DNA from: Mycoplasmatota bacterium
GTDB lineage: Bacteria > Bacillota_I > Bacilli_A > Acholeplasmatales > Acholeplasmataceae
NCBI GenBank assembly: GCA_024650045.1
Contig: JANKMU010000008.1
Span: forward strand, 31,256-68,607
DNA length: 37,352 nt
Direction: 5' to 3'
A program made the position numbers and the translations under genes. The notes below the pieces were generated by a model. It saw only the letters and a list, made by a program, of their open reading frames with translations, searched no databases and had not been told where the DNA came from. Every line of letters begins with the position of its first letter. Position 1 is the first letter of the stretch. Of the stretch, positions 1 through 37,352 are shown one piece after another.

Positions 1-51
1 AGAGATTCAAAGGTTTTTAGAGGAATTCTACTCTACTAGCCACCAACACAT

Positions 52-80
52 AAAAAAAAAGACAACAGTCTCTTTTTTTT
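52..80 (-). terminator. Rho-independent terminator of the tRNA-Val gene
   Basis: On the - strand a hairpin with stem A-rich/AGAC, loop TGTT and stem GTCT runs directly into a T tract, 17 nt past the tRNA 3' end. The stem is symmetrical A/T-rich, so it may work in both directions. Positions 1-51 hold nothing I can assign. Confidence 0.7.
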
Positions 81-96
81 AAGTCCTATAAAAAAA

Positions 97-171
97 TGGT
101 GGAGCCAGTAGGGATTGAACCTACGACCCCTTGCACGTCAAGCAAGTGCTCTCCCGCTGAGCTATAACTCC
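97..171 (-). tRNA. tRNA-Val (anticodon GAC)
   Basis: The - strand folds into a canonical cloverleaf of 75 nt with the 3' CCA encoded. The acceptor stem GGAGTTA pairs with TGGCTCC (two G-U pairs), the D arm is GCTC/GAGC, the anticodon stem is CTTGC/GCAAG with loop TTGACGT, and the T arm contains GTTCAATC. Loop positions 34-36 read GAC, which decodes valine GUC/GUU codons. A promoter and a terminator flank it closely, so it is probably a single-gene transcript. Confidence 0.95.
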
Positions 172-181
172 AACCATTTCT

Positions 182-210
182 ATTATACTGATATCTTTAT
201 TTTATTACAA
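182..210 (-). promoter_or_regulatory. Promoter of tRNA-Val
   Basis: On the - strand TTGTAA (205-210) and TATAAT (182-187) are separated by 17 nt, and transcription would begin a few bases before the tRNA 5' end at 171. The -10 is a perfect consensus; the -35 matches 4 of 6. Confidence 0.65.
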
Positions 211-215
211 CATAT

Positions 216-779
216 CTATTTAGCAATACGTCTCCATGGACTAACATATCCACCGTGAACAATATTGACTTCGTTAGCTACAATAAATGCTTTATCACTA
301 GTCTTTTCAATTAAATCAATAATACACTGCTTATTTTTACGATTTGCAAAAACCATAAGCACAGTTCTTTCACTATCTTTACCATGTGCATCGACACTCG
401 TTACACCATGCCCAGAATCTCTTAAAACTTTCATAATCATATTTGCAGCATCATTATCACTAATCACATGAATAAGTATTTTACCCATCGCTAGTCTATT
501 TTCAAGTAAAGAGCCAATATAAACACCTACAGCAAAACCAATGCTATAAACAATACCCTTCATTGGAAATTCTGCAATTCCCATAATCACTCTTGATGCG
601 ATAAACACCCATAAAATGATCTCAAAAAATGAAAGAATAGTTCCAGGTTTACGATAGCCTTTACTAATTAAAATGATGCGCATTGTACTGATTGTTACTT
701 CAATTATTTTAGAGAATAAAATTAATGCTAATTCCCATAACGGAACAGCTGTTAAAAATCCCCATATTGTTTCCCACAT
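216..779 (-). CDS. UPF0316 / DUF2179 family membrane protein
   Basis: A 187-residue protein with the UPF0316 layout. Hydrophobic segments cover roughly residues 14-35, 46-66 and 72-90 (the DUF5698-type membrane part), followed by a soluble C-terminal DUF2179-like domain (about residues 100-187) with the pattern HVISDNDAANMIMKVLRDSGHGVT and then a VFANRK strand. DUF2179 domains resemble small-molecule or nucleotide sensing modules also found at the end of YitT proteins; no reaction is established for this family. The start is an ATG with AGGTGA upstream and its own promoter at 796-823. Length is normal for the family. The gene ends just before the tRNA promoter. Confidence 0.85.
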   Translation of the reverse strand: MWETIWGFLTAVPLWELALILFSKIIEVTISTMRIILISKGYRKPGTILSFFEIILWVFIASRVIMGIAEFPMKGIVYSIGFAVGVYIGSLLENRLAMGKILIHVISDNDAANMIMKVLRDSGHGVTSVDAHGKDSERTVLMVFANRKNKQCIIDLIEKTSDKAFIVANEVNIVHGGYVSPWRRIAK

Positions 780-795
780 TTATATCACCTGATTT

Positions 796-823
796 ATTAT
801 ATCACTTACTTTTTAATAATCAA
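796..823 (-). promoter_or_regulatory. Promoter of the UPF0316 gene
   Basis: TTGATT (818-823) and TATAAT (796-801) on the - strand with a 16-nt spacer. It sits in the short gap after the GH4 gene, for which no hairpin terminator was seen, so some read-through is possible. Confidence 0.6.
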
Positions 824-833
824 GACATTTATT

Positions 834-2228
834 TTAGTTATTTAAATATTGGTCAATATTAAAATATTGGTCGAGATATGTTCTTGTATTTTCGATCATT
901 TCTTTGAATAACATTTCTGCTTCTACGATGGTTAAACCATCTAATAATGGTTGATTCATAAAGGATTCAAATATTTGATTGAGGTCTCTTTTTTTTATGC
1001 CTTCATATAATGTTTCAATATTATTCGCATTTCTTAAAACAAGATTTTTAACTGATACAGGTAAAGGTTTAGCAATTAGCGGAATCACTTGGTCATTAGT
1101 GAATACTGCATTCGTTTCAACTACAGAACCAATAGGAAGGTCTTTAACTTGTCCTAAATTAACCATATTAACATTTGATACTTTTTGATTGAATCCTAAA
1201 ATAGCTTTAATTAATTCAATTGCTTCTTCATCAGAAGTATATAGATTGATATCTTTTTTTCCTTCAGCTTCTAACTGAAGTTCTTTAATTCTTTTTTCTC
1301 TAAGTTCTATTCTAAAGTCTACAGTCGTTAAAGCAAATTTCCAGTAATCAATAGTTTTCTTGTCTTTCAAATACCAATTGTGATTTAAAAACTCTACTAA
1401 GTGACGATCTCCTGCTGCAGGAAGAATTCCATATTGTTTATATAAATCCATCTTTACTCTATTTGCCTGAGCAAATGGTGACTCTAGATATAAATCAGGA
1501 CTTCCATTTTCATTGAATCCAGTTTCAAAACATTTATCCGTAAAAGATGGTAATAGTTTTAACAGATCGATATCTTGATATTTTGCTTTTGTAAACCATG
1601 TAAAATGGTTAATACCTGTGACATCAGTATATATTTCATTACGATGTACTTTTATACCTTTTTCTTCTTCTAAGACTTTACAAAGGAAGTCTTGGGTGTG
1701 AAACACTTCATGACAACATCCAAAAGCTTTGATTTCTGGAAAAACATCATATAGTGTCTTGACACATATCGTCATTGGGTTTGTAAAATTTAAAACCCAA
1801 GCATTTGGACAATATTCTTTAATTTTTTGAGCGAAGAACTCAAAAATAGGAACAGTTCTCATGCTTCTAATTACACCACCTGGACCAACAGTATCACCTA
1901 CACTTTGATAAATACCATATGTTTCAGGTGCGTGAACATCACTCATCATTTCATCAAATGTTCCAGGAAGAATAGAAATTGCTACAAAATCAGCATTAAT
2001 CAATGCTCCACCTATTTTTTCATAAACTTGATAATCCCATTGACTTACCGTTTTTTCAAGTTTGTTAATTCTTTGTCCAATCTTTTGATTTCTCTTTGCA
2101 GCTTCTAAATCTATATCATATAAAGCAAGTTCTCCAGAAATACCTTTAGCTTGTGCTAGGTCATTTAAAAAGACTTTTGCCCATTCTTTTGATCCCCCAC
2201 CAATATAAGCAATTTTTATTTTTTTCAT
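834..2228 (-). CDS. lplD: GH4 family alpha-galacturonidase (LplD-like)
   Basis: A 464-residue family 4 glycosidase. The N-terminal Rossmann motif YIGGGS binds NAD+, which GH4 enzymes use in a redox-assisted hydrolysis together with a divalent metal. The expected metal ligands are visible in GCCHEVFHTQ and in TGINHFTW. The stretch LPGTFDEMMSDVHAPE followed by GIYQSVGDTVGPGG is very close to Bacillus LplD as I remember it, which acts on alpha-galacturonides, rather than to the 6-phospho-glucosidases of the family. It would act in the cytoplasm on imported pectin fragments. The start ATG has GGGAGG upstream. It is monocistronic here, lying after the CotH terminator. The only related gene in the window is the GH105 at 29414. 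Substrate is inferred from similarity. Confidence 0.85.
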   Translation of the reverse strand: MKKIKIAYIGGGSKEWAKVFLNDLAQAKGISGELALYDIDLEAAKRNQKIGQRINKLEKTVSQWDYQVYEKIGGALINADFVAISILPGTFDEMMSDVHAPETYGIYQSVGDTVGPGGVIRSMRTVPIFEFFAQKIKEYCPNAWVLNFTNPMTICVKTLYDVFPEIKAFGCCHEVFHTQDFLCKVLEEEKGIKVHRNEIYTDVTGINHFTWFTKAKYQDIDLLKLLPSFTDKCFETGFNENGSPDLYLESPFAQANRVKMDLYKQYGILPAAGDRHLVEFLNHNWYLKDKKTIDYWKFALTTVDFRIELREKRIKELQLEAEGKKDINLYTSDEEAIELIKAILGFNQKVSNVNMVNLGQVKDLPIGSVVETNAVFTNDQVIPLIAKPLPVSVKNLVLRNANNIETLYEGIKKRDLNQIFESFMNQPLLDGLTIVEAEMLFKEMIENTRTYLDQYFNIDQYLNN

Positions 2229-2270
2229 ATAAGCCTCCCAATTTGTTTTATTTTATCATTTTTGTTGCAC

Positions 2271-2293
2271 AAAAAAAAGGCTATAAGCCTTTA
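2271..2293 (-). terminator. Terminator of the CotH-family gene
   Basis: On the - strand AAAGGCT, loop TAT/A and AGCCTTT are followed by a run of T. The hairpin begins at the stop codon of the CotH gene (2291-2293) and separates it from the GH4 gene. Confidence 0.75.
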
Positions 2294-3757
2294 GTTTCCT
2301 CTTTTTGTAGGATTTTGTTGATAATAAATTAATTGATTTGATATATCATTAACTTTAGCATCTATATACCACTCAATATTTCTTAAATCAAAACGAAGAT
2401 TAACCATCGCTTCATCTAAGTCTTCATCATATAGTAATTTTTGTTGCTGGAATAATTGACTAAAAGCATGATAACTAAATAAATGATTTTCAGGATTAAT
2501 TAAAGTTTCTAAATAAGATTCATATAATAGTTGATAGTCTTCAATATTGAGTATTCGATCAACTAATGGATGTGCATAATTTGCTATACCTAACATGTGT
2601 GCATTTAAGTTACCCCATGTATAAATATCTGCACCAACTGTCCAATTAGAAAATATTGGTGATCCATCCCAGCCTTGAGCAAGACCATGATCATAATCAT
2701 AGGGAATCATTGTCCATACATTTGAAGTTGGTTGATTGTATAAATAATAATTATTTCCCATTGCTCTATAGTCATCAGGGTTTCCTAATAATACACCAAC
2801 CGCTAATAATCTAATGAAACGATCAACATCAAAAGATGACTCTATATAGGTTTTAAATGCTTGATCATCAAGTGTATTAATATGTTCGATAAAATAAACG
2901 AGATCTGATGTATCATTGGTTCTCTTATTTGTCTTTAAATCATATGTTGGTCTATAATTAGTCTCAATATCTCTAATACCAATTGCTTCTTGAGGATAGT
3001 TATTTTGAAGTGATGCAGGACCAAATTGTTGCCATAAAGATTTATATAAATTGCCATTAGTTTCTATGTCATCTAATCGACGTTCAACAAACTTCTTATC
3101 AATAGGCTCAAATGCTGTATATAGACCATAAAAGTGTGTTGTCTCATCAATTTGAATAAATAATTTAGTTAAGGTTGTTTTTTGAGCATAAACACCGAAC
3201 TCATTAAATAAATCCATTGAAAATTTTTCTGTTAAATATGTAGCATCCATATTTCTATTATATTTCAAGTCAATCTCTTCAAGTTCGAAAGCACTACGAT
3301 TCCCATTTTCTAATAAAGATGCAAATCCAAAATCTTCATCAAACGATATTTTAAAATGAGAAGGATTTAGATTTCCTGAATCGTCTTGAATTCTAACTCT
3401 AGATAGATTACCTCTCGTTCTTAAACCAACATCATTTATTTCTACTGTACCTAATTCATCCTCATAAACCATATCTGCTCTAACATACAAGCCAGCACGA
3501 TAAGATCCAAATTGTTGTTGATAGTCAATCATAGATTGATCTAGTTCATCCCAAGCATTAGAAGTTATTTTAATGGTGATTGATTTAGCGACATCATCAT
3601 TAAAAAGACGATCGAAAGGTTCGATGTTAAATGCGTCAGGAGACAAAAAATCGTCTTGCAAAGTATCCTGAGGGTTATTTGGGACTAATACATAGTCACA
3701 AGCTCCTAAAGTGATTAAAATGAATGTTACTAATAAAATAAATAATACTTTTTTCAT
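2291..3757 (-). CDS. CotH-kinase family lipoprotein
   Basis: A 488-residue secreted lipoprotein: a basic, hydrophobic signal MKKVLFILLVTFILITLGAC ends in the lipobox LGAC, so the mature protein would be anchored by Cys20. The body matches the CotH kinase fold: the motif LRTRGNLSR, the block LEEIDLKYNRNMDATYLTEK, GLYTAFEPIDKKF, and the metal/catalytic loop IPYDYDHGLAQGW. CotH proteins of Bacillus and Mucorales are atypical kinases; Bacillus CotH phosphorylates spore-coat proteins. No spore genes are seen here, so the target is probably another extracellular protein. I chose the ATG at 3757 because it has AAAGG 8 nt upstream and directly starts the signal peptide; an in-frame ATG at 3805 would lie within the upstream promoter (TATAAT at 3788-3793) and next to a terminator. 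Confidence 0.85.
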   Translation of the reverse strand: MKKVLFILLVTFILITLGACDYVLVPNNPQDTLQDDFLSPDAFNIEPFDRLFNDDVAKSITIKITSNAWDELDQSMIDYQQQFGSYRAGLYVRADMVYEDELGTVEINDVGLRTRGNLSRVRIQDDSGNLNPSHFKISFDEDFGFASLLENGNRSAFELEEIDLKYNRNMDATYLTEKFSMDLFNEFGVYAQKTTLTKLFIQIDETTHFYGLYTAFEPIDKKFVERRLDDIETNGNLYKSLWQQFGPASLQNNYPQEAIGIRDIETNYRPTYDLKTNKRTNDTSDLVYFIEHINTLDDQAFKTYIESSFDVDRFIRLLAVGVLLGNPDDYRAMGNNYYLYNQPTSNVWTMIPYDYDHGLAQGWDGSPIFSNWTVGADIYTWGNLNAHMLGIANYAHPLVDRILNIEDYQLLYESYLETLINPENHLFSYHAFSQLFQQQKLLYDEDLDEAMVNLRFDLRNIEWYIDAKVNDISNQLIYYQQNPTKRGN

Positions 3758-3807
3758 AGAAAAACCTTTCTTATAGATGTCATACTCATTATAGCACATC
3801 GACAAAG

Positions 3808-3829
3808 AAAAAACCGTTGCCGGTTTCTT
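3808..3829 (-). terminator. Terminator of the LytTR/beta-propeller operon
   Basis: On the - strand AAACCG, loop GCAA and CGGTTT run into a T tract about 25 nt after the beta-propeller stop codon. Confidence 0.75.
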
Positions 3830-3851
3830 CTAATTCTCCATGGTATAACAA

Positions 3852-5873
3852 TTAATCTTTATCGTCAAAGTATTCTTCAAAGACTATACTTTCACGAATT
3901 GACATTGTATTTAAATCAAAACTAACAATTTGATTAAATGATAAAGTATAGATGACATTGTCAATATAAACACCACGATCAATACTATTATAAAAGCCCG
4001 TTTCTTCATGACTGACTACAATTGGATCAGAAATGATATCATTTGGATCTTCAGCGTCAAAATCAATATAGAATATTAAATAATGACTTAAATAACTAAA
4101 TGTCCAACCTTCATCAGTTTCAACCATATAATGTCTCCATGACATCACAGGAAATGCGATAATGTTTTTCTCAGGTGAAACAAGCATTGCTTTCGGATTA
4201 TAAGATGCTTCAGAATAACTATACGTATATACACCTGCTTCATCTTGGTCATTTAATTGATAGGTATCTAGTGGTTCAGTTAATGCAGTATCATAAGCAC
4301 TAATTTTAAGCCCTGTGACTCTGCCTGAGTCATCTGCAGAAAATCCAAATCCAATTAATCGGTCGTTTTGTCCCCAAACATGAAGATATGTACTATATCC
4401 TGGTTCTTCAATAGCTGATAAAATAACTGGGTTACTCGGATTTGATAAATCAATGGTGTATAATGGGTCTGTTTGTTCAAAAGTTACAACATAGGCTAAA
4501 TCTTCATTAAATCGAACAGACTTAACAGTTTCATTAACCTTACCAAGACCTTCAGTTATAGAACCCACTATCTTAAGTTCGTCTGTGTCTTGATCTTCTT
4601 CTAAAATGTGTAGTTCATTATGAACTGGATTCCATGCACTCGTGACCACTCTAAAGTATCCATGATACTCATCCATCCAGTATTGATCACTAACGTATCC
4701 ACCTAATGTTTTTTGACCAACATAAGTCACTGTTCCATCAATACTGTTTAAATCATATTTAATAATTTGGACGTATCCTTTATATTGGTTAAGTTCATAA
4801 CCATAATAGTTAAATGCTGTATAGAGTGCATCTTTAGTTGCGTATATTTCACTTACACTACCTAAAAATGCTTGTGAGTTCACTTCATATGTATCTATGT
4901 TAATACCGGTAACAACTGTCATTGAACTAATTGGGATATCTTCAAAATAGTAAATATCAGAATAACTTAAATGTGAAGTTATTATATTACCATCTTTTGT
5001 TTCTTTAAACATTGGACGATAATCTTCTGTGTTATAGAGTTGTTTATTAGATACTAAGAAAAGTGATTGATCTATTAAACGATGTTCATAAAAGTTCGAA
5101 TCCGTTTCTAATGAATATTCAACTTCTAAAGACTCTCTATTATAAACTTGAACTGATCCTGTGTAAGATGCATATGGCCAACCATAATAATCCATTTCAC
5201 TAGGATAATTTGATGGCATCCATGAATAAATATATCCAATAATAATCAGTTGTGTTTCTGTGATATAAATAGCCTCTGCATATAAATCACCTAAATCAAG
5301 ATCTGCTTGAGGTAATATATCACCGTTTAGTGCGATGTCAAACACGCGTACTCTATTTTGATAGCGTGTTGCATAATAGATGGTATTACCATCAGTTTTA
5401 ATAATGTCACCTTCATCGACACCATCAACTTGAACATTCGTTCCAATATAGTCTCTTTCAACTCCAGCTTCATCTTCAACTGCTTCAGGTACTGCAGGTT
5501 CATCAACAGCAAAATCATTTTCAGCCATTCTAAAGAAATCACTGAACCAATTATTTTGGCTTTGACTTAATAAATCTTGAATCTTTGATTGACTATTAAC
5601 AGGTATTGCGTTTACTAGTTTTCGTTCACCAATCATATTTGGTGGAGCAAATGCTCCAGAAAACAACGTCGTAACCACAAACAAAGACGTCAAAATCAAT
5701 CCATAAGATCTTTTGATCCAATAGATTCTAGGTACCTTTGGTGTCTTGACACCGATATGGTTGTGATATTTGTATAGTTTAAGATTCCAAAAAATATCGG
5801 AAATCAATTGTATTGCAAAATAGATACCAAGACCAGATAAAGAAAGTAAAACAATCCATCCGAACAAGGTCAT
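3852..5873 (-). CDS. Membrane-anchored beta-propeller domain protein (PF09826 type)
   Basis: A 673-residue protein with two N-terminal membrane segments (about residues 3-27 and 54-76) separated by a basic cytoplasmic loop, followed by an acidic linker and a large extracellular domain. The sequence TNVQVDGVDEGDIIKTDGNT is the signature of the C-terminal beta-propeller family once called secreted proteins with a C-terminal beta-propeller. Repeating Tyr/Trp-rich strands with Asp-containing turns fill the rest. Members are commonly found on the outside of Firmicutes and archaea; no enzyme activity is established. It starts one base after the LytTR gene ends, so both are translated from one transcript and the regulator probably controls it. 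The next gene, CotH, has its own promoter after a terminator. Confidence 0.85.
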   Translation of the reverse strand: MTLFGWIVLLSLSGLGIYFAIQLISDIFWNLKLYKYHNHIGVKTPKVPRIYWIKRSYGLILTSLFVVTTLFSGAFAPPNMIGERKLVNAIPVNSQSKIQDLLSQSQNNWFSDFFRMAENDFAVDEPAVPEAVEDEAGVERDYIGTNVQVDGVDEGDIIKTDGNTIYYATRYQNRVRVFDIALNGDILPQADLDLGDLYAEAIYITETQLIIIGYIYSWMPSNYPSEMDYYGWPYASYTGSVQVYNRESLEVEYSLETDSNFYEHRLIDQSLFLVSNKQLYNTEDYRPMFKETKDGNIITSHLSYSDIYYFEDIPISSMTVVTGINIDTYEVNSQAFLGSVSEIYATKDALYTAFNYYGYELNQYKGYVQIIKYDLNSIDGTVTYVGQKTLGGYVSDQYWMDEYHGYFRVVTSAWNPVHNELHILEEDQDTDELKIVGSITEGLGKVNETVKSVRFNEDLAYVVTFEQTDPLYTIDLSNPSNPVILSAIEEPGYSTYLHVWGQNDRLIGFGFSADDSGRVTGLKISAYDTALTEPLDTYQLNDQDEAGVYTYSYSEASYNPKAMLVSPEKNIIAFPVMSWRHYMVETDEGWTFSYLSHYLIFYIDFDAEDPNDIISDPIVVSHEETGFYNSIDRGVYIDNVIYTLSFNQIVSFDLNTMSIRESIVFEEYFDDKD

Positions 5874-5874
5874 A

Positions 5875-6399
5875 CTAATCCTCCCTTTTTTGAATGCCTA
5901 ATGCATTCTTAAAATCTTTGACGAAGGAACGTGAAACCTCGAGGTGAGTACCGTTAATTAACTCTAAATCCAATTTTGCATTGATTGCTGTTCGAATATA
6001 TCTAATTTTAGATACATTCACAATATATGACTTACCAATACGTGCAAAATGATATGGTTTTAAAATTTCTTCAAGTTGATATAATGGTTGCTTGATGACT
6101 TGGCTTGACATCGTTGTTGTGTGCATAAAGATTTCATCACCAAATGCTTCCAGATAGGTAATCTCATGAACATGAATTTGTAGCCATCCAGATACAGTCT
6201 GTAACATAACTTGTGATTTTTCAAGTGCCATTTGTTCTAAAATGGGTCTTAATTTATACAAGTTTTTCTCAGACAATATTAAACCAACTTTATCTTCGGG
6301 TACTTCATTTGGATCTTGAGTAATATAAAGATGATATTCTCGATCTAATTTCGATTTGACTCTTTCGAAATCATCTTTATTCCAAATGATTTTAAACAT
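5875..6399 (-). CDS. LytTR-family DNA-binding regulator
   Basis: A 174-residue protein. Residues about 70-170 form a LytTR DNA-binding domain (YLEAFGDEIFMHTT, then QLEEILKPYHFARIGKSYIV, NVSKIRYIR and LEVSRSFVKDFKNAL). The N-terminal 65 residues are not a phospho-acceptor receiver domain: no conserved acidic pocket or DD pair is present, so control by a histidine kinase is unlikely. Stand-alone LytTR regulators usually control a membrane protein encoded next door, which here is the beta-propeller gene one base downstream. The ATG has AGGAGG upstream, but that Shine-Dalgarno lies in a small hairpin (see the separate entry). Confidence 0.85.
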   Translation of the reverse strand: MFKIIWNKDDFERVKSKLDREYHLYITQDPNEVPEDKVGLILSEKNLYKLRPILEQMALEKSQVMLQTVSGWLQIHVHEITYLEAFGDEIFMHTTTMSSQVIKQPLYQLEEILKPYHFARIGKSYIVNVSKIRYIRTAINAKLDLELINGTHLEVSRSFVKDFKNALGIQKRED

Positions 6400-6400
6400 C

Positions 6401-6413
6401 CAGGAGTTCCTCC
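6401..6413 (-). promoter_or_regulatory. Shine-Dalgarno of lytTR gene inside a small hairpin
   Basis: The leader reads AGGAG-GAA-CTCCT, then GG and the ATG at 6399. The five bases of the ribosome site can pair with CTCCT just before the start codon. A 5-bp stem with a 3-nt loop could lower translation. Sequence is seen directly; the effect is inferred. Confidence 0.45.
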
Positions 6414-6465
6414 TATCTTCAGTATAGTACTTCCTTTTACATAAAAAAAGTGATTATCCACAAGA

Positions 6466-6489
6466 TGCAAAATATGGGTATATCTTGCA
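6466..6489 (-). promoter_or_regulatory. Palindromic operator-like site upstream of lytTR gene
   Basis: On the - strand TGCAAGATAT, spacer ACCC, ATATTTTGCA: a 10-bp inverted repeat with one mismatch, 67 nt before the LytTR start. There is no following T run, so it is not a terminator. A TATACT box at about 6422-6427 lies between it and the gene. It could be the binding site of the LytTR protein itself or another regulator. Confidence 0.4.
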
Positions 6490-6531
6490 ATCCATTAGTA
6501 TTTTATCATATTTTATGTAAAAATATGATAT

Positions 6532-6566
6532 AAAAAAAGAGCTGATTTTTATTTCTCAGCTCTTTT
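6532..6566 (-). terminator. Terminator of the trk operon
   Basis: On the - strand AAAAGAGCTGA, loop GAAATAAAAA and TCAGCTCTTTT followed by T. The left arm is within the last codons of trkH, and the stop codon is in the loop. Confidence 0.85.
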
Positions 6567-8045
6567 AAATGGTTGTTTACCTCGTCTAATGTCCATGGAA
6601 ATTTTTGATAATGCAATAAAGATAACATAAAACTCAAGTCTACCTAAAAACATTCCGATTGTAGAGGTCCATAACAGCAATGGTGGTGTACTAGTACTCG
6701 TTAATCCTACAGACAGACCAACGGTCCCTAATGCTGAAGAAAACTCAAACAATGCAAGAGATAAAGAATGTCCATAACCAGTATATATAATCGTTCCGAT
6801 GAGTAAAACAACCATATATATCATTAAGAATGAGTGGTTTTGAATGATATCTTCTTTCTCAACAACTGTTTTTGTTCCTATTTTGTTGATAAAATGAGTT
6901 CTAATTGTCTTTTTATGTGATAATTGTTCTTTTATGTTCCAGTATAAGCTTTTAAATGCAAGTGCAACACGATATTGTTTCATCCCACCTGCAGTTGATC
7001 CCATACCTGCACCTAATACCATGAAAATAATGAGACCAAAGAAAAATAATACAGGAACATTTGGTCCAACAAATGTATCAACTGTTTGATATCCAGTACC
7101 AGTTACAGCTGAGAAAAATTGAAAGGTGCCAATTCTTAATGCTTGTCCAAGGTTTCCATTATATGCACTTAATAAATTGATTGTAAATAATGGTAGGGTA
7201 ATTAAAATCATTATGCCTAAAAGCTTAATTTCAACATGAGAGATAACATTTTTAAGTTTACCACGAAGTAACATAAGGTGAACAAAGAAGTTCGTGCCCC
7301 CTAAAATCATTAAAACAATTGTTGTTATTTCAATAGCAAGACTATTATAATGTCCTATACTTAACACTTTGGTTGAAAAACCACCAGTTGCAACTGCACA
7401 TATGGAGTGATTAATTGCATCAAAAGGTTCCATACCAAATATGATATAAAAAACTGAACCAATAATGATATATCCAATATAAATGGATAAAATCATACGT
7501 GCTGAACGTATTAAGTTAGGCATAAGCTTATCACTATGTCCTTCAGCACTATATAAACGCATTCCAAACTTATCTGAAACTGCTGATGTCAGAACCAATA
7601 CTAATCCAATACCACCAAAAAACTGAAGTAAACTTCTAAAAAGTAATAGTGATGCTGGTGCATTTTCAACATCTGTCACAGTTAAACCAGTCGTAGAATA
7701 TCCACTGGTTGCCTCAAATACACTTTGCGTGAATGTATAATTACCTGTGAGTAAAAATGGAATTGAAGATATTAAAATTGCTAAGATCCATATTGAAACA
7801 ACCAATACCGCATCTTGATGTCTTTCTAACTTACCTTTTTCTCGTCCTTTAAAAATTAAGACAACCAAAAAGCCAATCAAAATACTGGCAAAACCTGGGA
7901 TTAAGAATAGTTGTGCATTGGCTAATTCGCTACTTCTAAATGCGATTAAAACAAGAGGTATCAAATTAATCATACCTATTAATATAGCAAATATACCTAA
8001 ATAATTAATAATTAATGGATATCCTGAAATAATTTTCTTTTCCAT
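6549..8045 (-). CDS. trkH: Potassium uptake channel subunit TrkH/KtrB family
   Basis: The 498-residue membrane subunit of a Trk/Ktr potassium uptake system. The four selectivity-filter loops of the superfamily are visible in order: EATSGYSTTGLT (about 111-122), CAVATGGFSTK, SAVTGTGYQTVD and SSALGTVGLSVG, each placed between hydrophobic helices. The gene follows two TrkA-type regulatory genes in one operon. I chose ATG 8045, which follows the trkA stop at 8050 and has AAGAGAAG 8 nt upstream; an in-frame start at 8084 would add 13 residues and overlap trkA. The system would import K+ using the Na+ or H+ gradient, gated by nucleotide binding to the TrkA proteins. Confidence 0.93.
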   Translation of the reverse strand: MEKKIISGYPLIINYLGIFAILIGMINLIPLVLIAFRSSELANAQLFLIPGFASILIGFLVVLIFKGREKGKLERHQDAVLVVSIWILAILISSIPFLLTGNYTFTQSVFEATSGYSTTGLTVTDVENAPASLLLFRSLLQFFGGIGLVLVLTSAVSDKFGMRLYSAEGHSDKLMPNLIRSARMILSIYIGYIIIGSVFYIIFGMEPFDAINHSICAVATGGFSTKVLSIGHYNSLAIEITTIVLMILGGTNFFVHLMLLRGKLKNVISHVEIKLLGIMILITLPLFTINLLSAYNGNLGQALRIGTFQFFSAVTGTGYQTVDTFVGPNVPVLFFFGLIIFMVLGAGMGSTAGGMKQYRVALAFKSLYWNIKEQLSHKKTIRTHFINKIGTKTVVEKEDIIQNHSFLMIYMVVLLIGTIIYTGYGHSLSLALFEFSSALGTVGLSVGLTSTSTPPLLLWTSTIGMFLGRLEFYVIFIALSKISMDIRRGKQPFKRAEK

Positions 8046-8049
8046 ATGA

Positions 8050-8712
8050 TCATCTTCTCTTTTGAATAAATTCAATAATCTCATCTTGCTCAGATGGCGT
8101 GGAAATGATAATGAGTTTATCTCCAGATCTTACAACAGTATCCCCTTTAGGAATAATGACATGAGGATCTCTAAAAATACACCCAATATTAATATTTCTT
8201 GGGAATTGAATATCCATGATTCTCTTATTAACAAGAGCAAAATCTTCTTCTACACCTAATTCAAGCATGACTATTTTTTCATCTTCAATAGATAGTGTTT
8301 TAATAATATTTTCTACTGATGATTCATTTAAAATAGTTTGGGCTAATAAATAAGTTGAAGAAATAACGCTGTCGATACCAAGTTTCTTGAAAAGTTCAAC
8401 ATTTTTCGGGTTTCTAACTTTAGAAACTGTTTTCTTTATATTAAATAATCTTTTTGCAGTTATACAGGTAATGTAATTATCTGTATCATTATCCGATAAT
8501 GCAAGTAAAACATCAGCATTTTCTGCTTCTGAATCTGATAATGTATATGCTTTTGTAGGGTCTCCTGGAAATACAGGTATATCGTTATTTGAACTAATAT
8601 ATTCAGCAAAGTCTTTGTCTTGGTTAATAACGATTAATTGATGATTTTCTTCTTTAAGCATCTTAACAATAAAGTCAGCTTCATGTTTTCCGCCTGTAAT
8701 CACGATTTTCAT
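8050..8712 (-). CDS. trkA: TrkA-type K+ channel regulator, RCK_N plus RCK_C
   Basis: A 220-residue cytoplasmic regulator. The N-terminal Rossmann domain (about residues 1-120, MKIVITGGKHEADFIVKMLK) is weak in the glycine motif (TGGKHE instead of GxGxxG), while the C-terminal TrkA_C domain (about 140-215, FPRNINIGCIFRD... IPKGDTVVRSGDKLIII) is clear. It overlaps the preceding small TrkA gene by 4 nt (ATGA) and has GAGGAGG as ribosome site. With the degenerate nucleotide motif here and an intact one in its partner, the two may form a mixed ring under TrkH. Function in gating is established for the family; the mixed assembly is inference. Confidence 0.88.
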   Translation of the reverse strand: MKIVITGGKHEADFIVKMLKEENHQLIVINQDKDFAEYISSNNDIPVFPGDPTKAYTLSDSEAENADVLLALSDNDTDNYITCITAKRLFNIKKTVSKVRNPKNVELFKKLGIDSVISSTYLLAQTILNESSVENIIKTLSIEDEKIVMLELGVEEDFALVNKRIMDIQFPRNINIGCIFRDPHVIIPKGDTVVRSGDKLIIISTPSEQDEIIEFIQKRR

Positions 8713-9128
8713 TTTTCATCCTCCTCGTTACTTAAATTGACAAATTCATTTAAGGACAATGTAAATGGATAAATTGCTTTGATATAAGTACCCTCTAATA
8801 AACGACCTTTATCTGTATCTGATAAACGTACAAAGATGTGAGGAACGTTATAGACGTAGTAACAAATATGAGCAAGATAAATATTTGTATTATCACTATC
8901 TGTTGTTATGACAACTGTTTTAGCATGTTTAATATAGGAATTTTCTAGAACGGATAAATCGGTTGCATCACCAACAACTTGATAGCCTGAAAATGATTCT
9001 TGTAGTTTTCTAAAGGAATCATCAGTGGCATCAATGATGATGACATCTTCACCTAATTCAGACATTTTGGTTGCAATATTAGAACCTAAGCGTCCAGAAC
9101 CGATGACAATAAATTTATTTCTTTTCAT
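8709..9128 (-). CDS. Short TrkA-type protein, RCK_N domain only
   Basis: A 139-residue protein comprising just the NAD/ATP-binding RCK_N domain: FIVIGSGRLGSNIATKMSE carries an intact GxGxxG, followed by DVIIID and VVGDATD. It lacks the C-terminal TrkA_C domain seen in the next gene, with which it overlaps by 4 nt, so it is a partner and not a broken copy. First gene of the trk operon; RBS AAGGAGAT. Promoter at 9204-9231. Confidence 0.88.
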   Translation of the reverse strand: MKRNKFIVIGSGRLGSNIATKMSELGEDVIIIDATDDSFRKLQESFSGYQVVGDATDLSVLENSYIKHAKTVVITTDSDNTNIYLAHICYYVYNVPHIFVRLSDTDKGRLLEGTYIKAIYPFTLSLNEFVNLSNEEDEK

Positions 9129-9203
9129 TTTGATATCTCCTTAAAGCTAGTTTTTGACCATAGTACTTAGAAGATCAAACATTTAATTTTTCAATCATAT
9201 ATC

Positions 9204-9231
9204 ATTTTAACACTTTTTTTAAATATGTCAC
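9204..9231 (-). promoter_or_regulatory. Probable promoter of the trk operon
   Basis: GTGACA (9226-9231) and TAAAAT (9204-9209) on the - strand, 16-nt spacer. The leader to the start codon is about 70 nt with no strong hairpin and no c-di-AMP riboswitch pattern. Confidence 0.5.
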
Positions 9232-9276
9232 TACTTATCTATGATATATATGTATATATTTTACTCTTATTTGCAT

Positions 9277-10470
9277 TTAATTTATAGCACTTTGGTTATT
9301 TTCGAGTAGTTTTTGATAGGAAATATCAATCATAATTGCTCCAAATGGAGCAGTGATTAAAATCGCTAATACAGCGATACTTAAGATAAGATGACCACTA
9401 GGAATGCCTAGTGCTAAAGGAATCGCACCGATTGCTGCTTGAACAGTAGCTTTTGGTGAGTATGCAAAACTAATGAATAATTTTTCTTTTTTGTTAAGAT
9501 TGGATTTGATTAAGGCAATCATAACACCTGTTATTCTAAAGAACATTGCAATTGCGATTAAGATTAAAGAAAATAGTCCAACACTTGATAAAACACGAAT
9601 ATCAACTGCAGCACCAACTAATACAAATAACATGATCTCAGCAATTACCCATATTTTCTCAAATTTACCAACAAGTCTTTGTGCTAATAAATCATAGTGC
9701 TTTAATATTGTTCCACCTAAAATAATGACTGCCAGTAAACCAGATATTGGTACATAAGCTGCAAGTGTTTGCTCCAAAACTATAAGTAGAAATGCTGCCG
9801 AGAAAATCATAAGAACTTTAAGAGTATCTCTAACGTGGAATTTTTTAAAGATCCACACAAGAATGATACCGGTAACTATACCCAGTAAAACACCAAATAT
9901 GATTGCAACCGGTATAAGTAAAATAGAAATAAGATTAAAACTTGATGTCGCATAAGTTTGAATAAATGATGTAAATAGAATGATGACATAAATATCATCA
10001 ATCGATGCACCAGTTAAAATCATTTGTGGAATCTTTTTGTCTTTACCATAGCCTGTTTTCATTAATTTAAGCATTCTTGGAACAACAACTGCAGGCGATA
10101 CTGCAGCAACGATTGCTCCCAATATAGCTGCTTCCAGATATGAGATATTGAAAAACATTGGTGCGAAAATGATTATTGCAAACATTTCAATAGTTGCAGG
10201 AATAAATGATAATAGAATTGCAGGTCTACCGACAGATTTCAAATCTTCTAAGTCTAGTGACAACCCTGCACGTACTAATATAACAATCAAAGCGATTTGT
10301 CTTAAGTCTGTTGATAAATATAAAATATTAGAATCGATAAGATTTAAGACATATGGTCCTAAAATAATACCTGTAATTAACATGCCAATAATACCAGGTA
10401 GTTTTAGTTTGAAAAAGATTTGCGACAATAATAAACTTGTCATGATGATGAGTGCTGCACTGAGTAACAT
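9277..10470 (-). CDS. Cation:proton antiporter (Na_H_Exchanger family), fluoride-riboswitch controlled
   Basis: A 397-residue integral membrane protein of about 12 helices with the monovalent cation:proton antiporter fold. The N-terminus FFKLKLPGIIGMLITGIILGP is typical, and the ion-binding helix contains the acid pair in TGASIDDIYVIILF (Asp158-Asp159), resembling electrogenic CPA2/NapA-type transporters rather than the ND pair of CPA1. A VSPAVVVPRM segment marks the unwound helix. There is no C-terminal TrkA_N domain, unlike Kef. It is preceded by a fluoride aptamer and switchable terminator (10487-10575), so its expression should rise with fluoride. Antiporters are among the genes I recall being linked with this riboswitch. 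Whether it moves Na+, K+ or fluoride itself cannot be told from sequence. RBS AAGGAGAAGG. Confidence 0.88.
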   Translation of the reverse strand: MLLSAALIIMTSLLLSQIFFKLKLPGIIGMLITGIILGPYVLNLIDSNILYLSTDLRQIALIVILVRAGLSLDLEDLKSVGRPAILLSFIPATIEMFAIIIFAPMFFNISYLEAAILGAIVAAVSPAVVVPRMLKLMKTGYGKDKKIPQMILTGASIDDIYVIILFTSFIQTYATSSFNLISILLIPVAIIFGVLLGIVTGIILVWIFKKFHVRDTLKVLMIFSAAFLLIVLEQTLAAYVPISGLLAVIILGGTILKHYDLLAQRLVGKFEKIWVIAEIMLFVLVGAAVDIRVLSSVGLFSLILIAIAMFFRITGVMIALIKSNLNKKEKLFISFAYSPKATVQAAIGAIPLALGIPSGHLILSIAVLAILITAPFGAIMIDISYQKLLENNQSAIN

Positions 10471-10486
10471 AAAGACCTTCTCCTTA

Positions 10487-10523
10487 AATAAAAGACTCCA
10501 ACAACAAAAATGTTGTAGAAGTC
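10487..10523 (-). terminator. Riboswitch expression-platform terminator
   Basis: On the - strand GACTTCTACAAC (10512-10523) pairs with GTTGTTGGAGTC (10494-10505) except for one U-U mismatch, loop ATTTTT, followed by TTTTATTT. Its left arm includes GACTTC, which the aptamer needs for its pseudoknot, so ligand binding should prevent the terminator and turn the gene on. Confidence 0.85.
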
Positions 10524-10575
10524 ATTAGCCTACGCGGTTTTAGCTTTTGCTAAGGGAGACGTTCATTCCCTGGGT
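10512..10575 (-). ncRNA. Fluoride riboswitch (crcB motif)
   Basis: The RNA begins AGGGAAUG, closes a first stem with UCCCU (AGGGA/UCCCU), carries a small UAGC-AAAA-GCUA hairpin, and then ACC-GCGUA-GGC followed by the hallmark UAAUGACUUCUAC. I compared it with the Bacillus cereus crcB leader from memory, which ends its aptamer with UAAUGACUCCUACC and also continues into a terminator. The loop GAACGUC of stem 1 can pair with GACUUC as the pseudoknot with one bulged C. The 12-nt hairpin insertion between stems and the bulge are deviations to note. It sits between a strong promoter and an antiporter gene. Confidence 0.88.
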
Positions 10576-10578
10576 TAT

Positions 10579-10606
10579 ATTATAAAGATTTATGTATGGT
10601 TGTCAA
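10579..10606 (-). promoter_or_regulatory. Promoter of riboswitch-antiporter transcript
   Basis: Perfect TTGACA (10601-10606) and TATAAT (10579-10584) with a 16-nt spacer. The -35 overlaps the TGA stop codon of the upstream DUF1295 gene. Transcription would start a few bases before the aptamer. Confidence 0.88.
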
Positions 10607-11499
10607 GAGTTTTCTTTAACTACTTGTTCTTCATTATCTTTTCTTAAAAATGGAATAAGCACGGAAACGCGTTCTTGATAGAAGGCATATTCAGGACGGG
10701 TTTTTAATATTTTCTTTTCCATCATAGGAATACTAATGAATAAGAATAATGCTGTCATCGCTAGAGGAGCAAGTATGATGAAGTCTAATTTTAATGTACT
10801 ACCAAAATACATTAAATATAATCCCCACCAAACCATAATTTCACCAAAGTAGTTGGGATGTCTTGAATATTTCCATAAACCTTCTTCAATGCAACGTTTT
10901 TCACCTTTGTTAAGGTTCTTGAAGTTATACATTTGTTGATCCGCAATGTACTGTATTGAAGCTGAAATGATGATGACTAAGAAGCCTAGAACTATTAAAT
11001 AATTAATTGATGGACTGATTGTCATTAAATAAATTGCTCCAATCAATTGAACAAATACGATCATTGTAGGCATCATTTGAATGCCAAAAAGATTGGTTAA
11101 AAAGAAAAGTTTAGGTGACTTTTTATAAATTAAAGTATATCGCCAGTCTTGTTCTTTGAAACCTGTCCAATTTCTTGCCCAATTATAAGTTAATCTTAAA
11201 CTCCAAACCAAAATTGCTACGATCATTAAGAATATACTTAAATTAAGTGTTATTTCTAGATAAATTAAAGCGAATATTAAAATAACAGGTGGAGCAACGC
11301 TCCAATATGGATCATAAACACTCGCATTCTTCAACATAAGACTGAAAAGCCAAATCATAAGTGTTGCTGTCACATCAGCAATCATCAACCTTAAAATAAG
11401 ACTTAAATTAACAAAATAAAAAAATGCTAATCCCCCTATAGCAAATGCAACAAGATAAATAAGGAAAAGCCAAATCATCGATTTGTATTTTTTCGACAT
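10603..11499 (-). CDS. DUF1295 / steroid 5-alpha-reductase-like membrane protein
   Basis: A 298-residue multi-pass membrane protein with features of the DUF1295 family, related to steroid reductases and isoprenylcysteine methyltransferases: the block YDPYWSVAPP, WSLRLTYNWARNWTGFKEQDWRY in the middle, and the C-terminal signature SRHPNYFGEIMVWWGLYLMY. The family is thought to use NADPH or S-adenosylmethionine on lipid-like substrates; the substrate here is unknown. ATG start with GAGGA upstream and a TATAAT about 30 nt before it. The gene stands between birA and the riboswitch promoter; its location after the fatty-acid operon may hint at lipid metabolism, but no terminator was seen between them. 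Confidence 0.85.
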   Translation of the reverse strand: MSKKYKSMIWLFLIYLVAFAIGGLAFFYFVNLSLILRLMIADVTATLMIWLFSLMLKNASVYDPYWSVAPPVILIFALIYLEITLNLSIFLMIVAILVWSLRLTYNWARNWTGFKEQDWRYTLIYKKSPKLFFLTNLFGIQMMPTMIVFVQLIGAIYLMTISPSINYLIVLGFLVIIISASIQYIADQQMYNFKNLNKGEKRCIEEGLWKYSRHPNYFGEIMVWWGLYLMYFGSTLKLDFIILAPLAMTALFLFISIPMMEKKILKTRPEYAFYQERVSVLIPFLRKDNEEQVVKENS

Positions 11500-11556
11500 A
11501 CGAATTCCTCGCTTTTATGTTTTCTATAAGTATTATAACATTTTTTAAGTTGTATT

Positions 11557-12090
11557 TTATTTTAATTTAATGTACTTCTCATATTGATTAACAAGTAAAT
11601 TTAATAACTGATTAAAGTGTTTCTTAATGTCAATTGATTGATGAAGTTCATTCTTAATTGAAGTTGCATCAAAGTTTTTAAATTCAGTTTGATTGATATT
11701 GAGACCGATACCTATAACCACATAATCGAAATTATTCTCTGATGACTTTGTTTCAATTAAAATGCCACAAATCTTCTTATCACCTACATATAAATCGTTA
11801 GGTTCTTTAAAATAAACGTTAATGCCTTGATTTTGAAGATGTTGAACTAGTGTTTCCATTACCCATAATTTAATTTCATATGCTTTTGAAACGTTAATAT
11901 CTTTTAAAAGAATAGAAAACAGTAGATTTTCATTAGGATTCGATTCCCATGTTCTATCATATTGTCCTCTACCTTGAGATTGAAAACTAGCTTTGATCAA
12001 TGTCATATGCGGAAAATAAGAGTAATTTTCTTTTAGAAAATCACTCGTTGATGTTAATGTATCAAATTCTAGTAATGTGTATGAAATCAT
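11557..12090 (-). CDS. birA: Biotin-[acetyl-CoA-carboxylase] ligase, catalytic domain only
   Basis: A 177-residue ligase that attaches biotin to the AccB lysine through biotinyl-AMP. Visible motifs are STSDFLKEN, SQGRGQYDRTWES (the GRGR loop, here GRGQ), LLFSILLKD, KEPNDLYVGDKKICGILIE (the KWPND motif with Glu for Trp) and VVIGIGLNIN. There is neither the N-terminal winged helix of bifunctional BirA repressors nor the usual C-terminal SH3-like domain, so it is shorter than most (about 230-320) and cannot act as a repressor. It overlaps fabZ by 4 nt and is the last gene of the acc-fab cluster, next to its substrate's genes. Confidence 0.92.
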   Translation of the reverse strand: MISYTLLEFDTLTSTSDFLKENYSYFPHMTLIKASFQSQGRGQYDRTWESNPNENLLFSILLKDINVSKAYEIKLWVMETLVQHLQNQGINVYFKEPNDLYVGDKKICGILIETKSSENNFDYVVIGIGLNINQTEFKNFDATSIKNELHQSIDIKKHFNQLLNLLVNQYEKYIKLK

Positions 12091-12518
12091 AATTCTCCTA
12101 TTGCAAATGAAATTTCCGCTTCACAAACCAATTGGTCATTAACATAAGCTCTAGCTAAGCCAAAACCAAAGGATTTACGTATTTTAGTTAGTTCACATTT
12201 TAAAATGAGTTTATCTCCAGGTACAACACTCTTTCTAAATTTCGCTTTTTGAATACCTGTAAAATAAGCAATATTATTTTTGTATTGAGGATCTGATAAT
12301 AAGATAACAGCGCCAACTTGTGCAAGTGATTCGATAATTAAAACACCTGGCATCACTGGTTTTCCCGGAAAATGACCTTCGAAAAAGTAATCATCTTCTG
12401 TTACGTATTTTACACCAACACCATATTTTAAGCTTTCAAGTTCAATGATTTCATCTAAAAATAAGAATGGATGACGATGTGGAATAATTTGTTTGATTTC
12501 TTCTTTATTTAGTTTCAT
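12087..12518 (-). CDS. fabZ: 3-hydroxyacyl-ACP dehydratase FabZ
   Basis: A 143-residue hot-dog-fold dehydratase that removes water from 3-hydroxyacyl-ACP. The active-site His is in PHRHPFLFLDEI, and the catalytic Glu region is FFEGHFPGKPVMPGVLIIESLAQ. Full family length. It overlaps both neighbours by 4 nt (fabF upstream, birA downstream), consistent with translational coupling in the operon. Confidence 0.96.
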   Translation of the reverse strand: MKLNKEEIKQIIPHRHPFLFLDEIIELESLKYGVGVKYVTEDDYFFEGHFPGKPVMPGVLIIESLAQVGAVILLSDPQYKNNIAYFTGIQKAKFRKSVVPGDKLILKCELTKIRKSFGFGLARAYVNDQLVCEAEISFAIGEL

Positions 12519-13753
12519 GAGTTCACCTTCTTAAAAATAATTGCTGCATTTTGACCACCAAACCCGATATTGACATTCATAACGTAGTTTAGTTCTTTTT
12601 CTACAAACTTATTAGGTGTGTAATCTAGATCACATTCAGGATCTGGAGATTCTAAATTGATTGTTGGGGGTATTTTACTGGTTTGAAGTGCTTTAATAGC
12701 AGCTATGGTTTCAATGGCTCCTGCAGCCCCTAAAGCGTGGCCAGTCATTGATTTTGTTGAGCTAATACTGACTTGATAAGCTGCATCTCCCATAGCTTTT
12801 TTAATACCCAATGTTTCATATTTATCGTTTAATACTGTTGATGTTCCGTGTGCATTGATATAACCAAGTTCTTCAGGTTTAATATTAGCATCTTCCATAG
12901 CAAGTCTTAAACACATTTCAATACCTTCGGCATTTTCATCAGGTGCTGTCATATGGAATGCATCTGATGTTGTTCCATATCCTACCATTTCAGCTAAAAT
13001 AGGAGCATTTCTCTTTTTTGCATGTTCATATTCTTCTAAGATTAATGTTCCTGCACCTTCTGCAATAACAAATCCTGTTCTTCTTGTGTCAAATGGAACG
13101 GATGCGGCATTTGGATCGTTTGAGAAATTCAAAGCCTTTAGACTTGAAAATCCACCTAATCCTAATTCGTTAATTGGTGCTTCAGCACCACCGGTGATTG
13201 CAACATCAATATAGCCATCTCTAATATATCTAAATGCTTCTCCTATGGAGTTAGTCGCTGCTGAACAAGCAGTTACTTGAGGCATATTTGGACCTTTTGC
13301 TTGATATTTAATACCAATTTTTGCTCCTATTAAATTGATAATTGAATTAGGAATAAAAAATGGAGATATTCGATCTTGTCCACGGGTGACACTGACTTTT
13401 GTTTCTTCAAAAATGGTCGTTAAACCACCAATACCACTACCGATAAATGTACCAACTCTAAATGGGTTAAGTTGACTAATGTCTAATTTAGACTGCACGT
13501 ATGCTTCATGCGTAGCAACTAATGCAAGATTCATCACACGATCATTTCTTCTGATTTCTTTTTTGTCTAAAAAATCTTCGAAATTTAAGTTTTTAACTTC
13601 TCCTGCGATTTTTACTTTCCATGTTTCGACATCATAAAGTGTAATGAAATCAATTCCATTTTTACCATCAATTAAATTTTTAAATGATTCTTCAACGGTG
13701 TTTCCAACAGGACTTACTAGTCCCATCCCTGTTACAACAACTCTTTTTTTCAT
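12515..13753 (-). CDS. fabF: 3-oxoacyl-ACP synthase II (FabF)
   Basis: A 412-residue condensing enzyme that extends acyl-ACP with malonyl-ACP. The thiolase-fold catalytic triad is intact: Cys163 in VTACSAATNSIGEA, His in NAHGTSTVLND and His in KSMTGHALGAAG. The N-terminal MKKRVVVTGMGLVSPVG and the C-terminal NVNIGFGGQNAAIIF are typical. The only synthase of the FabF/FabB type in the window. It follows fabG after an 8-nt gap and overlaps fabZ by 4 nt. Confidence 0.97.
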   Translation of the reverse strand: MKKRVVVTGMGLVSPVGNTVEESFKNLIDGKNGIDFITLYDVETWKVKIAGEVKNLNFEDFLDKKEIRRNDRVMNLALVATHEAYVQSKLDISQLNPFRVGTFIGSGIGGLTTIFEETKVSVTRGQDRISPFFIPNSIINLIGAKIGIKYQAKGPNMPQVTACSAATNSIGEAFRYIRDGYIDVAITGGAEAPINELGLGGFSSLKALNFSNDPNAASVPFDTRRTGFVIAEGAGTLILEEYEHAKKRNAPILAEMVGYGTTSDAFHMTAPDENAEGIEMCLRLAMEDANIKPEELGYINAHGTSTVLNDKYETLGIKKAMGDAAYQVSISSTKSMTGHALGAAGAIETIAAIKALQTSKIPPTINLESPDPECDLDYTPNKFVEKELNYVMNVNIGFGGQNAAIIFKKVNS

Positions 13754-13761
13754 CTTTTCAC

Positions 13762-14511
13762 CTACATCACTAATCCGCCATCAACCTCTAAGGTGTGGCC
13801 AGTTATATAACTTGCTTCTTCGCTTGCAAGGAAGCATACTGCATATGCAACTTCATTAGATTGTCCAAAGCGTTTAAGAGGTATTTGATTACTCCATGCT
13901 TGTGTGACTTCCTCTGATAGTTTTTTTGTCATTTCTGTTTCAATAAATCCAGGAGCGATAGCATTTACAGTTACGCCTCGAGATGCAAACTCTCTTGCTA
14001 ATGCTTTTGTTAATCCTATAACACCTGCTTTTGCAGAACTATAATTAGATTGCCCTGCGTTTCCTAAAACACCTGAAACACTTGATATGTTAATGATTCT
14101 TCCATAACCTGATTTAAGTAATGGTTTTGCTGCATGTTTTGATACGTTCCAAACGCCTTTTAAGTTGGTGTTGATGACGCGATCAAATTGCTCTTCATTC
14201 ATTCTCAGTATTAAAGCATCATCAGTGATGCCTGCATTGTTAACAACAATGTTGAGTGTTCCAAATTTGCTAATTGCTTCTTTAACAAGTTTTTCAGCAT
14301 CTTGATAATTTGAGACATCTGCTTGAACAGCATATGCATCGCCACCGAATGCTTTGATTTCTTCAACAAGTTCATTTGCTTTTTGTTCGCTTCTATTGTA
14401 ATTCAAGACAACTTTTGCGCCTCGTTTAGCGAGTTCTAAGGAAATGAATCTACCGATACCAGCAGCTCCACCAGTAACGATTGCTACTTTATTTTTTAAG
14501 TCCATGGTCAA
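13762..14511 (-). CDS. fabG: 3-oxoacyl-ACP reductase FabG
   Basis: A 249-residue short-chain dehydrogenase that reduces 3-oxoacyl-ACP with NADPH. TGGAAGIGRF binds the cofactor, NNAGITDD is conserved, and the catalytic residues are Ser144 (NISSVSG), Tyr157 and Lys161 (NYSSAK). The likely start is a TTG at 14511, which lies 7 nt after AAAGGA; the in-frame ATG at 14505 would be 13 nt away. Either way it overlaps the end of fabD. Confidence 0.95.
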   Translation of the reverse strand: MTMDLKNKVAIVTGGAAGIGRFISLELAKRGAKVVLNYNRSEQKANELVEEIKAFGGDAYAVQADVSNYQDAEKLVKEAISKFGTLNIVVNNAGITDDALILRMNEEQFDRVINTNLKGVWNVSKHAAKPLLKSGYGRIINISSVSGVLGNAGQSNYSSAKAGVIGLTKALAREFASRGVTVNAIAPGFIETEMTKKLSEEVTQAWSNQIPLKRFGQSNEVAYAVCFLASEEASYITGHTLEVDGGLVM

Positions 14512-15433
14512 TTAACCATCCTTTCAACGTATCTAACTCACTTGCTCTATCGAGATGAGTAACTTCTACATTCATATTTATTTTTTTAATGAGTCCACTT
14601 AAAACCGTTCCTGGTCCTATTTCTACAAAATGGGTTATACCATCTTCAATCATCTGGTTAATCATTTGTTCAAAATAAACAGGTGATTGGATTTGTTTTC
14701 TCATCTCATCAAAAAGCTTTGATGATTCGAGTGGTTTAGCTGTTGTGTTCATATAGAGTGGCACAACTGGCTCTTGATAACTTTCTTTTTTAATAAATTC
14801 ATAAACTTGATCAGCTGCTTGTTTCATTAATGGTGAATGGAAAGCTCCACTGACATTAAGTTCTAAAGCACGTTTAGCACCTAATGATTTGGCAATTTCC
14901 ATTGCCTTTAGGACTGCTTTTTCTTCGCCACTAATAACAACTTGAACAGGTGAATTGTAGTTAGCACTAACAACGATACCTTGATTAGATGCTTCATGAC
15001 AAGCTTGATCAACTAAATCTTTATTTAATCCGATGATTGCAGCCATTTTGCCTGGATTATTTAAGGCACATGTTTGCATATGTTGCGCACGATAATTAAC
15101 GATTTTCATGATTTGTTCAAAATTAAATACTTGAGCAGCATAATATGCTCCATGTTCGCCTAGGCTAAATCCTGCAACTGCATCAACTTTTGCATTTAAT
15201 GTCAAAAATGCTTCATAAGCAAAAATAGTAGCAAGCATCATTAAAGGTTGCGTATATCTTGTATCATTGATTTTTCCATCCGTAGAAGATAACATGTTTC
15301 TAACATCATAACCTAATAGTTTCGATGCCATCACTTCTTTTTCTTTGAATTCTGGAAACATATCAACATAATCTAGACCCATATTTAAATATTGACTACC
15401 TTGTCCAACAAATACTAAAGCTAACTTTTTCAT
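14489..15433 (-). CDS. fabD: Malonyl-CoA:ACP transacylase FabD
   Basis: A 314-residue acyltransferase that loads malonate on acyl carrier protein. QGSQ near the N-terminus forms part of the oxyanion hole, the nucleophile is Ser90 in AGFSLGEHGAYY and the catalytic His is in NVSGAFHSPLM. C-terminal EIGPGTVLSGLIKKI is typical. It begins 10 nt after fabH and overlaps fabG by about 23 nt if the TTG start of fabG is used. Confidence 0.96.
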   Translation of the reverse strand: MKKLALVFVGQGSQYLNMGLDYVDMFPEFKEKEVMASKLLGYDVRNMLSSTDGKINDTRYTQPLMMLATIFAYEAFLTLNAKVDAVAGFSLGEHGAYYAAQVFNFEQIMKIVNYRAQHMQTCALNNPGKMAAIIGLNKDLVDQACHEASNQGIVVSANYNSPVQVVISGEEKAVLKAMEIAKSLGAKRALELNVSGAFHSPLMKQAADQVYEFIKKESYQEPVVPLYMNTTAKPLESSKLFDEMRKQIQSPVYFEQMINQMIEDGITHFVEIGPGTVLSGLIKKINMNVEVTHLDRASELDTLKGWLIDHGLKK

Positions 15434-15443
15434 GATTTATTCC

Positions 15444-16382
15444 TTATAATTGTAGAATTGCACTACCCCAAGTGAATCCTCCACCGAATGCAACTAACAA
15501 TATTTTTTTATTTTTAGTCTCATTTTGATCATAATATTCTGCAATAGTAATTGGAATACTTGCTGCTGAAGTATTTCCGTATTCACTTAAGTTTAACATA
15601 AATTTATCCATTGGAATACCCATGGATTTAGAAACGGATTGAATAATGCGTTCATTTGCTTGATGTGGAATAATCACATCGATATCTTCTATCGCTAATC
15701 CAGAGGATTCTAACACTTTATGAATCGCTTGTTCCATCGCATCGATGGCGAAAAGGTATACACGTTTTCCGTCCATTTTAATATGATTTACAACTGTTAA
15801 CGTATCGTTTGTATCTCCTCTTGCAGCATTAAAGAAAAATGCTTGATTTCTTTCATGATTTGATGGTTCTAAAATCATCGCGCCAGCTCCATCTCCAAAT
15901 AAGACGCATGTATTACGATCAGTATAATCAACAATTTTAGTTAATTGTTCGCCACCAATAACGAGTGCAGCTCTAAATCTACCTGTTTGTAATAAAGATG
16001 CAGCTGTTTCAAGTGCATAAACAAAACCTGTACACGCTGCATTAATATCAAAGCTCATCACTTCATGATTTAATCCTAATTTAGCTTGAACAAAATTGGC
16101 TGTTGATGGTGTCATTTGGTCACCAGTTATGGTTGCCATAATGATTAAATCAATTTTATTTTTATCATAATTCACACGATTGATTGCTTCCATAGCGGCT
16201 TTGTAAGCCATTTCGCTAGTTAATTCATCAACAGCACGATGTCTTGTTTTGATTCCTGTACGTGTTACAATCCATTCATCGGATGTATCGACTAATTTTT
16301 CTAAATCATCGTTAGTTATCAACGTTTCAGGTGCATACTTGCCACTTGAGATAACCTTAATCATTGGTTGGGTTGTTTTCAT
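15444..16382 (-). CDS. fabH: 3-oxoacyl-ACP synthase III (FabH)
   Basis: A 312-residue initiating condensing enzyme that joins acyl-CoA to malonyl-ACP. Cys117 (DINAACTGFVYAL), His in IIPHQANERII and Asn in EYGNTSAASIP make the triad. I use the ATG at 16382, 6 nt after AAGGAG; a longer frame from 16409 has no good ribosome site and adds nine residues unlike the family. The start lies inside accA, an overlap of 26 nt. Acyl-CoA preference (acetyl or branched) cannot be read from this. Confidence 0.95.
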   Translation of the reverse strand: MKTTQPMIKVISSGKYAPETLITNDDLEKLVDTSDEWIVTRTGIKTRHRAVDELTSEMAYKAAMEAINRVNYDKNKIDLIIMATITGDQMTPSTANFVQAKLGLNHEVMSFDINAACTGFVYALETAASLLQTGRFRAALVIGGEQLTKIVDYTDRNTCVLFGDGAGAMILEPSNHERNQAFFFNAARGDTNDTLTVVNHIKMDGKRVYLFAIDAMEQAIHKVLESSGLAIEDIDVIIPHQANERIIQSVSKSMGIPMDKFMLNLSEYGNTSAASIPITIAEYYDQNETKNKKILLVAFGGGFTWGSAILQL

Positions 16383-17199
16383 TTTCTTCTCCTTGTTCGA
16401 CAAACACACCCATCTTTCTATATTTTTTATATCTTTGATCTAATAATTTAGATGTAGAAAGTTTGGATAGTTTTGCAATAGATTTTGTTAATTCTTTTTT
16501 TAATGCTTTGATTCCAAAATCAGGATCAATATGTAGTCCTTCATTTTCTGGAATAATGGTATCAATAACACCAAAACCTAATAGGTCTTGTGCGGTTAAT
16601 TTCATAATACTAGCAGCGTGATCTGCTTTTGAACTATCTTTATAGATAATTGATGCATATCCTTCTGGTGATAAAATAGCATAAATACTATTTTCAAACA
16701 TCAAAACTTGATCACCAACACCGATTGCAAGTGCCCCACCGGATCCACCTTCACTTAATACAACTACGATAATAGGGGTCTTTAGACCCATCATCGATTT
16801 TAGGTTATAAGCAATCGCTTGAGCTTGTCCACGTTCTTCTGCACCAATACCCGGATAAGCACCCGGAGTATCAATAATGCAAATAATCGGTCGATTAAAT
16901 TTTTCTGCTTGTTTCATTAAACGTATCGCCTTGCGATACCCTTCAGGATGAGGCATTCCAAAATTATGCTTAATTTTTTCTTCTGTTGAAACACCTTTTT
17001 CTTCAGCTATTACAGTTACTGGAATACTATTAATCGTTCCAATACCACCAGTAATTGCGTGATCATCACCAAATCCTCGATCGCCATGTAGTTCAATAAA
17101 ATCTGTAAAAAGCTCTTTAATTAAATACTGACTCGTCGGTCGTTTAGGGTGTCTAGCAAGCTTGACTTTCTGCCATGCTGTGTTGATCGTTTCACTCAT
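16357..17199 (-). CDS. accA: Acetyl-CoA carboxylase carboxyltransferase alpha subunit
   Basis: A 280-residue subunit that together with AccD transfers CO2 from carboxybiotin to acetyl-CoA. ELHGDRGFGDD, GYRKAIRLMKQAEKF, IDTPGAYPGIGAEERGQ and SEGGSGGALAIGVGD are the conserved blocks that bind carboxybiotin and CoA. ATG 17199 comes one base after the accD stop with AAGAGG upstream; an in-frame GTG at 17208 is possible. Normal length for Gram-positives (about 320 in E. coli). Confidence 0.96.
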   Translation of the reverse strand: MSETINTAWQKVKLARHPKRPTSQYLIKELFTDFIELHGDRGFGDDHAITGGIGTINSIPVTVIAEEKGVSTEEKIKHNFGMPHPEGYRKAIRLMKQAEKFNRPIICIIDTPGAYPGIGAEERGQAQAIAYNLKSMMGLKTPIIVVVLSEGGSGGALAIGVGDQVLMFENSIYAILSPEGYASIIYKDSSKADHAASIMKLTAQDLLGFGVIDTIIPENEGLHIDPDFGIKALKKELTKSIAKLSKLSTSKLLDQRYKKYRKMGVFVEQGEENENNPTND

Positions 17200-17200
17200 G

Positions 17201-18076
17201 CTATTCACCTCTTCCTTGATGCAATTGTAATAATTTATACAATGTTTTTCTCATATCTTTACGGTGAACAACCATATCGACTTGACCATGATCTAGTTGA
17301 AATTGATCCGTTTGGAATCCGTCTGGTAAGTCTTGTCTAATCGTTTGCTTAATAACACGTGCACCAGCAAAACCTATAAGTGATGACTTTTCAGCAATGT
17401 TAATATCGCCTAGTGAAGCGAAACTTGCTGCTACACCACCAGTTGTTGGATTGGTTAAAACACTAATAAATAATAACTTTTTTTGATCGAAATAGTGAAG
17501 TGCAGCACTTGTTTTTGCCATTTGCATTAATGATAATATGCCTTCTTGCATACGTGCTCCACCTGATGCTGAAAAAATAATGAGTGGTAGCTTTTGATCC
17601 ATTGCATACTCAATCAATCTAGTTACTTTTTCACCAACAGCACTTCCCATACTTCCCATCATAAAATTACTATCAAGTATACCAATTGCACAAGGTAGAC
17701 CCACGATGGTTGCCGTTCCACTTAAAAAGGCTTCATTCATTTTTGATAATTTCATACCTTTTTTAATCTTATCTGGATAATCTGGCATTTCAAGTGGATT
17801 TGATGACATAACCATACGATCTATTTCTTTAAAACTACCTTGATCAACAGTTAAATCTAGTCTTTTAAAAGCTCCCATTCTAAAATGAAATTCACAATAA
17901 GGACAAATCGAATGATTTGCCTCTAGAGTTTTTTCATAAATGGCAGCACTACAGTGCTCACATTTAACAAACAAGCCATCAGGAATATCGATTGGCTCAT
18001 AATTTGTTTGTTTTTTGCGGATATTTTTTTTGAAATCTTCTAATTTACTTTTACGATCACTTAAAAAATCATTCAC
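17201..18076 (-). CDS. accD: Acetyl-CoA carboxylase carboxyltransferase beta subunit
   Basis: A 291-residue subunit. The four-cysteine zinc ribbon CEHCSAAIYEK...SICPYCEFHF (about residues 38-62) precedes the crotonase-like domain with SASGGARMQEGILSLMQMAK and NPTTGGVAASFA. Zinc-finger cysteines are complete. Overlaps accC by 8 nt. Confidence 0.96.
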   Translation of the reverse strand: MNDFLSDRKSKLEDFKKNIRKKQTNYEPIDIPDGLFVKCEHCSAAIYEKTLEANHSICPYCEFHFRMGAFKRLDLTVDQGSFKEIDRMVMSSNPLEMPDYPDKIKKGMKLSKMNEAFLSGTATIVGLPCAIGILDSNFMMGSMGSAVGEKVTRLIEYAMDQKLPLIIFSASGGARMQEGILSLMQMAKTSAALHYFDQKKLLFISVLTNPTTGGVAASFASLGDINIAEKSSLIGFAGARVIKQTIRQDLPDGFQTDQFQLDHGQVDMVVHRKDMRKTLYKLLQLHQGRGE

Positions 18077-19433
18077 GGTTTTCAGCCTCCACTAATACAT
18101 TGAAGCGCGCTATAAAACCAGTATCATACTGACCTTTGATAAAGTCAGGATTATGCATAATTAAATATTGATACTCAATATTCGTTGCGATGCCTTCAAC
18201 AACAAATTGTTCAAGGGCAACTCGCATTTTTTTAATCGCTTCTCTTCTCGTTGGAGCATGGACAATCAGTTTTGCAATCATTGAATCATAAAAAGGAGGT
18301 ATTTCATATCCTGGATATATGTGTGTATCTATACGAATACCTAATCCACCAGGAAATAAAATATTATTGATTTTTCCAGGAGTAGGAATAAATCCCTTCA
18401 TTGCATTTTCAGCATTGATTCGACACTCGATTGCATGACCATTAATCTTTAAATCCCTTTGTTTAAAGGATAACTCCTTACCATAAGCAACTTTGATTTG
18501 CTCTTTAACAAGATCAATTCCAGTAATAGCTTCTGTTACAGGGTGCTCAACTTGGATTCTTGTATTCATTTCAATAAAGTAAAAATTACCCTTTGAATCA
18601 ACAATAAACTCCATCGTCCCTGCATTAACATAATCGATAGCCTTAGCCAACTTGATTGATGCTGCACCAATTCTTCTTCTTAACATATCATTTAAGACAG
18701 GTGAAGGTGCTTCTTCAATCATTTTTTGATTTCTTCTTTGCATTGAACAATCTCGTTCAAATAAATGAACAACGTTGCCTTTTGTATCTGCCATTATTTG
18801 AACTTCGATATGTCTTGGAGATTCAATAAATTTTTCAATATATAAAGCTTTATCACCAAAACTGGTTTCAGCTTCCATTGATGTACGTTCAAAAGCACTC
18901 AAAAACTCTTCGTCTGAGCGCACAATACTAATCCCACGACCACCGCCTCCACTTGAGGCTTTGATCATTACAGGATATCCGATTTTTTTAGCTATTTTTA
19001 GTCCTTCGTGGACATCTTCGACAACACCGTCACTACCTTCTACGATAGGCACTCCATTTTCTTTTGCAATTTGTCTAGCTGATGCTTTATCACCAATGAG
19101 GCTAATCGTTTTAGATTTTGGACCAATAAAGATAATATTACATCTTTCAACCATTTCAACAAACTCACTATTTTCAGATAAGAATCCGTATCCCGGATGA
19201 ATTGCATTACATCCTGTAGAAATTGCAGCACTTAAGACGCTATTCATATTTAAATAGCTTTGTTTACTTTGATTTCCACCTATACAGATTGCTTCATCTG
19301 CTAACTTAACATGCAAACTTGTTTCATCAGCTATTGAATATACAGCAACCGTTTCAATCCCAAGTTCTTTTGCAGCACGAATCACACGAACCGCTATCTC
19401 ACCACGATTCGCAATTAAGATCTTATTTTTCAT
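18069..19433 (-). CDS. accC: Biotin carboxylase AccC
   Basis: A 454-residue ATP-grasp enzyme that carboxylates the biotin on AccB. NRGEIAVRVIRAAKELGIETVAVYS is the N-terminal lobe, KASSGGGGRGI is the ATP-binding glycine loop, HIEVQIMAD and FIEMNTRIQVEHPVTE are catalytic blocks. I use ATG 19433, which overlaps accB by 11 nt and has GGTGA 5 nt upstream; a GTG at 19448 would add five residues. It ends within accD. Confidence 0.97.
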   Translation of the reverse strand: MKNKILIANRGEIAVRVIRAAKELGIETVAVYSIADETSLHVKLADEAICIGGNQSKQSYLNMNSVLSAAISTGCNAIHPGYGFLSENSEFVEMVERCNIIFIGPKSKTISLIGDKASARQIAKENGVPIVEGSDGVVEDVHEGLKIAKKIGYPVMIKASSGGGGRGISIVRSDEEFLSAFERTSMEAETSFGDKALYIEKFIESPRHIEVQIMADTKGNVVHLFERDCSMQRRNQKMIEEAPSPVLNDMLRRRIGAASIKLAKAIDYVNAGTMEFIVDSKGNFYFIEMNTRIQVEHPVTEAITGIDLVKEQIKVAYGKELSFKQRDLKINGHAIECRINAENAMKGFIPTPGKINNILFPGGLGIRIDTHIYPGYEIPPFYDSMIAKLIVHAPTRREAIKKMRVALEQFVVEGIATNIEYQYLIMHNPDFIKGQYDTGFIARFNVLVEAENRE

Positions 19434-19869
19434 TTTTGTCACCGACACGCATTAGTGCATGATTATAACCTACGACTTCACCATTATGCACAAAAACTTC
19501 CTTGATGACACCGTCATAAGGAGACGTTATTTCGTTCATAATTTTCATCGCTTCTATAATACACACGACTTGACCTTTTTTAACCTGCTGACCAACTTCA
19601 ACGAAAGGTTTTCCGTTAGGTGTTGCAGATGCATAATAGGTTCCTACGAGTGGTGATTGAATGACTGTATGATTGTTTTGCTTTAAATTTGCTTGTTGAT
19701 TGGTTGTTTGGTTTTCATTTACCTCTTCTTTTGAATCTCCATTGACAACAATATGGTTGTCCTTATTTTTTGAGAGTCTTAATTTAAAATTATCCATTTC
19801 AAGTTCAAGAGACATCAAAGATGAACTCTCGAAATCTTTGATGATGTTTTGTATTTCTTTAATTGTCAT
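19423..19869 (-). CDS. accB: Biotin carboxyl carrier protein AccB
   Basis: A 148-residue carrier. A short N-terminal alpha region (1-33) and a Gln/Asn-rich flexible linker (about 40-68) lead to the biotinyl domain, in which Lys109 of IIEAMKIMNEI receives biotin from BirA. First gene of the operon. The ribosome site is weak: there is no AGGAGG-like sequence within 15 nt of the ATG, and an unrelated 11-codon reading frame starts at about 19891 and overlaps the start. Together with the long leader this suggests control at translation. Confidence 0.94.
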   Translation of the reverse strand: MTIKEIQNIIKDFESSSLMSLELEMDNFKLRLSKNKDNHIVVNGDSKEEVNENQTTNQQANLKQNNHTVIQSPLVGTYYASATPNGKPFVEVGQQVKKGQVVCIIEAMKIMNEITSPYDGVIKEVFVHNGEVVGYNHALMRVGDKNEK

Positions 19870-20137
19870 ATATATTTACCATTTCACTTTTCATTTGTTT
19901 TTTAAATCGTTTTCTTCACCAAAAATCTATCTGAAAGGTGTGTTCAAGTCATCAAGATTAGACTAGATAGTATTTAAGATGTTTAAAGCTCAAATGACAG
20001 TTTATTTATCGAGCATGTTTCAAATAATTATATCCCCAAAAAATCAACTAAATAAACTACCATTCCATTGTTCGTAGCAGCACTCCCTTCGCTTTGCATT
20101 TCAAATGATTTGAAATTCAAAGAATATACCTGAGTTT
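19870..20137 (-). promoter_or_regulatory. Long structured leader of the acc-fab operon (unassigned RNA)
   Basis: The gap of 366 nt between accB and the next gene holds a leader of about 260 nt. Visible helices on the - strand: (1) 20092-20122, a hairpin of CTTTG/CAAAG plus a perfect 8-bp ATTTCAAA/TTTGAAAT with a 3-nt loop and one mismatch; (2) GCGAAGGGAGTGCTGCTACG and then a CTAC/GTAG pair; (3) AGTTTATTTA (20049-20058) paired with TAAATAAACT (19999-20008), 10 bp; (4) CTATCT/AGATAG (19927-19970) enclosing AGTC/GACT. No rho-independent terminator is visible in it. It does not match any riboswitch class I can recall. It may sense a product of fatty-acid synthesis, but that is inference. Confidence 0.5.
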
Positions 20138-20165
20138 ATTCTATCATATATTAACATTATGTCAA
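20138..20165 (-). promoter_or_regulatory. Promoter of the acc-fab operon
   Basis: TTGACA (20160-20165) and TAGAAT (20138-20143) on the - strand, 16-nt spacer; start near 20131. A cre-like sequence TGTAAACGGTTTTT lies just upstream at 20177-20190 (12 of 14 to a loose consensus), too weak to call. Confidence 0.75.
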
Positions 20166-20201
20166 CATTTTTAAAATGTAAACGGTTTTTTAACACAATT
20201 G

Positions 20202-20226
20202 AAAAAGCCTATGATATATCATAGGC
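20202..20226 (-). terminator. Terminator of the gnd-zwf operon
   Basis: A perfect 20-bp palindrome GCCTATGATATATCATAGGC (20207-20226) followed by TTTTT on the - strand, 10 nt past the stop codon of the dehydrogenase gene. Confidence 0.85.
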
Positions 20227-20235
20227 AATTTAGTG

Positions 20236-21153
20236 TCAAATTATGTTATCTAGGGTCTCATTGTTTATATATCTATTTAATGTGTCATCCACTTCGTCAA
20301 TTAATCGTTTTAACATATAAGGTCCGGAACTTGAATTATGAGGTGTGATGAATACATTTCTCAATTTCCACAGTGGATGATCACTTGGCAGTGGCTCTGG
20401 TGATGTTACATCCAAGCCAGCACCTCTAATCGTTTTATTAGCTAAAGCCTCAACCAATGCATCTTGATCGACGATATCTCCTCTTGCTACATTAATTAAT
20501 AAAGCAGAAGGTTTCATCATTTGAAGTTCTTTTTTTCCAATTAAATGAAAAGTATCTTTATTTAACGGTAGTGATATGATGACGTAATCACTTTCTTTTA
20601 ATACTTGATATAATCCATCTCTACCGTAATATATTTTATCGAAATGTGGTAATTCTTCTCTTTTTCTCTTATAACCTACGATATTAGTTTCAAAAGCCTT
20701 TAATCTTTTAGCAACTTCTAAACCAATAGATCCTGTACCGATAATACCTATTGTTGATAATGATATCTCATGATTAACTTTATGGTGTTTCCAAGTGCCA
20801 CTATCCATTTGATTTGCATATGCTTTTATGTTTTTGTTAAAATACAAAATTTTTGAAATAACATCTTCAGCTATTTGGATGCTAAAAACATCTTTAGCAT
20901 TCGTTAAAACTATGTTTTTTTGATGAATATAATCGACATCTACAGGATCATAACCTGCAGTTAGTAATTGAATCCATTTCAAATTTGGAAATAATTCTAG
21001 TTTATTTTTAACAGCAACTCCTGGCATACAAAAGATTGCATCTGCATCATATGCTTTTTCAAGATTGCTTTCAAAAGTTATTTTTGGATATTTTTTGACA
21101 AAATAATCAAAATGCTCATCCTTTAGCATTGTCATATCTATCCAGATTTTCAT
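20236..21153 (-). CDS. D-isomer-specific 2-hydroxyacid dehydrogenase
   Basis: A 305-residue NAD(P)-dependent oxidoreductase. The cofactor motif GIIGTGSIGLEVAKRL lies at about 136-151; the catalytic Arg is in INVARGDIVD, the Glu in SPEPLPSDHPLW and the His in ITPHNSSSG. The Rossmann fold with flanking catalytic domain matches the glyoxylate/hydroxypyruvate-reductase-like members; substrate is not predictable. The start ATG lies 6 nt after AGGAGG within the GNAT gene, a 38-nt overlap. Last gene of the operon with gnd and zwf. Confidence 0.88.
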   Translation of the reverse strand: MKIWIDMTMLKDEHFDYFVKKYPKITFESNLEKAYDADAIFCMPGVAVKNKLELFPNLKWIQLLTAGYDPVDVDYIHQKNIVLTNAKDVFSIQIAEDVISKILYFNKNIKAYANQMDSGTWKHHKVNHEISLSTIGIIGTGSIGLEVAKRLKAFETNIVGYKRKREELPHFDKIYYGRDGLYQVLKESDYVIISLPLNKDTFHLIGKKELQMMKPSALLINVARGDIVDQDALVEALANKTIRGAGLDVTSPEPLPSDHPLWKLRNVFITPHNSSSGPYMLKRLIDEVDDTLNRYINNETLDNII

Positions 21154-21673
21154 TCATATCCTCCTTTAGTTTCTTATCAAATGCTAACCTTTTGAGGTCA
21201 CCATCTTTATCATCTAACATAATCCATCCTCTTTTAATATAATCAAACGATTCGAATAATCGGATGGCATATCTATTTTTTTCATGTGTATCTATTCTAA
21301 TATAATATATACCTTTTGATTTTCCTAATGATTCAGCAAATTGCATGAGCTCTTTAGCAACTGTTTGGCCTAGCAAGTGTCTTTTAACAGCTAATCTATG
21401 AATGGTTAAGTATGGTAGGTCATATCCCCACTTTCCATCATATATCGTGTTATAAGTTTTTTCTATCCCACGCTTAATCGAGATCATCCCCAAAATAACA
21501 CCTTGTTCTTCATAGACAAAAAACTCATTATTTTCAATATCTTTTTTAATTGTTTCATAAGAAGGATTTTCGAATTGCCATTGGTCAATATTTCTATCTT
21601 TTAATAACTGTGCTGTTTCAAGTCTTAATTGCCAAACTTGTGTTAAATCATTATATGTTGCGTGTCTAATCAT
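21116..21673 (-). CDS. GNAT-family N-acetyltransferase
   Basis: A 185-residue acetyltransferase-fold protein. The acetyl-CoA-binding strand-loop is LTIHRLAVKRHLLGQTVAKEL, a slightly unusual form of the Q/RxxGxG/A motif, followed by IRIDTHEKNRYAIRLFESFDY, typical of motif B. Substrate unknown. It starts 3 nt after the cyclase-family gene and overlaps the dehydrogenase gene at its end, so it is co-transcribed and probably translationally coupled. Confidence 0.85.
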   Translation of the reverse strand: MIRHATYNDLTQVWQLRLETAQLLKDRNIDQWQFENPSYETIKKDIENNEFFVYEEQGVILGMISIKRGIEKTYNTIYDGKWGYDLPYLTIHRLAVKRHLLGQTVAKELMQFAESLGKSKGIYYIRIDTHEKNRYAIRLFESFDYIKRGWIMLDDKDGDLKRLAFDKKLKEDMNENLDRYDNAKG

Positions 21674-21676
21674 GAT

Positions 21677-22297
21677 TTACTCCTCGACTAAGATTACACT
21701 TAAAGGTAATGCGTCTGATCCCTTTACCTTAAGTGGTAATGCATACATCATATAACTTCCTTCTTCAACCTCTTTTAATCTTAAGCCTTCAATAATGATG
21801 ATATCGTGCTTAAATAAGGTTTTATGTGTTGGATGGTTTTCTTGGTTTCTTTCTACACCTAAGCCATCAACACCTACACCTTTAATTTCTTTCGTTGCTA
21901 AATATTGACTTGCTGCATGATTAAGATAAATAAATTCAAAGTTAAATGTTTCTTCATAACTATTTCTAGTCTTAAATAAAACAAAATCACCTGCTTGAAT
22001 ATCGAGAGATTCAATATCTTCAACATCAATACAGTCGTCTAAATGTTGTAAATCAAAGACTTTCACTTCTGTGATAAGTCTAGCTAAATCAAGAGTATCT
22101 GAAGATTCACCAGAAGGAATCATATGCAATGGAAAATCCATATGGGTTCCCGTATGAAGATTAAATGACAAACTTGTTTCATGACTTGAAGCATGATCAA
22201 AATCAGAAACCACCTCTATTTTAGGTTTCTTTTCAGGTTTGTTTTTGTAAACTTGTATATCTTTTGATATCGTCATTGAAACATCGTATACTTTCAT
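21677..22297 (-). CDS. Cyclase-family (kynurenine-formamidase-like) hydrolase
   Basis: A 206-residue metal-dependent hydrolase. The family signature HTGTHMDFPLHM holds the metal-binding His and Asp residues, followed by a second conserved region VGVDGLGVER and a C-terminal ALPLKVKGSDALP. Members include kynurenine formamidase and other amide hydrolases; no tryptophan-degrading gene is nearby, so the substrate is open. It overlaps zwf by 4 nt. Confidence 0.87.
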   Translation of the reverse strand: MKVYDVSMTISKDIQVYKNKPEKKPKIEVVSDFDHASSHETSLSFNLHTGTHMDFPLHMIPSGESSDTLDLARLITEVKVFDLQHLDDCIDVEDIESLDIQAGDFVLFKTRNSYEETFNFEFIYLNHAASQYLATKEIKGVGVDGLGVERNQENHPTHKTLFKHDIIIIEGLRLKEVEEGSYMMYALPLKVKGSDALPLSVILVEE

Positions 22298-23658
22298 TTC
22301 ATGTCCTCTCCTGTTAAGTCCTTAATCATTTTTTCTAGCATTTCATGGTTATCATAGATGACGGGTTTACTTTGATGTTTTTCTACATGTTCAACAAACT
22401 TCCATGAATATTCTATTTCATCCCATCTTGTAAATAATGTTTTATGATGATTCGTAATATCTAGCAACAACTTTTCATAAGCTTCAGACATATTACCTAC
22501 AGCGTTACACGCTATACAATATTCTAATTCAACGGTTTCTACATCATCTCTTAATCCAGGGACTTTAGAGTTTAAAACTAGTCCTACACCATCAAGTGGT
22601 GCTATTTTAATATAGAGTTTATTCGTGGATAATGGAAGATCCCATTTTCTTTGTTCATTCGTCTCTTCAAACTCAATAATAATAACAGATTCTTTTTGGT
22701 CTAGCTTCTTACCGGTCATCAAATAAAACGGGACACCTTTAAATCTTGGTGTATTTACAAATGCTTTAAAAAACACAAAAGTTTCTGTTTTTGAGTCTTT
22801 TGGAATATTTTCTTCATTTAAATAACCATCATATTGTGCACTAATTAAAGACTCCTTATCAAAACTTAAATGCTTCAAAACTTTAACTTTCTCATCTTTA
22901 ACATCTTCACTAAAATAAGATAATGGAACATCCATAGCAATCAAACTGAGCATTTGAAGTAAGTGGCTTTGAACCATATCTTTTAGCGCACCTGCATGAT
23001 CATAGTAGTTTGCTCGACCTAGGACACCATCTGTTTCTCTTGCGATGATTTTCACGTTTTTAATCGATCTGTTATGCCATATTTCTTCAAATATCCGATT
23101 GGCAAATCTAACCATCATAATGTTTTGAATCATTTCTTTTCCTAAATAGTGGTCAATACGGTATATTTGTTTTTCATCGAAATAATTCCATAACATCTCA
23201 TTAATTTCCTTAGCACTATTTAGATCATGACCAAAAGGTTTTTCAAAGATAATGGACTGGTTTTTATTTCCTATTTCAACTAAGTTTGATTTGTTAATAT
23301 GTTTTGAGACAACAGGAAATAATTCAGGTCCAATTGCTAAATAAAAGAGTTCTCTTGTATCTTTATCCTTGTTGGATTGAATAAGTTCAACTAAGGCATC
23401 ATATTGGTCAAGTTCAGTTATTTCTATTTTAAAATATTGGACAAGTTTCTTTAATATGTCTATATTAAGATCACTTGCTGAATTTTGATTCATTTGTTCT
23501 AGATAACGATCTGTATCATAATCTCTTCTACCTAATGCAATAATCATCGTTTCTTCTGGTATTTGTTTTTGCTCATATAACCTTGATAATGCAGGCAAAA
23601 GTTTTCTAGATGTTAAATCTCCTGTAGATCCGAATATGGTAATAATTAGTTTTTTCAT
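22294..23658 (-). CDS. zwf: Glucose-6-phosphate 1-dehydrogenase
   Basis: A 454-residue enzyme that oxidises glucose 6-phosphate to 6-phosphogluconolactone. The N-terminal dinucleotide motif IFGSTGDLTSRKLLPAL and the substrate-binding/catalytic RIDHYLGKEMIQNI are clear, followed by MMVRFANRIFE. Somewhat shorter than typical (about 480-510). It overlaps gnd by 4 nt; a 6-phosphogluconolactonase is not in the window. Confidence 0.95.
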   Translation of the reverse strand: MKKLIITIFGSTGDLTSRKLLPALSRLYEQKQIPEETMIIALGRRDYDTDRYLEQMNQNSASDLNIDILKKLVQYFKIEITELDQYDALVELIQSNKDKDTRELFYLAIGPELFPVVSKHINKSNLVEIGNKNQSIIFEKPFGHDLNSAKEINEMLWNYFDEKQIYRIDHYLGKEMIQNIMMVRFANRIFEEIWHNRSIKNVKIIARETDGVLGRANYYDHAGALKDMVQSHLLQMLSLIAMDVPLSYFSEDVKDEKVKVLKHLSFDKESLISAQYDGYLNEENIPKDSKTETFVFFKAFVNTPRFKGVPFYLMTGKKLDQKESVIIIEFEETNEQRKWDLPLSTNKLYIKIAPLDGVGLVLNSKVPGLRDDVETVELEYCIACNAVGNMSEAYEKLLLDITNHHKTLFTRWDEIEYSWKFVEHVEKHQSKPVIYDNHEMLEKMIKDLTGEDMK

Positions 23659-24554
23659 TTCTTTTTATAAACGGCATGACCACCGAATTCCTTTCTCATT
23701 GCTGCAACCACTTTTTCACCGAATAAGCGATCATCTTTTGATTTATATCTTGCATATAAAGATTGGGTGATAACTGGTAGAGAAACTTTATATTTTAAAG
23801 CCTCTTCAATCATCCACATGCCTTCTCCAGTATCATCAATTTTTCCTTCTAGATCATTTAATGTGTTATCTTTAACAAATGCATTATGTGCATGTTTGAT
23901 TAAAGCTGATTCAATCAGTGATCCGTTACTCCAAGCTTTAGATATTTCTTCATAGTCCAGTTCAAAAGGCGAAGCTTCTAGTAAACTAAAACCTTCACTT
24001 ATGGCTTGCATCATGCCATATTCGATACCAATATGAACCATTTTAACAAAATGTCCAGCACCAGGTTTACCAACATAAGCATAACCATTTTCTTGTGAAA
24101 TATCTTTAAACATAGGTTCTAAGTATGTAACAACATCTTTACTACCACCAGCCATTAAACATACACCATGTCTTGCACCACTTATACCACCGCTAGTTCC
24201 TAAATCGACAAAATCAATACCTTTTCCTTTAAGGAGATGATATCTTTTAATTGATATATTAAAATTAGAGTTTCCACCATCAATAACAATATCGTCTTTT
24301 TTTAGTAAAGGGATAAGTTTTTCTATAATAGAGTCAACTGCCTCATTGGGGACAAACAATAAAACAACAACTCGTTCTTTCTCTTCTCTTTTAAGTAATT
24401 CATTTAAATCACTAGCAACATCAAGTTTTAGTTGAGCAAATTTTGTAATTGCTGACTCCTTGATATCATATCCGATAACTTTGTGATTGTGATCCGTTAG
24501 GTTTAAAGCGATGCTTCTTCCCATTTTTCCTAAACCGATTAATCTAATTTTCAT
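23655..24554 (-). CDS. gnd: 6-phosphogluconate dehydrogenase, decarboxylating (short type)
   Basis: A 299-residue enzyme of the shorter, about 300-residue class (YqeC/GndB-like), unlike the 470-residue form. LIGLGKMGRSIALNL binds the cofactor, DIVIDGGNSNF and LGTSGGISGARHGVCLMAGG are conserved, and the catalytic Lys is in GAGHFVKMVHIGIEYG. Members of this class often prefer NAD+, but the cofactor cannot be decided here. It gives ribulose 5-phosphate for nucleotides and works after zwf, with which it overlaps. Confidence 0.93.
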   Translation of the reverse strand: MKIRLIGLGKMGRSIALNLTDHNHKVIGYDIKESAITKFAQLKLDVASDLNELLKREEKERVVVLLFVPNEAVDSIIEKLIPLLKKDDIVIDGGNSNFNISIKRYHLLKGKGIDFVDLGTSGGISGARHGVCLMAGGSKDVVTYLEPMFKDISQENGYAYVGKPGAGHFVKMVHIGIEYGMMQAISEGFSLLEASPFELDYEEISKAWSNGSLIESALIKHAHNAFVKDNTLNDLEGKIDDTGEGMWMIEEALKYKVSLPVITQSLYARYKSKDDRLFGEKVVAAMRKEFGGHAVYKKK

Positions 24555-24572
24555 TGTTTTTCTCCTTTATCT

Positions 24573-25196
24573 TTAAGCTTCATTGTCCCAAGCATGCCAC
24601 AAGTAATGTGACACGATTGAGCGATAAGGCATCCATTTTTTACTGATCTCTTCAATTTCTTGATGTGTTAAATCAGGATTTTTATATATGATTTTTACTG
24701 CATTTCTTAATCCTAAATCTAAAACTGAGAAAACATCTTCTCTTCCTAAAGAAAAGATTAAAAACATTTGAGCACTCCATGGACCTATACCTTTGATTTT
24801 TGTAAGCATTTCAATGACTTCTTCATTTGATAAATGCTCAAGCTTAGATAAATCAACGGTTTGATCAATGATACACTGTGCAAGTGATTTCAAATACTTA
24901 ATTTTAGGAAATGATAATCCTAAAGACCTTAAATTTTCATCAGATGCGTTCATAATCTGATCAGGTGTTATCTGGTTATCAAAAAATTCTAATACTCTCT
25001 TATAGATAACACTAGCTACTTTCGATGACAATTGTTGACTGATGATTGTTGTAACTAGTGATACAAAATAATCATCGTCAATGGTGACAATGATTTCATT
25101 TTTTCGATCAAAGAGAATTTGTAATGTAGGATCTTTTTCGATTAAGTATCTAGTTTCTTTTGATTGATGCGAATACTTGAGTTGTTTCAAAATCAT
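24573..25196 (-). CDS. DNA-3-methyladenine glycosylase II (AlkA-like)
   Basis: A 207-residue HhH-GPD base-excision glycosylase that removes alkylated purines. ISQQLSSKVASVIYKR, the helix-hairpin-helix LTKIKGIGPWSAQMFL and the catalytic Asp in DVFSVLDLGLRNA (about residue 160) are visible. It lacks the N-terminal beta domain of E. coli AlkA, like other short members. ATG at 25196 is preceded by AAGGGTGA; a GTG at 25199 is possible. It is the first gene of the operon, 18 nt before gnd, with TATAAT at 25214-25219. Confidence 0.88.
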   Translation of the reverse strand: MILKQLKYSHQSKETRYLIEKDPTLQILFDRKNEIIVTIDDDYFVSLVTTIISQQLSSKVASVIYKRVLEFFDNQITPDQIMNASDENLRSLGLSFPKIKYLKSLAQCIIDQTVDLSKLEHLSNEEVIEMLTKIKGIGPWSAQMFLIFSLGREDVFSVLDLGLRNAVKIIYKNPDLTHQEIEEISKKWMPYRSIVSHYLWHAWDNEA

Positions 25197-25289
25197 CACT
25201 CACCCTTATCATGATTATATCATGTATAAATATGAAATATACTAAAATCATATCCAATTTTGTTTATTCTCTATTTTACACTGTTTAGT

Positions 25290-25317
25290 TTGACAATCAA
25301 AGCAAAAGGACTATAAT
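25290..25317 (+). promoter_or_regulatory. Promoter of the small membrane protein gene
   Basis: Consensus TTGACA (25290-25295) and TATAAT (25312-25317) with a 16-nt spacer on the + strand. Confidence 0.85.
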
Positions 25318-25342
25318 CATGAATAAAGGAGTGTGATATTTT

Positions 25343-25621
25343 ATGTTGTGGTTACCTATTTTATTGACTGTTATAGGTCTTTTTATAGCAACATTGATTA
25401 TCATGTTTTTAGTAAAAAGAAACAAAACATATCTAATTCCATCTGTATTATTGTTAATGATATCTTTAACACTCATTGGATTAAGTCAAACCGTTGATAC
25501 AAGTGGTGGTGGATGGGAAGATGTCATCTATACGATTTTTGGAGTTTTCTTTTTTATAGTAAGTATTATTATGACATTGATTGTTTTATTAATTAGAGCT
25601 TATCGAAAAAATAAAAATTAA
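25343..25621 (+). CDS. Small membrane protein, three helices, unrecognised
   Basis: A 92-residue protein with hydrophobic segments at about 3-24, 31-48 and 65-86, separated by a short basic loop (VKRNKTYL), a loop containing TVDTSGGGWEDV and a basic tail. It resembles the YesK-like family in size and layout, but I cannot confirm the match. It has a strong promoter and AAGGAG before ATG. About 80 nt separate it from the next gene. Confidence 0.75.
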   Translation: MLWLPILLTVIGLFIATLIIMFLVKRNKTYLIPSVLLLMISLTLIGLSQTVDTSGGGWEDVIYTIFGVFFFIVSIIMTLIVLLIRAYRKNKN

Positions 25622-25702
25622 GGGAACTTTTGTTTTTTTATCCTTTCATATTTAGACAGTTTAACGTAGAATATAAGTGATACAAAACAAAAGAGGTGCT
25701 TT

Positions 25703-27304
25703 ATGAAAACAAAACAAAAATATCATTCAACAAGAAATGTCGTCTATGCTAAAAATGGCATGGTTGCAACTTCACAACCACTAGCTGCACAAGCAGGATT
25801 AGATATCCTAAAACAAGGTGGTAATGCAGTTGACGCTGCTATTGCAGTTGCTGCATGTTTAACTGTTGTTGAGCCAACATCTAATGGTATAGGTGGTGAT
25901 AATTTTGCAATTGTTTCAATAAAAGATCAACTATATGGATTAAATAGCAGTGGTTATGCTCCTAAAAACATCTCGATTGATAAACTCAAAGATTCAGGAA
26001 TAACAGAAATACCAAGATTTGGTTTTGTACCTGTTACAGTTCCTGGAGCAGTTGCTGGATGGGTTGAATTAAACAAAAGATTTGGTAAGTTACCTCTTAT
26101 AGATGTTTTAAAGCCTGCAATTAATTATGCCAGAAATGGTTTTGCTGTTTCTCCAACTGTTTCTTATTATTGGAAATCAGCAAATCAAATATATCAAAAG
26201 CATTTAAATGGTGAAATGTTTCAATCATGGTTTGATACATTCACTAAAAACTTAGCTGCTCCTGAAGCTGGAGATATCTGGTATTTAAAAGATCATGCAA
26301 ACACTTTAGAGGAAATAGGAAAGACCAATGGTAATTCTTTTTATCAAGGAAACTTAGCCAATCAAATCGATGCGTATTCTAAAAAATATGATGGATATTT
26401 AACTAAAACAGATTTAGAGTCATTTAAACCAGAATGGGTCAATCCAGTATCAACACATTATAAAGGTTACGATATATGGGAACTACCTCCTAATGGACAA
26501 GGTATTATAGCTCTTGAAGCCCTAAATATCGTTGAAAACTTTAAAATAAAAGTAAAAGAGAAAGTTGATACATATCATCAACAAATTGAATCTTTAAAAC
26601 TTGCGTTTGCCGATGGACTCGCATACATTAGTGATCCACAATCGATGAAAACTTCGGTTGATGATTTATTATCAAAAACATATGCGAATAAAAGATTTAA
26701 AGAAATAGAAAATCATGCAAAAATCTATACAGAAGGTAAACCAACAAGTAGCGGTACAGTTTATCTTGCTACTGCTGATTGTGATGGTAATATGGTATCG
26801 ATGATTCAAAGTAATTACATGGGATTCGGCTCTGGTTTGGTTGTTCCAAATACCGGTATAGCACTTCATAATAGAGGGCATAACTTTACTCTAGATCAAA
26901 ATAGTGATAATGCTTTAACTGGTGGTAAAAGACCATTCCATACCATTATTCCTGGATTTATTTCAAAAGATAACCTTTCAATTGGACCATTTGGTGTGAT
27001 GGGTGGCTTTATGCAGCCACAAGGTCATATGCAAGTTGTTATGAATATGATTGACTTTAAGTTAGATCCTCAGCAAGCTTTGGATGCTCCAAGATGGCAA
27101 TGGACTGAGGGTAAAAAAATACTAGTTGAACCTGATTTACCAAAACGAATCATTAAAGGATTAATGGATAAAGGACATGATATTCAAATAGAACCAAATT
27201 TAGGTTCCTTTGGTAGAGGACAAATTATCATAAAAAACAGCAAGAATGGTGTCTATTGTGGTGGTACAGAAAAGAGAGCAGATGGTAGTATTGCTTCATA
27301 TTGA
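25703..27304 (+). CDS. ggt: Gamma-glutamyltransferase family protein
   Basis: A 533-residue Ntn-hydrolase that moves or hydrolyses gamma-glutamyl groups (glutathione and related compounds). The precursor cleavage site and nucleophile is Thr352 in SSGTVYLATADCDGNMVSMIQS; self-cleavage would give a large and a small subunit. PLAAQAGLDILKQGGNAVDAAIAVAACLTVVEP and NGIGGDNF at the N-terminus and GKRPFHTIIPGF and GGFMQPQGHMQ near the C-terminus are typical. No signal peptide is seen: the sequence begins MKTKQKYHSTRN, so it would be cytoplasmic, unlike E. coli Ggt. RBS AAAGAGGTG. It ends at a terminator shared with the convergent kinase gene. Confidence 0.92.
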   Translation: MKTKQKYHSTRNVVYAKNGMVATSQPLAAQAGLDILKQGGNAVDAAIAVAACLTVVEPTSNGIGGDNFAIVSIKDQLYGLNSSGYAPKNISIDKLKDSGITEIPRFGFVPVTVPGAVAGWVELNKRFGKLPLIDVLKPAINYARNGFAVSPTVSYYWKSANQIYQKHLNGEMFQSWFDTFTKNLAAPEAGDIWYLKDHANTLEEIGKTNGNSFYQGNLANQIDAYSKKYDGYLTKTDLESFKPEWVNPVSTHYKGYDIWELPPNGQGIIALEALNIVENFKIKVKEKVDTYHQQIESLKLAFADGLAYISDPQSMKTSVDDLLSKTYANKRFKEIENHAKIYTEGKPTSSGTVYLATADCDGNMVSMIQSNYMGFGSGLVVPNTGIALHNRGHNFTLDQNSDNALTGGKRPFHTIIPGFISKDNLSIGPFGVMGGFMQPQGHMQVVMNMIDFKLDPQQALDAPRWQWTEGKKILVEPDLPKRIIKGLMDKGHDIQIEPNLGSFGRGQIIIKNSKNGVYCGGTEKRADGSIASY

Positions 27305-27308
27305 TAAT

Positions 27309-27338
27309 TAAAAAAGTAGACATGAAAGTCTACTTTTT
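27309..27338. terminator. Bidirectional terminator between ggt and kinase gene
   Basis: AAAAAGTAGAC (27311-27321), loop ATGAAA, GTCTACTTTTT (27328-27338). The stem is flanked by A on the left and T on the right, so it can stop transcripts from both strands. Confidence 0.85.
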
Positions 27339-27339
27339 G

Positions 27340-27927
27340 CTATTTTGAGCAATCAATTATAAAGTCACAATACTCAATAGGGCGATGGTTTTTTATATAT
27401 AGATCCTCAGCAACCATCCAATTTTTTTCCCATGTTGCACGAGCATCTTCACCATCTCTATTAAGTCCTCTTTGTAATCGAAGATCTTTTGGTGTATCAA
27501 CCCAAATTTTTAAGTTATAGAGATGTTTAAGTTCTTCTCTTATAGAATAACACCCTTCAACAACTAATACACCTTTATTTGGAACTTGATAAAATTCATC
27601 ACTTATCATATCTTTTTGCCAATCATATTTTTGATATACACCATTTATACCTTTTGAAACTGGTTTTAGTACTTGTCTTAATAAACGTTTCCAATCAAAA
27701 TCCGCACCAATTTCTTTTTCATAGGGACTAATTTGAATAATCTTACTTGCTGGATAATAAAAATCGTCCATATGTATGATTGTGACATGATCTAAGTTTA
27801 TTTTAATGAAATCTGCTAGAGTACTTTTACCAGAACCTCCGCCACCATCAATTCCAATAATGAATGGATGTTTGGTCATTCTTTTTTTGATTTCGGTTAG
27901 CAATTCGTCTTTTGTTATTTTATTCAT
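27340..27927 (-). CDS. Uridine kinase-like P-loop kinase
   Basis: A 195-residue kinase of the uridine kinase/phosphoribulokinase family. Walker A is GIDGGGGSGKSTLADF, followed by HMDDFYYP typical of the phosphate acceptor region, VLVVEGCYS and WVDTPKDLRLQRGLNRDGEDA as lid. True uridine kinase (Udk) has somewhat different NFDHPDAFD features that are not seen here, so the substrate is uncertain. AAGGAG 10 nt before ATG. Confidence 0.85.
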   Translation of the reverse strand: MNKITKDELLTEIKKRMTKHPFIIGIDGGGGSGKSTLADFIKINLDHVTIIHMDDFYYPASKIIQISPYEKEIGADFDWKRLLRQVLKPVSKGINGVYQKYDWQKDMISDEFYQVPNKGVLVVEGCYSIREELKHLYNLKIWVDTPKDLRLQRGLNRDGEDARATWEKNWMVAEDLYIKNHRPIEYCDFIIDCSK

Positions 27928-27982
27928 TGTTCATCTGCTCCTTAAAATTAGAGCATGATATCTATATAAAATTTGCTTATCT

Positions 27983-28594
27983 TTATACCTTTATAGGTTC
28001 TGCTTTTCTTTTTAACTTAAATAATCTGAAAGGTAAGAAAAACAATCCTAGAATCAAAAAGATTGGAAATAAAACCATCGTTAAGATTGGAATCAATATC
28101 TCATTTAAGATATTACTTCCTTTGACATGTCTAAATGTCAATGTTTCCTTAAGTAATCCCATAGCAATCCCCATTGAATTGGTCATTGTAATGACTTCAC
28201 ATGCAGATAAAATAGCTTTTGCCTTATAAACTCCATAACGTTCTTCTATTTTTTTATAATAGATTGGATCTATAGTTTCCTTATTAAATGCATAATCTTT
28301 AGCAAATAATACGGCTAAACTTTCTTCTTTGGGTACATTTTCTAAATCTCCAGCGAGTAGTTCTTTGATTTCATCATCTGTCAATCCTGATTTTAATGCT
28401 AGTTTTGTATGAACATAGGAACATAGAACGCATCCGTTAACTTCAGTGACTGCAAGCATGATTCTTTCTTTCAATTTGAAATTCATAGCTTTCTTCTTTT
28501 TTAAGGATTTTAAAGTCAAAAATCCTAATGCTGCACGAAACACAATTGGTATGTGTTCGATTAGGTTATACTTTCTTTTTTCATATTTACTCAT
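27983..28594 (-). CDS. Carboxymuconolactone decarboxylase / AhpD-like protein
   Basis: A 203-residue protein. The AhpD-type redox motif CxxC..xH is present as NGCVLCSYVHTKLAL (Cys55, Cys58, His62), followed by the typical SGLTDDEIKELL. The C-terminal about 45 residues (from KGSNILNEILIPILTMVLFPIFLILGL) are hydrophobic and end in a basic tail, which suggests membrane association, uncommon in this family. The thiol pair would cycle with a peroxidase or thioredoxin partner. GAGGTG before the ATG. Confidence 0.85.
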   Translation of the reverse strand: MSKYEKRKYNLIEHIPIVFRAALGFLTLKSLKKKKAMNFKLKERIMLAVTEVNGCVLCSYVHTKLALKSGLTDDEIKELLAGDLENVPKEESLAVLFAKDYAFNKETIDPIYYKKIEERYGVYKAKAILSACEVITMTNSMGIAMGLLKETLTFRHVKGSNILNEILIPILTMVLFPIFLILGLFFLPFRLFKLKRKAEPIKV

Positions 28595-28664
28595 GATTAC
28601 ACCTCGAAACTCATTATATCATTGATTATATTTTAAGACCATTCAGATACCTTGAAAATGAAAT

Positions 28665-28690
28665 AAAAACACATCGTTTTGATGTGTTTT
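28665..28690 (-). terminator. Terminator of GNAT gene
   Basis: On the - strand AAAACACATC, loop AAAAC and GATGTGTTTTT; about 24 nt beyond the acetyltransferase stop codon. Confidence 0.75.
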
Positions 28691-28713
28691 GTTTAATATT
28701 CTTAAAATCTAAA

Positions 28714-29280
28714 TTAGATAAACTTTTTATACATAATTTTTACATTATGAAAAGATCCAACTTCTTTATAATCTTGTTCGAGATACATGTTCATTGTCCC
28801 ATGATAATGGAGTTCTTTCTTAACCGAATTTTCAGAAGGTAAGGCAATCATACCTTGATACCCTTCATACTTAAAATAATCCATTGCATGAGCCAATAGT
28901 TTTCTAGCAACTCCTTGATTTCTATAATCAGGATGAATTACATAACAAACTGTTAAAGCAACCTTTTTACCCTTAACATAGTCTTTTAACTCATTTTCAA
29001 GTCTTATATAGTATTTGACATCATTGGCATTAACCCACCCAATACATTTTTCATCTTCAAATGCTAAAAAACCAGTCATCATACCTTCATAAATATTTCT
29101 AATCGATGCTAATTTATTAGACTCTCCACTTCTTTTAATCCATTCTTCAGTTGTATCATTTGACTGGAAAAAGTTGCAGTAACAAGTCTTCCAGTGTGGC
29201 TCATGGTCAAAGCTTAATCCATCAAAAAACTTAACAAATGTATCAATTAATTCAGGTGTTAATTTTTTTATACGAAACAT
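28714..29280 (-). CDS. GNAT-family N-acetyltransferase
   Basis: A 188-residue acetyltransferase. The acetyl-CoA motif is HPDYRNQGVARKLLAHAMDYF, followed by IALPSENSVKKELHYHG. The start is MFRIKKLTPELIDTFVKFFD, and a Cys/His-bearing N-terminal stretch (HWKTCYCNFFQSND) is typical of a GNAT subgroup of unknown substrate. GGGAGG upstream of ATG. Not in an operon with the CMD gene because a terminator lies between. Confidence 0.87.
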   Translation of the reverse strand: MFRIKKLTPELIDTFVKFFDGLSFDHEPHWKTCYCNFFQSNDTTEEWIKRSGESNKLASIRNIYEGMMTGFLAFEDEKCIGWVNANDVKYYIRLENELKDYVKGKKVALTVCYVIHPDYRNQGVARKLLAHAMDYFKYEGYQGMIALPSENSVKKELHYHGTMNMYLEQDYKEVGSFHNVKIMYKKFI

Positions 29281-29359
29281 ACGATCCTCCCAATTTAATC
29301 TTTATATTTATATTATACCCCTTTACTGTTTGTTCATCAAATAACAATCTATAAGTTAA

Positions 29360-29388
29360 TTGATAATCTATGTTATATCATGTATAAT
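29360..29388 (+). promoter_or_regulatory. Promoter of GH105 gene
   Basis: TTGATA (29360-29365) and TATAAT (29383-29388) with a 17-nt spacer on the + strand. Confidence 0.8.
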
Positions 29389-29413
29389 ACTTATGAATAA
29401 AGGAGGCTATTTT

Positions 29414-30553
29414 ATGCACAAACTCATTGATCAATTTATAGAAAAAATCATTAATGAATCGACTCCAGATAGACCCATTTGGAATATCGAATCAATTAAT
29501 CAAGGAAAAAAACCTCATTGGAATTATATTGATGGCTGCATGATGACATCACTACTTGAACTTTATCATGAAACCAAAGAACAAAGATATCTTGACTTTG
29601 TTATAGAATTTGTCGACTATTATATCTTTGATGATGGTACGATTAGAGGATACGATATTGAAAACTATAATGTTGATGATATTTGTGAAAGTCGTGTTTT
29701 ATTTGATTTATATCAATTTACCAAACAAGAAAAATATGTAAAAGCTATTGAATATACTTATCATCATATTAAAAATCAACCAAGAACCAAAGATGGAAAC
29801 TTTTGGCATAAAAAAATCTATCCAAATCAAGTTTGGTTAGATGGTCTATTTATGGCGCAACCTTTTTATGCTCGATATGAAACTGAATTGAATCATAAAG
29901 AAAACTATATCGATATCATTAACCAGTTTAAAAATGTTTATCAACTAATGTTTAATAAAGAAAAAGGATTATATTATCATGGTTATGATGCTACTAAAAA
30001 GATATTTTGGGCAAATCCTGAAACTGGATTATCTAAAAACTTCTGGTTACGTGCGATGGGATGGTTTTTTGTAGCAATCGTTGATGTAGTAGGTTATATG
30101 GATGATCCGGATTCAAAGACAAAATTTTTCGCACCACTTCTTAGAGAAAGTATTAACGGCATTTTAAAATATCAAGATGAAGCATCAAAAATGTTTTATC
30201 AAGTCGTAGATCTTCAAGAACGTGATGGTAATTATTTAGAAACTAGTGGTAGTGCTCTTATTAGTTATGCAATCTTAAAAGGTGTTCGCTTAGGATTACT
30301 TGAAGATAGTTATGAACAAATCGGTATTGATATCTTTAATGGCATCTGTGATAAATACTTAACAGAAAAAGATGGTGATTTAAATCTTGGTGGAATTGTT
30401 TTAGTTTCTGGATTGGGTCCTGAAAATAATCTAAGACGTGATGGCACATTTGAGTATTATATTTCTGAACCAATTGTTGAAAATGATGCAAAAGGTGTAG
30501 GTCCTTTAATTATGGCTTATACTGAATTAAAGAGGATAACTAAAAAAACATAG
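29414..30553 (+). CDS. GH105 unsaturated rhamnogalacturonyl hydrolase (YteR-like)
   Basis: A 379-residue alpha/alpha-barrel hydrolase that removes the unsaturated galacturonyl residue left by rhamnogalacturonan lyases. The catalytic Asp is in NQVWLDGLFMAQPFYARY (Asp143, the same number as the catalytic Asp reported for Bacillus YteR), and FWANPETGLSKNFWLRAMGWFFVAI matches the second active-site region. No signal peptide, so it works inside the cell. I use ATG 29414, which follows AAAGGAGG; a frame from 29360 begins within the promoter. It would cooperate with an LplD-like enzyme such as the one at 834. Confidence 0.9.
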   Translation: MHKLIDQFIEKIINESTPDRPIWNIESINQGKKPHWNYIDGCMMTSLLELYHETKEQRYLDFVIEFVDYYIFDDGTIRGYDIENYNVDDICESRVLFDLYQFTKQEKYVKAIEYTYHHIKNQPRTKDGNFWHKKIYPNQVWLDGLFMAQPFYARYETELNHKENYIDIINQFKNVYQLMFNKEKGLYYHGYDATKKIFWANPETGLSKNFWLRAMGWFFVAIVDVVGYMDDPDSKTKFFAPLLRESINGILKYQDEASKMFYQVVDLQERDGNYLETSGSALISYAILKGVRLGLLEDSYEQIGIDIFNGICDKYLTEKDGDLNLGGIVLVSGLGPENNLRRDGTFEYYISEPIVENDAKGVGPLIMAYTELKRITKKT

Positions 30554-30564
30554 TCTACATTAAG

Positions 30565-30596
30565 CATTTCCTATTGATGATAGGAGATGTTTTTTT
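30565..30596 (+). terminator. Terminator of GH105 gene
   Basis: CATTTCCTAT (30565-30574), loop TGATG, ATAGGAGATG (30580-30589) and a run of seven T. Confidence 0.85.
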
Positions 30597-30606
30597 AAAA
30601 ACCATA

Positions 30607-30635
30607 TTGACAAACATTGTCGTCTATTATATAAT
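30607..30635 (+). promoter_or_regulatory. Promoter of the membrane protein-PadR-DUF1700 operon
   Basis: Consensus TTGACA (30607-30612) and TATAAT (30630-30635), 17-nt spacer. The start would be near 30642. It shows that the ATG at 30651 has almost no leader. Confidence 0.88.
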
Positions 30636-30668
30636 GTATAGTAGTAAACAATGAATAGGAGATTAGTT

Positions 30669-31370
30669 ATGGTTGGTGTCTATTTGTCAGCTATTGTATT
30701 GCTATTGAGTGTTTTTCTATTGTTTAGTTCAAAACATACTCAAAAAACTTTTTTAATTGTATCAGCATTATGCATTTTAATATACAAACTCATTGAGTAT
30801 ACTCAGTACGGTTTATTACTACAGCCTTATAAGATTCCACTTGAATACTCAACAATGGCTTACTTTATTTATTCAATTACAATCATATTTAATTTTAGCA
30901 AAATGAAGGCTTTGGCAGCTTTTGCTTCGTTTATATCCGGGTTTGGATATTTGATTTCATTTATGTTTCTAGCACCTGATTTTATCCTTAATAATGGGGT
31001 TTACTTAACATCTTTCGCTTTTATAAATCATAGTATTTTATTTATAGGTAGTCTTCTTTTAATGTCTGAGCATCACTATACCAAGTATGACAATAAACTC
31101 ATCCTAAATTACACACTTTTTTATGTGGTTTATGTCGTCATTATTAACCATATTGTTGAATTCCCACAATCATATATTTTTATAAGATTATTGCTTGGAG
31201 GAAATTTTTTAAACTATATATACCCTTCCATCTCATACACAAGTTATGATTATTTGTTATATTTTATTTTGTTGTTAATAACATATAAATTTTCATTGCA
31301 CCTATTTAATTACATTAACCATTTAATATTTTTCTTAAGAAAGGATAATAGACATGAATATACAATTTAA
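30669..31370 (+). CDS. Seven-helix membrane protein, unrecognised
   Basis: A 233-residue integral membrane protein with seven hydrophobic stretches, at about 2-21, 27-49, 60-77, 80-104, 112-135, 146-167 and 178-220, and a basic C-terminus. I do not recognise the family; no catalytic motif is obvious. ATG 30669 is preferred over the in-frame ATG 30651 because AGGAG lies 7 nt upstream. The gene overlaps the PadR gene by 17 nt, so the three genes are transcribed together, and PadR may control their level. A role in sensing envelope or lipid state is possible but not shown. Confidence 0.8.
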   Translation: MVGVYLSAIVLLLSVFLLFSSKHTQKTFLIVSALCILIYKLIEYTQYGLLLQPYKIPLEYSTMAYFIYSITIIFNFSKMKALAAFASFISGFGYLISFMFLAPDFILNNGVYLTSFAFINHSILFIGSLLLMSEHHYTKYDNKLILNYTLFYVVYVVIINHIVEFPQSYIFIRLLLGGNFLNYIYPSISYTSYDYLLYFILLLITYKFSLHLFNYINHLIFFLRKDNRHEYTI

Positions 31371-31662
31371 AAAAGGTGTTCTAGATTTGTTTGTTTTATC
31401 TATGCTTAAAAAAAGTGATCAGTATGGATATGATATTTCAGAAAGCATCAGTGAGAAAATACAGATTTCATCAGGTACCATATACCCAATATTAAGGAAA
31501 CTAAAAGATGATGGATATGTAACAACATATTTATCAGAGGAATCAAATGGACCAGTAAGAAAATATTACCAGTTAACAAAACTAGGTGAACAACAATACG
31601 AGAAACTTAAGATTGAATGGTTAGAATTGATTAACATAACACAATATTTTTTGGAGGATTGA
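31354..31662 (+). CDS. PadR-family transcriptional regulator
   Basis: A 102-residue winged-helix regulator. GVLDLFVLSMLKKSDQYGYDIS starts the helix-turn-helix, SSGTIYPILRKLKDDGYVTTYL is the recognition helix and wing start, and GPVRKYYQLTKLGEQQ completes the wing; a short C-terminal helix would dimerise. PadR proteins are often linked with a DUF1700 protein as here, 3 nt downstream. AAAGGA 8 nt before ATG. Ligand unknown. Confidence 0.92.
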   Translation: MNIQFKKGVLDLFVLSMLKKSDQYGYDISESISEKIQISSGTIYPILRKLKDDGYVTTYLSEESNGPVRKYYQLTKLGEQQYEKLKIEWLELINITQYFLED

Positions 31663-31665
31663 AAA

Positions 31666-32313
31666 ATGAACAAACAAGAATTTATGGCTCAACTCGAAAG
31701 CGGATTAAAAAAACATCAAATCAAGGATATTGAAGACATATTGAGTGATTATAGAATGCACTTCGATCACCAAATCGAAAACGGAAAATCAGAAGCTGAT
31801 ATTTCTCAATCCCTAGGTGATGTGGGAAGTATTATCAATGACTACTCAAAAATATCAACAAAAAGAAGTTTAAAGTGGTTTGATATGGTAACTGTTGGTT
31901 TTGTAGCAATTCCAATGTTAATCATGTTATATGGCTTGCTAATTTCACTTCTTGCAGCAACTGTGTCTTCATGGGCAATAGCAGTCTATTATTTATTTAG
32001 ACTTTCAACGTTTGGCTTTATGCCCCACATACCTTTTGGTGTACATTTTATATATGTTTTAGCAAGCTTTGCCATTTCTATTATGTTTTTTTGTTTATCT
32101 ATATATTTAATAGCATTGATTCGTTCGATGACACAGCAATATCTCGTTAAGCAAACCATACGAATAGGTCAATATCATGTAAAAAAACAATATCATTTAA
32201 TTTTGAAATATAGTTTTTGGGTAGTTTCTATTGGCTTTGTTCTTAGTTATATCATCTCTGCATTGATTGCTAAAAGCTTTGAGTTTTGGCATGTGTGGGA
32301 ATGGTTTAGTTAG
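31666..32313 (+). CDS. DUF1700 (HAAS-domain) membrane protein
   Basis: A 215-residue protein. The N-terminal 65 residues form a HAAS-type helical domain (MNKQEFMAQLESGLKKHQIK...DYRMHFDHQIENGKSEADIS...SLGDVGSI) that recurs in proteins next to PadR regulators. It continues into three to four membrane helices (about 73-105, 122-155 and 184-205). GGAGG upstream of ATG. Likely a partner of PadR in a membrane-linked response; the mechanism is unknown. Confidence 0.88.
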   Translation: MNKQEFMAQLESGLKKHQIKDIEDILSDYRMHFDHQIENGKSEADISQSLGDVGSIINDYSKISTKRSLKWFDMVTVGFVAIPMLIMLYGLLISLLAATVSSWAIAVYYLFRLSTFGFMPHIPFGVHFIYVLASFAISIMFFCLSIYLIALIRSMTQQYLVKQTIRIGQYHVKKQYHLILKYSFWVVSIGFVLSYIISALIAKSFEFWHVWEWFS

Positions 32314-32349
32314 TATAAACTACGAATAAAACAATCAAATAGATAAAAC

Positions 32350-32383
32350 AATAGACCTTCCGAATATGAAAGGTCTATTTTTA
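32350..32383 (+). terminator. Terminator of PadR operon
   Basis: ATAGACCTT (32351-32359), loop of ten bases, AAGGTCTAT (32370-32378), then TTTTTATT. It also faces the convergent DegV gene and may work both ways. Confidence 0.82.
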
Positions 32384-32412
32384 TTAAATGATTGAAAACA
32401 TTGTTTATTATA

Positions 32413-33285
32413 TTAACGATGAGTTCCAAAAAAGAAGACTGCTATGGTTCCCGGTCCTGAGTGAGCACCAATAATTGGACCTATAGTACTATAAATAATT
32501 TCTTTGGGATTAAATTGATTTTGAATTTTTTCACCAACAATTTTCGCCTCATCAAGACAATCTCCATGAGATATAAATACAATTTGATCTTTTAAGTTAT
32601 CAACGCGGTCATTCATAAGTTCAACCATAGACTCTAAAGCAAACTGTCTACCTCTCGCTTTTTTAAGTGGTACGAGTTTACCATCGTTATTGACGTGTAA
32701 AATTGGTTTTACCCGTAATAATGTACCTAAAAACGCTTGAGTATCACTTAGACGACCACCACGTTTTAAGGTTCCTAAATCATCAACTGTAAATAAATGA
32801 CAAAGATTTAGTTTAGTTTCTTCAACCCATTTGGCGATTGCATTAATTGTTTTACCTGCTTTTTTTAATTCCCATGCTTTATGAATCAATAAACCTTGAC
32901 CCATTGATGCACAAAGTGAATCTACAATAACAATTTTATTGTTCGGATATTGTTCCTTTAACTCTTCAGCAGCAACCACTGATGATTGATAAGTTCCGCT
33001 TAAAGCTGAAGAAAAAGCGATATACAATATATCTTTATCTTCCTTTAGGAATCCTTCAAAAAATGTTAAAAATGCTCCAACGTTAATCAGTGATGTTTTT
33101 GCTACTTTTTTGTTTCTTAGTTTTTCATAGAAATCTTTAATCGATAATTCTCTTTCATCAGGATAATGAAAATATGATTTTCCTTCTAGCTCCACAGATA
33201 GCGGAATGATTTTTAATTCCATTTCTTCAACGAGTTGATTTGGCAAATCAGAACATGAATCGGTAACCATAACCATTTCTTTCAT
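32413..33285 (-). CDS. DegV-family fatty-acid-binding protein
   Basis: A 290-residue protein that binds a fatty acid and, in Firmicutes, presents it to the FakA kinase for use in phospholipids (FakB role). The family features are VTDSCSDLP at the start, KVAKTSLIN, IAFSSALSGTYQSS in the lipid-binding site, and LGTLKRGGRLSD. It may allow exogenous fatty acids to be used beside the FAS II route at 11557-20165, but FakA is not in this window. GGAGG before the ATG. Confidence 0.92.
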   Translation of the reverse strand: MKEMVMVTDSCSDLPNQLVEEMELKIIPLSVELEGKSYFHYPDERELSIKDFYEKLRNKKVAKTSLINVGAFLTFFEGFLKEDKDILYIAFSSALSGTYQSSVVAAEELKEQYPNNKIVIVDSLCASMGQGLLIHKAWELKKAGKTINAIAKWVEETKLNLCHLFTVDDLGTLKRGGRLSDTQAFLGTLLRVKPILHVNNDGKLVPLKKARGRQFALESMVELMNDRVDNLKDQIVFISHGDCLDEAKIVGEKIQNQFNPKEIIYSTIGPIIGAHSGPGTIAVFFFGTHR

Positions 33286-33377
33286 TTCAAAACCTCCATT
33301 GTTTAAATTATTGAATGTTTATTTGCATAGTTTAGAATCTTTATTATTCTTATTATACAATGTTTATAAATATATAA

Positions 33378-33419
33378 AAATAAAAACCACGATTTTACAT
33401 GATGTAGAAGTCGTGGTTT
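33378..33419 (-). terminator. Terminator of the ser operon
   Basis: On the - strand AAACCACGA (33411-33419) pairs with TCGTGGTTT (33384-33392), with an inner TACAT/ATGTA pairing, followed by a T tract. It is placed a few bases beyond the serA stop codon. Confidence 0.82.
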
Positions 33420-33426
33420 ATTGATT

Positions 33427-34584
33427 TTAAATTAAACGTGCTTTTAAAACGCCTTTAATTTGGTTGATTTGATTGAGTTGATCGTTCGTTATTTTAGTTT
33501 TTATATCAATAATTGCTGCTCCAAATTCTTGATGACTCTTAAGTGAACAATTTTGAACATTTTCTTTTCCAATAATATCATTGATTTGTTTGCATAAATC
33601 AATCGATGCATCATAAAGAATCGATAATCTATGGTCTGATGGTTTATTTCCTTGATTGATAAAAGGGAAATTAACTGAATTGGTGATATTCCCGTTTTCA
33701 ATGTAATCAACGATTTGCTTAGATGCCATATATGCACAATTATCTTCAGCTTCTTCTGTAGAAGCACCTAAATGAGGAATTGCTAAGACACCTTCCATAT
33801 TAGCTGTTCTATAGTTAGGAAAGTCAGTAACATATTGTTTGACCTTCTTAGATTGAAGTGCTTGTTCTATGTCATCATCATTAACTAAACCGTCTCTTGC
33901 AAAGTTAAGAATAACAACACCATCTTTCATTTTATTGATGACATCTTGATTAATGATATGTTTCGTTTCAGGTGTCAATGGAATATTTAAACTAATATAG
34001 TCACATTTGTCTAAAAATTCTTCCATGTTTCTCATTAAAGTCATATTTTTAGGTAATGTCTTTTTTTCATATTCTTCATAGTTAAGTGTTGTTGTGCCAT
34101 AGACAAACATGCCAAGACTTGAACATACTTCAGATAAAGATGCTCCTATTGCACCTAAACCGATGATTCCAATCGTTTTATTTAATATTTCAGTTCCAGC
34201 AAATTGTGATTTTGCTTTTTCAATTGATTTACTTACTTGCTCATCTTTTTTATTATCTTCAATCCAACGCATACCTTGATAAATGTTTCTTGCGCTAAGT
34301 AACATACCTGCTAGAATCAGTTCAACAACTGCATTTGAATTAGCACCTGGTGTGTTAAATACAACAACACCCTTTTTAGCATAATCACTTAAAGGAATGT
34401 TATTAACGCCTGCTCCTGCTCTTGCTACAGCAACAACAGATTCAGGTAATTTCATTTCATGCATATTTGCACTTCTAACTAAAATTGCATCAGCATTGTT
34501 AATTTGATCAACAAGTTGATAAGACTCAGGTAATTGACTTAAACCAACTTGAGATATTTTATTTAAGCAATGAATATTTTTCAT
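33427..34584 (-). CDS. serA: Phosphoglycerate dehydrogenase
   Basis: A 385-residue enzyme that oxidises 3-phosphoglycerate in the first step of serine synthesis. The cofactor motif is IIGLGAIGASLSEV; the catalytic Arg is in NFARDGLVNDDD and the His in AIPHLGAST. The usual Glu region reads YVTDFPNY, a variant of the short clostridial-type members. The C-terminal about 70 residues (from NCSLKSHQEFGAAIIDI) form an ACT-like domain that might bind serine for feedback. It follows serC after 6 nt with GAAGGGTAGG as ribosome site. Confidence 0.93.
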   Translation of the reverse strand: MKNIHCLNKISQVGLSQLPESYQLVDQINNADAILVRSANMHEMKLPESVVAVARAGAGVNNIPLSDYAKKGVVVFNTPGANSNAVVELILAGMLLSARNIYQGMRWIEDNKKDEQVSKSIEKAKSQFAGTEILNKTIGIIGLGAIGASLSEVCSSLGMFVYGTTTLNYEEYEKKTLPKNMTLMRNMEEFLDKCDYISLNIPLTPETKHIINQDVINKMKDGVVILNFARDGLVNDDDIEQALQSKKVKQYVTDFPNYRTANMEGVLAIPHLGASTEEAEDNCAYMASKQIVDYIENGNITNSVNFPFINQGNKPSDHRLSILYDASIDLCKQINDIIGKENVQNCSLKSHQEFGAAIIDIKTKITNDQLNQINQIKGVLKARLI

Positions 34585-34590
34585 AACGAC

Positions 34591-35676
34591 CTACCCTTCA
34601 TTTCTTTTTTCAAAGTCTTTCATAAAGTCAACTAAAGCTTGAACACCTTCGATTGGCATTGCATTATAAATAGATGCTCTCATACCACCGATAGAACGAT
34701 GACCCTTAAGGTTTTCAAATCCAGCTACTTTACTTTCCTTTAAAAATTGATTATCTAGTTCTTCACTTGTTGATTTAAAACATACATTCATCAGTGATCT
34801 TGAGTTTTTATCAACAGTTCCATAAAACATTTTACTTTGATCTAGGTAATCATATAAGATATTAGCCTTTTTAATATTAAGTTGTTCAATAGCTTTTAAA
34901 CCACCATTTTTAAGTAACCATTTAAAGACCTTGCCACATAAATAAATACCATATGTTGGAGGCGTATTATACATTGAACCATTTTCTGAATGAATATCAT
35001 ATCTTAATAATATCGGTGTTTTAGGATCAATATCTTTTGATATTAAATCTTCTCTTATAATTACAATCACCGTTCCTGCTGGACCTACATTTTTCTGAGC
35101 TCCTGCAAAAATTAATCCATACTGAGATACATCGATAGGTTCAGATAAGAAACATGAAGAAGCATCTGATACTAATACTTTACCTTTTGTATCAGGTAGT
35201 TCATGGAACTTCGTACCATATATTGTGTTGTTATCACACATAAATACGTAATCTGCATCTTCACTAACTTTTAATTTAGATAAATCTGGAATATATGAAA
35301 ACATTTTATCTTCTGAAGATGCTATTTTATTAACTTTCAAATACTTACTTGCTTCCTCAGCAGCTTTTTTAGCCCATGCTCCTGTAATGATATAATCTGC
35401 AACACCATTTTTCATCAAGTTCATAGGAACCATTGAAAACTGCATTGTTCCCCCACCTTGAAGGAATAAAACTTTATAGTTATTAGGAATATCTAGTAGT
35501 TTTCTTAAATCACTTTCTGCTTCATCAATGATTTGTTGATACATCTTTGAGCGATGACTCATTTCCATCACTGACATACCACTATTTTGGTAATCTAGCA
35601 TTTCACTAGCTGCTTCTTTTAAGACATCTTCAGGTAGTATTGCTGGTCCTGCAGAGAAATTGAATACACGTTTCAT
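34591..35676 (-). CDS. serC: Phosphoserine aminotransferase
   Basis: A 361-residue class V aminotransferase that converts 3-phosphohydroxypyruvate to phosphoserine with glutamate. FNFSAGPAILPEDVL is the hallmark start; the PLP lysine is Lys195 in FAGAQKNVGPAG; QGGGTMQFSMVPMNL and HRSIGGMRASIYNAMP are conserved. It begins 2 nt after the DUF1015 gene and 6 nt before serA. Confidence 0.96.
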   Translation of the reverse strand: MKRVFNFSAGPAILPEDVLKEAASEMLDYQNSGMSVMEMSHRSKMYQQIIDEAESDLRKLLDIPNNYKVLFLQGGGTMQFSMVPMNLMKNGVADYIITGAWAKKAAEEASKYLKVNKIASSEDKMFSYIPDLSKLKVSEDADYVFMCDNNTIYGTKFHELPDTKGKVLVSDASSCFLSEPIDVSQYGLIFAGAQKNVGPAGTVIVIIREDLISKDIDPKTPILLRYDIHSENGSMYNTPPTYGIYLCGKVFKWLLKNGGLKAIEQLNIKKANILYDYLDQSKMFYGTVDKNSRSLMNVCFKSTSEELDNQFLKESKVAGFENLKGHRSIGGMRASIYNAMPIEGVQALVDFMKDFEKRNEG

Positions 35677-35678
35677 TT

Positions 35679-36935
35679 TTATAAATCTCCTTTCGTTTCT
35701 TGATCTAAATTTCTAATTAATTTGCTTTCTAAATAATATCTTTTTGCAGTTGCACAACCCATTGAAAATGACTTTCTAGGTAATACTTTACCACTTGAAA
35801 TAAATGGGAATAAATCTCTTTCTTCAAGTTTTGGCATTCTAATACCAATACTCTTCTTATTTCTATTACATATTTCAATAAGTTCTTCATCACCATGGAT
35901 GTAATCGATACTTACTTCAGGATGTTTGATTAAATAATCATCAATATATGATTGAATTTGTTCATAAGCCTCAGCTGTGCTTCTTGGAATAAAAAATGGA
36001 ACTTTCCCTGATTCTTTGGTATACACCCATGTTTCTTCTTCTTTATCTACTGCATGAAACATATCAAGTAAAAAATTATTTTCTACATTAAATAGTACGC
36101 GATGGATTCCTTCAAAAGTTAACCCTTTATCATATATATTAACAACTTCAACAAGCGAAAATCTTGCTGGATGATTCTCTTGTTCTTCTATGGTTAAATC
36201 CTTTTTTATATCTTCCCAATGCGCTTTGGCAGTTGCTAAGCTATGATTCCCATCACCAACAACAAACAACATTGGATCTTCTTTATTCTCAATCAACTGG
36301 TTAAATTGCTGAATAACAGCATCACAGTCCTTGATTTGGTAACCACGAATGTGTCCACCTAACATATTGAGAACAAAATCATAACGTTTAATCAATTGAT
36401 CTTTATTTTGATAAAGATTCTCAATGATATTATATTGATGGTCATCCATTAATAGCATAACATGAGAGAGTTCTAATGGTGCTTGTTTTCTAATTTTTAC
36501 TCTTGGTGGTATACGTTCTACAATCGTTTTTTCTGTTGTTCTAATCAAAGGTTTTGTTCCTTCTTGATAATCATAAGCTTCAAGGTCTATAGCCATCATA
36601 ATACCCAAACGAACAGTGTTTAGAGTTGTTGTACGTTCAATTAAAATCATTGAAGGTCCAATATCTTCAAACATTTGATCTTTTAAGTATTGATACATGT
36701 TTTCTTTAATTTTGTGGATAGTTTCATCACTCATATCTTCTAGAAATACTTCTGGTAATATCATGTTATATGTTGATGGTTCATCTTCAATATAACGTTT
36801 TAACTCTTTCCAATAAGATGGTTGACTTGTAAACTGGTCACAAGCAACGACTGCCCATTTTGATAAATCAATATTCTTTTTTGGTAATAAAATATTGGGC
36901 AGGTGAATTGCATTTTGCTTTACATTTGACGGCAT
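35679..36935 (-). CDS. DUF1015 family protein in serine operon
   Basis: A 418-residue soluble protein of the DUF1015 family. Motifs: VVACDQFTSQPSYWKE in the N-terminal domain, IRTTEKTIVERIPPRVKIRK, and VVGDGNHSLATAKAHWED, a variant of the more common DGHHRYE block that resembles a ParB/sulfiredoxin-type nucleotide loop. The C-terminus has RMPKLEERDLFPFISSGKVLPRKSFSMG. Function is not established. It is the first gene of an operon with serC and serA and recurs there in other Firmicutes, so a role in phosphoserine or serine metabolism is likely. serB is not in the window. AAGGAG 8 nt before the ATG. Confidence 0.88.
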   Translation of the reverse strand: MPSNVKQNAIHLPNILLPKKNIDLSKWAVVACDQFTSQPSYWKELKRYIEDEPSTYNMILPEVFLEDMSDETIHKIKENMYQYLKDQMFEDIGPSMILIERTTTLNTVRLGIMMAIDLEAYDYQEGTKPLIRTTEKTIVERIPPRVKIRKQAPLELSHVMLLMDDHQYNIIENLYQNKDQLIKRYDFVLNMLGGHIRGYQIKDCDAVIQQFNQLIENKEDPMLFVVGDGNHSLATAKAHWEDIKKDLTIEEQENHPARFSLVEVVNIYDKGLTFEGIHRVLFNVENNFLLDMFHAVDKEEETWVYTKESGKVPFFIPRSTAEAYEQIQSYIDDYLIKHPEVSIDYIHGDEELIEICNRNKKSIGIRMPKLEERDLFPFISSGKVLPRKSFSMGCATAKRYYLESKLIRNLDQETKGDL

Positions 36936-37113
36936 AAAAATAACTCCTTTTTCATTTTATAGAGCTTAGTTTTTCAAATATTTAAGTTGTTCCACTACGT
37001 TTAAGAATACTAGATTTTATACGCATTGATGATCCTCATTCTTAAATATTTTGATGTCTTAAATCGTGTTTTTACAAAGAAAAAAAACAGTATTAAACGT
37101 TTGTTGTTTGATT
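36936..37113 (-). promoter_or_regulatory. Leader of the ser operon with two exclusive helices (unassigned RNA)
   Basis: A transcript leader of about 178 nt. One 14-nt segment (37038-37051, RNA sense AAAUAUUUAAGAAU) can pair either through UUUAAGAAU with AUUCUUAAA (37000-37008, 9 bp perfect) or through AAAUAUUUAAG with CUUAAAUAUUU (36976-36986, 11 bp perfect). The two helices cannot form together. Between the arms lie AAUGAGGAUCAUCAAUGCG and ACGUAGUGGAACAA. No terminator follows, and it is not a T box, for lack of a UGGNACCGCG antiterminator and specifier arm. I know of no class with this pattern. Confidence 0.45.
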
Positions 37114-37119
37114 AATTTC

Positions 37120-37148
37120 ATTGTAACATGAAAGCGCTTTTATATCAA
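37120..37148 (-). promoter_or_regulatory. Promoter of ser operon with cre (CcpA) site in the spacer
   Basis: TTGATA (37143-37148) and TACAAT (37120-37125) on the - strand, 17-nt spacer. The spacer is occupied by a strong cre: on the + strand TGAAAGCGCTTTTA at 37129-37142, 13 of 14 to the symmetrical TGAAAGCGCTTTCA. CcpA-type binding there would block the promoter. Confidence 0.7.
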
Positions 37149-37167
37149 GAAACATTTAGAAAAAATG

Positions 37168-37195
37168 AAAAAAAATATCGTGCTTGACGATATTT
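37168..37195 (-). terminator. Terminator of the upstream membrane protein gene
   Basis: On the - strand AAATATCGT (37187-37195), loop CAAGC, ACGATATTT (37173-37181) and further T. It ends the gene that continues beyond the right edge. Confidence 0.85.
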
Positions 37196-37210
37196 GTTAG
37201 TTTTATGAAT

Positions 37211-37352
37211 TTATTTGGGTTGCTGCTTTTTTTCTCTTTGACTTAAGAGGTATACGATACTCAATAATAATACACCTGCAACAAATGAATATGCACTAAA
37301 ATCAAATAACAAGATTGGCTTTTTCTCGTAGAGAAATCCTCCAAGGAGTGGA
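37211..37352 (-). CDS. C-terminus of a membrane transporter (MFS-like), partial
   Basis: The last 46 codons of a gene that enters from beyond the right edge. It reads ...LLGGFLYEKKPILLFDFSA, then a hydrophobic helix YSFVAGVLLLSIVYLL and a basic tail SQREKKQQPK before TAA. A final helix with a short charged tail after a GGFLYEK-type loop suits the last helix of a major facilitator protein. The family is inferred from the tail alone. Confidence 0.6.
   Translation of the reverse strand, partial: PLLGGFLYEKKPILLFDFSAYSFVAGVLLLSIVYLLSQREKKQQPK

Follow-up and report, generated by a model that had tools for sequence, protein, structure and literature searches.

Our comparative data imply that the segment 20090-19912 on the minus strand of the window (the whole stretch of 37,352 nt that was analysed) is a genuine structured RNA, evolutionarily conserved and covarying, which stands ahead of the acc-fab operon. 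The reading that we prefer, with a probability of roughly 55%, is that the operon is under two layers of control: FabT would act at the DNA, and the leader RNA would act in cis on the translation of accB. An earlier inspection of the window (the original prediction) had proposed that this operon may be controlled by RNA, and the analysis confirms it in so far as a conserved, covarying leader RNA, belonging to no known Rfam family, is found ahead of acc-fab.

The place and the length of the leader had been predicted correctly; the strand is the minus one, the original prediction having used plus-strand numbering. The first gene of the operon is accB for the biotin carboxyl carrier protein (19423-19869, minus strand; TIGR00531 above the cut-off), and the remainder on the same strand (accC, accD, accA, fabH, fabD, fabG, fabF, fabZ and birA; 11557-19448) follows it, with fabD, fabG and fabF named from sequence alone. 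Both accD and accA are intact within the operon. BirA had been described as lacking a DNA-binding domain, and it is indeed a protein of 177 aa whose family match covers the ligase part alone. A near-consensus promoter of the sigma-A type, TTGACA-16-TAGAAT (20138-20165, minus strand), is kept in all leaders; transcription would start near 20131, and the leader between this promoter and the accB start at 19869 comprises about 260 nt. The source genome falls into the same genus as Peloplasma aerotolerans, and its accB is 92% identical to the accB of that species.

Several other elements surround the leader and the operon. Upstream of the -35 box stands AAAACCGTTTACA (20177-20189, minus strand), which is conserved in Peloplasma leaders and takes the form AAACGCTTACA in a related Acholeplasmataceae genus; by its sequence it looks like one half of a cre site for CcpA, and it may connect fatty acid synthesis with carbon supply. 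The perfect hairpin GCCTATGATATATCATAGGC with a T run (20207-20226, minus strand) is the terminator of the upstream dehydrogenase gene, and relatives have a hairpin at the same place. Downstream of the operon, the fluoride riboswitch RF01734 is matched at 10509-10579 of the minus strand (35.4 bits, slightly over the gathering threshold), directly 5' of a cation/proton antiporter-like gene (10470-9277).

The folding energy of the single leader sequence is at chance level (z = -0.33 for the coding strand and -0.66 for the opposite strand) and is not significant alone; the structure became visible because the leader was compared across species. The leaders of 17 other Peloplasma species were retrieved via accB, and the 18 leaders compared in total, with a mean pairwise identity of 54%, have conserved blocks in a strictly fixed order, separated by variable stems. 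The helices were read from a MAFFT alignment (A1) and turned into a covariance model (R1), from which the 18-leader alignment A3 was obtained. In A3 standard pairs occupy 84.1% of the cells compared to 69.6 ± 1.1 in column shuffles, double changes are present at 27 of the 33 pairs, and pairing falls to 28-46% when one strand is slid by 1-3 columns. Since relatedness can inflate covariation counts, a tree-aware null was used, in which the same inferred changes were placed randomly on the leader tree in 500 simulations. Under this null 67.4 ± 2.5% of the cells are paired and 22 ± 6 cells carry double changes, versus 84% and 97 observed, and none of the 500 simulations matches the observed values on any measure. 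Alignment of the accB leaders of relatives was the check that the original prediction had itself suggested, and both conservation and covariation bear it out. The MAFFT-only alignment, which was not fitted to the structure, gave the same result with lower power (79.5% paired versus 70.9 ± 1.2), with the caveat that the structure itself had been read from those same sequences. Moreover, the leader helices hold 64 cells with G-U pairs versus 14 with A-C mismatches. Therefore, the selected molecule is the RNA of the accB strand.

The full-length match of the covariance model (19912-20090, minus strand) begins with the purine box GAAGGGAGUGCUGC (20077-20090), recognised by its conservation, in which the conserved purine block is GAAGGGAGUG (20090-20081); the box may fold into a small variable hairpin. 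The original prediction had pointed to a G-rich block, which did not hold: the GGGG in the loop of P2 is not conserved among relatives, and the conserved purines are those of the box. The strands of the long helix P2, identified by covariation, lie at 20049-20065 (5') and 19992-20008 (3'), so that the previously proposed 10-bp helix 19999-20008/20049-20058 is real and forms a part of it. The alignment reveals a semi-conserved motif UUGAAACAUGC in the P2 loop (20013-20023), and a similar GAACAC is present in the related genus. The second domain is built by P3, whose 5' strand (CAUC, internal loop, AAA, CUAUC; 19966-19981) and 3' strand (GAUAG, internal loop, GGUG; 19917-19931) covary around a conserved internal loop, and by the hairpin P4 inside it (19947-19964), which is variable in sequence between species. 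The nested helix placed at 19927-19970 by the original prediction is likewise real and corresponds to P3 and P4. At P4 a local hairpin is predicted in all 18 leaders, strong in most and very weak in L010 and L014; its covariation is weak, with 50% of the cells paired in A3, where this region is poorly aligned. An AU-rich link joins the P3/P4 domain to the accB ribosome site. We also considered a pseudoknot between GUG of the box and CAC of the P2 loop, which looked suggestive in L003, L004, L015 and L017 and was rejected because the other leaders are unsupportive.

No Rfam family matches the leader at gathering or at permissive thresholds, the latter search yielding chance matches alone (E 1.9 and 4.1), and a T-box or another Rfam family was rejected in view of the missing gathering-level covariance-model match. 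The acc-fab leader RNA is undescribed in Rfam. In 18 of the 20 Peloplasma genomes the covariance models find it once, and in each case it stands before accB; one of the other two gave no accB match, and the second has accB at a contig end. A second, weak match is seen in one Peloplasma genome (G016, E 0.02). A search of 160 genomes of the order with the covariance models gave nothing convincing beyond Peloplasma. The two best R2 matches outside the genus were rejected as chance, both lying within coding sequences of unrelated genes; R1 gave weaker matches as well, and the verdict covers the two R2 ones. At the sensitivity of the models the leader RNA is confined to one genus.

A related Acholeplasmataceae genus (L019, L020, L045 and L170) has its own conserved accB leader of about 200 nt with hairpins. 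These leaders follow the order operator, purine box, hairpin and second hairpin, show some compensatory changes, and have two TTTGANNNTCAA-type sites ahead of them that flank the promoter on both sides; our covariance models do not detect them. The accB leaders of other relatives are short, of some tens of nucleotides.

The layer at the DNA is indicated by the dyad at 20092-20122. It had been proposed as a 13-pair hairpin of the leader; the dyad exists, but its core (20121-20109) is a candidate FabT-type operator TTTGAATTTCAAA (20109-20121, minus strand), just 3' of the expected start site and outside the covarying RNA region. The palindrome of pneumococcal FabT has been published as ANTTTGACTGTNAAATT (PMC8406281). 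In many relatives the TTTGAATTTCAAA motif is located near the promoter of an acc-fab or acpP-acc operon. The home genome also has it before acpP and before a fakB-fabT operon, which encodes a MarR protein and a FakB/DegV protein that binds fatty acids; this operon is preceded by the motif in every Peloplasma locus examined. The best NCBIfam match of the MarR protein is FabT (113 bits, E 1e-32, under the curated cut-off of 200), and its best PDB match is FabT 6jbx (E 1e-21). Genome-wide, the motif count is little above the background (11 and 9, the reversed control giving 8 and 4), thus the assignment of the operator rests on its conserved position; it is kept as DNA at promoters of differing build. 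These data point to a FabT-type repressor with a predicted operator at the acc-fab promoter, as a part of a FabT-type regulon. The original prediction had seen no FapR gene, and FapR is indeed absent from the genome in a search that detected the B. subtilis positive control; FabT, however, is present, beyond what could be seen in the window. Control by RNA had been argued from the missing regulator, and this argument fails because a FabT-type repressor is encoded in the genome and has a predicted operator at the promoter.

The arrangement resembles the FabT regulon of Streptococcus, Enterococcus and Lactococcus, which is governed by a MarR-family repressor: a FabT homologue is present, and the same type of palindromic operator is found at the fatty acid operon, at acpP and at its own gene. 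In contrast to that regulon, fabT here is located in the fakB-fabT operon and does not head the fab operon, and downstream of the operator there is a long structured leader. At acpP (L150 around 1501, G000:C5:35439) the motif lies 5' of the apparent -35 box, unlike at acc-fab and fakB-fabT, where it is downstream of the start, and its effect at acpP may differ from that at the other two. A further FabT-type palindrome, TTTGAAGTTCAAA, occurs in the home genome shortly before a GGDEF-like gene (L153 around 1501, G000:C11:7442); it could be due to chance or be an additional FabT target.

We propose that the two layers would work as follows. At high levels of acyl-ACP or exogenous fatty acid, the FabT-type repressor would bind TTTGAATTTCAAA just past the start site and block transcription. 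The leader 20090-19912, once transcribed, would fold into the purine box, the long hairpin P2 and the second domain P3/P4, and would act in cis on the initiation of accB translation, switching a weak ribosome site between used and unused states on binding of a ligand or a protein. The ribosome-site region of accB, AAAAGUGAAAUGG (19879-19891, minus strand), is as poor as the original prediction had judged it; the weak form is conserved, and its flank is conserved too. No intrinsic terminator was found on the minus strand within the leader, therefore attenuation by such a terminator is unlikely, and this, together with the weak and conserved ribosome site, favours a translational mode. The main gap in the account of a translational switch is the absence of a conserved sequestering helix: the Peloplasma leaders revealed none that would mask the ribosome site of accB, and the predicted exposure of this site ranges from 0.25 to 0.82 depending on the species. 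Two further candidates were rejected: sequestration of the ribosome site by the leader's 5' end, which appears in single folds (the window and L014) and is not conserved, and a leader peptide (uORF) after the purine box, whose frame and stops differ between close relatives (18 leaders, compared by eye).

The fold could instead serve without sensing any signal, by protecting a very long essential mRNA or by providing the ribosome with a standby site. In favour of such a role, the accB ribosome site is itself weak and the purine box, located 210 nt upstream of accB, looks like an extended ribosome-binding sequence, yet stability hairpins seldom hold a fixed architecture and so many conserved unpaired positions as this leader does, and we remain doubtful.

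Two more specific readings are special cases of the two-layer control. According to the first, the leader is a metabolite riboswitch, which would bind a small molecule of the lipid pathway (malonyl-CoA, acetyl-CoA, CoA, biotin or similar) and set accB translation directly. Conserved unpaired nucleotides surround the covarying helices, and the element occurs nowhere but ahead of the committed step of the pathway. As in known metabolite riboswitches, it is a 5' leader with conserved loops between covarying helices, attached to a single biosynthetic operon; in contrast to them, it has no recognised expression platform and is limited to one gene and one genus, most riboswitches being wider, and FabT would already sense the end product. 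Metabolite sensing by the leader RNA, as the original prediction had imagined, is possible, and a new riboswitch class for a fatty-acid-synthesis metabolite (e.g., malonyl-CoA), acting on top of repression by FabT at the acc-fab promoter, is a tentative and rather improbable proposal. According to the second, a product of the operon, with the AccA/AccD carboxyltransferase as a candidate, or another RNA-binding protein would bind the leader and repress its own translation. The narrow distribution and the single target operon suit such autogenous control, and accD and accA are both present for it; we consider this reading unlikely. In E. coli the carboxyltransferase AccA/AccD is reported to autoregulate accA and accD post-transcriptionally, so the acetyl-CoA carboxylase genes would be controlled after transcription in both cases; to our knowledge, the E. 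coli system has no conserved covarying leader like the one before acc-fab.

That the dyads are DNA only, being operators of FabT and perhaps of other regulators with no functional RNA, is highly improbable: TTTGANNNTCAAA is indeed an operator-like motif common to several promoters, but the covarying region does not include the operator, P2 and P3 covary across tens of nucleotides, and G-U pairs are meaningless for double-stranded DNA, so that the covariation analysis contradicts this reading.

An orphan leader element of narrow range has been described in this bacterial order: uORFC-13-1, a motif that precedes aroF in Acholeplasma (PMC8632094); the acc-fab leader element was not found in that paper. 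Both are conserved elements restricted to a lineage, each placed before a single biosynthetic gene; the present one differs in having acc-fab as its target and in showing no conserved upstream reading frame. No leader RNA of an acc or fab operon came up in a literature search, which covered few subscription journals. We know of no established RNA element that senses this pathway and thereby controls the acc-fab operon of a bacterium. The covarying leader at the committed step, downstream of the FabT operator, offers a defined 180-nt RNA that is testable with lipid-pathway ligands and proteins. If our preferred reading is true, the synthesis of membrane lipids in these wall-less bacteria would be under two-layer control.
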